NCBI GenBank assembly: GCA_002722735.1
Contig: PBMR01000003.1
Coordinates: 41,637 to 87,526 of the forward strand
Source of the DNA: Methanobacteriota archaeon
GTDB lineage: Archaea > Thermoplasmatota > Poseidoniia > Poseidoniales > Thalassarchaeaceae
DNA: 45,890 nt
Direction of reading: 5' to 3'
Below, piece by piece: positions 1 through 45,890 of this stretch. Position 1 is the first letter of the stretch. Every line of letters starts with the position of its first letter. The notes under the pieces are model-generated. The model was not told the origin of the DNA and did not search any database. It was given only the letters and a program-made list of their open reading frames with translations. The position numbers and the translations under genes were made by a program.

Positions 1-6
1 GGAGAT

Positions 7-91
7 TGGTGCAGAGGACAGGATTCGAACCTGCGAAGCACTACGCACTGGGACCTCATCCCAGCCCCTTTGACCGCTCGGGTACCTCTGC
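7..91 (-). tRNA. tRNA-Leu (GAG anticodon), CCA encoded
   Basis: On the minus strand this folds as a class II tRNA. A 7-bp acceptor stem GCAGAGG/CCTCTGC pairs positions 85-91 with 11-17. The anticodon stem CTGGG/CCCAG encloses the loop ATGAGGT, giving anticodon GAG (window 55-57) for Leu codon CUC. A long variable arm TGCGTAGTGCTTCGC and a T-loop with GTTCGAATC follow. The discriminator is A, as expected for tRNA-Leu, and the CCA tail is present in the DNA at 7-9. No intron is visible. Confidence 0.95.
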
Positions 92-156
92 TCGGGGCCG
101 TTCTGTGCCGCCCTTCGTATTTCACGATGGCGAACTCGATGCTCGGGGGGTCCCCG

Positions 157-1047
157 TCAGAACTCGATGCCGACCTTCTGTGCCATCGGGGGAATCTCCC
201 CGGTCTTGGCGTAGTAGAACAGAGACGCCCTGTTCACCGACTCGACGGTGGTGAAGAACAGTACGGAAAGCCCGATTCCAAGCAAGACTATCACCACTGC
301 CAACACACCTCCGGCTTCGCCGAGGAACATAAGGGGGAGAGCTATCAACACAAATAGCAAGATGACAATGCCCTGGAGAATACCAGTTCCCATGTGGGAG
401 CCAACGTCCTCCCCCCAGGTCTCCTTGAACAGTTTGGGGCTCTCTTTCATCCCGTCGAGGACCCCGGCCCTCTCTAGGACTAGAATCGGGACGATGAAGA
501 AGGTCGCCATCCACCAGGCCACTCCGATAACGAACGTGGCCAGACCGGCCACGATTCGAAGCGGATTGGGCGAATCGCCATCGCGCGCAACCCCCTCTAG
601 GACTTTCAGCAACATACCGACCGTACCGGAGATCACCCCCCAGACAAGTATCTGCGGGAGGCACTTCGTTGCCTGCTTGATTCCGTAGGAGAAGCTCGGA
701 TTGGTCCCGGCAGTGAGGCGCTCGTACGCGCTCGCGATAATCGCGGCGTTCCAGAAAACAGTGATTACGGATATGACGAGATAGCCCACGAACGCCATAC
801 CCAGATGCGCGGCGGTGACTAGGTCCTCTTCCTGGGCCGTTGCGGCTTCGGAATCGGTTACTGCCTCGAGCCCAATGGATCCCGAAATGACCGCCACCGC
901 AGCCACCATCGAGAAGACCGCCGAAAGGAGGGTGTAGACCATCAGTTCCGGGTCTGCCCTCACCACGGCCATTCCAAGCTTAGTCATCTTCCAGCCCCTT
1001 CCAATCCTTTGGAAGAAGCCGATTCTGCTTCCAGGCGTGCTCATCAT
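157..1047 (-). CDS. DUF6159-like polytopic membrane protein
   Basis: A protein of about 296 residues. A short cytoplasmic start (GFFQRIGRGWKMTKLGMAVV) leads into several hydrophobic segments, at roughly residues 38-58, 88-110, 130-150, 168-190 and 225-260. The 'RIGRGW..TK....V..DPEL..Y.L' opening resembles the DUF6159 family of uncharacterised integral membrane proteins; this was recognised by eye and is not certain. Three consecutive starts (GTG 1050, ATG 1047, ATG 1044) are possible, and ATG 1047 is given. The gene ends close to tRNA-Leu, and the MOSC gene lies immediately upstream on the same strand, 8-11 bases away, so the two may be co-transcribed. The substrate or role is unknown. Confidence 0.75.
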   Translation of the reverse strand: MMSTPGSRIGFFQRIGRGWKMTKLGMAVVRADPELMVYTLLSAVFSMVAAVAVISGSIGLEAVTDSEAATAQEEDLVTAAHLGMAFVGYLVISVITVFWNAAIIASAYERLTAGTNPSFSYGIKQATKCLPQILVWGVISGTVGMLLKVLEGVARDGDSPNPLRIVAGLATFVIGVAWWMATFFIVPILVLERAGVLDGMKESPKLFKETWGEDVGSHMGTGILQGIVILLFVLIALPLMFLGEAGGVLAVVIVLLGIGLSVLFFTTVESVNRASLFYYAKTGEIPPMAQKVGIEF

Positions 1048-1058
1048 CACGAAATGCC

Positions 1059-1508
1059 CTAATTATCTGATGTAATAACTGTGTTCACGGAATTCCCGGC
1101 GGAAACGATTGCCTCCTCAATGACCGAGGCGTACCACCTAGACCACCCAGGGCGACTCTCCTCGAGGATCCTCCCGATCTCGCCCCCGGCGAATGACTCC
1201 GCTATGGTATTGCAAGGCGGTGCGGTGGCAGTGAGACGAATCAGGGCCCCGCCTACCCGCATCTCATCCCCCACTCGCAGGCTATCCCAGTCAAGCCCGC
1301 TGATCGTGAGGTTCTCGCCCGTTGTTCCCGGGCCTATGGGATGCCCCTCTTCCTGCAGTGCCTCGATGATCTCAAGCGAGTATATGCACACTGCGCGCAG
1401 GGGTCCTCCGTGGTGGCGCAGGTCGTTCTGCTTGTCGCCTTCGACCCCCTCCGCTCCCAGCCTTGCCGCACCCGCGGGAATCTTGGGCACCCCGCCCTCT
1501 GCACGCAC
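1059..1508 (-). CDS. MOSC domain protein
   Basis: A MOSC (molybdenum cofactor sulfurase C-terminal) domain. Seen: the opening GVPKIP, then GVEGDKQND followed by HHGGPLRAV, the PGTTGENLTI block, and PPCNTI with the conserved cysteine that in this family can carry sulfur. Stand-alone MOSC proteins are thought to handle sulfur or bind Moco; the exact reaction is unknown here. The only canonical start is GTG 1508. The frame stays open upstream and encodes HSVNV, which matches the first beta-strand of MOSC proteins (commonly I-x-S-V-N-V). The true N-terminus may therefore begin further upstream at a non-canonical codon near 1535, overlapping the stop of the kinase gene. The mobA gene at 14 kb also belongs to Moco metabolism. 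Confidence 0.85.
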   Translation of the reverse strand: MRAEGGVPKIPAGAARLGAEGVEGDKQNDLRHHGGPLRAVCIYSLEIIEALQEEGHPIGPGTTGENLTISGLDWDSLRVGDEMRVGGALIRLTATAPPCNTIAESFAGGEIGRILEESRPGWSRWYASVIEEAIVSAGNSVNTVITSDN

Positions 1509-1531
1509 GTTAACCGAGTGAACGACGCCAG

Positions 1532-2461
1532 TCAGTCGAAGGCCCCCATGAAGTCGAACTCGACATCGAGTCTATCAACCATCTCGGAATGACGGCCAGA
1601 CAGGGAGGGGTCGGGCTGGCTCAGGTTGTGCTTCCAATAACGCCAGCCCGCGATCGCTAGTGTGGCGTACCGGTGCATGGCTGGCAATGCAACACGCTCC
1701 TCCTCGGAAATCCCCCTCACCGATTCATACCCTTCGACCAAAGCTCGCCAACGCTCCTCGCGCGGCTCCCCCCCCTCCCATCCGAATCCGACGAACGACA
1801 TCACGAGGTCGAAGATGCACGGGCCAACCCAACCCTCCTCGAGATCCAGTATTGCAGCGACCGAGCCGCCGCTCCCAATCACGTTGTCAGGGAAGAGGTC
1901 TCCATGGAGGACCCCCTTGGGAAGGCCCTCTGGAAACCGCATCTTGAGCGAAGCCGACTCGTCCCTGAGCAGGTCTAGGAATGGCGACCAATCATCACGG
2001 TCCCCTGCTAGCGCGAAGACCTCGTCGAAGAACTCGAAGCCCATCGTGTAGATCTCTGGAAAGCAGTCAATGGCGGGGATTTGGTGCATCCTCGCCTGCA
2101 CCTCGCCGAGGCTTCTGAGGGAATCCGCATCCGAGCCGAGCAGACCGCCTTCGAAGTAGGGCAGCAGCGTCCAACCCACACCTCTCCGTTCGGCGTGCAT
2201 GCCCCCACCATCGAGCTCGATTGGCACGGGCGTCGGAATTCCGTGCGAATCCAGGTGGCAGTGGCGCCCAACGACAAGAGCCACATCATCCACCGTGTTG
2301 GCATTCCAGGCCTTCAGCACGACCTTGGAGCCATCACCGAGAGTCAGCAGCGAGTTTGTGTTAGCCCAACCACCCTCCAGAGCGGCCATAGAGCTCAGTT
2401 CGGGCAAATCGGTGAGGGATAGCAGCCAGGCCGCGTCCGCCTCGCCGATGCTGAATGCCAT
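1532..2461 (-). CDS. APH-family small-molecule kinase (homoserine kinase type II-like?)
   Basis: A 309-residue phosphotransferase of the aminoglycoside phosphotransferase/protein-kinase-like fold. The N-lobe contains VVLKAW, with K50 as the likely ATP-binding lysine. The catalytic loop VLHGDLFPDNV supplies D188 and N193, and the metal-binding segment AAILDLEEGWVGP supplies D206. Family members phosphorylate homoserine, choline, sugars or antibiotics. The spacing and the 'HGDLFPDNV...ILD.E' pattern resemble type II homoserine kinases (ThrB-like), but no neighbouring gene of threonine synthesis supports this, so substrate assignment is tentative. ATG 2461 is the first start in frame. The gene is followed directly by the MOSC gene on the same strand. 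Confidence 0.85.
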   Translation of the reverse strand: MAFSIGEADAAWLLSLTDLPELSSMAALEGGWANTNSLLTLGDGSKVVLKAWNANTVDDVALVVGRHCHLDSHGIPTPVPIELDGGGMHAERRGVGWTLLPYFEGGLLGSDADSLRSLGEVQARMHQIPAIDCFPEIYTMGFEFFDEVFALAGDRDDWSPFLDLLRDESASLKMRFPEGLPKGVLHGDLFPDNVIGSGGSVAAILDLEEGWVGPCIFDLVMSFVGFGWEGGEPREERWRALVEGYESVRGISEEERVALPAMHRYATLAIAGWRYWKHNLSQPDPSLSGRHSEMVDRLDVEFDFMGAFD

Positions 2462-2537
2462 GCACTAACGCTAACTCAGAACCCTATTGCTTCTTCTCTC
2501 CAGTTAGGACTTAACATACCCACCGCTGCGGAGGCGT

Positions 2538-3413
2538 GTGACCACTATTGGGCAGGCCGACGGGCCTCAGGGGACCAATCCAATCGTGGTTATTGGCATG
2601 CATCGCAGCGGTACGAGCCTAGTATCGCGTCTATTGGACCAGTCAGGAGTGCTAATGGGAAAAGACCTCCAATCGGACCATGAGTCGAAGTTCTTCATAG
2701 GATTGAACAAGTGGATCTACTCCAATGCAGGGGCCGATTGGGCTCGACCGAGCGCGGTTGCCGAACTAGTTGACTTCGAGCCAGCCCGGGAGAACGTCGA
2801 GCAGTACCTGAGGGTCCGAGTATCCAGTAGGTCCAGTCGGAAATTCTCTGGACGCACCCTCAGAAACGGGCTTCTCGACCTCGATTGCCCCTGGGGATGG
2901 AAGGATCCAAGAAATGGGCCCGCACTGTCCTTTTGGCAGTCTATCTGGCCTGAGATGAAGATTATTCGAGTGGTGCGACACGGTGTCGATGTCGCAGCCA
3001 GCCTCAAGAATCGGAGCAGCCGACATTGGGCCCACGCCAGCAGCAGGTTCGAGAAGTGGCTGCCGCAGTACCGATGGAGATCGAGCAAATCACCCATTAG
3101 GAGGGGGCAACGGGCTGCTACCCTTAGCAACGCATTCGAGTTCTGGGCTGAGCAGATGTCTGTCGAGCGAGCCGCCCTCGAAGGGAGGGATGGCATATTG
3201 GAGATCCGTTACGAGGAACTCCTCACTGAACCCGAAGCCAGTCTGGGTAATATCCTCGAGTATATCTCCGCGCCCGAGGATCCAAACCTCCTCTCTATCC
3301 TCACGGAGTCAATGGACCCGAGTCGGGCATTCGCCTACAAGGAAGACCAAGACCTGAGGGCCTTTGCCGAACGAAATTCAGAGACTCTGGGGAAGTTCGG
3401 TTATGGGCCATGA
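2538..3413 (+). CDS. Sulfotransferase family protein
   Basis: A 291-residue PAPS-dependent sulfotransferase homologue. The 5'-phosphosulfate-binding loop is IGMHRSGTSLVSRLL at about residues 20-34. The 3'-phosphate-binding region is RVVRHGVDVAASLKNRS at about residues 143-160. A C-terminal segment (EIRYEELLTEPEASL) is typical of the family. GTG 2538 is used as the start, just after a purine-rich stretch (gcggaggcg). The acceptor is unknown. A second sulfotransferase on the opposite strand converges on this gene, and a glycosyltransferase follows. This suggests sulfation of a surface glycan or glycolipid, which is inference from neighbourhood. Confidence 0.88.
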   Translation: MTTIGQADGPQGTNPIVVIGMHRSGTSLVSRLLDQSGVLMGKDLQSDHESKFFIGLNKWIYSNAGADWARPSAVAELVDFEPARENVEQYLRVRVSSRSSRKFSGRTLRNGLLDLDCPWGWKDPRNGPALSFWQSIWPEMKIIRVVRHGVDVAASLKNRSSRHWAHASSRFEKWLPQYRWRSSKSPIRRGQRAATLSNAFEFWAEQMSVERAALEGRDGILEIRYEELLTEPEASLGNILEYISAPEDPNLLSILTESMDPSRAFAYKEDQDLRAFAERNSETLGKFGYGP

Positions 3414-3466
3414 GTCAAATCCCAGTGAAGGCACCAAGGGTGATTTCGAACACCGCGTAATGTTGC

Positions 3467-4375
3467 CTAGTGTTCAGAGACTGCGGATTGTCCATCTATT
3501 CGACGACTAATCTCGTCTCTCCACACCACGGTCTTGAATCCGGTCAGGGACTCGAACAGATCGAGCTCATCACTCAACTCCCCCCCACAAGTCAGGTAGT
3601 GACTGTCATCCAATGGAAAAACAGCCCCCTTTTTGCTTAGCATGGGTAATTTGTAGATATTCAGGTCCCTCTTCTGCAGGTATCTCACGAGGGGTGATTT
3701 GACCGCGTTGGGAATGAGGGAGAATGCACCACCGACGAAGTTGCCGAACCCCGTCATTGGCCTCCTGGTCGCAGCGCTGTTGGAATGCCTAGATGAGTCG
3801 AGGTCGTACTCTGCCACGTCCAGCCGCAGAAAACCCTCTGTCTCTCGCAGAACATCCAGCGGCTCTCCCCTTAGACGAGAACTGTCGACAAAGAGAAACC
3901 GATCCAAATCGAAGTGTTCCAACCACCTCTGCATCGAGGTGCCGTACATCGAGTCCGCCCTCAGGCGCTCGTCAGCCCATGCAATTTGGAAATCAGCCCA
4001 GTCTGCGTTATTCTCTAGGTCTGCCCCATTGTTCCTTACCATATTCCAATGACTCACAGTCCTGGATACCGGCTCCCGTAGGCACAGTATGAAGCGAGCA
4101 TCGGGAAACCTGTCGCGTATCCTCTGAGGGGCCATGGGGCATGCGAAGGTGTGGACAGAGCCATCCAGCCTCAAACCCTCGTTGCTGAAGCACCCCTCGT
4201 ATTTCGACCAATCAGGCTCGTCCTCCACGCGGAGAAAGGTACCCTTGTGGGAGGCGACAATGTTAGGCTCCTTCGGGTTTGAAAGGGAGATTCCGGGATG
4301 CTGATCCAGTGCATGGCCAAGCCACGTGGTTCCAGCCTTCGGAGCACCGATTAGGAACGCATCAACCTCTACCAT
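3467..4375 (-). CDS. Sulfotransferase domain protein
   Basis: A second PAPS-dependent sulfotransferase, about 302 residues, unlike the first in sequence. The N-terminus VDAFLIGAPKAGTTWLGHAL is the 5'-PSB loop. The 3'-PB motif is LREPVSRTVSHWN. This pattern resembles the heparan/carbohydrate O-sulfotransferase type (Sulfotransfer_1). The start at ATG 4375 places the PSB loop near the N-terminus as usual; an upstream in-frame ATG at 4408 would add 11 residues. It is convergent with the 2538 gene and divergent from the GT4 gene. It probably acts on a saccharide acceptor, but the acceptor is not shown by the sequence. Confidence 0.88.
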   Translation of the reverse strand: MVEVDAFLIGAPKAGTTWLGHALDQHPGISLSNPKEPNIVASHKGTFLRVEDEPDWSKYEGCFSNEGLRLDGSVHTFACPMAPQRIRDRFPDARFILCLREPVSRTVSHWNMVRNNGADLENNADWADFQIAWADERLRADSMYGTSMQRWLEHFDLDRFLFVDSSRLRGEPLDVLRETEGFLRLDVAEYDLDSSRHSNSAATRRPMTGFGNFVGGAFSLIPNAVKSPLVRYLQKRDLNIYKLPMLSKKGAVFPLDDSHYLTCGGELSDELDLFESLTGFKTVVWRDEISRRIDGQSAVSEH

Positions 4376-4530
4376 CAGTCGCAGCCCTGATGGGGCGAGA
4401 GTGACCATCTCATTTCACTTTCCCAGTTCGTAATGGAGCCAAGTCCTCTGCCATGAATCATCTTTCACACATCGGATGACGCATTACGCATATGCCTATA
4501 ACTCTCAATCCTCTCACTTTGACTGTTGAT

Positions 4531-5685
4531 ATGCACATCCTCGTAATGACCCGTTCCACCCTATCTCACGGATTCGGGGGCTTTCAGAGGCAATGCATCG
4601 ACCTATGCGAGGGATTCGTGCGACTCGGCCACAAAGTGACCGTTCTCACCACCGCACACCCCGGCGGGATTCTCAAGGAGGAGCAATCCGGGTTCATTGT
4701 ACATTTCCTGTCGCCTTCCAGACCCAGGAGGCTGTCGAGATCCTGGTTCAAGGCATCCAAGAAGATCATAGAAGAGATCCATCGTGAAGACCCTATTGAT
4801 GTGATTCATAGCAACGAATTCGCGGCATTGGGTGTGATTTCATGGGCCAAGCGGAGAAACATCCCAATAACCGTCGTTTGCCATGGTTCTTTCAGAACGG
4901 GGCTGCTTTCCTTCCTGTCTTCTGCAGACAGGAGACCGAGATACTGGCACTGGCTGCTTCTGACTCCCATGTTTATGATTCGGAGGACACTCATGTGGGA
5001 GATGCCGATGAGGAGAAACTCATCCAACATCATACTGGTTTCCCCAACCCTAGAGGGGGACTTCCGCCTCTTTTCCCACAACAAGGTCAGAGTAATAGAA
5101 AATGGAATCACCCTTCCCGAACGTCGTGAGCCAACAACCGGAAATGGGAACCTGCGCCTCCTCTGCACAGGCAGAGCGGAGAGGGAAAAGGGATTCCACC
5201 TAGCCATCAAGGCGGTCGCCGAGATTTCTGAACTCGACCTTCACTTGGATTTGGTTGGGACCGGCGCCTATCTCGATGAAATGCGCCTCCTCGTTGACAA
5301 TCTCGAACTCAACGATAGAGTAACCTTTCATGGCAGGGTGGATGACCAGGAGCTTTCCAGAATCTACTCCTCCGCCGACATCTATCTCATTCCCACAATC
5401 CGATACGAGGGCCTGCCCCTGGCTCTCTTGGAAGCCATGGCTCACGGCCTTCCGACCGTCGCATCGCACATAGGGGGGAACACGGATGTGATCACGAATG
5501 ACCACGATGGCATCTTCATCAGCCCCGGAAGACTCGACGAGCTGATAACCGCAATCCGTCGCTTGGGAACCGACCCCGCTCTCAGAAGCTCGATGTCCAA
5601 GGCCGCTAGGGAAACGACCGAAAGGAGATTCGACAAGGAAAGGATGGTGAGGGAGACAATCGAAGTGCTATCTTCGTTGCCTTGA
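4531..5685 (+). CDS. Glycosyltransferase family 4 (GT-B fold)
   Basis: A retaining glycosyltransferase of about 384 residues. The N-terminal domain starts MHILVMTRSTLSHGFGGFQR with the glycine-rich GGF.R loop that follows the first strand in GT4 enzymes. A C-terminal nucleotide-sugar domain follows, with LLCTGRAEREKG, DLVGTGAYLDEM and the EX7E motif in RYEGLPLALLEAMAHGLP at about residue 300. ATG 4531 is preferred over ATG 4492, which would add 13 residues with no family counterpart. No membrane segment or signal peptide is obvious. With two adjacent sulfotransferases it may build a sulfated glycan, glycolipid or S-layer glycan. Donor and acceptor are unknown. Confidence 0.92.
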   Translation: MHILVMTRSTLSHGFGGFQRQCIDLCEGFVRLGHKVTVLTTAHPGGILKEEQSGFIVHFLSPSRPRRLSRSWFKASKKIIEEIHREDPIDVIHSNEFAALGVISWAKRRNIPITVVCHGSFRTGLLSFLSSADRRPRYWHWLLLTPMFMIRRTLMWEMPMRRNSSNIILVSPTLEGDFRLFSHNKVRVIENGITLPERREPTTGNGNLRLLCTGRAEREKGFHLAIKAVAEISELDLHLDLVGTGAYLDEMRLLVDNLELNDRVTFHGRVDDQELSRIYSSADIYLIPTIRYEGLPLALLEAMAHGLPTVASHIGGNTDVITNDHDGIFISPGRLDELITAIRRLGTDPALRSSMSKAARETTERRFDKERMVRETIEVLSSLP

Positions 5686-5755
5686 GATTCGTACGGAAAC
5701 TAACGCTGACCTCCCCTACGCGAAATTCAAGAATCGCGCGCTCCCCGCTCGTTTT

Positions 5756-6082
5756 GTGATTGACCTAGCGTCCATAGTGCTGAGGGGATTCCAAGACGAC
5801 ATAATCTCGACTTTCGGCGAAACCGCCGGTTGGCTGGTCGGCCACCTCATCATACTCGGCACCCTCACCCTGGCGGTCATGGCGATTCGCGAGCGAGACC
5901 ACATCCTCGACCAATCCGGTTTCGATCGCACCACCGTTTGGGACGCCTCGTTGCTTGTCGTCCTGACGCTGGTGCTGTATCTGGCATTCACCTCCGCCTT
6001 CGGCTTCGAATCAGCCCCATCCGTAGCACTGGCTGCTGTTTCAGCCATCAGCGTCCGCTGGATGGTCAATGTCCTGGGATAG
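5756..6082 (+). CDS. Small membrane protein, hypothetical
   Basis: A 108-residue protein starting at GTG 5756. Hydrophobic segments lie at about residues 25-44, 63-81 and 86-106, separated by a polar loop rich in charged residues (IRERDHILDQ), so three transmembrane helices are likely. No enzymatic motif is visible and I do not recognise a family. It ends one base before the convergent end of the surface-protein gene at 6084. The antisense frame is also long here, but the hydrophobic periodicity of this frame looks more protein-like. Confidence 0.6.
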   Translation: MIDLASIVLRGFQDDIISTFGETAGWLVGHLIILGTLTLAVMAIRERDHILDQSGFDRTTVWDASLLVVLTLVLYLAFTSAFGFESAPSVALAAVSAISVRWMVNVLG

Positions 6083-6083
6083 C

Positions 6084-7073
6084 CTAGCCCCTTCTCCTGA
6101 GGACGACTGTGACCACCACGATCAGCAGAACCAGAGCCGCCGACCCCCCAATCACGTAAGCCTCTTCGTCCTCTGAGATACCGAGGTCCTCGAGGAGGGT
6201 GCCATTCTGACCGAAGCCGACGTCGGTCACGCTTGCCTCCTTGGGGTTCACCGTCAACGTCAACGAATCCTCCTGCTGGCACGATTGCGCGGTAACCGTT
6301 CGCTCATCGATGACTACGAGGCATCCTACCCACTCGTCTGCGAGGTTCTCGGGGGTCGTCAGTAGGAACTGGCAATTCCTCATTCCGTTGCCGTTGGAGA
6401 TTTGGACCTCGCAAGCCCCCTCGCTAATGTCATTGAACCCAGAGGCCCACATCCCCTCCTGACTCGCCCCCCCGCTCACTAGGTGCAACTCCACCTTGAG
6501 ACTCTGGTCCCTGTTGCTCTCGCAGGAGTACGAGGCGCTGAAGGACGCCTCCTCCCCAGCATCCACCGTCAATGACCCCGGGCTGTACGAAACCCCGCAA
6601 TCGATGAACTCAGGTACGATGGCGTCCAGAGAGTACGTCTCGTTATTGGTGATGAAACCGACTGGAATCCCTCCCGCCGCACCCGTTACCTGCGCGGAGA
6701 CGACCAATTCGTAAGTGCCGACTTCGGCACTCTTGTCCGCGACCAGGATTACTTCGAAATCCTCCTCTCCCCCCGCCTCCACGGTAATTGAACTCGGGCC
6801 ATCGGAGTCGATAGAAGCGGTATCGTACCCAATCGAGACGTCTTCTGAATACGCGGTCGGATTCTCCACGGTGCAGTGGACCACGGCACTGTCCGTGGTC
6901 GAGGAGAACTGGAACTCAATCTCCGCCTCGAGGCAGTCCAGGTTGATGGAGGGGAATATCTGCTCCTGTGCCGAAGCCAGTGGTGCGACTAGGCTCGCTG
7001 CTAGTAGAAAGGCCGCCCCCAGAGCCCCTGACAGCCACCTTCGCATGTGTGATTCGCCACTCCGCTCTGCCAT
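6084..7073 (-). CDS. Secreted, C-terminally anchored surface protein with Ig-like domains
   Basis: About 329 residues from ATG 7073 (or ATG 7046). The N-terminus has two arginines followed by a hydrophobic stretch and an Ala-Gln-Glu boundary (LASAQEQ), a good Sec signal peptide. The mature part is beta-rich, acidic and Ser/Thr-rich, with four cysteines spaced as likely disulfides. It contains repeated phrases such as VEAGGEEDFEVIL and VDAGEEASFSASY that look like two or three Ig/CARDB-type domains. The C-terminus has a transmembrane helix (residues 302-324) followed by RRRG, a classical stop-transfer anchor facing the cytoplasm. The open frame upstream of 7073 is long but overlaps the divergent chaperonin start and is not expected to be translated. 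Confidence 0.82.
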   Translation of the reverse strand: MAERSGESHMRRWLSGALGAAFLLAASLVAPLASAQEQIFPSINLDCLEAEIEFQFSSTTDSAVVHCTVENPTAYSEDVSIGYDTASIDSDGPSSITVEAGGEEDFEVILVADKSAEVGTYELVVSAQVTGAAGGIPVGFITNNETYSLDAIVPEFIDCGVSYSPGSLTVDAGEEASFSASYSCESNRDQSLKVELHLVSGGASQEGMWASGFNDISEGACEVQISNGNGMRNCQFLLTTPENLADEWVGCLVVIDERTVTAQSCQQEDSLTLTVNPKEASVTDVGFGQNGTLLEDLGISEDEEAYVIGGSAALVLLIVVVTVVLRRRG

Positions 7074-7127
7074 AGATATTCGCACATCTGGCTCGAGCAC
7101 CTGACGAATTCGTCGCTCAAAGCATTC

Positions 7128-8723
7128 ATGGCGACTCCTCGCCGCGAACGGCCCATGAGCGAGGGGCCAGACCGACCGAAGGTCACCATCACCCCAGAGC
7201 ACACCAAAGTCACCTCCGGGACCGAGGTCCAGGAGAAGCTGATCGTAGCCGCGCGTGTGTTCTCCGATCTGCTCAAGCCGACCTTCGGGCCAAGGGGACT
7301 CGACAAGATGCTGTACAAGACCGACGGTACGACCGCGGTCACGAACGACGGTGCCAAGATAGTCGCAGAGCTCCTCGTCAGGCACCCAGCGGCCAAGATG
7401 ATGGTCTCGATGGCCAACTCCCAGGAGGAGGACTGCGGCGACGGAGTCACCACCACCATGCTGATCTGCGGCTCACTGCTTATTGAGGCCAACACCCTGC
7501 TTCGCAAGGGGCTCCACCCGCTTACCCTCATTGACGGCTACGCCCTAGCCCTCGAGGCGGCACGTGAACAGATGGATGACGATTCCCGAGAGCCGGATGA
7601 GACTTCGCTGGTGGCCGTTGCCGAGACCGCGCTGCGCGGCAAGGGCGCCGAGGCCGCGCTGGACCACTTCTCCCCGATGATCGTCGAGGCGCTTTCCATT
7701 GTCTCGGAGAATCGCGAGGGCGCAGCCGCGGAGCATGTCGCCATGCACAAGACGGGTACAGGGGGCCTGCGCGACTCGCGTTTGGTTAGGGGCATCATCG
7801 TCAACAGGCGGGTTATCATGGACGACCTCCCCAACGACTTGAGCGATGCCAAGATCGCATGCCTCGATGGGGATCTCAAGATCAGGGAACTCACCAGGGA
7901 CGTCGAGATCAAGATCACCAATGCCGGCGAACTCGACTCATTCATCGAGGCTGAGCAGGAGCGCAGGGGGGAAATAGCCCGGAGCATCATCGATAGCGGT
8001 GCAGGGGCGATTCTCTGCTCCGGGGAGATTGACAGGGACATCCTTCACCACCTAGCGGACTCGAGCATACTCGCAGTTGGCGAGTTGGATTCTAGAGAGA
8101 TACGAAATGCATCCGATGCCCTAGGTGCAAGGATCGTCGACTCGCCATTGGATTTGGAGGAATCAGACCTCGGTCGCTGTGGCCATCTCACATGGGAGCG
8201 GCGCGAGGCTTCGGACGGCGTAGAGGACGTGATTCGCATTGAGGGCTGCCCGAATCCGGCCATCGTTACCATAGAGGTCGGTGGGGCCGGTGAGACTGGA
8301 ACCGAGGAGGCCATCAGAGGGCTGCATGACTCCCTAAGGGCAACCTCATTGGCACTCGATGAGGAGCTGCTTCCTGGGGCGGGCTCAATCCACGCTAGGA
8401 TGGCACACTCGGTCAGAAGTGCATCGGAGGCCCAGGGCGGCCGAGAGAGGCTCGCCATGGAGGCCTTTGCTAGGGCTCTCGAGACGGTTCCAGCGACTTT
8501 GGCGGAAAACGGAGGTAACGACCCTCTGGATTGCGTGTTGGAGCTCCGAGCCGCTGCAAGGGGGGGAGAAGCTCCCGTGGGAATTTCCCCGGACGGTAAG
8601 ACTTGGCAAGTCGATGGAGTCTGGCATCCCCGTTCTGTCATCGAGAACTCGCTCGTGTCCGCTTCTGAGACAGCTATGAGCATGCTCAGAATCGATCAGG
8701 TCATCTCAGCCCGAGGCGACTAG
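7128..8723 (+). CDS. Group II chaperonin (thermosome subunit), divergent
   Basis: A 531-residue CCT/thermosome subunit; a second start at ATG 7155 is equally plausible. Seen: LKPTFGPRGLDKML near residue 55, VTNDGAKI, CGDGVTTTML with the catalytic Asp, and HDSLRATSLALDEELLPGAG in the C-terminal equatorial domain. In that region the second catalytic Asp is kept, but the usual GGG is GAG. The family's closing block LRIDQVISA is present. The Gly-Gly-Met tail common in archaeal thermosomes is missing and the protein ends ARGD. Substitutions in several normally invariant positions make it look like a paralogue rather than the main housekeeping subunit. ATPase activity is probably preserved. Confidence 0.95.
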   Translation: MATPRRERPMSEGPDRPKVTITPEHTKVTSGTEVQEKLIVAARVFSDLLKPTFGPRGLDKMLYKTDGTTAVTNDGAKIVAELLVRHPAAKMMVSMANSQEEDCGDGVTTTMLICGSLLIEANTLLRKGLHPLTLIDGYALALEAAREQMDDDSREPDETSLVAVAETALRGKGAEAALDHFSPMIVEALSIVSENREGAAAEHVAMHKTGTGGLRDSRLVRGIIVNRRVIMDDLPNDLSDAKIACLDGDLKIRELTRDVEIKITNAGELDSFIEAEQERRGEIARSIIDSGAGAILCSGEIDRDILHHLADSSILAVGELDSREIRNASDALGARIVDSPLDLEESDLGRCGHLTWERREASDGVEDVIRIEGCPNPAIVTIEVGGAGETGTEEAIRGLHDSLRATSLALDEELLPGAGSIHARMAHSVRSASEAQGGRERLAMEAFARALETVPATLAENGGNDPLDCVLELRAAARGGEAPVGISPDGKTWQVDGVWHPRSVIENSLVSASETAMSMLRIDQVISARGD

Positions 8724-8769
8724 GGCAGTAGACACGAACCATTCAAGTCCGCCGCACTCACGCATCGAC

Positions 8770-10353
8770 ATGGTGTCGCCGCGAGCTCTGCTGAGCGTCT
8801 GGGACAAGTCTGGAATCGAGGACCTAGGAAAGGCCCTCGACGGAATGGGCTGGGAGTTACTTTCCACAGGAGGAACTGCAAGCGCACTCAGGGAGTCGGG
8901 ATTGGAAGTCGTGGAAGTGAGCGAGGACACCGGCCACCAGGAGGTCTTCGATGGGCGCCTCAAGACGCTTCACCCAGCTGTCCACGGGGGCATTCTCGCT
9001 CGTAGGGATCATGAGGATGACATGGCCACCCTCTCAGAACTAGGCTACGGGACAATAGACCTCGTTTGCGTCAACCTCTACCCCTTCGAGGCAACCGCGG
9101 CGCGCAACCCCCCGGCTAGCGATGCCGAGCTGATCGAGATGATTGACATCGGTGGTCCGACCATGATACGCTCGGCTGCCAAGAACCACGTCGATGTGAT
9201 CGTGCTGACCCATCCCGACCAGTATCGGAGCACCCTCTCCTCCCTATCGAAATCCGACGGCGAACCGTCGGGGGTCGATCTCAGCACGAGGCGAACCCTT
9301 GCCTTGGAGGCATACCAGAGCACGGCATCCTACGACTCCGCTATCTCCAGCGAACTCGATCACAGGTTCGCTCAAGGCATAGTCCCCTCTAGGCTGCATG
9401 TCGCATCCGGCAGATTCACGGAGCTGCGCTACGGGGAGAACCCTCACCAGCCGGCCGCCTTCTACCCCGCTGCCGGACCCCCGTCCGGCCTTGCTGCCGC
9501 GGTTCAGCACGGAGGCAAGCCGCTATCGTACAACAACTACCTCGATCTGGACGGAGCGCTCAGGCTCGCTCGCTCCCTGGACCTGACATGCGCTGGCGAA
9601 CCTCATGCCTGCGTGATCATCAAGCACACAAACCCATGCGGCGCTGCTGTTGACCAGACCCAGGTCGGGGCGTGGGAGAACGCACTAGCCAGCGATCCCG
9701 AGAGCGCCTTCGGATGCGTCATCGCATTTACCAGAACCGTCGAGAAGGAGACTGCCGATGCCATCGGTGACCACTTCTTCGAGTGCATGATTGCTCCCGG
9801 CTACGAGCCCGAGGCTCTTGAGGCACTGTCTGCGAAGAAAAACCGCAGGATGATGACCCTCGATCCAATGGAGCAGCGAGTTGATGAGGTCAGAATGCGG
9901 CAGGTCGAGGGGGGATGGCTTGCCCAGATTCAGGGCCCGCCCAGAATTGACTGGGACGGGGTTAAATGCGTCACTGACAAACAGGTGGACACTTCTGGAA
10001 TGACGCTCGCCCGCTTTGGCTCGACCGTGCTGGCCGAGGTCAAGTCCAACGCAATCATCCTCGTTGCTGGAACGGAGGCGGGTTGCGCCACCGTGGGCGT
10101 CGGCCCCGGCCAGACCAGCAGGGTGGAGGCGGTTAGGATAGCGGCTCGCAGGGCGGGTGAGCGGGCCGAGGGCTCGATGATGGTCTCAGATGCCTTCTTC
10201 CCGTTCCGCGACGGAATCGACGTTGCCAATGAGATTGGAGTCTCGACCATCGTCCAACCAGGGGGATCTGTCCGCGATCACGAGGTGATTGAGGCCGCCG
10301 ACGAACATGGCATGGCCATGGTCCTCACGGGAACCAGACTCTTCCTCCACTAG
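8770..10353 (+). CDS. purH: Bifunctional AICAR transformylase / IMP cyclohydrolase PurH
   Basis: A 527-residue full-length PurH that completes de novo IMP synthesis: formyl transfer from 10-formyl-THF to AICAR, then ring closure. The N-terminal MGS-like cyclohydrolase domain has LLSVWDKSGIEDL, LLSTGGTASAL, GRLKTLHPAVHGGIL and VNLYPFEAT. The C-terminal transformylase domain has RYGENPHQPAAFYP, KPLSYNNYLDLDGAL and the catalytic Lys-His motif KHTNPCGAA at about residue 285. The end is SDAFFPFRDGID and QPGGSVRD. Many archaea use PurO and PurP instead, so this is the bacterial-type route. purN at 13.2 kb agrees. It lies 55 bases upstream of the CBS-like gene on the same strand. Confidence 0.98.
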   Translation: MVSPRALLSVWDKSGIEDLGKALDGMGWELLSTGGTASALRESGLEVVEVSEDTGHQEVFDGRLKTLHPAVHGGILARRDHEDDMATLSELGYGTIDLVCVNLYPFEATAARNPPASDAELIEMIDIGGPTMIRSAAKNHVDVIVLTHPDQYRSTLSSLSKSDGEPSGVDLSTRRTLALEAYQSTASYDSAISSELDHRFAQGIVPSRLHVASGRFTELRYGENPHQPAAFYPAAGPPSGLAAAVQHGGKPLSYNNYLDLDGALRLARSLDLTCAGEPHACVIIKHTNPCGAAVDQTQVGAWENALASDPESAFGCVIAFTRTVEKETADAIGDHFFECMIAPGYEPEALEALSAKKNRRMMTLDPMEQRVDEVRMRQVEGGWLAQIQGPPRIDWDGVKCVTDKQVDTSGMTLARFGSTVLAEVKSNAIILVAGTEAGCATVGVGPGQTSRVEAVRIAARRAGERAEGSMMVSDAFFPFRDGIDVANEIGVSTIVQPGGSVRDHEVIEAADEHGMAMVLTGTRLFLH

Positions 10354-10408
10354 CGGCCTTTGCCTCGTTTGGGCGACATCATCATACCCCGGATTCTGAT
10401 GTCGATGC

Positions 10409-11446
10409 ATGGCATCCGGTTCCTCGGGCCCGCCCAATACCTACGACGACATCGTCTCAGCGATAGGAAATACCCCCCTAATCCGACTCAACCGCCTTAC
10501 TGAAGGGCTGAAGACCTCTTCTGTTTGGGTCAAGTTGGAGCGTTGCAACCCCGGCGGCTCGATCAAAGACAGGATAGCACTGCAGATGGTGCTCGAAGCC
10601 GAGTCGGAGGGAATACTGAAACCCGGGGGGACGATTGTCGAAGCGACCTCCGGCAATACCGGAATCGGTCTGGCTATGGTCGCAGCGCAGAGGGGGTATC
10701 GATGCGTCTTCACCATTCCCGATAAGATGAGTGAGGAGAAGATCACGTTGCTGCGGGCCATAGGAGCCGAGGTGCACGTCTGCCCTACCGCGGTCGAGAA
10801 GGAGGACCCACGCTCCTACTACGAGGTGGCATCACGCCTAGCCAAGGAGATACCCGGGGCGTGGTACCCAGACCAGTACTCACACCAAGCCAACCCACTA
10901 GCTCACATGCTTTCGACCGGGCCCGAGATCTGGGAGCAGACACAGGGCAAACTGACCCATTTCGTTGCCACCATGGGGACTGGAGGAACGATTTCTGGAA
11001 CGGCTAGGGCTCTCAAGGAACTAGCCGAGTCCAATGACCGTGCTGTGCCGAAGATTGTCGGTGTGGATGCGGTGGGCTCCATTCTGAAGCAATGGTTCGA
11101 GGAGGGCACGATTGGGGAGCCCAGTACCTACAAGGTCGAGGGCTTCGGAGAGGACTTCATTCCCTCGGCCACCGACTTCTCACTAATTGACGAGGTCCAC
11201 CGGGTCGACGACGGGACGTGCTTCCGCTGGGCCAGGGCACTTGCGAGGCAAGAGGGAATGTTCTGCGGCGGTTCCTGCGGTGGCGCAATCAAGGTGGCCC
11301 TCGAGATTGCCGAGACAGCGGAGGCCGCTGGCGAGGTAGCAATGGTCGTAGCCATACTGCCGGATGCTGGGAACCCCTACCTATCCAAGTTCTACAGTGA
11401 CGATTGGCTATTGGATAATGGCTGGGACCCCAAGGACTGGGAGTGA
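10409..11446 (+). CDS. Cystathionine beta-synthase / cysteine synthase family, PLP enzyme
   Basis: A 345-residue fold-type II PLP enzyme. Motifs: IGNTPLIRLNRL, the PLP lysine in NPGGSIKDRIAL, the phosphate-binding SGNTGIGLA, MGTGGTISGTARAL, and CGGSCGGAI near the C-terminus. Long blocks such as DQYSHQANPLAHMLSTGPEIW and VEGFGEDFIP fit the catalytic core of cystathionine beta-synthase better than CysK. No C-terminal CBS-pair regulatory domain is present. The likely reaction is condensation of serine (or O-acetylserine) with homocysteine (or sulfide). It converges with the cystathionine gamma-lyase/synthase gene, whose end is 6 bases away, supporting a transsulfuration pair. Confidence 0.9.
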   Translation: MASGSSGPPNTYDDIVSAIGNTPLIRLNRLTEGLKTSSVWVKLERCNPGGSIKDRIALQMVLEAESEGILKPGGTIVEATSGNTGIGLAMVAAQRGYRCVFTIPDKMSEEKITLLRAIGAEVHVCPTAVEKEDPRSYYEVASRLAKEIPGAWYPDQYSHQANPLAHMLSTGPEIWEQTQGKLTHFVATMGTGGTISGTARALKELAESNDRAVPKIVGVDAVGSILKQWFEEGTIGEPSTYKVEGFGEDFIPSATDFSLIDEVHRVDDGTCFRWARALARQEGMFCGGSCGGAIKVALEIAETAEAAGEVAMVVAILPDAGNPYLSKFYSDDWLLDNGWDPKDWE

Positions 11447-11452
11447 TAACTC

Positions 11453-12595
11453 TCAGGCCCTCTCGAGGGCTTGCTCCAAGTCAGCGATGATGTCGTTCGC
11501 ATCCTCCACCCCAACGGAGAGACGCACCAAACCGTCCCCGAAACCACGAGCGAGCCGGTCTTCCCGTGGGACCTCCGCGTGAGTCATGGTCGCGGGATGT
11601 GTTATCATCGTCTCCACCGAACCCAGGCTCTCTGCCAGCAGGCACAGGTCCACGGAGTTCATCAGAGTCTTGCCAGCCTCCAAACCACCATTCAACTCGA
11701 ACGAGATCATCCCGCTGTAGCCGCTCATCTGCTCTACAGCAATCTCGTGCATTGGATGCGAGGCCAGCCCGGGGTATGTCACCTTGGCAACCTTGGGATG
11801 CTCGTCTAGGTACGCAGCCACCTTCTCAGCATTCTCCCAGTGCCTCTGCATCCTCAGATGCAGCGTCTTCAGACCCAATATCGTCAGCCAGCAGTCGAAC
11901 GGACCGGGGACCGCTCCCACACTCTTTTGGATGAACTTCAGCTTCTCGAAAAGACCCTCGCTGTTGGTGATGACCGCCCCGCCGATAAGTTGGTTGTGTC
12001 CGCTGAGGTACTTCGTAGTACTATGGAGGACAATGTCAGCACCGTACTCCAAGGGCTTCAGGAAGACCGGTGTCGCGAAGGTCGAGTCGACGACGTACAA
12101 CAAGTCGTGCTTCTTCGCAATCTTTCCGACAGCATCGAGATCGGTGATCTTGAGCAATGGGTTGGTGGGCGTCTCTATCCAGACCATCTTGGTCTCGGGT
12201 CTGATTGCAGCCTCCACGTTCGTCGCATCCTGGGAATCCACATACGAGAAGTGGACGCCATAGTTCGACATCAGCTTGTTGAAGAGGCGGGAAGTTCCAC
12301 CATATACATCATCACAGCATACCACGTGGTCGCCCTGCTCTAGCAGTTTCATGCAACTGTCAGCGCCCGCCATCCCGCTGGCGAACGCGACCGCATAACT
12401 TCCCCCCTCAATGGCTGCTAGATGACTCTCCAGCTCCTGCCTTGTCGGATTCGAGGATCGGGTGTAATCGAACCCTTTGTCTCGCCCTACCTCTTCAAGC
12501 ACGTAGGTCGCAGTCTGGTACAGTGGTGGAATGATTGCTCCCGTTGTGGGGTCCGGCTTACTGCGTCCTCTAACAATCGTAGTGTCGAATTCCAT
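11453..12595 (-). CDS. Cystathionine gamma-lyase / gamma-synthase (Cys/Met metabolism PLP enzyme)
   Basis: A 380-residue fold-type I PLP enzyme. Seen: FDTTIVRGRSKPDPTTGAI at the N-terminus, YTRSSNPTRQELESHLAAIE, ASGMAGADS, and the PLP lysine in DIVLHSTTKYLSGHNQLIGG. ETMITHPATMTHAEV and the terminal VRLSVGVEDANDIIADL follow. ATG 12595 gives the normal family N-terminus; the longer frame to 12673 overlaps the DUF454 gene end and adds no family sequence. Sequence alone does not separate the lyase from the synthase. Paired with the CBS-like gene, a lyase making cysteine from cystathionine is the simpler reading. Confidence 0.93.
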   Translation of the reverse strand: MEFDTTIVRGRSKPDPTTGAIIPPLYQTATYVLEEVGRDKGFDYTRSSNPTRQELESHLAAIEGGSYAVAFASGMAGADSCMKLLEQGDHVVCCDDVYGGTSRLFNKLMSNYGVHFSYVDSQDATNVEAAIRPETKMVWIETPTNPLLKITDLDAVGKIAKKHDLLYVVDSTFATPVFLKPLEYGADIVLHSTTKYLSGHNQLIGGAVITNSEGLFEKLKFIQKSVGAVPGPFDCWLTILGLKTLHLRMQRHWENAEKVAAYLDEHPKVAKVTYPGLASHPMHEIAVEQMSGYSGMISFELNGGLEAGKTLMNSVDLCLLAESLGSVETMITHPATMTHAEVPREDRLARGFGDGLVRLSVGVEDANDIIADLEQALERA

Positions 12596-12665
12596 GCAAC
12601 TCCCCGTCCGACGCGCTAGGTAATCTAGCAAAAGCGTTTCACTGAAAATGCCCGTCCAAATCTCG

Positions 12666-13151
12666 TCAATCACGAGAATTGACTTGGGCTTGAACGTACC
12701 AAATACCTATCAAACCGACTAGGATTATCGCACCCGCCCCAAATCCCGGGTCGGGTCCGTTCCATGTAGAGGGATTCCACAGAAAGCCATCTCCTCGGGT
12801 CGAGACATACCAGACGAAGTACGCGGAAACACTTGTCATGACCCCAATCATCACTGCTATCGAGAATTTCACATGCCGAGGCAGGGTCTTCCCGGTCGCG
12901 TAGTACTCGAACATGGCCGGACCGAAGTACCGATTGGCCAGAGTCATGCGAAACATCCTCTCGCTGGAGAGTGAGAACAGGAATGCGGCCGGTACAGCCC
13001 AAGAGACGGTCGGCCATCCGGGAATCCAGATTCCAATGACCGCGAACACGAGAAAGAGCGATCCGAGCCCAATGTACAACTTGCTCTTGGCAGGACTGCT
13101 AGACACGCAATAGTGCTCGACGACCTCGTCAATCGTCTGCAGCCTCTCCAT
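12666..13151 (-). CDS. DUF454-like inner membrane protein
   Basis: A 161-residue membrane protein. A hydrophobic segment with GIWIPGWPTVSWAVPAAF followed by SLSSERMFRMTLANRYFGPAMFEYYATGK matches the layout of DUF454 (YbaN-like) proteins: a Pro-rich helix turn, a Ser-x-Arg motif, then 'N..FG......G'. Four hydrophobic segments are likely, at about residues 25-60, 94-112 and 138-156, with the first stretch long enough for two helices. The function of the family is unknown. ATG 13151 opens the gene, which is divergent from purN across an 86-base gap that must contain both promoters. Confidence 0.75.
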   Translation of the reverse strand: MERLQTIDEVVEHYCVSSSPAKSKLYIGLGSLFLVFAVIGIWIPGWPTVSWAVPAAFLFSLSSERMFRMTLANRYFGPAMFEYYATGKTLPRHVKFSIAVMIGVMTSVSAYFVWYVSTRGDGFLWNPSTWNGPDPGFGAGAIILVGLIGIWYVQAQVNSRD

Positions 13152-13237
13152 AACTCACTCCGAATAAAGCCGACAGCAACCGGCGTTTAAGGAAATGTCC
13201 TGCCAAGCCTCAAGCGCTACCTCCGCTCCAACGAGCC

Positions 13238-13873
13238 ATGGGAATGGAGTCCGGACTCCCCCGCGCATCCACTATCGATAATCCGACACGTCTTGCCGTT
13301 ATGATCTCCGGTGGGGGCTCCGGTCTCGCAGCCCTGCTCGAGTACCAACTCTCCGAGAAGCGCTGCCACCGAACAGTGCTAGTACTGGCCGATAGCACCC
13401 TTGCAGGAGGGTTAGAGCACGGCAGAAGCAACGGGATCAGATCCTTGGGAATTCCCCTTCCAATTGAGAAGGACAAGTCTGAGCAGAGGCTGGCACACGA
13501 GAGGCTGGTTCACGATGAACTGGTATCAGCAGATGTGGAGATGGTGGTTCTGAGTGGGTACATGCGAATTCTGACTCCGTGGTTTGTTGGCCTTTGGAAG
13601 GGCCGACTGCTCAACATCCACCCATCCTTGCTGCCGGATTTCCCCGGAGCGCATGCGCACCGAGACGTTCTGGCCGCCGGTGTCGGCCTAACCGGATGCA
13701 CCGTCCACCTGGTTGATGAGAGGGTTGACTCTGGCCCCATACTAGCACAGAGGCAGGTTGAGGTCAAGCCAGATGATGATGAGAGCACCCTACAAGAACG
13801 AGTCAAGAAGATCGAGCACATCCTATACCCGGAGACTCTAGACAGGTATTGCTCAGGGCAGATTTCACCCTAG
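13238..13873 (+). CDS. purN: Phosphoribosylglycinamide formyltransferase PurN
   Basis: A 211-residue 10-formyl-THF-dependent GAR transformylase, third step of purine synthesis. Seen: the N-terminal LAVMISGGGSGLAALLEY, LSGYMRILTPWFV, and the catalytic block NIHPSLLPDFPGAHAHRDVL with Asn and His. Then GCTVHLVDERVDSGPIL carries the catalytic Asp, ahead of a helical end. Compared with typical PurN there are about 18 extra N-terminal residues, so translation might start later. It uses the same cofactor as PurH at 8.8 kb. The last 9 bases overlap the convergent mobA gene. Confidence 0.96.
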   Translation: MGMESGLPRASTIDNPTRLAVMISGGGSGLAALLEYQLSEKRCHRTVLVLADSTLAGGLEHGRSNGIRSLGIPLPIEKDKSEQRLAHERLVHDELVSADVEMVVLSGYMRILTPWFVGLWKGRLLNIHPSLLPDFPGAHAHRDVLAAGVGLTGCTVHLVDERVDSGPILAQRQVEVKPDDDESTLQERVKKIEHILYPETLDRYCSGQISP

Positions 13874-14431
13874 GTCCCCCGGACTGTTGATGTTTCGGAG
13901 CATTTCCGGATCTTCCAACAACACGGAGTGCTGCAACTCAGAGAACTGTTCGTGAAGCGGCCTCCTATCGCCACCCTCAATCATTTCTAGGACGATGTGA
14001 GGACGAATTAGGGCCAATAGTGGGTGCGATCTCTCACCATCATGAGGAATCATGAGAGCATCCCCCTCCCCCAACCCTTCCTCCAGCGAACAGAATAGCT
14101 CTGCTGAGACCCAAGGCACGTCTACTGGTGCTAGTTGGAGGGTCTGCACCTCCTCACACTGAGGATCCTCCAAGGCCTCAGTCAAAGCCTCGATCGGACC
14201 AGCGTACATGCTGCCATCCAAGACCCATTCGATCTGCAGACTCTCATCGATCACGCTTCCGTACCTATCCACGTCCTCTGGCCGTGCAACTGCTATTCTA
14301 ATTGGCTCAAGGCCAGCTTCTGAGAGTGCCCTAGACACCCTTGCGATCATGGCCTCCCCGTCGACCTCGACTAGGGCCTTGTCCTCACCCATGCGCGAGG
14401 AGCGTCCCCCGGCGAATAGCAGAGAGCGCAC
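13865..14431 (-). CDS. mobA: MobA-like nucleotidyltransferase (molybdenum cofactor guanylyltransferase)
   Basis: A 188-residue protein with the NTP-transferase fold. The N-terminus LLFAGGRSSRMGEDKAL is the nucleotide-binding loop typical of MobA (GG.SSRMG.DKAL). The middle holds a substrate or metal region (LAPVDVPWVS, corresponding to 'DMP'), and HPLLALIRP follows. MobA attaches GMP to molybdopterin to make the dinucleotide cofactor. The related MobA-like sugar-1-phosphate or CTP transferases cannot be fully excluded. A 69-residue gene lies 4 bases upstream on the same strand and probably shares the transcript. Confidence 0.88.
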   Translation of the reverse strand: MRSLLFAGGRSSRMGEDKALVEVDGEAMIARVSRALSEAGLEPIRIAVARPEDVDRYGSVIDESLQIEWVLDGSMYAGPIEALTEALEDPQCEEVQTLQLAPVDVPWVSAELFCSLEEGLGEGDALMIPHDGERSHPLLALIRPHIVLEMIEGGDRRPLHEQFSELQHSVLLEDPEMLRNINSPGDLG

Positions 14432-14435
14432 TGAG

Positions 14436-14645
14436 TCACCTCAGTTCGTCCAACCGTCTAAGCGCGTGCTGAATCTCCTCCATGAGATCAAGTGCCCGGT
14501 GTATCAGAATCTGCCTATCCTTGCGTGCCGAAGTCTCTCCAAGCCACCCCATCAGTTGGGAGATATCCTGTGCATCACGCTTGACCGTCCACTCTAGGAC
14601 CTCCTCTGAGATCGGGTCATCTGATGGTAGAAGACGCTCGGTCAT
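14436..14645 (-). CDS. Small acidic helical protein, hypothetical
   Basis: A 69-residue soluble, probably all-helical protein with a charged C-terminal helix (LDLMEEIQHALRRLDELR). No known motif was recognised. It sits 4 bases upstream of mobA with the same orientation, so translational coupling is likely. A role with MobA is only inferred from position. Start ATG 14645. Confidence 0.6.
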   Translation of the reverse strand: MTERLLPSDDPISEEVLEWTVKRDAQDISQLMGWLGETSARKDRQILIHRALDLMEEIQHALRRLDELR

Positions 14646-14744
14646 GACTCCGTGAGAGGTCGGTGACGCATCAGTCCTGCGGCTCCCCTACCACATCCCA
14701 GCCCTGTTTCCTACTTGGTGGGGAGTAGCCGAGCCACTCATCCC

Positions 14745-15242
14745 CTACTCCTTCCTTGGGAGCAGATTGACGCTGTCGAAGATCTCCCCCATCCTTTCAA
14801 CTGAATCCTTCAACCTCATGCGGAACTCCTCAGCGAATGTGCGATGAACAATGTCGTCGAGTTGGCGGTCTAGGCTCCGAGCTATTGCTCTGTGCTCGGA
14901 CTCGTCGATGCGGAACATGCTCCTCAGGTTAGCAATCTGGGCTAGAACGTCGTCAGACCTGTCAGTGTGGATCAGCATGGCTTCAAGCACCTGTCCGTAA
15001 ACAAGCCTCATCTCTCTCTTGTCCAGAAGCGTACCACCCCCGGCTTCCTTTCCTTCGACCACGGCATCATAGATTATTTTCGGCTCGTCATCCTCCAGAT
15101 CCATGGCATGGGCCAGTTTGACAAGCACCCTCTTCTCCCCATTGGACAACTGCCCATCCCGGAGTGCAAGCCTAGTAGCGCTCCAGAAGACTTTTCTTCG
15201 GTTCTGCTCGACTCCGCCCACAGGGTCCGATGAAGGGCACAT
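14745..15242 (-). CDS. TerB-like helical protein, hypothetical
   Basis: A 165-residue soluble helical protein. The stretch LALRDGQLSNGEKRVLVKLAHAMDL resembles the 'DG.l...E...l..la..l.l' helix-turn-helix of TerB/TerB-like domains, which are associated with tellurite resistance and membrane stress systems. The rest is highly charged and helical. The identification is a weak pattern match and the function is unknown. It is divergent from dnaG. ATG 15242 is the first start; MCPSSDP may be an extension, with no better start visible. Confidence 0.65.
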   Translation of the reverse strand: MCPSSDPVGGVEQNRRKVFWSATRLALRDGQLSNGEKRVLVKLAHAMDLEDDEPKIIYDAVVEGKEAGGGTLLDKREMRLVYGQVLEAMLIHTDRSDDVLAQIANLRSMFRIDESEHRAIARSLDRQLDDIVHRTFAEEFRMRLKDSVERMGEIFDSVNLLPRKE

Positions 15243-15298
15243 GACTTAACGACTGGGTCGATGAGAGCCTCGAAAATCCGGCCAATTTCGTGATAGGA

Positions 15299-15422
15299 GG
15301 CTTCATGAAGCCCCCTCACCTCCGCAGGTTTGCTTCTCAGCTTTATTCCCGGGCGCTTAGCGCCCATCCGAACCCCCTCGCCAGACTGGCGAAAAACGGG
15401 GGCAAGGCCCCGGTCTGGGGCC
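15299..15422 (+). promoter_or_regulatory. Hairpin-rich leader/promoter region of dnaG
   Basis: Four perfect or near-perfect inverted repeats occur before dnaG. They are GGCTTCATGAAGCC at 15299-15312; GGGCGC-TTA-GCGCCC at 15351-15365; a nested stem in which CCCCC (15373-15377) pairs with GGGGG (15398-15402) around CGCCA-GAC-TGGCG (15379-15391); and GGCCCC-GGTCT-GGGGCC at 15406-15422. A TATA-like ctttatt lies at 15341-15347. If it is the TATA box, the transcript would begin near 15370 and carry the last two hairpins directly before the ribosome binding site caaggaga (15429-15436). Confidence 0.55.
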
Positions 15423-15445
15423 GAGCAGCAAGGAGAAAAGAAAAC

Positions 15446-16615
15446 ATGTCAAGTGAATCAAAATACGTTATACGCGCAACAATCCGGGTAGATACCGACA
15501 TACAAAGAAAGGACGTCATAGGAGCCATCTTCGGTCAGACCGAGGGACTCCTGGGAGAGGGCCTGCAACTCAGGAAGTTGCAAAGTACTGGGCGCATCAG
15601 CCACGTCGATGTCAATCTGAACAAAAACAAGGGCCGGACCCAGGGGCAAATCGAACTCTCAACGTCATTGGACCAAGTGAGTGCCGCCGTCATCGGCGCC
15701 GCTCTCGAGACCATCGACCGGGTAGGGCCGGGCAAGGCCTCAATTCGAGTCAAGGAGATCGAGAACATCCAATCTGCCAAGAGGGACCACATCATCGACC
15801 GCGCCAAGGTACTGCTCCTCGAAATTGTGAGTACGGGCGCTGGCGAATCTAAGAACATCCTCGATGAGGTCAAGTCAGTGCTTACCTTGGACACAGAGAT
15901 CGATTTTGCTGAGATGACGGCGGGCCCAAATGTCGAGGAGTCCGATGCCTTGATCATCGTCGAAGGACGCAACGACGTTCGAAACCTACTGAAGTTCGGA
16001 TTCAAGAACGCGATTGCGACCATGGGCTCGGGAATCAAGCCCGAACTGGTCAAGCTAGCCGCTACAAAGAAGATGGTAACCGCATTCATGGATGGTGACA
16101 GAGGAGGCAGGCTCCTTCTTCTGGAGATTGACGGCAAACTCGGCAAATCCCTTACCCACGTCGCCCTTGCACCACGAAGTCGCGAGGTCGAGCATCTCGA
16201 GGGCAAGGTGATCACGAAGTGCCTGACCCAGAAGGAGACCGCCTCCAAGACCGTCTCTAGGATTCGAACCCAGGAACAGAAGGCCGACGATGCTTCAGTC
16301 GGGAAGGGAAGACCCTCCCTAGAAGCACCGGATGAGGTGAAGAACTGGTCCCCATTCTTCGATGGACTCAAGCGAAATCAAGCCATCATCGTTCTCGAAG
16401 ATGGCTCGGGCTCGGAACCCATTAGCGCAAAGAACATCGGAGAGGCTCTCTCAAGCACTGAGGGTGCCCAGGGTCTTGTGTTCGCAGGAAAGGTTTCGGA
16501 TAGGATATTCGAGTTGGCCGCCGGTGCTGGCATTGTGACGGTTGTCGGCAAGACCATTGGTCCGGAGTCCTTGAAACTTGGAGTTCAAGCATACTCGGCA
16601 AGCGACCTCAATTGA
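15446..16615 (+). CDS. dnaG: Archaeal DnaG-type primase-like protein (Toprim)
   Basis: A 389-residue archaeal DnaG. The N-terminal domain begins YVIRATIRVDTDIQRKDVIG. The central Toprim domain has the catalytic Glu in DALIIVEGRNDVRNLLKFGF at about residue 168 and the metal-binding acidic motif FMDGDRGGRLLL at about residue 214. The C-terminal region includes the ITKCLTQKE segment. Archaeal DnaG can make primers but is best known as an exosome-associated RNA-binding subunit, so either role is possible. ATG 15446 is supported by a ribosome binding site (aaggag) about 10 bases upstream and by family length. The open frame continuing to 15290 runs through hairpins and is not coding-like. Confidence 0.95.
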   Translation: MSSESKYVIRATIRVDTDIQRKDVIGAIFGQTEGLLGEGLQLRKLQSTGRISHVDVNLNKNKGRTQGQIELSTSLDQVSAAVIGAALETIDRVGPGKASIRVKEIENIQSAKRDHIIDRAKVLLLEIVSTGAGESKNILDEVKSVLTLDTEIDFAEMTAGPNVEESDALIIVEGRNDVRNLLKFGFKNAIATMGSGIKPELVKLAATKKMVTAFMDGDRGGRLLLLEIDGKLGKSLTHVALAPRSREVEHLEGKVITKCLTQKETASKTVSRIRTQEQKADDASVGKGRPSLEAPDEVKNWSPFFDGLKRNQAIIVLEDGSGSEPISAKNIGEALSSTEGAQGLVFAGKVSDRIFELAAGAGIVTVVGKTIGPESLKLGVQAYSASDLN

Positions 16616-16634
16616 GTAATATTGCCCCATTTGC

Positions 16635-16655
16635 TGGCAGGGCATAGCCCTGCCA
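16635..16655 (+). terminator. Perfect 9-bp hairpin after dnaG
   Basis: TGGCAGGGC-ATA-GCCCTGCCA forms a perfect 9-bp stem with a 3-base loop, 20 bases after the dnaG stop. No long T-run follows (aataatcg), so it is not a standard archaeal T-rich terminator. It may stabilise the 3' end or act as an operator for the TPR gene downstream. Confidence 0.45.
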
Positions 16656-16721
16656 ATAATCGACCCCTTCTGGTGGGTGTTAGCAGAAGCCATCAAAAGT
16701 CCCTCATGCCCGCTGAGACCG

Positions 16722-19019
16722 ATGCAAAGCACAACGATGGCCATCCTCACTCTGTACGGAGTATTGGGCGTGGCCTTGTTCGCACTGTGGCTCAAGCACA
16801 AGTCTGTAATTAGGCAGAAGGAGAGGATGAGGGACAAACTGGGTTCCGTGGAAGGAAACTTGACTGAGACCTCACAGAGGTTGGACCTCCTCTCCAGAGG
16901 AGTTGATACGATTCTCTCCGGCACCCCTCAGGTCCACGGTCTCCTTGGAGTCCACCGTTCTCTGGAATCCGCGGAGTCTCTCCTCTTCAATCAGGGCATC
17001 CCCATCAGTAACAGCGAGTCTTGCGCTATAGCAAGCCATGCTGCCAAGGCTGTCCTCAAACACCACCCAGAGCGGGATCCCGAAATCGATGCGACGATAA
17101 CCCCTGGCCTCCAACCCCTCTCAGAGAGGCTAGCCGCAATGTTGAGCGAGGCCGAGATGAAGGCAGAGGACATCGAACTCTCCGCTGGTGAGCATAGGAG
17201 GCTGGGCGATTTGTTTCACTCGGTCGAAAGGAATGACTGGGCCGCTGACTGCTTTCACAGGGCCAACGAACTCGATCCCGAAGACGAGTTTGCCCTCAGG
17301 TCCCTCTCGGAAATCCAACGTCAGAAGGGAGACTTAGAAGATCTCGACAGGAGCCTCGAGAGACTTCTTGCCATCTCTCCTGACGATATGGAGGTGCTCA
17401 AGGAACAAGCACTCCTTCTGGATGGTAATGACCCAACTAGGGTGACTAGGAATCGCAAGCGGCTTGAGGGCTTGGGAGCCTCTCAATCTCTCTCAGAGGA
17501 GGAATCAGAGATCACCGATATCGCGAAGCGCGCCCGAGATGCCCACCAAGGTATCGAGTCCGCCCTTTCCCAGTCTGAGAGCGCTGCCGACTTAGTTGAA
17601 CGCGCAGCCAAGCAGATTCTTCTGGGGGAGGTTCGAGGCGCCCTCGAATCCGTCGAGATGGCTCTGGATATGGATGCTAATAACGGACCGGCCTGGCTAC
17701 TGCAGGCGCGTCTGCTTGCTGCCGGAAAAGGCAATACCAAAGCCGCCCTGAAAAGCATACGTCGGGCTAACGCCCTCGGTGAATACACAGTGGTGATGGA
17801 GTCCGAAATCCTCGAGAATGACAGTCGGACCGACGCCGCCATTCAGGTTCTGGAAGAACACCTGAAGAAAGCCCCTACTGATCCTGAGGCCCGAGGCAAG
17901 CTAAGCCTTCTATGGCTGAGTAACGGCTCTAATGACTCTTCTCGCAGGGTCCTCGATGAGGCCCCCGACGAATCGTGGGAAAGCGCTACTCTCCACATCA
18001 TGAGGGGTAGGCTGTATCTGGAGGATTCCGATGAACACAGGGACAATACTGGAAAGCATGAGCAGATGCTGCTGATCGATGCCCTCGTCGCTTTCGACAA
18101 GGCGATAGAGCACGACCGTGAATCAGGCCTCGCTTGGCTCGGCCGCGCCCGCGCTCTCAGATACCAAGGCACCTATAAAGAGGCTGAGGTTGCTCTCGTT
18201 CGCGCTCGCAGACTCATCCCCGATCATACCTCGATCCCTCTCGAAGAGGCCCATCTCTCTCTCGATGCCAATAATCTAGAACGGGCAAACGCTCTTGCAA
18301 TTGAGGCGACAACGCGTCTCAAGAACAACTCCAATGTACCTTTCATCCGTGGTATCATCGCAGCTCGACAGGGTCGCCTAGAAGAAGCACGAAACTTCTT
18401 TTCAAGCACCTTGGATATCGATCCAGACCACGTTCGTGCTAGGCTGAACCGCTGCTCGGCAGCCCTACTTAGCGAAGACCTCGCTCAGGCACTTGATGAT
18501 GCGGACCACTTGGTGAATGCCCGCCCTGAGCATGAATTAGCACGATTGAGGCGTTCGGAGATTCTGATGAATCACGGCGACTGGGCAGAAGCGGAAACCG
18601 AACTCAGGAACCTCCTCAAGCAGAACTCGAAGCACACCATGGCCCTTGTGCACCTTGGAACCTGCATGATTGCAGCCGATAAGTCCGAGCAGGCAGAACG
18701 TCCGCTGAACAAAGCGATAGAAATCGATCCGAGCCTCTCGGAAGCATGGTACCAGCGCGGTCTCCTATACTTGGACTTCGGACGCGTTGCCGAGGCAATG
18801 TCGGACTTCGAGGAAGCGACAAGGTCCGACCCCCATCATATCGACGCCAAACTGAGGATTGCCGCGATTCTGCATGAGGGGGACGATCTCGATAAGGCGA
18901 TATTTGCATGGAGGCAGGTCCTAGATATCGAGCCCCAGCACCAATTGGCCCGACGACGGTTAATTGAGAGTCGTGACCTGATGGCATCAAGGCAGGCTTC
19001 CCTCCTTCCAAAGGATTGA
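16722..19019 (+). CDS. Membrane-anchored TPR-repeat protein
   Basis: About 765 residues. An N-terminal transmembrane helix (AILTLYGVLGVALFALWL) is followed by a Lys/Arg-rich coiled coil and then a long array of tetratricopeptide repeats. Examples are 'DWAADCFHRANELDPEDEFAL', 'VRGALESVEMALDMDANNGPA', 'EEARNFFSSTLDIDPDHVRA' and 'EQAERPLNKAIEIDPSLSEA', each with the canonical A/G-Y-x..A-x..P spacing. At least ten repeats are recognisable. The orientation is probably N-in with a cytoplasmic TPR domain, as a scaffold for a membrane complex. The partner is unknown. ATG 16722 or ATG 16737 could be the start. A redoxin gene follows after 25 bases. Confidence 0.88.
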   Translation: MQSTTMAILTLYGVLGVALFALWLKHKSVIRQKERMRDKLGSVEGNLTETSQRLDLLSRGVDTILSGTPQVHGLLGVHRSLESAESLLFNQGIPISNSESCAIASHAAKAVLKHHPERDPEIDATITPGLQPLSERLAAMLSEAEMKAEDIELSAGEHRRLGDLFHSVERNDWAADCFHRANELDPEDEFALRSLSEIQRQKGDLEDLDRSLERLLAISPDDMEVLKEQALLLDGNDPTRVTRNRKRLEGLGASQSLSEEESEITDIAKRARDAHQGIESALSQSESAADLVERAAKQILLGEVRGALESVEMALDMDANNGPAWLLQARLLAAGKGNTKAALKSIRRANALGEYTVVMESEILENDSRTDAAIQVLEEHLKKAPTDPEARGKLSLLWLSNGSNDSSRRVLDEAPDESWESATLHIMRGRLYLEDSDEHRDNTGKHEQMLLIDALVAFDKAIEHDRESGLAWLGRARALRYQGTYKEAEVALVRARRLIPDHTSIPLEEAHLSLDANNLERANALAIEATTRLKNNSNVPFIRGIIAARQGRLEEARNFFSSTLDIDPDHVRARLNRCSAALLSEDLAQALDDADHLVNARPEHELARLRRSEILMNHGDWAEAETELRNLLKQNSKHTMALVHLGTCMIAADKSEQAERPLNKAIEIDPSLSEAWYQRGLLYLDFGRVAEAMSDFEEATRSDPHHIDAKLRIAAILHEGDDLDKAIFAWRQVLDIEPQHQLARRRLIESRDLMASRQASLLPKD

Positions 19020-19044
19020 ACAGCACTCACAGAACCCCGGTGGT

Positions 19045-19599
19045 ATGGCCACGTCTATGGGAATCGAACCCGGCGATAACGCAGCAGACTTCGAGCTTCC
19101 TAATGCAAATGCCAAGATTGGCGGGGGAAGCATGACTCTATCTGATATCATGGGCGAGAACGGCGCCATCATCGTCTTCACCTGCAACCACTGCCCCTAC
19201 GTCGTCGGTTCCGAGCCACGAATCGAGACCATCGCAGAGCGAGCACGACAGGACAGGCTGGGGTTTGTTGGAATCAACTCAAACGATCCAGTGAATTACG
19301 AATCTGACTCCTGGGACAACATGGTCAAGCGTGCCGGAAGGGGAATGACATATCCATACCTGCATGACGCTTCACAAGATGTAGCGAACGCATACGGTGC
19401 TGAGAGGACCCCTGAGTTCTACCTAATCGACCTGACTGGCCTAGTATCGTATCGCGGCAGGATGGATGACTCACCTAGGGATCCCTCCCATGCGACGACC
19501 TCGGAACTCATCGATGCAGTTGACGAGATGCTTTCGGGAGCTGGGATCACGGTCCCTAGGACAGATAGCATCGGATGCTCGGTGAAGTGGAAGACGTAG
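19045..19599 (+). CDS. Thioredoxin-fold redoxin (AhpC/TSA-like)
   Basis: A 184-residue protein with the peroxiredoxin-like start GDNAADFELPNANAK and the active site FTCNHCPYVVGSEPRIE. The CxxC (Cys-Asn-His-Cys) sits where the thioredoxin CxxC lies. GINSNDPVNYESDSWDNM and TPEFYLIDLTGLVSYRGRMDD are typical of the 'CNHCPYV' subfamily of thioredoxin-like proteins. It is probably a thiol-disulfide oxidoreductase or peroxidase. No signal peptide is visible, so it is probably cytosolic. It lies 25 bases after the TPR gene on the same strand and converges with the Lrp regulator. Confidence 0.9.
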   Translation: MATSMGIEPGDNAADFELPNANAKIGGGSMTLSDIMGENGAIIVFTCNHCPYVVGSEPRIETIAERARQDRLGFVGINSNDPVNYESDSWDNMVKRAGRGMTYPYLHDASQDVANAYGAERTPEFYLIDLTGLVSYRGRMDDSPRDPSHATTSELIDAVDEMLSGAGITVPRTDSIGCSVKWKT

Positions 19600-19612
19600 G
19601 TACCCATTCACT

Positions 19613-20035
19613 TCAGTACTGCTCGAGGACTAGTTCGGTCTGCGTCGAACTGATGTCGCCCGGAGCAGCCAACCACATCTTGTCAAGCAGATCTCGGAGC
19701 GCGACGGTGTCATCCACATGAACGACAGCCACAAGATCAGCATCACCACTGATCTCGAAAACGCATTCGACACCAGGCCAGCCGGCGAACTCCCCAGCGA
19801 GTGTCCCAATCTCGGTGCCCGGCCCCACCTTCAATCGGATGAGCGCGCTGAGCCCAATCCCAGCTTCACGCACTGTGTATCCGCGAATCACCCCGTCCTC
19901 CTCCATTCGGCGCATTCGAGTTCTAACGGTCCTTTCCGTGACACCGACATTCTTTGCGATTTCAACGTAGGCGGCCCTTGCAGAATCCCTTAGTACAGCG
20001 AGAATCGCCCTATCTAATGTGTCAACGCTCATCAT
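19613..20035 (-). CDS. Lrp/AsnC-family transcriptional regulator
   Basis: A 140-residue regulator. The N-terminal winged helix-turn-helix (DTLDRAILAVLRDSARAAYVEIAKNVGVTERTVRTRMRRME, described here by its start at residue 4 and end near 45) is followed by the GYTV linker and a RAM ligand-binding domain containing EISGDADLVAVVHVDD. Members sense amino acids and act as octamers or dimers. Of the tandem starts (GTG 20044, ATG 20035, ATG 20032), 20035 sits about 27 bases from a TATA-like stretch, fitting a leaderless mRNA. The regulator is divergent from the Cys-rich gene at 20179 and may control it. Confidence 0.92.
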   Translation of the reverse strand: MMSVDTLDRAILAVLRDSARAAYVEIAKNVGVTERTVRTRMRRMEEDGVIRGYTVREAGIGLSALIRLKVGPGTEIGTLAGEFAGWPGVECVFEISGDADLVAVVHVDDTVALRDLLDKMWLAAPGDISSTQTELVLEQY

Positions 20036-20056
20036 GAATTCCACCGAAAAACGGAT

Positions 20057-20068
20057 AATTTATCTATC
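20057..20068 (-). promoter_or_regulatory. TATA-like element for the Lrp regulator
   Basis: The AT-rich stretch ataatttatcta on the plus strand, read on the minus strand as tagataaattat, lies about 25-30 bases upstream of ATG 20035. That is the spacing of an archaeal TATA box to a leaderless start. Support is by pattern only. Confidence 0.45.
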
Positions 20069-20158
20069 TTTCCGGCGTTATTGAGAATTCCTCTGGCCAA
20101 ACCCTTCCGCTTTTCAACCAATACCCTTCTCGGTTTTCTCTGGTTGTATTCAAATGGG

Positions 20159-20176
20159 ACGGCCTTTATTGGCCGT
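20159..20176. promoter_or_regulatory. Inverted repeat ACGGCC-N6-GGCCGT upstream of the Cys-rich gene
   Basis: ACGGCC-TTTATT-GGCCGT is a perfect 6-bp dyad with a 6-base spacer, ending 2 bases before ATG 20179. Its placement over the presumed transcription start would suit an operator, for instance for the divergent Lrp-type regulator. Alternatively it is an mRNA hairpin covering the start. No experimental inference is possible from sequence alone. Confidence 0.4.
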
Positions 20177-20178
20177 GC

Positions 20179-20613
20179 ATGAGTCAGGAGGAGGCAATCT
20201 CCCACCTCCGGATTCAAGAGTACCTAGACGACGTATCCGGCCTCGACATTCCCCACTCATACGCACAGTGGTACAACGTCGATGTCGCCGCACTCCTGAA
20301 TGGATCTAAAATCCTAGGCCATGAGATTGATCACGACTCCGGAGCCTCCCTGATTTTCCTACAGCGAAGCGCGATGCTGTGTTGTCCGGAATCAGGCAGG
20401 ATCCACCACTATCCCAAACACCTTCTCCACTGCTTTGTCGATGACAACCGTGCCAACTTCCAAGAGGCGGACGGAATTCTCCTGCGCGCTGAGCTGTTCT
20501 CCATCTCGCCTACAGAGGAGCAGCTATGTTGGGAGTGCTGCTGCAGATCCGAATTAGAGGTGCCAGAGGCCCAGAGCAGAGTAGCCCGCTGGCTGAGTTG
20601 GCTCAACACTTAG
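20179..20613 (+). CDS. Cys/His-rich small protein, hypothetical
   Basis: A 144-residue soluble protein not recognised as any family. Cysteines and histidines cluster in three places: a CC pair in LCCPESGRIHHYPKHLLHCF, and CWECCC near residue 117-122. These could form a metal or Fe-S site, but no classic CxxC zinc-ribbon spacing is seen. It starts at ATG 20179 with no clear ribosome binding site, which fits a leaderless transcript. Enolase starts 47 bases downstream on the same strand. Confidence 0.65.
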   Translation: MSQEEAISHLRIQEYLDDVSGLDIPHSYAQWYNVDVAALLNGSKILGHEIDHDSGASLIFLQRSAMLCCPESGRIHHYPKHLLHCFVDDNRANFQEADGILLRAELFSISPTEEQLCWECCCRSELEVPEAQSRVARWLSWLNT

Positions 20614-20660
20614 TGCAGCATTGCGCTACCTTGAGAAGCCCCGTGCCGGTCGCCGCATCA

Positions 20661-21902
20661 ATGAGTGGCGCTATCAGCGACCTCTCCGCGAGGATGATTC
20701 TAGACTCGCGCGGCAACCCGACCATTGAGGTCGATTGCTATGTGAATGGGACATTGCAAGGTCGCGCAGCAGTTCCATCCGGTGCCAGTACTGGCACCCA
20801 CGAAGCAACGGAACTGAGAGATGGCGGCACTGATTGGTCCGGAAAGGGGGTCGATGGAGCCGTATCCCATGCCAACGGCGAAATCCGCAACGCCCTGATT
20901 GGTATCGACGTATCCAATCAGAGTGCTATTGACGCTGCTCTGATCGAACTGGATGGGACTCCCAACAAGGCACGCCTCGGCGCTAACGCGATTCTAGGTG
21001 CCTCCATGGCATGCCTAAAGGCAGCGGCAGAGGGCCCCCTGTGGCTTCACATCGCGGGTAGCGGCCCCCGGAGTCTGCCAGTGCCTCAAATGAACATCCT
21101 CAACGGCGGAGCCCACGCGTCTTCGAACGTCGATGTTCAGGAGTTCATGGTCGTGCCCCATGGATTCGATAACTACCCGGAGGCTCTGCGCTCCGGTGTG
21201 GAGACCTACCACGCGCTGAAATCGGTACTCGGAGAGGAGGGGCTACTCGGTGGTGTGGGCGATGAGGGTGGCTTCGCACCCAACCTCCCGCGCAATGAGG
21301 ATGGCCTCCGATACGTACTCGGTGCCATAGAACGTGCCGGCTATTCTCCGGGAGAACAGATTTCAATCGCTCTTGATGTTGCGGCGCAGGAATTCTGCCA
21401 AGGAGATGGATACCACATCGACGGACAAGTAATCTCAGGTGCAGAGCTAGGACGCCTTTACTCGAAGTGGCTAGACTCCTACCCCATAGTCTCAATCGAG
21501 GATCCATTCGGTGAGGATGATTGGGAGTCTTGGACTGAGTTCACTGAGCGTGAGGGCCGACGAGTGCAGATTGTGGGGGATGACCTGTATGTTACCAACC
21601 CCGAGCGCCTGATGATGGGGATCAATTTGGGAGCAACCAATTCGATCCTCATCAAACTAAACCAGATCGGCACTGTGACCGAAACAATCGACGTCATTCG
21701 CATAGCTAGAGAAGCAGGCTTTTCCACCGTCATAAGCCACCGATCGGGAGAGACTTCTGATGATGTGATAGCGGACATGGCCGTGGGAACCAATGCGGGG
21801 CAAATCAAGACCGGAGCACCTGCTAGGAGCGATAGGACGTCCAAGTACAACCAACTGCTCCGCATAGCCGAGCAGATCAATGACTATGCCGACCTATTCT
21901 AG
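20661..21902 (+). CDS. eno: Enolase (phosphopyruvate hydratase)
   Basis: A 413-residue enolase that interconverts 2-phosphoglycerate and phosphoenolpyruvate. Seen: ILDSRGNPTIEVD and VPSGASTGTHEA at the N-terminus, VPQMNILNGGAHA and EFMVVPHGF. The metal ligands lie in IALDVAAQEF, SIEDPFGEDD and GDDLYVTNP; the catalytic Lys is in LIKLNQIGT; and SHRSGETSDD closes the site. Length and motif order are normal. ATG 20661 is used because the 45-codon upstream extension overlaps the Cys-rich gene and has no family similarity. The last 9 bases overlap the convergent DHS-like gene. Confidence 0.97.
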   Translation: MSGAISDLSARMILDSRGNPTIEVDCYVNGTLQGRAAVPSGASTGTHEATELRDGGTDWSGKGVDGAVSHANGEIRNALIGIDVSNQSAIDAALIELDGTPNKARLGANAILGASMACLKAAAEGPLWLHIAGSGPRSLPVPQMNILNGGAHASSNVDVQEFMVVPHGFDNYPEALRSGVETYHALKSVLGEEGLLGGVGDEGGFAPNLPRNEDGLRYVLGAIERAGYSPGEQISIALDVAAQEFCQGDGYHIDGQVISGAELGRLYSKWLDSYPIVSIEDPFGEDDWESWTEFTEREGRRVQIVGDDLYVTNPERLMMGINLGATNSILIKLNQIGTVTETIDVIRIAREAGFSTVISHRSGETSDDVIADMAVGTNAGQIKTGAPARSDRTSKYNQLLRIAEQINDYADLF

Positions 21903-22838
21903 TGCAGATAGAAGCAGAGGAAGCACGATGGTCGCATCCGACTCGATAACGAAGCGTGGCGTGTCGACATCCAATTTGCCCCAACTTATCTTCTCGTTCG
22001 GTGGGGCACCCGAGTAACCCCCGTAGGAAGGACGGGACTCGCTGATTTGGGCAAACCACGACCAAAATGGGACATCCATTTTCGCGTCTTGTCTAAGCAT
22101 CGGAACAACCGAGATGGCAAAATCGCCGGCGATGCCCCCGCCAACCTGGAGAATTCCCGTCGGAGAGTCATCCTCACGGTACCAGTCGGCCAACGCTTGC
22201 ATCGCTTGCAAACCGCTCTTGACGATGCCAGAGCCTTTGAGAGTGCAGTCAAGAACACGGGCGGCTAGTAGGCTGCCCAAGGTGGAATCCTCCCATCCCG
22301 GGGTAAAGATGGGAAGGTTGGCGTCCGCAGCCGCCATCAGCCACGAGAATTCAGGATTTGAGCCAAACTCCATCTCATCGTGCAGCAGCAAATCATAGAG
22401 GTACTCGTGCGGGAATCGACTGTCTCCAACAGCTTCAGCCTCCTCCCACAGTTCCATCAAAGACTTCTCGACAGCACGGACAGTCGCTTCTGGAATGGCC
22501 ACATCGGTAACCCTATTCATTCCCTTATCCCTAAGCACAGCGTCGTCGTCAGCGCTCATTTCCCTCCACTCGTGCACGGCTTCGTAGTCGGGGCGACCAA
22601 TCAGGCTGAACAGATCCTCCTCAAGGTTGGCCCCTGTGCAGCAGATAGCGTGAACCCTCTGTTCCCGGATTGCTGGAGCTAAGCTGCGTCCTATTTCAGC
22701 GGTTGACATGGCTCCTGCCAGAGTGACCATCAGTCTCCCGCCTTGCCCGAGGAACCCTTGCAATGACTCCGCACAGCGAGCGAGCTCGCCCGCGTTGAAG
22801 TGCTTGTAGTGCTCATAGACGAATTTCCTAATGTCCAT
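21894..22838 (-). CDS. Deoxyhypusine synthase-like protein (bacterial-type clade)
   Basis: A 314-residue member of the DHS superfamily. MVTLAGAMSTAEIG, CCTGANLEEDLFSL, TPGWEDSTLGSL, QVGGGIAGDF and the active-site stretch NEKISWGKLD (catalytic Lys288) are all present. These phrasings match the bacterial deoxyhypusine synthase-like clade better than canonical archaeal DHS; this is recognition from memory. Canonical DHS moves the aminobutyl group of spermidine to eIF5A/aIF5A, whereas bacterial relatives can make homospermidine-type polyamines. It starts 4 bases after speD, so spermidine-linked chemistry is likely. Which product is made is not decided by sequence. Confidence 0.9.
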   Translation of the reverse strand: MDIRKFVYEHYKHFNAGELARCAESLQGFLGQGGRLMVTLAGAMSTAEIGRSLAPAIREQRVHAICCTGANLEEDLFSLIGRPDYEAVHEWREMSADDDAVLRDKGMNRVTDVAIPEATVRAVEKSLMELWEEAEAVGDSRFPHEYLYDLLLHDEMEFGSNPEFSWLMAAADANLPIFTPGWEDSTLGSLLAARVLDCTLKGSGIVKSGLQAMQALADWYREDDSPTGILQVGGGIAGDFAISVVPMLRQDAKMDVPFWSWFAQISESRPSYGGYSGAPPNEKISWGKLDVDTPRFVIESDATIVLPLLLSALE

Positions 22839-22842
22839 CCTG

Positions 22843-23226
22843 TCAGCCCTCTAAGAATCTCTCAATGCGCTTACGTTGTATCAGCCGAAGCCTCGGTATT
22901 TCGGTGCTCAAAGATGCGTGGATTGAATCAGCGATGGGCCCCGGGTCGTGCTCACCGCAGGTGAAGACGTCAATTGCAAGCAATCCCCTTTCCGAATAGC
23001 AGTGCGCGCTGACATGACTCTCGTCAATCAGGACTACAGCGGCGAAGCCGGGGGGGCTGACTCCTCCATCAAAAGCCTCGACGTGAGAGTGGACCTCCCT
23101 GACACCCGCCTCATGTACGCTTTCTCTCAAGACTTGGAGCGTCCAAGCCCCGTCATCCTCTACCGGCGGCGAGTAGCCAACGTAGTCGAGAAGGACATGC
23201 ATGCCCAGCGACTCGGTCCCACCCAT
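22843..23226 (-). CDS. speD: S-adenosylmethionine decarboxylase proenzyme (SpeD)
   Basis: A 127-residue class 1b AdoMet decarboxylase. The cleavage site Glu69-Ser70 (IDESHVSAHCYSE) would yield the pyruvoyl group from Ser70. His75 and Cys90 (VFTCG) fall at the +5 and +20 spacing seen for the catalytic His and Cys of the family. The SLGMHVLLDYVGYSP opening is the usual N-terminal strand. The enzyme supplies decarboxylated AdoMet for polyamine synthesis. It sits between aspC and the DHS-like gene on the same strand, with gaps of 31 and 4 bases, forming a likely operon. No spermidine synthase is visible in the window. Confidence 0.95.
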   Translation of the reverse strand: MGGTESLGMHVLLDYVGYSPPVEDDGAWTLQVLRESVHEAGVREVHSHVEAFDGGVSPPGFAAVVLIDESHVSAHCYSERGLLAIDVFTCGEHDPGPIADSIHASLSTEIPRLRLIQRKRIERFLEG

Positions 23227-23257
23227 ACAGGACTGTCCAACTGAAATGATTTCAAAG

Positions 23258-24394
23258 TCACTCTTCGATTAGCCAAGTCCGTAGGCGACGCAATCCTTCG
23301 CGTATCGCTTCCTCGTCAGTGGCGTAGGAGACTCGAATGAAGCCCTCTCCTCCCGAGATTAGCGAGGCGGGAATCAATTGGACCCCGACCTCTAGGGCAC
23401 CATCGGCGAATTCGATATCGCTCATTCCCGTCTCAGTAACCTCAGCGAAGATGTAGAAGGCGCCCTCTGGCTCGGGCACTCTCAATCCCGGGAGTGAAGA
23501 CAGCCCCTCAAGCATCAACTCTCGACGCTTCAGGTATTCCCGATTGAAACCCTCCACGGATTCATCGCACTCCAGTGCCACCCTCGCGGCCTCCATCACG
23601 AAGGTCGGGACATGAGAGGCAGAGTTAGCCTGGCTCTTGACAGCGGCCTTGACGACCTCGGGCGGGCCGGTGAGGAAACCAAGCCTCATTCCAGTCATCG
23701 CCCATGACTTAGACCACCCATTTACGACGATTGTCCGCTCCTTGCCACCCGGGAGGGTTGCCGGCGAGACATGAGGCCAATCTGCCCAGACCATACGGGC
23801 ATAAATCTCGTCTGAGACGATCCATAAGTCGTGCTCTATAGCTATGTCGAGAATCGACTGGATTTCCTCTGGGGTGAACACAGCCCCGGTAGGGTTGCAG
23901 GGCGAATTGATTAGAATCATCCTAGTCTTGTCCGTGACAGCCGCCCTAATGGCTTCGATATCCGGATGGAAGTTGTCGAATTTGACACGCACATGCACAG
24001 GCACGGCGCCGATGAATTCGAGCATGGGTTCGTAAGAGGCCCACGATGGGGCAAGGAGGATGGCCTCGTCGCCCGGCATCGTAGTGATTAGGAATGAGTA
24101 TAGGACTGCTTGCTTCGCACCCGGCGTAACAACGATGTCCTCAGCAGACGCCTCGATGCCGTGGTGCCTTTGGAGGTAGTCGGCAACCGCTTGGCAGAGT
24201 TCTATAGTTCCCGCTCCGCGCGTATACTTGGTCCGCCCTTCCTGCAGGCTTTTGATCGCTGCTTCGATGATTTCGTTAGGTGTGTCGAAACCGGGTTCGC
24301 CAACCGTCCACCTCACAACACCCGGACCAGGGGGTTGGAGATAGGGTGCGAACCCCACACCCAGTCCTTCGTAGCGAGAGGATACCCGGGGCAT
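23258..24394 (-). CDS. Class I/II aminotransferase (aspartate aminotransferase-like)
   Basis: A 378-residue fold-type I PLP aminotransferase. Seen: WTVGEPGFDTPNEI, YTRGAGTIELCQAVADY, INSPCNPTGAVF, DEIYARMVW, and the PLP lysine in VNGWSKSWAMTGMRLGFLTG. The final FIRVSYATDEEAIREGLRRL holds the substrate-binding Arg. The pattern is that of the aspartate/prephenate aminotransferase group I-gamma (AspC-like). ATG 24394 places the N-terminus normally; GTG 24415 would add seven residues. It heads the run aspC-speD-DHS-like. Substrate preference cannot be assigned from sequence. Confidence 0.93.
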   Translation of the reverse strand: MPRVSSRYEGLGVGFAPYLQPPGPGVVRWTVGEPGFDTPNEIIEAAIKSLQEGRTKYTRGAGTIELCQAVADYLQRHHGIEASAEDIVVTPGAKQAVLYSFLITTMPGDEAILLAPSWASYEPMLEFIGAVPVHVRVKFDNFHPDIEAIRAAVTDKTRMILINSPCNPTGAVFTPEEIQSILDIAIEHDLWIVSDEIYARMVWADWPHVSPATLPGGKERTIVVNGWSKSWAMTGMRLGFLTGPPEVVKAAVKSQANSASHVPTFVMEAARVALECDESVEGFNREYLKRRELMLEGLSSLPGLRVPEPEGAFYIFAEVTETGMSDIEFADGALEVGVQLIPASLISGGEGFIRVSYATDEEAIREGLRRLRTWLIEE

Positions 24395-24478
24395 ATCAGT
24401 ACGTGACACATGCACTCAATGAAGGTATGCAGGGTGCTCGGAGAGCCTTCAAGAGAGGAAGGAGGGTCGGTAGGACAA

Positions 24479-24552
24479 GCACGAGTGGCAGAGCAGCTAT
24501 GCAATGGACTGCAGATCCATGTACCCGGGTGCAAATCCCGGCTCGTGCTCCA
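24479..24552 (+). tRNA. tRNA-Cys (GCA anticodon), CCA encoded
   Basis: Acceptor stem GCACGAG/CTCGTGC pairs positions 24479-24485 with 24542-24548. The anticodon stem ATGGA/TCCAT encloses the loop CTGCAGA, giving GCA at 24511-24513. The T-arm is CCGGG-TGCAAAT-CCCGG. The discriminator is T (U73), the Cys identity base, and CCA follows at 24550-24552. No intron. Confidence 0.95.
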
Positions 24553-24572
24553 ACCGACTCCCTGTGCGCGAG

Positions 24573-25523
24573 CTAGAAGGGAAGGCTCTCTGGGTCAACG
24601 TTTCCACCAGAAAGAATGATTCCGATTCTACCAATTCCTTCGAGTTCCTTGAACTCCGGCTTTAGCACAGCAGCAAGGCAGGTCGCTCCACTGGGTTCTA
24701 TAACCATCCCCAGGTGATCATGCAGCAGTCTCATGGCTTGTAGAACCTCTTCATCGCTAACGGTAACGATATCCTCGAGGTGATCCCTCAGGATGGGCCA
24801 GGTAGTTTCACCAAGGCTAGTGAGGAGGCCATCGCAAATGGTGTCAGGGTTGGTCTGTGGAATCAGCTCGCCTGCTGCCAGCGAGCGAGCGGCATCATCG
24901 GCACCGGTTGGCTCAACTCCGAATATCAGTGCATTAGGGACAAGCCTCCGTATCGTGATGGAAGTGCCAGAGAGCAGACCACCCCCGCCAATTGGTGCCA
25001 TCACAGCATCCAGACTCCCGACTTCTTGAATCAACTCAAGGGCCGCTGTCCCCTGTCCAGCAATAACATGAGGGTTATCGAAGGGGTGGATAAAAGTCGC
25101 ACCAGTCCTTTCCAATACTGATTCGGCCGTCGCGATTCTTGCTCTGAGAGTAGGCTCGCAGAATGTTATCTCTGCACCGTGGCCGATTACCCCTTGCACC
25201 TTTATTCTCGGTGCGTTGTCCGGCATCACGATGTACGCAGGCACACCCCGTCGCTTTGCTGCTAGAGCGACTGCTTGAGCATGGTTTCCACTGCTATGTG
25301 TGCATACGCCCGGTTCGGCGGCATCTCCCAATAGCCCTACTGCATTGCTTGCTCCTCGAAACTTGAATGCACCCACATGCTGGAGGTTCTCACATTTCAT
25401 GAGCACCTCGCGGCCTGCTAGCCCATTGATATCGGGCGAACTTAGTACTGGAGTCCTAATGACAACGCCCTCTTGCCTTGTTGCAGCGCTCTCGACATCA
25501 CTGAAAGATATCGCATACTGCAT
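24573..25523 (-). CDS. Threonine/serine dehydratase (serine racemase-like), PLP enzyme
   Basis: A 316-residue fold-type II PLP enzyme without a C-terminal ACT regulatory domain. Seen: RTPVLSSPDINGL, the PLP lysine in HVGAFKFRGASNA, SSGNHAQAVALAAK, the phosphate-binding GGGGLLSG, and a closing LSGGNVDPESLPF. The compact form without a regulatory domain is like catabolic threonine dehydratases and serine racemase. ATG 25523 is chosen: the frame continues upstream for about 119 codons, but that part has no family similarity and overlaps the plus-strand membrane gene at 25603. tRNA-Cys lies just beyond its end. Confidence 0.92.
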   Translation of the reverse strand: MQYAISFSDVESAATRQEGVVIRTPVLSSPDINGLAGREVLMKCENLQHVGAFKFRGASNAVGLLGDAAEPGVCTHSSGNHAQAVALAAKRRGVPAYIVMPDNAPRIKVQGVIGHGAEITFCEPTLRARIATAESVLERTGATFIHPFDNPHVIAGQGTAALELIQEVGSLDAVMAPIGGGGLLSGTSITIRRLVPNALIFGVEPTGADDAARSLAAGELIPQTNPDTICDGLLTSLGETTWPILRDHLEDIVTVSDEEVLQAMRLLHDHLGMVIEPSGATCLAAVLKPEFKELEGIGRIGIILSGGNVDPESLPF

Positions 25524-25602
25524 TGCACTACCAAGCCTCCGAGGAAACCGCGACTCATCATTTCTGCGGCGTCTTGAAGCACCACCCCCTCCTCGACAAT
25601 CC

Positions 25603-26016
25603 GTGTCTGAGGGGAGCGAGCCCGAGTGGAGAATCCACACTGCAATTGCAGCAATACTCGTTCTTGACTCAGTAGTAATCGGAATAGCCCCTAGCGGGCC
25701 GTGGGACGACTCAGGCTTCTCCAGGGGAGTGATTGGACTAGTGGGGATGTCACTTGCATACGTCGCATGGTACCGGGTGACCTTCAAGAGAAGGGGGCTG
25801 ATTCCATGGCTGGACCAATGGGAGGACCCAAAGAGAACGGCCAAGGTCGAGATGATGGTAGCAGCCCTTGTTCTGGCCATTGCATGGGTGGCCGGTAACC
25901 CACTGCAGCCCTATCTTCCAGATCCAACTGGCTTGCTACTTGCTCTGGTCGGGCTTCTGATTGCCCTCCAATCGGCCTATGTCATGCTCAGCATTGGTCC
26001 TCTCAGGGAGGATTGA
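25603..26016 (+). CDS. Small polytopic membrane protein, hypothetical
   Basis: A 137-residue protein starting at GTG 25603 (MSEGSEPEWRIH). Four hydrophobic segments at about residues 11-29, 37-56, 74-93 and 101-123 suggest four transmembrane helices, with polar loops WYRVTFKRRG and WLDQWEDPKR. No family recognised. The open frame extends upstream to 25300, antisense to the dehydratase, and is not expected to be coding there. It is divergent from the dehydratase (79 bases apart) and converges with RNase HI, whose end is 2 bases away. Confidence 0.7.
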   Translation: MSEGSEPEWRIHTAIAAILVLDSVVIGIAPSGPWDDSGFSRGVIGLVGMSLAYVAWYRVTFKRRGLIPWLDQWEDPKRTAKVEMMVAALVLAIAWVAGNPLQPYLPDPTGLLLALVGLLIALQSAYVMLSIGPLRED

Positions 26017-26018
26017 AA

Positions 26019-26564
26019 CTACCTCACACCGGGCTTCCAGAACTGTAGTGGCAGAGGCTTCTCCCCCTGCATTGCACGGAAGGCCAAATGATCCGCCCGC
26101 TCGTTCCAGCGATGCCCCCTATGCGCGGCAACGTGTTCTCCGCTCAACTCCATGTGCAGTGAAACCTCATGCCACAGGCTCTGCAGCCTCTTAGCGAGAT
26201 CGCGGTTGGCCTTAGCCCTCCAAGCCCCCGACGAAATGTTGAGGGCATATTCAGAGTCACCTCGTATCGTTGCTGCAAACACTCCCTCATGAGTGAGCAG
26301 CCACCTTAGTGCATGAGCAATGGCGGAGAGCTCGGCGGTGTTGTTTGAACCAACCTCAGCACCGAGAAAATCCTCTGCCTCAGGATTTGTGACCACCTCT
26401 CCATACATTTCATCGAAGAGAACGCCCTTTCCATTGCCAGTGCCGCTGTCTCCTTCTATGACGCAGAAGCCCCATCCCGCCTCAGTAGTCGCGGTGACGT
26501 TACGATTCTCCGAACAGGAGCCATCCACATAGATGTGAAGCTTGCGCGACTGATGCATGCTCAC
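26019..26564 (-). CDS. rnhA: Ribonuclease HI
   Basis: A 181-residue RNase H fold with the four catalytic acids: D14 in LHIYVDGSC, E78 in SNNTAELSAIAHAL, D103 in IRGDSEYALN and D158 in ERADHLAFRA. The histidine-containing loop AAHRGHRWN precedes the last Asp, as in type 1 enzymes. It cleaves the RNA strand of RNA/DNA hybrids. GTG 26564 overlaps the stop of gcvH by 4 bases, giving translational coupling; ATG 26558 is the alternative. The insertion of about 25 residues between the first strand and E78 is longer than in E. coli RNase HI. Confidence 0.93.
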   Translation of the reverse strand: MSMHQSRKLHIYVDGSCSENRNVTATTEAGWGFCVIEGDSGTGNGKGVLFDEMYGEVVTNPEAEDFLGAEVGSNNTAELSAIAHALRWLLTHEGVFAATIRGDSEYALNISSGAWRAKANRDLAKRLQSLWHEVSLHMELSGEHVAAHRGHRWNERADHLAFRAMQGEKPLPLQFWKPGVR

Positions 26565-26944
26565 TCTCCAATCAATGCAGCATATCCTGCAGCATCCAGG
26601 AGACCATCTAGTTCGGAGTTATGAGATACAGCCATTCTGCAAATCCATCCCTCTCCATAAGGGTCTTCGTTTATCTTCTCAGGAGAATCCTCTAGGCTCT
26701 CATTCACGGCAACTACCTCTCCAGACACCGGGGCGTGGATCGCGCTGACAGACTTGACTGACTCCAGACTTGCGAAGCCTTCCATTGCCGGGACCTCGGT
26801 ACCGACTTCAGGGAGCTCCACCCAGACCACTGCAGTTAGCATACTTTGGGCAAAGTCGGTGATTCCGACCACCACCTCGCCCCCATCCCTACGAACCCAC
26901 TCATGTTCCTGAGTGTATCTGAGGTCTTCTGGAATCTCGCCCAT
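26561..26944 (-). CDS. gcvH: Glycine cleavage system H protein
   Basis: A 127-residue lipoyl carrier. Seen: RYTQEHEWVRRDG at the N-terminus, VVGITDFAQSML, VWVELPEVGTEVPAMEGFASLES with the lipoylated lysine K64 in ESVKSVSAIHAPVSGEVV, and DPYGEGWICRM. H protein shuttles the aminomethyl group between the P, T and L proteins; those subunits are not in the window. It is followed by rnhA with a 4-base overlap, and no pathway link between the two is known to me. Confidence 0.96.
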   Translation of the reverse strand: MGEIPEDLRYTQEHEWVRRDGGEVVVGITDFAQSMLTAVVWVELPEVGTEVPAMEGFASLESVKSVSAIHAPVSGEVVAVNESLEDSPEKINEDPYGEGWICRMAVSHNSELDGLLDAAGYAALIGE

Positions 26945-26996
26945 ACCCTCGCTCCGCCCTTCGGCGAAGGCTGAACGTGGGTCAAGGTTTCGCTCC

Positions 26997-27377
26997 TTAT
27001 TCCTCTTCTTCGTGCTTCGACTCTAGGTGTTCCATCTCCATCCTAGCCCAGCCCGTGCCTAGGTTAGCGATACTCGCATCCTCCAACTCTTCTTCGAGGC
27101 GTAGGCGCATAATCCCTTCTTCTTCTCTGCTGAACCACTTGTCAAGCGGCATAGAGTCGTGAGGCCAGTCCTTGGCGAGATTTAGCAACAGCGCAAATGC
27201 GGCAGTGACGATGGCGAGTACAACCACAATCAATGCCAGAGGATTGTCCATGCTCGCATCAATATCATCCCCAGAGGCAATTAGTCGACCGTCCAGCATC
27301 GCCAGTGCTGAAATGAGGAACAGGGCGAGTGAGACGCCAACCAACAACCTCCCGAGCCGTCCCCCTGGAGATTCCAC
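26997..27377 (-). CDS. Small two-helix membrane protein, hypothetical
   Basis: A 126-residue protein opening at GTG 27377. Two hydrophobic segments lie at about residues 9-28 and 46-68, followed by a strongly acidic helical tail (RLRLEEELEDASI, ending in HLESKHEEEE) that probably faces the cytoplasm. No family recognised. It follows the THEP1-type NTPase by 46 bases on the same strand and may be co-transcribed with it. Confidence 0.65.
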   Translation of the reverse strand: MESPGGRLGRLLVGVSLALFLISALAMLDGRLIASGDDIDASMDNPLALIVVVLAIVTAAFALLLNLAKDWPHDSMPLDKWFSREEEGIMRLRLEEELEDASIANLGTGWARMEMEHLESKHEEEE

Positions 27378-27423
27378 GATTCCCTGCCGGGTATCACTCG
27401 CATCAAGTTGACCGAGCAGAGCG

Positions 27424-28005
27424 TCATCCCAACTCTTGTATCAGTTTGTGGATTTTGTACGGAAGGAGGGATCTGTTCACAGGGGTCACTTCGAGAATCC
27501 TCGCATCGTCCCGCCTTCTGATGTCCTGCAGAAGGGGGTGGCGGCTCTTTTTGTGAAGTGTCATCAAGGTCGGAAGGTCACTATTCAGTGCCATCCTAAC
27601 CGCATTCACGAAGCCCTCGCTCTCGACAGTGAACTTCCCAACTTCATCAATTACCATGATTTCACAATTTCCAATGCTGTCTAGTATCGCCGGGACACCG
27701 ACTCGATCAATTTCACTGGGATCAATTCCAAAGCCCAGAATTCGGTTTCGGGAGTCTATTTTCTTGTGCGCCATAACGCCCTTCTCGCCAGTTAGTATGT
27801 TGACGCAAGCATATCCAACTCTCTCTCCATCCTCTACGACGGCCTCGCACCTCATCCCTCCAATGATGTGCTCAGGAGAAATATGACCACGCGATCGACC
27901 GTATCCCCCCCCATCCGCCGAAATCATATCGATGACCTTCTGCAGTACTGCGGACTTACCAGATCTAGGAAGGCCAGTGATGCCGATTTTAGGATTAATT
28001 CCCAT
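27424..28005 (-). CDS. THEP1-like nucleoside-triphosphatase
   Basis: A 193-residue P-loop NTPase. Walker A is GITGLPRSGKSAVL at residues 8-21, Walker B is IMVIDEVGKF, and a conserved GFGIDPSEID segment follows the first strands. This fits the archaeal/bacterial NTPase_1 (THEP1) family, small NTPases with slow, broad-specificity hydrolysis whose in vivo role is unclear. ATG 28005 is preferred over ATG 28029 because an aggag ribosome binding site lies 6-7 bases before it. A TATA-like ttaatatc read on the minus strand lies about 60 bases upstream, near 28064-28072. Confidence 0.88.
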   Translation of the reverse strand: MGINPKIGITGLPRSGKSAVLQKVIDMISADGGGYGRSRGHISPEHIIGGMRCEAVVEDGERVGYACVNILTGEKGVMAHKKIDSRNRILGFGIDPSEIDRVGVPAILDSIGNCEIMVIDEVGKFTVESEGFVNAVRMALNSDLPTLMTLHKKSRHPLLQDIRRRDDARILEVTPVNRSLLPYKIHKLIQELG

Positions 28006-28137
28006 ATTTACTCTCCTCTGAATGTTCACTCCCGCGACAGGAACGCCTAGCGTATGCGAAGCACCGATATTAATTCATTTGGATTAGAGGGGCAGCGTAT
28101 TTCCGGAACGAGGAAACGAAAATCCGAACTTAGTAAA

Positions 28138-30120
28138 TCAGATTTCACTATCGTTCCCCATTAGTGAAACCGGCCCTACTCCCTCAAGAGGTGGGAAGGG
28201 CAGCATCTCAATTTCGTAGTTGTTGACATTGTTGTTTGCCGCCCATGCTTTGGACCAGAGATTCAAACCCTCGGAGTTTAGATGCGATGCGAGGGCTGCT
28301 AAACCCCCCTCAAGATTTCCAAACTCAGCAACCAGTCTTTCGACGACCTGATTTGGCAGATCGAGGAAACTCACAGAGTTTCCGAGTACGCACCCGGAGG
28401 GTATGACTACCCAGAGGAGACGCCTCTCCATTTGGGGGTTTATCATCGCCCGGCAGATTATTCTCGGTGGCCCCAGCATGTCTGAGGGGCCATTCCACAC
28501 TGCATGACTCCACTGGACGCCCTCCGGAACATCCGCGAAGGCGGGGTGTCGAAGACTCACTTCGCCATCATTCAGCTCTATGTGCGTACCGCGAACGAAA
28601 GGAGACCCACTCGAACCGGTGCCCCAATCTGAAATGTGGCTTGACCAACTTCCACGATCCACTTCACCCGCCCTCACGCGAATAGCCTTGCCACTAGGAT
28701 TCAGCCAAGTGCCCTCTTCGGTAAGACGTGGTTGATCTGCCAAGGTGCCGATAGCTCTCAGCGTCTTATTCCGTTCGTGCAAGGACTTGGGCATTTTTGG
28801 CACAGCCCAAGAGGCATCAGTCCAAACCGACCACGGACCACGCTCCAGCTCAAGGAAGGGCGCGCCTTTGTCGAGCCCCTTTCGAGCAGAAATGTCCCTC
28901 GAATGTAGCGGGCCAAAACTCGTGAGGACCTCAGTAGTACCGGCGACAGTAATACCCAGTACGGAAACACCCTGTGCTCCAACAAGCGGGAGTTGTTGAT
29001 TATCGGGGAATGACCACACGCTATCCCACTCGTTCTGCAAGACTATCAGTTTCCTCAATGGCGCGCTGCTTTTCTCACGAAGGACAGACTCAGGGACAAC
29101 CATTCTGACCCTCCCTCCCTTCTGGCTCAGTTGTAGGGATCGCTCGATGTACAGCCTGTACAGGTTGACATTGCCCTTGATTGCAGAGAAGCGGAGACTA
29201 CCGTCAGGACCTTTGATCTGACGGAGTTCCTTGGACAAGCCTTTGCGCAACTGGCTACCTTCGGGATGACCTCGAAACCGGTCCTTGATCCGAAGCCATG
29301 GAGGCCTTGAAACAAGGAGCCTCGGACTTTCGTTCCACGGCCACTCTCCCCGTAGGGGATCAGCGCATCTAACGTTGCTCTCGATAATGAGATTGGCTTC
29401 GGATCTTCCAATGAGTGATTCGCTCCCCTCTCCTTCTAGATCAACCAGTCTCAGGCGTGCGAGTACGATGAGAAGTCGCTTGCGAGCGCTCTCCACGGCG
29501 ATATCCGAGACATCCACCAGTTGGAACCCTTCTAGAAGTCTGAGCGTGTCCTCCTTCCGCTGCTGGGCATCCATCCCACTGCATCTGTCCGCGTGCATCC
29601 TAATGATGCGATCAGCGAATAGGCCCGCTCCCACAGAGGGGTCAGCGAAAGGAAGGGGAATTCCAGACAGGGTGTGAGACTCGTCCGATTCTTGACTGTA
29701 ATCATCTTCGAATGATTGCCCTCTGATGCTTTCATTGAACTGCTCAGCGAAGACTCTGAAACTTGGCGGCAGTGCAGTGAGCGATAGCGTAGCCGGGGGC
29801 TCTTTCTTTCGGCTTCTGCCGTGGTGCAACTCGTCGCATAGTATGGCATCGACGAACCTCACCGGCGTGGCATAGACGCCACGAGGCGAACGCCCGTCAC
29901 TCTCGGCTTCGTACCTTGCTAGAAGATGATCAAGTACGGAACCAGGATCGCTCAGCAACCCCGCCGGTAAGGTGGGCCACCCCCTAGGGAGAGTAGCGGC
30001 AACGGGTTGCCCCTGATTGGTCGCTAGAAGCCAAGCGTCTAGCCAGCTCTCGATTTGCTCGACCCTGTCAGGGCATTCGTGATCGAGCCTTGCATACCAG
30101 CCTGAAGTCTCGCTCGTCAT
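28138..30120 (-). CDS. Degenerate Eco57I-like N6-adenine DNA methyltransferase homologue with TRD-like C-terminus
   Basis: A 660-residue protein with the layout of Eco57I/type IIG methyltransferases. Motif X-like YATPVRFVDAIL lies at residues 83-94. The SAM-binding motif I, FADPSVGAG, lies at 158-166, and acidic strand 2 in FQLVDVSDIAV follows. The motif IV position reads LLVSRPPWLRIKDRF (271-275), where (N/D/S)-PP-(Y/F/W) is expected: the residue before PP is Arg. Later KGGRVRMVVPESVL and SSAPLRKLIVL match the post-IV region. The C-terminus (LNSEGLNLWSKAWAANN, EIEMLPFPP) looks like a TaqI-type specificity domain. There is no nuclease domain. ATG 30120 has a TATA-like aaaataga about 28 bases upstream; TTG 30156 is the alternative. 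Confidence 0.85.
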   Translation of the reverse strand: MTSETSGWYARLDHECPDRVEQIESWLDAWLLATNQGQPVAATLPRGWPTLPAGLLSDPGSVLDHLLARYEAESDGRSPRGVYATPVRFVDAILCDELHHGRSRKKEPPATLSLTALPPSFRVFAEQFNESIRGQSFEDDYSQESDESHTLSGIPLPFADPSVGAGLFADRIIRMHADRCSGMDAQQRKEDTLRLLEGFQLVDVSDIAVESARKRLLIVLARLRLVDLEGEGSESLIGRSEANLIIESNVRCADPLRGEWPWNESPRLLVSRPPWLRIKDRFRGHPEGSQLRKGLSKELRQIKGPDGSLRFSAIKGNVNLYRLYIERSLQLSQKGGRVRMVVPESVLREKSSAPLRKLIVLQNEWDSVWSFPDNQQLPLVGAQGVSVLGITVAGTTEVLTSFGPLHSRDISARKGLDKGAPFLELERGPWSVWTDASWAVPKMPKSLHERNKTLRAIGTLADQPRLTEEGTWLNPSGKAIRVRAGEVDRGSWSSHISDWGTGSSGSPFVRGTHIELNDGEVSLRHPAFADVPEGVQWSHAVWNGPSDMLGPPRIICRAMINPQMERRLLWVVIPSGCVLGNSVSFLDLPNQVVERLVAEFGNLEGGLAALASHLNSEGLNLWSKAWAANNNVNNYEIEMLPFPPLEGVGPVSLMGNDSEI

Positions 30121-30141
30121 GGTACGCACATCGCCCAAAAC

Positions 30142-30155
30142 CCCATCTATTTTCA
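30142..30155 (-). promoter_or_regulatory. TATA-like element before the methyltransferase-like gene
   Basis: Read on the minus strand, tttgaaaatagatg lies 22-35 bases before ATG 30120, the spacing of an archaeal TATA box for a leaderless transcript. It supports ATG 30120 as the start and a separate promoter within the two-gene unit. Confidence 0.4.
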
Positions 30156-30183
30156 AAGGTTGTATGGCAGAAATGGTTGTGTG

Positions 30184-30792
30184 TCAACCATCAATCCCGA
30201 AGATGTCTTGGTCTATCTCGGCCACTAGTCTTCTCTGTAGCAGCCATGCCAAAGCCTCGTCGATCTCATCCACCCTAATGCCCATGGGTTCCAGAGCATC
30301 ACTGATTTCGTCAAAATGCAAGCCAGTGTTGTTCGCGTCCACCTCTTCGATCGTATTCATGATGTGCTCTGAGATGATGGTGAGAAGAGGGTCGTCATCT
30401 GTTCCCAGTGCGCCCAAATCAACCATTGGGATGGACTCTTCCGGCTCTTGGTTCTCAAAACTAGTTTTACGGGGAGTCGGCCCATACACGTCGAAGAGGT
30501 TTCTTTGGTGCGGATCGGTCCAAGAGGCTCCTTGTGCAGCCTCTCGCTTCCTCTTTAATCTCTTCACTAGAGCCTCTATTCTGTGAAGTCGTTGTTCAAG
30601 CCTGAGTCGTTCTCTCCCCAAGTGAACCTCGACCAGTTCAAGCTCTTCCGTCGCCCTCTCGTCAAGCCACTTGGACAGATTCCATTGGGGGTCGAGTCGC
30701 AGCATCGTCTCCCAGAGTTGTGCAACTGAATCTGGGAGTGTTCTGACGTCAATTCTTGGTCCCTCCTTCCCTTCTCCAGGAGCCCGGTCCAT
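30184..30792 (-). CDS. Coiled-coil protein with C-terminal winged-helix-like segment, hypothetical
   Basis: A 202-residue soluble protein. Residues about 48-86 form a long Arg/Lys/Glu-rich coiled coil (ELELVEVHLGRERLRLEQRL and RLKRKREAA). A central linker is Pro/Asp-rich. The C-terminal 60 residues (HFDEISDALEPMGIRVDEIDEALAWLLQRRLVAEID) have the helix-turn-helix-wing rhythm of a small wHTH domain; this is a weak pattern match. It is the upstream partner of the methyltransferase-like gene, with 63 bases between its stop and the downstream ATG, on the same strand. I recognise no family. A DNA-binding or oligomerisation subunit would fit. Confidence 0.7.
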   Translation of the reverse strand: MDRAPGEGKEGPRIDVRTLPDSVAQLWETMLRLDPQWNLSKWLDERATEELELVEVHLGRERLRLEQRLHRIEALVKRLKRKREAAQGASWTDPHQRNLFDVYGPTPRKTSFENQEPEESIPMVDLGALGTDDDPLLTIISEHIMNTIEEVDANNTGLHFDEISDALEPMGIRVDEIDEALAWLLQRRLVAEIDQDIFGIDG

Positions 30793-30863
30793 GTGCTGAG
30801 TCTGCCTCTCGACCGTCTATGAATTATCGCACTCCAATTCCAGATTATTCATGGGTCGTATTG

Positions 30864-32078
30864 ATGAATGAAAAGCAGGTGCCACAACCAATGGCACCCT
30901 ATCGATTGACCATCTTGCCCGGTGACGGCACGGGCCGAGAGGTAATTGTGGAGGCCAGGCGAGTCATTGATGCATTCGAGCAGTTTGGCCCACTCTCGTT
31001 CGACATCACCGAGATACCTTGCGGCGGTCAATACTATCTGGAAACAGGGAAGGAGTGGCCTGACGGCTCGTTCAAGCATTGCCGAGACAATTCCGATGCC
31101 ATTCTAGTTGGAGCCGTGGGCTGGCCGGACTCCCACTTGCCCAATGGCGATGTAGCGGGGGCTCAGGTTCTCCTCGGCTTGAGATCCGCCCTCGACCTCT
31201 ATGCCAACGTGAGACCTGTCAAGTTATTCCACGGGGTCCACCACAAGGTGCACGGAGTGTTCAAAGACGTCTGGGACCCCAATCTGGTTGATATGGCCCT
31301 AGTTCGAGAGAACACCGAAGGACTCTATCATTCTCTGCTTCGCCGATCCGGCCGGGCTGCTCAGGGAGGTGAGAAGGACGAACCCATCACCATCGATCAT
31401 TTTCCCGGACTGAACGGGCACGTTGCGTGGGACGCTAGGCCAATTTCTCGTAAGGGCAGCGAGCGAGTCATCAGGTTCGCCTTCAATCTTGCAGAGCGCC
31501 GCGAGTCTCGCATTGGGATGCCCCAGAAGGTGACATGTGTTGACAAGAGCAACGTTACCAGGGGGTGCCGCCTTTTCAGGGAGGTCTTCAGGGAGGTCGC
31601 GAGAGAGCACGAAGGCGTCGAATCCAACGAGGCCTATATCGACGCGTTCACAATGTGGCTGGTCCGAAATCCGGAGGAATTGAACGTCGTCGTGCTTCCA
31701 AATATGTTTGGTGACATTGCTACCGATCTCGCTTCAGTCTTGCAAGGTGGTATGGGAATGGCAGCAAGTGCCAATATTGGGGATAAGCACATGCTGTTTG
31801 AACCAGTTCACGGCTCCTCGCCAAAGCATGCTGGACAAAACAAGGTCAACCCCATCGCTGCCATCTCCTCAGTCCAACTGATGTTCGAATACCTCGGCTC
31901 GCGTCATGACGATCCCGACGCCGCGACCTGCTCAAACGTATTAGAGCAGGCAATTACTGGGCACCTCGCGTCAGGCGGCCCCGTGACATATGATATCGGA
32001 GGCAAGGCATCTACTACTGAAGTCGGTGAGGCCATAGCCAAGCGCTGTGAAGATCTGCTCAAGAAACAGTATGCCTAG
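30864..32078 (+). CDS. Isocitrate/isopropylmalate dehydrogenase-family protein
   Basis: A 404-residue beta-decarboxylating dehydrogenase. Seen: [66 protein letters not shown], the catalytic Lys region [13 protein letters not shown], and the Asp-rich metal site [35 protein letters not shown] forms the NAD(P) site. It belongs to the LeuB/Icd superfamily and could be isopropylmalate, isocitrate, homoisocitrate or tartrate dehydrogenase; no leu genes are nearby to decide. ATG 30864 is preferred, with the family N-terminus at MAPYRLTIL (30891). It converges with the phosphopantothenate synthetase gene, overlapping its end by 4 bases. Confidence 0.92.
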
Positions 32079-32860
32079 ACGCGCTCAAGTGCTCCGGCCA
32101 TGGTATCCAACGCATCACGAAGAACTCGTTGGTTGTCCCACTGAGTGGGCCCACTCTGGCCGGTGATGGTCTCCCTAACTAGGGCCTCGGAGGCCCTGGC
32201 CACCTCATCTACAATTGTAACCGAAGCCATCATCGAAGTTCTAGAGAGTGGATTCAGATCGATTACCAAGACCTCCTTGCCCAGATCTATCAGGGCCTCG
32301 CAACGATCACCGTCTTCGAGTGGAATGAGCACCGTATCTGCGCTTCCAATGCCCTCAGCACTGCAAATGGACCGGGGTCCTAGCAATCCCTCTATCCGAC
32401 CGTCCTCCTCAGCGCCCATCAGCCGTACTGAACCGACCGCGTCGAACCAGTCTCCCGTGTATCCCTCGGGAGCCCCCTTGTTCCTCACCTCCTCCCTTTG
32501 CTTTGAGAGGAGAGATAGCAAACCAGCGACCCTCTCCGGGCTGCGATAGTATAGATTGACCTCTATGGGACATTGGATTACCGCAGCCACACGAATCAGA
32601 TTCTCGCCTGCGAGCACCACGGTGTTGCCATTCACTGAGATTACGGGCCGCGCAGCCGCCCGAAGCCGCGCAACCACTTCCCGAATGGCGAGGAGCGAGG
32701 ACTCGGTGGTCTGCTCTCCGAGGAGGTAGTCGTAGGCCTCGCCACGGCCGTGTGCTATCATTGCAGATTCGGCAAGCAGACCCCTTTCAGCGGCATCGAC
32801 GAGCTTCTGCCTAGCCAATAGGGAGTCCCTCCGAGGATGACTCTCCGAAATCTTTGCCAT
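32075..32860 (-). CDS. Archaeal 4-phosphopantoate--beta-alanine ligase (phosphopantothenate synthetase)
   Basis: A 261-residue member of the archaeal family that joins 4-phosphopantoate and beta-alanine with ATP in CoA biosynthesis. Seen: the opening ISESHPRRDSLLARQKLVDA, MIAHGRGEAYDYLLGEQTTE, ARPVISVNGNTVVLAGENLI and PIEVNLYYRSPERVAG. VLIPLEDGDRCEALIDLGKE and VIDLNPLSRTSMMASVTIVDE follow. These match the conserved blocks of the family. It is replaced by PanC/PanK in bacteria, so it is an archaeal marker. It is the last gene of the run priL-DUF373-pcc1-nadC-this gene and abuts nadC without a gap. ATG 32860 is the start. Confidence 0.92.
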   Translation of the reverse strand: MAKISESHPRRDSLLARQKLVDAAERGLLAESAMIAHGRGEAYDYLLGEQTTESSLLAIREVVARLRAAARPVISVNGNTVVLAGENLIRVAAVIQCPIEVNLYYRSPERVAGLLSLLSKQREEVRNKGAPEGYTGDWFDAVGSVRLMGAEEDGRIEGLLGPRSICSAEGIGSADTVLIPLEDGDRCEALIDLGKEVLVIDLNPLSRTSMMASVTIVDEVARASEALVRETITGQSGPTQWDNQRVLRDALDTMAGALERV

Positions 32861-33829
32861 TCAACCCCCTCCTTCGAATAGCATCGAGAGATCAAGAGGG
32901 GCGACCCCTCTATTGAGTGCGCTTGAAGAGATGACATCGACCCCGCTCCCGCTCCACTCCGACAAAGAGTCCAACTCCACCCCACCTGAACCCTCGAGCA
33001 CACACCACTGCCGCAGATCTCTTTTGGATAGAATCTCGTCAACCTGCAGAGCCTCCTCGGGCCCCATATTGTCCAGCAGTAGTACGACCCTTTCTCCAGC
33101 ATTACGAATTTTCTGCACACGGCTCCAAGCCGAGGCTACGACCAACGCCTGCTCGGCCTCTCGCACCTCAAACACAGTGAATCTCGCGTGTTCGTCCATG
33201 TCCATCGAGGTCACAACCCTAGTCAACGCATCTGCATCACTTTCCCCACCCCTTTTCATTGCAACGAGGTCGTTCTCCTTGATCATCAGAGCATCACCTC
33301 TACTCAGTCTATGCGTTAGACCACCACCGACATGGACGGCCCATTTATCCAGAAGCCCCCAATCAGATTTTCTCGTGGCTGCAACACCGATTTCTCCAGC
33401 AACCTCTGACCAAAGTGCCACATTAGTCGCTATTCCCGAAAGGCCGCCCAGTATGTTCAGTAGTATACGTTCGGCCTGCAGGGCTTGGATGGAACTACCA
33501 AGAAGCTCTAGAATTACGCTGTTTTCGAATACTCCCCTTCCCTCTGTGACATGCCACTCGATTTCGCATTCATCAAAATGACGTTCCAATAATCGTTCGA
33601 TTACGGGAATGCCACAGATTCTCCCCGGCTGCCGGGAGACAACCCTCGCCACGACCTCTCCCTCAGGACCCCCTCCCCCTCCTTGCTCATCTGAGACCAT
33701 CGCATCCACCCAACCATCTATTGAATTTAGGAAGAGGTCGGTGGCCTCTCCGGTCTCCAAGTTACCCGACCAGAGCAGGGAGGACCGGTCATGTGGGATT
33801 GTTTTCACGGGATTACGTGACGATGCCAT
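32861..33829 (-). CDS. nadC: Nicotinate-nucleotide pyrophosphorylase (quinolinate phosphoribosyltransferase)
   Basis: A 322-residue NadC for the quinolinate to nicotinate mononucleotide step of NAD synthesis. Seen: AERILLNILGGLSGIAT, ATRKSDWGLLDKWAVHVGG, LTHRLSRGDALMIKENDLVA with the substrate-binding residues, VFEVREAEQALVV, VLLLDNMGPEEALQVDEIL, and a C-terminal GSGVDVISSSALNRGVAPLDLS. ATG 33829 is preferred over ATG 33883, which would overlap pcc1. Motif variants (for example DWGLLDKW where bacterial enzymes have 'TPGLR') suggest the archaeal subtype. Its stop directly precedes the phosphopantothenate synthetase ATG. Confidence 0.9.
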   Translation of the reverse strand: MASSRNPVKTIPHDRSSLLWSGNLETGEATDLFLNSIDGWVDAMVSDEQGGGGGPEGEVVARVVSRQPGRICGIPVIERLLERHFDECEIEWHVTEGRGVFENSVILELLGSSIQALQAERILLNILGGLSGIATNVALWSEVAGEIGVAATRKSDWGLLDKWAVHVGGGLTHRLSRGDALMIKENDLVAMKRGGESDADALTRVVTSMDMDEHARFTVFEVREAEQALVVASAWSRVQKIRNAGERVVLLLDNMGPEEALQVDEILSKRDLRQWCVLEGSGGVELDSLSEWSGSGVDVISSSALNRGVAPLDLSMLFEGGG

Positions 33830-33869
33830 GTATTGAAGGGTGCGAACATCGCATCGGGTCTTCGAGCCA

Positions 33870-34109
33870 TCAATCGACTGCATCTAGACCCGACTCCACC
33901 GCAGCAAGGCAGGCAAGGATGTCATCCACCGTCAATCTCGTTCTACTGAGACTACCGGACCGCACGACGATTCGTAGTTCGACCCCCTCCTCTCCTTCTG
34001 ATAACGATGCCTCGAACTCACTCGGGTCATCAGGGATAATGGATGCCATCAGGGCCTCTGCACGTGCTCTATCTCCTGTCCAGATGATTTCAGCCTCGGC
34101 GACTCCCAT
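33870..34109 (-). CDS. Pcc1-like KEOPS complex subunit
   Basis: A 79-residue protein of the CTAG/Pcc1 type. A first strand AEAEIIWTGDRARAEALMASI, a middle strand VELRIVVRSGSLSRTRLTVDDIL and a final helix CLAAVESGLDAVD match the size and layout of archaeal Pcc1. Pcc1 dimerises and bridges Kae1 in the complex that makes tRNA t6A. The match is made on length and pattern, as the family is poorly conserved. It sits between DUF373 (51 bases away) and nadC (40 bases away) in the same orientation. No Kae1 or Bud32 gene is in the window. Confidence 0.7.
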   Translation of the reverse strand: MGVAEAEIIWTGDRARAEALMASIIPDDPSEFEASLSEGEEGVELRIVVRSGSLSRTRLTVDDILACLAAVESGLDAVD

Positions 34110-34160
34110 GCTGCGACGACCTATGCCTATCCTCTGTCATCCTCGCTCTGTCGATGCGTC

Positions 34161-35279
34161 TCAGACTCCCCAGAACCTGTTCCCAGAACCAAGGTCATCA
34201 CCTTCCGAGAACGATTGAACAACGGTCCTGAGCAGATAGTAGAGAATCACGGAGAACACAGGGAGCCCCCAGTCTTCGGAGACCTGCGACACTACGAGGA
34301 CATAGTCTCCTTCGGTAATGACTTGTAGCGTGACTTTGAGAATCGCATCAGCGAAGGTGTAGACCACGCCGCTCAGACCGAGGAGAAGCACACTCCGTCC
34401 CGTGAAGCTGCCCTCCTTCCAGCGTAAGACGCCTAGTGAGAGTGCGAACGAGAAGAGTGAGATTAGTATCCACGGAAGAACCTCATCGAGCGTTTTCGTG
34501 ATCAGCCACAAGAGCCCCTGATCGGGGAGGGGACCCGTCATTTTCTGGTATGAGAGGAGCACAGCTAGTAGTATAGAAACAATCGAGAGCCCCCAGAGCA
34601 AGGATGAGAACAGACCCCCCGAGGCGCTCTCCCTCATGTCCATCATCAGGCGTTCCATCTGCTGCTCCCACCCAAGTCCCTTGCCGAGAAGCCAAACTCC
34701 CATGATGAGTGGTAGAGCCCCAATGAGCACGATGCCATTGGGCAATATTAGCCCGAGACCCAGAATCATCAGGAAGATTGCCAGGGGAACTAGGAGACGT
34801 GCCCTGAACCTAGGGTCCTCTACGGCTTTGATGATGTAGTAGTATGTCCCCTCGATACCCTTGGACTGCCTGACGATAACCTTCTCAACGGTGTCGACCC
34901 TTATTCTGGAAGTGACGATTGGCAGAGACGCCTCATCGTCCGCTCCATCCGTGACCAGCAGTGCGCTGTCAGGTTGGAATTCTTGAATCACCTCATCCAA
35001 TTGGCTGGCAATCGCTCGGTCGCTCCTCGGACCGACCCTCACATCGCCAGTCAGAATGGCGATTTCGACCTCATCACCGGCCCCCGCACGCTCCACAATC
35101 CGGTCGTGGTGGTGGAGCGCACCGAGTATCGCGTTGGTGTCGGACTCTTCTGGATCGGCGATACCCAGCCTCAAGGCAGCCGTTAAAGTGGATTTGCGTC
35201 CTACCACCGGCCCCCTGATTCCGGCCTTGACACCGAGATCGTTGTCCCTATCGATCGTGAGGACGAGCGTGCGAACCAT
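34161..35279 (-). CDS. DUF373 family membrane protein
   Basis: A 372-residue archaeal protein. The soluble N-terminal half starts LVLTIDRDNDLGVKAGIRGPVVGR and includes HHHDRIVERAGAGDEVEIAILTGD and SALLVTDGADDEASLPI. The C-terminal half is hydrophobic, with about six membrane segments (for example LLVPLAIFLMILGLGLIL, LLWGLSIVSILLAVLL and ILISLFSFALSLGVL). This matches DUF373 (COG2237), a widely conserved archaeal family of unknown function. It lies 37 bases after priL in the same orientation. GTG/ATG choices near 35279 were not resolved further. Confidence 0.9.
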   Translation of the reverse strand: MVRTLVLTIDRDNDLGVKAGIRGPVVGRKSTLTAALRLGIADPEESDTNAILGALHHHDRIVERAGAGDEVEIAILTGDVRVGPRSDRAIASQLDEVIQEFQPDSALLVTDGADDEASLPIVTSRIRVDTVEKVIVRQSKGIEGTYYYIIKAVEDPRFRARLLVPLAIFLMILGLGLILPNGIVLIGALPLIMGVWLLGKGLGWEQQMERLMMDMRESASGGLFSSLLWGLSIVSILLAVLLSYQKMTGPLPDQGLLWLITKTLDEVLPWILISLFSFALSLGVLRWKEGSFTGRSVLLLGLSGVVYTFADAILKVTLQVITEGDYVLVVSQVSEDWGLPVFSVILYYLLRTVVQSFSEGDDLGSGNRFWGV

Positions 35280-35316
35280 GTTCCCCTCCGTTTGCTCGCA
35301 CTTGGGCTACCTCTAC

Positions 35317-36486
35317 TTATGAGGAATTGGCCGAATCGCTCCCCTCTCCCTCGACTACCCGGGCCTCGGGATTTGACGAGTCTTGAAATCGGCGCCTCTG
35401 TTTGGCCCTGATGTATTTCAGAGGGTGCGTCATCCATTCTTGGTCGCATAGCGAATCGTCACCCAGCTGAACAGGGCATCTGGCATTCGTCTTCAGCGCC
35501 GAGCACCCGTGGGGGGTATAACCACGTTCGTATATCTGACTAACCTGATAGGAAGTGGTCTCAACCTCGTAGTCAGGGGCATTGGCAAAGAAGTTGCAGG
35601 CCTGTTCACGAGCGAGTCCGAGGGCACTCGAGAATGCCGCTATGAACACTCTCCCCACGTGGTTGACGTTTACCCCTTGGTTCAACTCGGACACTGCCGA
35701 TTCGAAGCACGGTGGCCAATCCTCACGAATAGCAGCGGTCATGGGCATCTCGGCCTCGACACGTTCCGAAAGAAGACCCGTGATACGCTCAACGGGCTCA
35801 GAGAACCTAGCTGCGAACTCATCGTCCATCCTTTCCATCCGGTCTAGGCAACTCCGATGGAGATGCTCGCGAATCCTTTCCTTAATCAGCCGCGCAGTCC
35901 TCTCTCTGCTTGATTCTCCAACTCCAGCATCCAAGCATACCCATCCATCTCGCACTGGTCTATTTACCAGCCTCCAGTAGTTGCCCGATATTCGCGGGCA
36001 CAACTCTATGAAATCAGCTAGTGGGACCCAGAACTCAACGTCTCTGGTACCATTGCCATCTGCTCTTATGTCAGAGAGGTAGGAACCAGAGATTTCAGGA
36101 AAACTCTCGCTGTCGATTCCTAGGAGTCGATCGGCCCTGCTTGCCTCCCCCTCAATCCATCTCGCAAGCAGCCTTTCGTCGAACGAGGCACAAACAACCA
36201 GCATCGCGTGGAGGAACGAGAGGGCCTCCGTCATCCTCCCGATTTCGGTAGATATGTCAATGGTTGACGCCTCTTCGATTCCACCGTCCTGAAGCACCGA
36301 ATCCACTAATCTGACCCTCCCTCTAATCCTTACATCCTCGAGCCACGGAGCATCGATCAACTCCTCGATTGAGATTCCGTTCTCCTCCAGTATACCCTTG
36401 ATGAATTCACTGCCCTGGGGAAGAAAGGGATAACGAGCAAGCATCCCCCTGTCCTCGATTCGCGGAAGGATTAGCGGCATGGGCAT
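35317..36486 (-). CDS. priL: DNA primase large subunit PriL
   Basis: The PriL subunit of the archaeal/eukaryotic primase, about 389 residues. The N-terminal part has YPFLPQGSEFIKGILEENG. Four cysteines suit the [4Fe-4S] cluster of the C-terminal domain: one in PPCFESAVSEL, one in YTPHGCSAL, one in TNARCPVQ and one in DSLCDQEW. AFSSALGLAREQACNFFANAPDY precedes the YQVSQIYERGYTP loop that begins the cluster site. PriL binds the initiating nucleotides with PriS, which is not in the window. ATG 36486 or 36480 is preferred over the 36516 start, which overlaps the divergent mptE region. It leads the run priL-DUF373-pcc1-nadC-phosphopantothenate synthetase. Confidence 0.92.
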   Translation of the reverse strand: MPMPLILPRIEDRGMLARYPFLPQGSEFIKGILEENGISIEELIDAPWLEDVRIRGRVRLVDSVLQDGGIEEASTIDISTEIGRMTEALSFLHAMLVVCASFDERLLARWIEGEASRADRLLGIDSESFPEISGSYLSDIRADGNGTRDVEFWVPLADFIELCPRISGNYWRLVNRPVRDGWVCLDAGVGESSRERTARLIKERIREHLHRSCLDRMERMDDEFAARFSEPVERITGLLSERVEAEMPMTAAIREDWPPCFESAVSELNQGVNVNHVGRVFIAAFSSALGLAREQACNFFANAPDYEVETTSYQVSQIYERGYTPHGCSALKTNARCPVQLGDDSLCDQEWMTHPLKYIRAKQRRRFQDSSNPEARVVEGEGSDSANSS

Positions 36487-36542
36487 AGATGGTAATTCTC
36501 CGCGAGGGTTCTTCAATACTCACCGAGCCCTTCCACTGGAGC

Positions 36543-37307
36543 ATGTCAGACAGTGATGGACCCACAGACCTAGCTCCTGTTGATCCAGTATTGATTGATC
36601 TGCAGGATGAAGTGCGTGAGTTCTTTGACTGGGATCTGAGGGATGACGTGGATAGCGCGCAACTGCTGATTGCGAGAGTCGAGGAATCAGAAATTGAGTC
36701 GTGGGCTAGGCACAATCGTCTTGCCACAATTGCACACCTCTTCCGAAGGCTGGTTATCAGAGAACCCGAAGTAGCGGTTCTCGGTTCGGCAATCGAACCC
36801 GAAGATCTGACTCCTATCCTCGAGCGTCCGGTGCTTCTCGTTGCAGCTGATGGTGCTTCAGCTGTGCTGTCAGAGTTGCCGGATTCGCTGTCAGAGAAGG
36901 CATGGTCCCGACTAGTATGTGTCGTAAGCGATGCTGACGGTGGTGATGGAACCGAACAGGCAGTCAGGCGATCCGTCCCCTTCATTCTCCACGCCCATGG
37001 TGATAACGAGCAAGAGTGGAGTGCATTATTGGATATCGCCGAAATCTCAGCAAATCCACCCAGTCTCATACTAACTCATCAGACTCCCACGGGCATAGAG
37101 GGGATGTACAACCCGGGTGGATTTACCGATGGTGACAGGGCAGTTTGTTTCCTCAGGGCGCTCGGTGTCAGAATGGATCGAATTTTGGTGATGGGGACGA
37201 GGACTGATTATGTCGGCCGTTGGTCGGGGTTCACCCAAGAGCAAACCAAACTCCAGAAACTGAGATGGATGGCTAGATTCCTAGACATTCTAGGAATCGA
37301 GTTGTAA
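36543..37307 (+). CDS. DUF115/MptE-like 6-hydroxymethylpterin pyrophosphokinase
   Basis: About 254 residues. The C-terminal core has VLLVAADGASAVL, VVSDADGGDGTEQAV, FILHAHGDNEQEW, LTHQTPTGIEGMYNPGGFTDGDRAVCFL and LVMGTRTDYVGRWSGFT. The NPGGFTDGDRAV block and AHGDN are signatures of the archaeal DUF115 (MptE) family, which makes 6-hydroxymethyl-7,8-dihydropterin diphosphate for pterin/folate-type cofactors. A pterin precursor enzyme fits the folate-dependent PurN and PurH. ATG 36543 is preferred over 36489. It is divergent from priL and converges with the DUF2135-like gene, which ends at the adjoining base. Confidence 0.86.
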   Translation: MSDSDGPTDLAPVDPVLIDLQDEVREFFDWDLRDDVDSAQLLIARVEESEIESWARHNRLATIAHLFRRLVIREPEVAVLGSAIEPEDLTPILERPVLLVAADGASAVLSELPDSLSEKAWSRLVCVVSDADGGDGTEQAVRRSVPFILHAHGDNEQEWSALLDIAEISANPPSLILTHQTPTGIEGMYNPGGFTDGDRAVCFLRALGVRMDRILVMGTRTDYVGRWSGFTQEQTKLQKLRWMARFLDILGIEL

Positions 37308-38513
37308 TCAACTCACTACGAAGGTCCCGGCTTCGACTTGAGATCCATCACTGCTAATGGTGCCAGAAATCTCCTCTTCGTCTCCACGATTGTCAATCGA
37401 GACCGTGAATTCCGAATCCTCCCCCTCACCTTCTGTTTCGAAGTGCTGGACTATGATTGAATAGTCTCCAGCAGGGGGATTCTCGGACCAAGACACAACC
37501 TGTCTGCCCTCGTTCGGATTGAAACTTTCGATGTCGAACGACCCACCTTTCGACTCCTCTGGGTCGAAGAACGAGACCGCACTCCCGTCCGGAGTGATTA
37601 CAGACAGCCCCAAATCACTGGACGAATCCCAGTTCAGAGTGACGGAAACCCCGTCATGCACGGTGCCTACCCTACGTCGCAGGGCATCGACTTCCCTGGC
37701 CTCGGAGAATTCCTCGGCCTCTTGGGGCTCTTCGGCCTCTTGGGGCTCTTCGGCCTCTTGGGGTTTCTCAATAACGTCGCTCTGTCCGGGTTCAGCGATG
37801 GCAAACTTCGCTACAAACTGCAACTCGTTACTCTTCTCCACCGTTCCCTCGTAGAACCGCTTGCTCTCTCCAATCGAGACGCTTACGGTGTAGTCAGTTG
37901 CATTCTTCATGTGTATCTTGGAGAGCACCGGTGCCCATGCGAACAGTCCGCGCTTGTGTATCTTATAGTGGCGAATGCCAATTCGGTAGACCCCTGCGGG
38001 CGGGGTCCGAGTCCAGACTATGTTCTCCACAGGCGTCTTGGAAGTCGGCTTGAAGTTCATATCCACGTCCAATTCCCCTTCGCAAGTCGACTTCCTGTGA
38101 TCGTGGTAGATATGCTCTCCAGAAGGAGTGATGACGTGGAGATCAAGGTCGTTCCAGTTGTTCCACATCAGGCTAATTTGGACAGCCCCCCTCTTCGCCC
38201 CTTCCCTCTCAAGCCGCTTTTCGAGCACAGAGATCTCTCGACTACTGACTTCAGTCTCCTGAACCCCCGCCCCGATTGTCGATCCTTCACCTAGTGACTC
38301 TGTAGTGGCCGAAATTAGAGACCGGTCTCTTCTTGAGCCCCTGCCCCTAGAACGTCTGGCCTTAGCTCCCTCAGAGGTGTGCTCAGTCAGGTTGGTTCGA
38401 GTGGACGGTAGGATTGTTCTACGCTTACCGGAACGGGCAATTCTGTAGATTCCATGAAGAGTAAAGGCAAGGACAAGGACGATGATGACAATGGACACAG
38501 GGTCGAAGGCCAC
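37308..38513 (-). CDS. Membrane-anchored protein with two DUF2135-like beta-sandwich domains
   Basis: A 401-residue protein. An N-terminal transmembrane helix (VSIVIIVLVLAFTLHGIY) is followed by an Arg/Ser-rich stretch. A first beta domain has LMWNNWNDLDLHVITPSGEHI and SKTPVENIVWTRTPPAGVYRIG. An acidic (EEPQEA)3 linker comes next, then a second copy with LNWDSSSDLGLSVITPDGSAV and VVSWSENPPAGDYSIIVQH. The two domains share the 'DL-L-V-TP-G ... ENPPAGxY' pattern of DUF2135. The first domain also carries a Cys near STCEGELDVD. N-terminal orientation is uncertain: the domains may be outside if the helix is a signal anchor. No catalytic motif is seen. Confidence 0.78.
   Translation of the reverse strand: MAFDPVSIVIIVLVLAFTLHGIYRIARSGKRRTILPSTRTNLTEHTSEGAKARRSRGRGSRRDRSLISATTESLGEGSTIGAGVQETEVSSREISVLEKRLEREGAKRGAVQISLMWNNWNDLDLHVITPSGEHIYHDHRKSTCEGELDVDMNFKPTSKTPVENIVWTRTPPAGVYRIGIRHYKIHKRGLFAWAPVLSKIHMKNATDYTVSVSIGESKRFYEGTVEKSNELQFVAKFAIAEPGQSDVIEKPQEAEEPQEAEEPQEAEEFSEAREVDALRRRVGTVHDGVSVTLNWDSSSDLGLSVITPDGSAVSFFDPEESKGGSFDIESFNPNEGRQVVSWSENPPAGDYSIIVQHFETEGEGEDSEFTVSIDNRGDEEEISGTISSDGSQVEAGTFVVS
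37715..37763. repeat. 18-bp tandem repeat coding for (EEPQEA)n
   Basis: Unit cggcctcttggggctctt repeats 2.7 times with no mismatch in the first two copies, starting at 37715 and 37733, with a partial third copy from 37751. It encodes the acidic linker between the two DUF2135-like domains. Perfect copies suggest recent slippage. Confidence 0.85.
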
Positions 38514-38691
38514 GCCACCGAACGTGAGAGCTTTCTTTTGATAACATCGGTCGTACAGACACGTTGCTCAGCCCAAAACAGACACAAGCGCCGGTTGTTT
38601 CATAATCATAGTAACTCTCCTCTACGAGGAGGGGAGCGGAAGCGATGCTAACACTCTTGATTTCCGACCAGCAGGCGTCCCTCATTAATTC

Positions 38692-38696
38692 GGAGG
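38692..38696 (+). promoter_or_regulatory. Ribosome binding site for the 1633-residue protein
   Basis: ggagg lies 7 bases before GTG 38704. It supports the GTG start, the first one in frame after this site, for the large surface protein. Confidence 0.6.
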
Positions 38697-38703
38697 TAGA
38701 TTC

Positions 38704-41700
38704 GTGAGGAGAGCAGCGGTCCTAATCGCCATGCTGTTCATCCTGCCGCTACTCGCACACACCCCGGCCTACTCAGTGGATTCACGCGCTCAGTCAACTT
38801 CGGGAAGGTCCTTGGAAGCCGATGTCGCAGTGACTGGCATCAACATCACGACACCATCGGTCATGGTCGGTGGGACCCCCACTCTCGCACCACAGACTCA
38901 CATCATTCGTGTTAACATACTGAACCTCGGCGGCTCTTCAGCAGACGGGAATCTAACCCTAGAGGCCAATACCGGCTCTGGTTATGCGGAGGTAGATGTA
39001 AGGACGGTGAGCATCAACTCAGGGCAGCAAGAGGTTCACCTGCTCTACTGGGACGCTACCACGGTGGGCACCGGATTCGGATTGAAGGCAGTCTGGGACG
39101 TCAACTTGTCGACCTCGACCGATTCCGACTCGGGCAATGACGAGATGGCCATAACTGGTATCAGTGTCATGGCGGTCGAGGATGCAGCACCCATCGCGGA
39201 TTCCTTACCAGACAATGGGGATACGCTGGCCAGAGCGCAGTGGGTGGGCGGGATTACCGTGGTCAACACCGGCAACCAACCGGTCAACGTGACTGCCCAG
39301 CTGACCCTGACCTCGACATCAACGGCGGCTCAGACGCAGGTCATATCGACCACAGCTACCGCACCATCCGGCAGCCTCGCCAACCCACCGGATCCTCAGA
39401 ACATCTCCCTCAGCTTCGACGGCACGAGCCTAGAGGGGACTTACACCTTAGCGGGAAGCCTACTGATCACAGGTCCCTCCGGGACTCCGAGCACAGTGAC
39501 CATCGAGTCACGAACTGTCTCGTTCATCGCGCTGAGGGCCACGCTGATAGCCGCGAGCAACAGGAACATAGATCCCGGCGGCGTGACGACTCTCAATTTC
39601 ATTCTGCAGAACTCCGGTGACGAGGGGGACAACTTCACCGTCACCCAGAGCAACACCTCCTCCCCCGGTGAGTATTGGGCCAACATCTCGGCGGGCATCC
39701 ATACCGAAGACGACCCGCTGTTCGTCGACTCAGGAGAAACCGTGGCTATCCAGGTCCCCGTCGAGATTCCATCAACCGCAGCAATGTCCGAATCCGTGCG
39801 AATCACCATCACCGTGCAGAGCCTCGCCGCCGGCTACGTGCTCGATGCTTCCTCTATAGTCATGGCAGGAGGCTTGTACCAGTCCGAGATAACTCAGAAT
39901 CACAGCCACGATCTTGGCGCTGAGTACGCGAATATCACCCCTGGAGACCCCTTGACACTTGACTACACCCTGAAGAACACCGGGACCGCCCCCGCCCAGT
40001 TCCAAATTTTCGTGGCCTCCACCCAGTCAGTCCCCTACTGGACAATCCACTCACCAGTGACATTGACCGACGTGATGATAGCCAATGAAACCAGGACGAT
40101 CCCCGTCACCATCACCACTCCCACCCTGCAGATGCCATTGAACCCCGCTTGGAATATCGAAGCCGGCCTCCAGATACAGATCGGCATCCAAGCCATTCCC
40201 GTCGAGGGGGGCCTGCCCTCGTCCAACCTGACGATGATTATCGTCGACGGCATGGTGGAGATGGATCTCGAGATCTTGGGACAGCCTCGCGATGTCTCCG
40301 TCGATGAGCTATTGTCCGGGTCTTCGGACAGATACGTCGATTTCCAAGTGCAGATGGTGCACAACCTCGGCTCCAACAACAGCCAGGCCCAAGTGACTTT
40401 GGCGCCGACGGTAGCCTCCGGCGATACGACTGGAATCACATTCACCCCAGACGTGAGTGGCAAGGAGAATGAGAGGTTCTACGCATCAATTACCCCGAGC
40501 ACCATGGACCTGTCTCCCGGGGAGATTGGGTACGGCGTTGTATCGATCACGCATCAGCACAAAAGCAGCCAAAGCCACCCCTATCCTGCCGCGGGTAGGT
40601 TCACCTTCGACTTCACGACGACCTCTGATTGGGGGGACTTCAATGGCACCCTTTCACAGGACGACTCAGCGGAGATAACCTACAGGGTCGAGAAGTTCAG
40701 GGCGGCCGAACTTGCATCAGGCGGCATCTTCACGGGAGACCCCGGCACCGCCATACCCGCCACGATGTCCCTGAAGAACACCGGCAACGACGCGGACAAC
40801 TTCTCCATCGGCTTCTTGCCAATCGAGGGCTGGGACATTCAAGTCAGCAAGCCCGCTGTGAACGCCCTGAAGTCGAGGACCAACCTCTATCCCTTCGTAG
40901 AGGGCCATGATGACTCGGATGTGACGTCGTTCACTATCACGGCCACCCCCCCATCAACTGCCAGCGCTGACGAAACGCACGAGATTTGGGTCTATGCCAA
41001 CTCGACTGATACCGGCGAGTTGCTATCATACGCCCCTGCGTACTTCCAACTTACCGAGCTCGTTTCAGCGGAGCTAAGCCCGGCAAACGCCACGGCCGTC
41101 CTCGACAGGCTCGGCCAAACTACCATCATGATCTTGCTCAACAACAGCGGAAACTCGAACAAGACCTTCGACTTGACGCTCGACAATCACAATCCCCTCA
41201 ATATCCGACTTTCCTTCGCCGACGACGGAACCGTCGTCCTCTCCAAGACACAAACCGTCGCCCCGGCTAGCCAGGCCATCGTCCGCGTATATGCCCTCGC
41301 CGGGACCACGGCGAGGGCCGATGATGTGAACAAGTTCGAAGTCGTGGTGTCGAGCAATGGGACCGAGTTGGACCGTAGCGGCATCAACGTCCAAGTGAAC
41401 CCATTCCATTTCATCATCTTCAAGATGAACGAGGAGTACAATGCGATTCCCGGGGGCACCATCCAAGTCCCTATCTTGTTGGAAAATAGTGGGAACCTCC
41501 TGGAGGTGGTCAACGTCTCAGCACTCGCTCCGGTGGGCTGGAACCAGTCTGCGAACGACTCTGCCATAGCAATCGAGCCGGGTGCTGAGGGCGCATGGGT
41601 GAAACTGAGCATCACCCTGCCACCTCTCGAAGCAGGCGAGAGCCTCGCTGCGGACAAGGTCTTCGAGATTCCCATACAAGTGCTGAACATCTCCGACAAC

Positions 41701-43605
41701 ATCGTGATTGGCAGTTCGAACATAACCGTCACAATCCTCCCAGTCTTCGCGTTGAACGTCCTCGCTCAACCAGATAGGATTGCTGTCCTGCCTAACAGTG
41801 ACAGGTCGGTGCAGTACGAGATTCAGAACGTCGGCAACGCTCCAATGACGATCTCCTTCCAATGGTCACTCGATGAGGACGAGCCGGGAAGATTCGGCAT
41901 CTCTCTGACAGCACCGAATAACATTGTCAACCTGAATATCGGAGACACTGTAGCTCTTCGAGTGGACGTATCCCCATTGAAGGACGATCACTACCAGAAC
42001 GAGGATGCCGCGCTATCCATCATCTTCTCTCCGATGGGGGTGGAATTGGATCCAATTGTGTTAACGACACCCATTCAGGTCGTCCGGGTCCAAACTGATG
42101 ACGTGTACGAACTGGACGCCGACGGGCCTTTCACCTGCGGCGCGTCCTGCGTCGAGATCGCGATTCCATGGCAGTACGTGCCCACGGGCATCCCGAACCC
42201 ATCGTCCGTGGCCTTCAACCTCTCCTTGGCTGAAGTACCTGAAAGACGAGGAGAGGAGGGGCCCATCAACTATGGGCAGTACCCCGATACGATTTGGGCC
42301 TTCGACATCGACGGACATTGCCTCATGGTTTCCTCCGAGCAACCTCCCGGCATCGCGCAGCAAGAGGGCTCGTCCTGCGACTCGGGCTTCGACTTGGACA
42401 CAGTGACCCCCTACGGGACGGGCACCATAGTCCTACAAGTGATCATCCCGGACAAGAAGAAGCTCGCGCCCAAGGACGGATGGGACATCAGCCTCCTGCT
42501 GAAGAATCCCGTAGAGGACGACCAATGCGATTGTGATGATTTCTGGACGGAATTCACCGTGAAACTGAGAATGTCCGAATCGTCCGACCCGCTGATAGAG
42601 AGCATTTCGTTCAATGGGACCAGCGTCGAGGGATCGCAGACCTCGGTCAACGTGGTGATAATCAATGCCGGCAACGCGATCATGCCAACCGACACGCTCG
42701 TGACCCTGCTATGCCAAGGGGACTACGCAAGAGTGACTTCCGCCCCGTCGATGAGCATCCCTGCATTGTCCGCCGGCGGCAATTTCAGCGCCACGTGGTC
42801 TGTGACCACCGAACCCCTACCATGGTGGAGCACCTCCGAGCCCTTCGACTGCGAAGCCTCATTGTCGGGCTCGATTTCGACCGTAGGTGGGAACAACGCC
42901 TCCAATGACAACTCAGAGGTAGCCTTGGAAATATCCTCCTGGGGGCCACCCGACCTGGATGTGAATCTCAGCGGAGTCATAATCGGCCTGCCAATAACCA
43001 TCATACTCGGCCTACTCCTGCTTTTCTTCGCCTTCTCGTTCCTGCGGAAGGGCATGGACGAGCAGCCGAGCCATCTGCACATGTCGGCATACATCGCCGC
43101 AGCGTCTTTCGGAACCATATCTCTCAGCAACCTGGCTTCGTGGTCAATCGCGGCAGGAGCAGGGGCATCTATCGCCTTCTCTGGTGTCGTGGCATGGATA
43201 AGCTCGGCTGAGTTACAGACCATTCACGACGACAGGAAAAAGGCACGAATCGGGGCTCGCTCCGTCTTGGAAGACCACGACAAGGAGCAGGCCAACACCC
43301 GAAAGGAACTCCGAGCCATCGTCTCCTGCGCCCCTTACGCATTCCTCCCCTTCGTCCTCATCTCGCCCGCGCTGGCCACAGACACAGACCCCATCTCACT
43401 GGTGGCGCTGGTGCTGTTCCTCATCGCCTCCCCGATCCTGGTTCACCTGATACTGAGATTCCTCGACAAGTCGTATGACAGGCTATACGGGGAACTGGCC
43501 GAGATAGAGCTCAGGGCTATCAAGATTAAGAGAATCCTAGGGAGCGTCGGCGCGAGGTCGGGAGCCGGGGCCTCGGAGCGGGAATACCGGACGGGAGGAG
43601 ACTGA
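38704..43605 (+). CDS. Giant multi-domain surface protein with C-terminal membrane region
   Basis: A 1633-residue protein with an N-terminal signal peptide (VLIAMLFILPLLAHTPAYS after Arg-Arg). At least eight CARDB/NEW3/Ig-like extracellular beta domains follow; phrases such as LNLGGSSADGNLTLEA, LNFILQNSGDEGDNFTV, DYTLKNTGTAPAQFQIF, MSLKNTGNDADNFSIGF and ILLENSGNLLEVVNV recur about every 120-150 residues. Asn-X-Ser/Thr sequons are abundant. A cysteine-containing domain lies near residues 1140-1390. From about residue 1424 there are four or five membrane helices with a basic cytoplasmic helix. It starts at GTG 38704 with a ggagg ribosome binding site. The next gene begins at the stop codon, so an operon with the archaellins is likely. 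No known function; an S-layer or filament-anchoring role is inference. Confidence 0.9.
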   Translation: MRRAAVLIAMLFILPLLAHTPAYSVDSRAQSTSGRSLEADVAVTGINITTPSVMVGGTPTLAPQTHIIRVNILNLGGSSADGNLTLEANTGSGYAEVDVRTVSINSGQQEVHLLYWDATTVGTGFGLKAVWDVNLSTSTDSDSGNDEMAITGISVMAVEDAAPIADSLPDNGDTLARAQWVGGITVVNTGNQPVNVTAQLTLTSTSTAAQTQVISTTATAPSGSLANPPDPQNISLSFDGTSLEGTYTLAGSLLITGPSGTPSTVTIESRTVSFIALRATLIAASNRNIDPGGVTTLNFILQNSGDEGDNFTVTQSNTSSPGEYWANISAGIHTEDDPLFVDSGETVAIQVPVEIPSTAAMSESVRITITVQSLAAGYVLDASSIVMAGGLYQSEITQNHSHDLGAEYANITPGDPLTLDYTLKNTGTAPAQFQIFVASTQSVPYWTIHSPVTLTDVMIANETRTIPVTITTPTLQMPLNPAWNIEAGLQIQIGIQAIPVEGGLPSSNLTMIIVDGMVEMDLEILGQPRDVSVDELLSGSSDRYVDFQVQMVHNLGSNNSQAQVTLAPTVASGDTTGITFTPDVSGKENERFYASITPSTMDLSPGEIGYGVVSITHQHKSSQSHPYPAAGRFTFDFTTTSDWGDFNGTLSQDDSAEITYRVEKFRAAELASGGIFTGDPGTAIPATMSLKNTGNDADNFSIGFLPIEGWDIQVSKPAVNALKSRTNLYPFVEGHDDSDVTSFTITATPPSTASADETHEIWVYANSTDTGELLSYAPAYFQLTELVSAELSPANATAVLDRLGQTTIMILLNNSGNSNKTFDLTLDNHNPLNIRLSFADDGTVVLSKTQTVAPASQAIVRVYALAGTTARADDVNKFEVVVSSNGTELDRSGINVQVNPFHFIIFKMNEEYNAIPGGTIQVPILLENSGNLLEVVNVSALAPVGWNQSANDSAIAIEPGAEGAWVKLSITLPPLEAGESLAADKVFEIPIQVLNISDNIVIGSSNITVTILPVFALNVLAQPDRIAVLPNSDRSVQYEIQNVGNAPMTISFQWSLDEDEPGRFGISLTAPNNIVNLNIGDTVALRVDVSPLKDDHYQNEDAALSIIFSPMGVELDPIVLTTPIQVVRVQTDDVYELDADGPFTCGASCVEIAIPWQYVPTGIPNPSSVAFNLSLAEVPERRGEEGPINYGQYPDTIWAFDIDGHCLMVSSEQPPGIAQQEGSSCDSGFDLDTVTPYGTGTIVLQVIIPDKKKLAPKDGWDISLLLKNPVEDDQCDCDDFWTEFTVKLRMSESSDPLIESISFNGTSVEGSQTSVNVVIINAGNAIMPTDTLVTLLCQGDYARVTSAPSMSIPALSAGGNFSATWSVTTEPLPWWSTSEPFDCEASLSGSISTVGGNNASNDNSEVALEISSWGPPDLDVNLSGVIIGLPITIILGLLLLFFAFSFLRKGMDEQPSHLHMSAYIAAASFGTISLSNLASWSIAAGAGASIAFSGVVAWISSAELQTIHDDRKKARIGARSVLEDHDKEQANTRKELRAIVSCAPYAFLPFVLISPALATDTDPISLVALVLFLIASPILVHLILRFLDKSYDRLYGELAEIELRAIKIKRILGSVGARSGAGASEREYRTGGD
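43594..43600 (+). promoter_or_regulatory. Ribosome binding site for the 351-residue protein
   Basis: ggaggag, 6 bases before ATG 43607, lies inside the end of the giant protein's gene and matches the archaeal anti-Shine-Dalgarno. It supports translation of the downstream gene as part of the same mRNA. Confidence 0.6.
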
Positions 43606-43606
43606 G

Positions 43607-44662
43607 ATGGCGAAAGACGCCGCTTCCCGAGCTAGCGGGGTGGGAGGGGCTGAAGCCACCCTCAAGGTCCTCGACTACATCGAGGACGAGGCCCTCGTCA
43701 TTCAGAACTCAATCTGGCGCAACCGGCCCATGCGGGCCGTCAGGCAGCTCAAAAAGCTCAGCAAGGAGACTGATTTCCTCGAGGAGCAGGTCCTCGGCCT
43801 CTACAGAGCCCTGTCGTCTCTCGAGAGGTCGCTGGAGGAGCTGGAGGAGATGAGCGAGGGGGACCAAACGTCATGGGACCTCACCAACTTGGGACTACAG
43901 TTCCTCAGAGAGGGGAATTGGGGGGCTGCGTCCGACACGTTGGAGGGGGCCGTGGCCGCCCTCGGGCCCGAGGGCCTGGGACGCTCGCTCGCCACCCTGA
44001 ACCGCCACCTCAACGAGCTGGGGGACCTCAGTGACACGGAGGACATCGCGCTCACCCTAGTCAGGCAGGGTAGGAAGAGCCTGCAGGGGGACGACCTGCA
44101 ATCCGCCGCCGAGTCCTTCGAGAAGGCGATAACCGCCCTCGGCCCGGTCGCTGTGAAGGAGGCCGCCAGCCCCTTCCTCGTCAATCGCTTCTTCCTCTCC
44201 ATCGGCACCAAGTGGCCCGAGGGCCTCGGGCACGGGCTGATGGTAGTGACCCTCGAGAACCTCGGTGACAACAACATCGCTGCGATGAGGCTGGACCCCC
44301 CCGTCCCGTTCGGATGGTCCGCCTCGCCGAGGATGACCGAGATCCCCGAGATCCCCCCTGAGGGATTCATCGAGATTGGGATCGAGATCCGACCCTCCGG
44401 CGCGTTCCCCCAGACCTCCCTCCTCGGGACCAGCGTCTCTGTGACCACGGGCTACATGGTCACCTACGGTGATGTCGAGGTCCAGGTGAGGGTGGAGAAC
44501 AGGACCCCGAAATCGATGGAGGGGCTCCTCCTTGACCCGTGGATGCCCGAGGGCTATGAGACGATGAGGCTCCCACTTGTCGAGAACCTCGGCCTGGGCC
44601 AGGTGGTCCACGTCCCCATCGAGGTCCTGAACATCAGGCAAAGCACAGGAATCACAGGGTGA
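43607..44662 (+). CDS. Cytosolic TPR-like plus beta-sandwich protein next to archaellins, hypothetical
   Basis: A 351-residue protein without signal peptide or membrane helix. Residues 15-90 are helical with a Leu/Glu coiled coil (LERSLEELEEM). Two TPR-like repeats follow, near residues 92-125 (LGLQFLREGNWGAASDTLEG) and 148-180 (VRQGRKSLQGDDLQSAAESF), similar to each other. From about residue 195 to the end is a beta-rich domain (VVTLENLGDNNIAAMRL, GFIEIGIEIRPSGAF, VRVENRTPKS) resembling the CARDB-like repeats of the giant protein upstream. Its ATG is one base after the previous stop. I do not recognise a family. A cytoplasmic adaptor of a filament or secretion system is an inference. Confidence 0.75.
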   Translation: MAKDAASRASGVGGAEATLKVLDYIEDEALVIQNSIWRNRPMRAVRQLKKLSKETDFLEEQVLGLYRALSSLERSLEELEEMSEGDQTSWDLTNLGLQFLREGNWGAASDTLEGAVAALGPEGLGRSLATLNRHLNELGDLSDTEDIALTLVRQGRKSLQGDDLQSAAESFEKAITALGPVAVKEAASPFLVNRFFLSIGTKWPEGLGHGLMVVTLENLGDNNIAAMRLDPPVPFGWSASPRMTEIPEIPPEGFIEIGIEIRPSGAFPQTSLLGTSVSVTTGYMVTYGDVEVQVRVENRTPKSMEGLLLDPWMPEGYETMRLPLVENLGLGQVVHVPIEVLNIRQSTGITG

Positions 44663-44749
44663 TTTCCTCGCTGAGCGGGTAATAGCCGCACGAACTCCAC
44701 TACTCTCATAAGTGATTAGCGCCCACAGGGCCCTACAGGTGACACGCGT

Positions 44750-45403
44750 ATGAGCGAAGAATACCAACTAAGGAAGAGAGACGGCGAGGCAGGCTCGATA
44801 GGTATCGGTGCGATGATAGTTTTCATCGCCCTGATCCTCGTGGCCGCAGTGGCCTCGACGATTATAATCAAGACTGCAGAGGAGCTGCAGCAGAACGCCG
44901 AGTCGACAAGCGACGACACGAGGAAGGAGATTTCGGGCAAGATCAACGTCCTCCAAATCCTCGTCAACGGTACGACGACCGCCGACGCGATCGACTCCAT
45001 CATCGTCACCGCTAAGGTGGCTTCCGGGTCGATGAATGTCCAGGTAGAGGACATCGACTGGGTGATCACGTGCGGCGGGACCACCTACGGGCTGATTACG
45101 GGCAACCTCGGTAACACAGACTCTGCTGGCGGCGCAATAGCAGCGCCTGAGTCGATCAACGCCGATTACATGGACGGATCCGACTACGATGCGACCGACG
45201 AACTGCCAGCGGGAACGACGTTCAAGTTCGACATCAACCTCGATGACGATACCGCCGACCCCAACGTGGCCGATGGCGGCGCTTGCAAGGACGCAGGCAC
45301 GGCCGGCGAGACGATGGAGATGAAGATCATAGTCGACGGCGGCGGAACCACCATCCTGGATCTCAAGATCGACTCCATCGCATCCGGCAAGGAGGTGACG
45401 TGA
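44750..45403 (+). CDS. Archaellin (archaeal flagellin)
   Basis: A 217-residue class III-signal pilin. The short charged leader KRDGEAG is followed by SIGIGAMIVFIALILVAAV, an almost perfect match to archaellin N-termini, with probable preflagellin peptidase cleavage near the last Gly of the leader. The remainder is a Thr/Gly/Asp-rich beta domain with two cysteines (VITCGG and GGACKD), unusual for archaellins and possibly a disulfide. Upstream sequence holds a TATA-like ctcataagtgatta near 44703-44716. It overlaps the next archaellin start by one base (TGATG). It forms the filament of the archaellum. Confidence 0.95.
   Translation: MSEEYQLRKRDGEAGSIGIGAMIVFIALILVAAVASTIIIKTAEELQQNAESTSDDTRKEISGKINVLQILVNGTTTADAIDSIIVTAKVASGSMNVQVEDIDWVITCGGTTYGLITGNLGNTDSAGGAIAAPESINADYMDGSDYDATDELPAGTTFKFDINLDDDTADPNVADGGACKDAGTAGETMEMKIIVDGGGTTILDLKIDSIASGKEVT
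44792..44902 (+). repeat. Duplicated archaellin N-terminal segment, copy 1
   Basis: A 111-base stretch matching 45454-45564 (offset 662). The two copies differ at eight bases, each in the third codon position and synonymous, so the encoded 37 residues are identical. They cover the hydrophobic archaellin core helix. Confidence 0.9.
45389..45398 (+). promoter_or_regulatory. Strong ribosome binding site for archaellin 2
   Basis: aaggaggtga, 5 bases before ATG 45403, is complementary to the canonical archaeal 16S rRNA 3' end. It lies inside the end of archaellin 1 and suggests high-level translation of the second archaellin. Confidence 0.75.
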
Positions 45404-45890
45404 TGTCCCAGAACGCCGAGTACGACTCACCAGCCGCGCGGGACCGCGACTCCGGCTCGATCGGTATCGGTGCGATGATCGTCTTCATCGCCCTGATCCT
45501 CGTGGCCGCGGTGGCCTCTACGATAATCATCAAGACCGCAGAGGAGCTGCAGCAGAACGCCGAGAGCACCAGCCAGGACACTAGGGACCAGATCTCTGGG
45601 AAGATCTCCATCAGCGACGTATACGTCAAGGATACTCACGAGTCCCTAGGGGGCGTGACCGGGACTGATGACAACGTCGACATCTTCGACGTCATCGCAA
45701 GGGTGTCATCCGGCTCCCTCAACGTCCAGGAGGGCGACATATCCTACTACGTCACGTGCACGGTGGAGTACTCTGCCGGGGGCACGACCTTCGCAGTCGT
45801 GGACTACGGCGTGGTTGACGCAAGGAACCTATCCGAGGCGACTGCCGGCGGCGAGGGCCATGCAAGCGACGCCACGTTCAACACCGGCGA
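45403..45890 (+). CDS. Second archaellin, truncated by window end
   Basis: The frame starts at ATG 45403 and is still open at the window edge after about 162 codons. The N-terminus (leader ending ARDRDSG, then SIGIGAMIVFIALILVAAV) is the archaellin signature. The next 18 residues also match archaellin 1, ending in LQQNAEST, after which the sequences diverge. A cysteine occurs in YYVTCTVEY. A strong ribosome binding site (aaggaggtga) precedes the start. Two archaellins in tandem are common in archaellum loci, where one often caps or joins the filament. Confidence 0.93.
   Translation, partial: MSQNAEYDSPAARDRDSGSIGIGAMIVFIALILVAAVASTIIIKTAEELQQNAESTSQDTRDQISGKISISDVYVKDTHESLGGVTGTDDNVDIFDVIARVSSGSLNVQEGDISYYVTCTVEYSAGGTTFAVVDYGVVDARNLSEATAGGEGHASDATFNTG
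45454..45564 (+). repeat. Duplicated archaellin N-terminal segment, copy 2
   Basis: Second copy of the 111-base stretch at 44792-44902. Only synonymous third-position differences are seen, showing selection on the protein or a conversion event with later drift. Confidence 0.9.

Follow-up and report, generated by a model that had tools for sequence, protein, structure and literature searches.

Our study indicates that the methyltransferase (MTase)-like gene of the window, the whole 45,890-nucleotide stretch of archaeal DNA analysed here, represents the Arg/Lys variant of an orphan DNA adenine MTase that has been domesticated, most likely as a pseudo-MTase that keeps a SAM-type pocket and may act with a partner gene in its clade; we put the probability of this reading at roughly 60%. 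The catalytic residue is lost, the fold is kept and the protein is under purifying selection, as is characteristic of a pseudo-MTase, and the retention of the Arg/Lys form suggests a job other than DNA methylation. DNA MTases of prokaryotes tend to be interpreted either as makers of active marks or as remnants of restriction systems. The relevant features of the window are:

28138..30120, minus strand: MTase-like protein, 660 aa, ATG at 30120 (an in-frame TTG at 30156 would give 672 aa)
29863..29874, minus strand: motif X-like YATP, residues 83-86, from the translation
29623..29643, minus strand: motif I DPSVGAG (SAM site), residues 160-166, Asp160 in 63/63 representatives
29296..29310, minus strand: motif IV SRPPW, residues 271-275, with the altered Arg272 at codon 29305-29307
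28171..28683, minus strand: C-terminal recognition domain, residues ~480-650, extent estimated from the model with Eco57I-type proteins as a further guide
30184..30792, minus strand: partner protein, 202 aa, present throughout the order (22/22 genera)
30526..30678, minus strand: long helix of the partner model, residues 39-89, a presumed coiled coil
30484..30507, minus strand: PIP-box-like motif QRNLFDVY of the partner, residues 96-103, where a low-confidence linker begins
30187..30396, minus strand: winged-helix C-terminus of the partner, residues 133-202, nearest to the archaeal Rpa2 winged helix
27424..28029, minus strand: NTPase_1 gene, downstream, the right-hand neighbour in the relatives examined
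30756..32078, plus strand: isocitrate/isopropylmalate dehydrogenase gene, the left-hand neighbour, divergent from the partner

The longest minus-strand ORF of the MTase-like gene spans 28138-30156 and starts with TTG; we prefer the ATG at 30120 because conservation in a 28-member alignment begins at residues 7-8. Eco57I (PF07669) is the sole Pfam match of the protein (residues 312-374, 1e-6, 29.4 bits for a cut-off of 25.3), and Pfam finds no nuclease or helicase domain in it, as an earlier sequence-only reading had stated. That reading had also proposed a complete Eco57I-type scaffold with YATP, DPSVGAG and a recognition domain, which is borne out by translation, Pfam, AlphaFold2 (pLDDT 83.6, pTM 0.82) and Foldseek. 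Foldseek matches the model to CamA, M.BseCI, BrxX/PglX and TaqI, and at the level of predicted structure an Eco57I/TaqI/CamA-type MTase fold with a C-terminal recognition domain is confirmed. CamA of Clostridioides difficile (PDB 7rfm, 7lnj), M.BseCI and M.TaqI share with the window protein a gamma-class catalytic domain followed by such a domain (Foldseek E down to 1e-16, the value for CamA), but only at ~12% identity, with TM 0.47/0.55 and an rmsd of ~8. The Alw26I/Eco31I/Esp3I MTases (TIGR02987) match best over residues 483-647, at 59.2 bits against a cut-off of 353.5, and no restriction partner is seen.

Catalysis in this fold requires Asn, Asp or Ser before PP plus an aromatic residue in motif IV. 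CamA, an orphan adenine MTase without a nuclease, M.BseCI and M.TaqI all have an N-type motif IV and methylate DNA, whereas in the window protein this position is taken by Arg272, the residue already singled out from the sequence alone. PPW occurs once in the protein, and PPY and PPF not at all; the search for a normal NPPY/W elsewhere, which might have overturned the earlier claim, therefore came back empty. Thus, of the hallmarks of an active gamma-class m6A MTase, the fold and the recognition domain are present and the motif IV residue is absent. The SAM site looks intact in the window protein, as had been noted, with motif I and the acidic residues in place.

Arg272 is not a chance substitution or a sequencing error, Arg or Lys being common to 59 unique relatives. 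Across 107 scored unique sequences, position 272 is Asn in 47, Asp in 1, Arg in 49 and Lys in 10 (48 N/D and 59 R/K), with no other residue, and PPW is unbroken in all 107. Within the R/K clade all six Arg codons and both Lys codons are used at this position. Among pairs limited to 75-98.5% identity and a dS of 0.1-2, the median dN/dS is 0.060 for R/K forms (93 pairs, 0.022-0.168) and 0.041 for N forms (55 pairs, 0.024-0.094). Because all Arg and Lys codons occur and dN/dS is ~0.06, the basic residue is, on this codon evidence, actively kept in the clade. The scaffold around it has 124 near-invariant positions: the PPW with its aromatic Trp275, Asp160, Gly166, Asn317, Asn319 and Tyr321 are unchanged in 63/63 representatives, Asp254 nearly so, and Asp203 is present in 61/63. 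In part of the R/K clade the TP of motif X has become PP, MP or IQ, and Asp203 and Gly164 are lost in 2/35 and 4/35 R/K proteins, respectively; these losses may make SAM binding weaker in some of the R/K lineages. Twenty-five sites are conserved in N forms and relaxed in R/K forms, and 16/25 lie within residues 480-625 of the recognition domain (P 1.4e-5, for boundaries picked after the sites were seen), which makes the earlier description of the protein as sequence-specific doubtful. The relative rate of the MTase is 1.60 in R/K forms, 1.19 in genus g5 and 1.47 in f2, with no slowing in R/K.

The MTase family has a match in 206/318 Ca. Poseidoniales genomes, 28/35 good genomes and 17/22 genera. 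It is nearly always single-copy, with conserved gene order, and occurs order-wide with lineage losses: none of the genomes of g3, g4, g12, g14 and g17 has a match, and only 1/27 in g13. These data show an orphan gene that belongs to the core of the order and has been inherited vertically. With the missing nuclease domain and the strong selection on the Arg/Lys form, this contradicts the other option of the earlier note, a restriction-modification (RM) module losing function; a recent RM relic is ruled out by distribution, gene order and selection, and a patchy mobile distribution is not seen. Persistent archaeal orphan MTases such as the CATTC m6A MTase of Natrialbales are likewise kept vertically across a whole order (PMC10609329). 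Modified motifs are given for the groups described there, in contrast to the present family, in which the catalytic residue is missing from an entire clade; 'Poseidoni' does not appear in the main text of that paper. A viral origin of the MTase was considered and set aside, since searches of IMG/VR and of phage records turned up no relative within their sensitivity.

Twelve of the 17 MTase-bearing genera have a normal NPPW (one DPPW) in their scored members. In the five R/K genera, classed by scored members with position 272 read in part of the genomes, the MTase is matched in 75/80 genomes; in the five others the partner is missing too, as would be the case if those assemblies were incomplete, and all 74 R/K-genus genomes in which the partner was found also have an MTase match. 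Retention is as strict in the N-type sister g5 (16/18 genomes), and therefore tracks adjacency to the partner and not Arg272 itself. In a tree of 63 representatives with the motif IV columns removed, the R/K forms make up one clade (support 97/94, one change) inside the window's family, which is taken to be Thalassarchaeaceae, and an AU test rejects joining g5 with the R/K genera g8 (p 0.0006) or g6 (p 0.0145). A four-gene species tree places g5 only poorly (support 52-62) and leans to g5 with g8, a position that would make room for a reversal or for two separate origins of Arg/Lys. The simplest history, in a rooted reading of these trees, would be a single ancestral replacement of Asn.

The partner is present in all 22 genera, including the five without the MTase, and among the loci examined the two genes are adjacent only in g1, g5, g6, g7, g8 and g11, where a variable island and two TerB genes that otherwise lie between them are missing. 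The two genes did not form a unit ancestrally, and an obligate MTase-partner pair is ruled out at the order level. The two-gene unit proposed earlier thus fails across the order, where the pair is indeed not conserved together, and has some support within the adjacent clade, where the pair does stay together and the partner evolves relatively slowly. Relative to control genes, the partner rate is 1.77 in genera in which the two genes adjoin, 3.13 in g3, which has lost the MTase, and 2.96 elsewhere; this contrast, which hints at joint action with the MTase, comes mainly from a single matched lineage (g3, with five branches). Single partner branches of the adjacent clade are fast (one g1 branch is at 0.66 vs 0.09 in controls). 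Genus g3 also lacks the island and the TerB pair, yet has lost the MTase. TerB genes lie beside N-type forms except in g5; an obligate helper role of the TerB pair for the active form was rejected, since the MTase-less g4, g12, g14 and g17 still have the pair and the search of N-type g5 turned up no TerB gene.

We propose that the ancestral state was an active-type orphan adenine MTase with NPPW, that loss of the island and the TerB pair would have created the MTase-partner pair, and that Asn would then have been replaced once by a basic residue in a clade inside the window's family, which has since kept a basic residue there and nearly all scaffold residues, with part of the recognition domain freed. 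The Arg/Lys protein would no longer methylate adenine N6, because no residue would accept hydrogen bonds from the adenine amino group and a positive charge would lie beside the SAM sulfonium. It would still fold around a SAM-type pocket and now serve as a non-catalytic scaffold or a SAM/SAH-dependent factor, probably DNA-associated; more tentatively, in the R/K clade it may work with its neighbour, which has a PIP-box-like motif and an RPA-like winged helix and could provide a tether to the replication fork. Of the readings offered from the sequence alone, 'methylation-dead but functional' is the one that fits best, with the catalytic Asn apparently replaced, motif I and the PPW aromatic kept and the protein maintained. 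A comparable case is METTL14, the non-catalytic pseudo-MTase partner of METTL3, which has lost its DPPW-type motif (EPPL) and kept its fold (PMC5023411). METTL14 no longer has the aromatic residue or its SAM pocket, however, and its partner is an active relative, whereas the window protein keeps PPW and most SAM-site residues. PF01555 and PF02384 MTases have no match in the window's genome (80% complete), and there is therefore no evident active partner; a METTL3/14-like heterodimer with another amino-MTase was discarded on this account. Matches to the two families occur in 8/28 and 3/28 genomes of the window's genus, respectively. The order of events (active-type orphan, TerB loss, loss of the catalytic Asn, long upkeep) can be read from living genera, so that the conversion of a DNA methylase into a pseudo-enzyme can be tested here in a natural example, for which the N-type sister g5 serves as a built-in control.

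It is possible, if unlikely, that the chemistry has changed, the protein still being a SAM-dependent MTase with a different target (RNA, protein or another position on the base) and Arg/Lys272 positioning or charging the acceptor. The restriction of position 272 to Arg or Lys with all codons used, the fixed PPW, Asp160, Gly166, Asn317, Asn319 and Tyr321 (with Asp254 nearly so) and the simultaneous partial relaxation of the recognition domain, as a substrate change would produce, all suit this idea, but a positive charge beside the sulfonium is unfavourable and the erosion of motif X in parts of the clade is unexpected if catalysis is needed. We know of no amino-MTase with a basic residue at this motif IV position, nor of an assay of Arg/Lys in this fold; a narrow literature search on inactive NPPY-type enzymes found no relevant case. 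A DNA m6A MTase that is active after all, in which Arg/Lys is tolerated or another residue acts as the hydrogen-bond acceptor, appears improbable: the motif IV surroundings and Trp275 are kept in 63/63 representatives, but outside the R/K clade N/D is strictly kept (47 N and 1 D of 48), and the freed recognition-domain sites ill suit a DNA enzyme of unchanged function. N-type members may make real marks, as an MGIIA genome has a methylated GGTAG motif without an assigned enzyme (PMC9516812), for which this family is a candidate source in MGIIA. The observed/expected ratio of GGTAG is 0.92 in f2, 0.89 in g2/g9/g10 and 1.04 in R/K loci, and is uninformative. As a caution, Pfam matches alone are a poor basis for predicting methylation in this abundant group of ocean archaea.

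Very little speaks for a catalytically dead BREX-/PglX-like sensor of viral DNA: the distant structural likeness to BrxX/PglX and the TerB genes beside N-type forms other than g5 would fit, but the PglX model NF033452 scores 11.1 bits against a cut-off of 500, the family is vertical and nearly always single-copy, and viral relatives are missing from the records searched. The eight flanking window proteins are metabolic or housekeeping by Pfam, with RNase H as the only nuclease; apart from it, no restriction endonuclease was found in them or in the MTase-like protein, and both a full-length PglX match and BREX neighbours among them are absent. Plain decay of an orphan MTase after loss of its catalytic residue is the least probable account; the genera without a match, the 1/27 in g13 and the eroding motif X of some R/K members are what it would predict, but a dN/dS of ~0.06, the confinement of position 272 to R/K with all codons in use and the MTase match in 74/74 R/K-genus genomes with the partner run against it.

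Returning to the pseudo-MTase, the partner model has the long helix and the winged-helix end that had been expected of a coiled-coil protein with a wHTH-like terminus, the coiled coil itself being presumed from the helix. The winged helix resembles that of archaeal Rpa2 (PDB 9f26, 9f2a), with a Pfam RPA_C value of 0.006, below cut-off, and a weak best Foldseek match to 9f26 chain C (0.013); the partner differs in its long helix, and its model, made of helices and one C-terminal winged helix, has no OB fold, so that it is not RPA. A PIP box has the consensus Qxx[ILM]xx followed by two aromatic residues; QxNLFDx[YF] is found in 28/28 partners compared, with V, C, I, A, S or T at the first aromatic position. 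A more specific proposal, in which the basic-site pseudo-enzyme is tethered to PCNA through this neighbour and acts as a replication-coupled, SAM/SAH-sensing, non-methylating DNA clamp factor, is speculative and rather unlikely; if true, the replication machinery would have taken in a DNA-methylase scaffold as a component that does not methylate. A search for FEN1 did not find it in the window's genome or in G311, and found it in 4/5 further genomes of the order; in four genomes of the order the XPG_I/FEN1-type proteins have the C-terminal sequence [QK]x[ST]LF[DS]F, which resembles the partner motif.

Our analysis makes the Arg/Lys (R/K) form of the Eco57I-type methyltransferase-like protein (MTase) a candidate conserved pseudo-methyltransferase, with a history that can be read from the sequences of its relatives. 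In the window, the MTase gene starts 63 bases after the end of the partner gene:

30184-30792, minus strand: partner gene, 202 aa
30120 (ATG) to 28138 (end), minus strand: MTase gene, 660 aa

The 660-aa protein matches the Eco57I profile (PF07669; 1e-6, above cut-off) and scores far below cut-off with the Alw26I-type MTase profile (59 of 353.5 bits). AlphaFold2 models it with confidence (pLDDT 83.6, pTM 0.82), and in structure comparison the model resembles CamA, M.BseCI, BrxX/PglX and TaqI, with modest TM values (0.47/0.55 versus CamA; 0.65 by TaqI length). The arginine that the sequence-only reading had noted in motif IV is indeed there (SRPPW, with Arg272 in the altered place), the protein holds this single PPW and no PPY or PPF that could serve as a normal motif IV elsewhere, and the SAM motif I, DPSVGAG, was found as described. 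By eye, TTTGAAAATA at 30148-30157, ~28-37 bases upstream of the MTase ATG, is a putative archaeal TATA box for a leaderless transcript, and the MTase gene may thus have its own promoter.

Within the order, the MTase gene is present in 206 of 318 genomes (28/35 good genomes, 17/22 genera), almost always with a single match per genome, and identity among 28 aligned sequences is 42-85%. Named genomes gave 222 confirmed stretches; the labels of the best 80 were Ca. Poseidoniales, Thalassarchaeaceae/Thalassarchaeum, Marine Group II or one of the unspecific terms 'Euryarchaeota', 'euryarchaeote' and 'Thermoplasmatota', which leads us to read the order as Ca. Poseidoniales, family f1 as Thalassarchaeaceae and family f2 as Poseidoniaceae. 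In 389 genomes drawn from the phylum, MTase matches outside the order were short (at most ~130 positions), and no relative was found in IMG/VR or phage records at the sensitivity used.

Residue 272 was scorable in 107 of 108 unique long MTase sequences, giving 47 Asn and 1 Asp (N-type), 49 Arg and 10 Lys; every one of the 107 keeps PPW. The 17 scored f2 sequences, covering all eight MTase-bearing genera of that family, are 16 Asn and 1 Asp; one f2 genome (genus g18, L047:4973-6958) has DPPW, the other canonical form, in place of NPPW. Family f1 divides into 31 Asn (genera g2, g9, g10 and g5) and 49 Arg plus 10 Lys (g1, g6, g7, g8 and g11). A maximum-likelihood tree of 63 MTase representatives, built with the motif IV columns left out, gathers all R/K proteins into a single clade (97/94) that is sister to g5, so that a single change at residue 272 suffices; the named outgroup is not one branch, some f2 rows having been left out of it, and the rows of f1 stand fully apart from those of f2 (100/99). 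Grouping g5 with g8 is rejected by the MTase data (p 0.0006), as is, less strongly, grouping it with g6 (p 0.0145). In a four-gene species tree g5 has no firm place (52-62) and tends to fall with g8, so there may instead have been a reversal at 272, or two origins of the R/K form.

We infer that the ancestral gene order was IDH (minus strand), partner (plus strand), a variable island, two TerB genes, MTase, NTPase_1, a small membrane protein, GcvH and RNase H. The island spans ~1.2-5.4 kb; that of locus L050 holds, by appearance, a dehydrogenase-like and a sugar-nucleotidyltransferase-like gene. In several g2, g9 and g10 genomes the contig breaks off close to the island.

L150:2652-8014: variable island
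L152 2726-7277 and L160 1343-5939: variable island (coordinates turned so that the MTase is on the plus strand)
L042:6988-7995 and L050:7082-7971: TerB pair

Where loci from f2, g2, g9 and g10 were examined, the TerB pair directly precedes the N-type MTase. TerB (PF05099) occurs in 189/318 genomes and 15/22 genera and persists in genera without the MTase; it was undetected in seven f1 genera (g1, g3, g5, g6, g7, g8 and g11) in the 318-genome survey. In the R/K genera and g5, both island and TerB pair are absent, and partner and MTase consequently adjoin. Genus g3 has the same deletion and has lost the MTase gene, which is missing, besides island and TerB pair, from three loci; g4 and g13 loci miss the MTase alone, and two g12 loci miss it with one TerB recognised. 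In two g10 loci (L042, L043), the membrane protein/GcvH/RNase H block has the opposite orientation to that in most of the other loci examined. The two-gene unit of the sequence-only reading holds as adjacency in the R/K genera and g5, but the partner is found in 280/318 genomes and in every one of the 22 genera, five of which gave no MTase match. Because loss of the island and TerB genes made the two genes neighbours, and the partner also occurs in MTase-less genera, the unit is a by-product of deletion or rearrangement, kept afterwards.

The alternative of a restriction-modification module losing function does not fit, as the R/K gene is not decaying. Among pairs with 75-98.5% identity and dS 0.1-2, which are not independent of one another, the median Nei-Gojobori dN/dS is 0.060 in 93 R/K pairs versus 0.041 in 55 N/D pairs, and all six Arg and both Lys codons are in use at 272, indicating that the codon drifted while the charge stayed. 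Across both forms 124 positions are near-invariant; the sharpest switch is residue 272, the same test being passed only by the milder D71E and T313A. In the five R/K genera, classed from scored members rather than by reading every genome at 272, the MTase is matched in 75/80 genomes, the other five also being without partner, and in all 74 genomes with a detected partner. Outside them it is found in 131/238 genomes, and among the 206 genomes there with the partner no fewer than 75 do not have it (206 minus 131). This strict retention follows the locus arrangement and not Arg272, since N-type g5 is equally strict (16/18 genomes, the remaining two also without partner).

Twenty-five sites are relaxed, i.e. 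at least 95% conserved in N/D forms and below 70% (one residue) in R/K forms. Sixteen lie in residues 480-625, the predicted recognition domain by position and model, which holds 52 of 205 conserved sites (P 1.4e-5, for a region picked after the sites were seen and with relatedness ignored). This concentration suggests that DNA recognition is probably altered or loosened in the R/K clade. In some parts of this clade the TP of motif X is changed to PP, MP or IQ; these changes count against full SAM-site integrity, as does variation of Gly164 (4/35 R/K rows) and Asp203 (2/35).

In active enzymes of this kind, the adenine amino group donates hydrogen bonds to the Pro carbonyl and to the residue that precedes PP. 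Neither Arg nor Lys at 272 can accept them, and either puts a positive charge beside the SAM sulfonium; N6 methylation would thereby be lost, and the R/K MTase would retain a SAM-type pocket and act non-catalytically, perhaps together with the partner at the replication fork. An account of METTL3 agrees on the hydrogen-bond acceptors (PMC5023411). A METTL3-like active mate is not evident, because the window's genome (80% complete) has no match to PF01555 or PF02384, and PF07669 only in the MTase gene. Some g1 genomes have other amino-MTases (e.g. G292, G297, G298, G315); PF01555 is matched in 8/28 g1 genomes (above cut-off in 6) and PF02384 in 3/28, several of these matches having internal stop codons.

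The partner model (pLDDT 76, pTM 0.36) combines a long helix with a disordered linker and ends in a winged helix at the C-terminus. Structure comparison gives as nearest fold the winged helix of archaeal Rpa2 in its primase-bound form, a weak match (E 0.013) in agreement with a sub-threshold Pfam RPA_C match (0.006). At the linker edge, all 28 partners compared carry QxNLFDx[YF] (window 30484-30507), which looks like a PIP box because XPG_I-family (FEN1-type) proteins from four genomes of the order have tails ending similarly, in [QK]x[ST]LF[DS]F. A primase large subunit gene (PF04104; 35317-36516) lies ~4.5 kb from the partner gene. The partner may be an uncharacterised accessory protein of the replisome, and it is present in every genus of the order. 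Measured against four control genes on a fixed tree, its rate is 1.77 on the 26 branches where the MTase adjoins, versus 3.13 on the 5 branches of g3 and 2.96 on the 21 of f2, g13, g12 and g4 (Mann-Whitney p 0.0016, branches not independent); some MTase-adjacent branches are fast, one g1 branch most of all. This pattern is the only evidence in our analysis that would point to the two proteins acting jointly. The MTase itself is not slowed in R/K genera (1.60 versus 1.19 in g5 and 1.47 in f2).

Literature searches on methyltransferases of Poseidoniales, Marine Group II and Thalassarchaeaceae, with subscription titles mostly outside them, returned no entry that describes this MTase. Archaeal orphan MTases that persist are the subject of PMC10609329, the main text of which does not contain 'Poseidoni', and the MTase is likewise undescribed in the available part of PMC9258230. 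Methylated CGCG and GGTAG, the latter without an assigned MTase, are reported in an MGIIA genome (PMC9516812, section 7, SHIPPO_PRO_101). As this asymmetric motif would suit an N-type MTase, N-type family members are candidates for GGTAG methylation in MGIIA, as a lead only; sequence composition gave the link no support. Elsewhere in the window, 38704-43605 encodes a 1633-aa protein whose sole match is a sub-threshold Ig-like domain (FixG_C).
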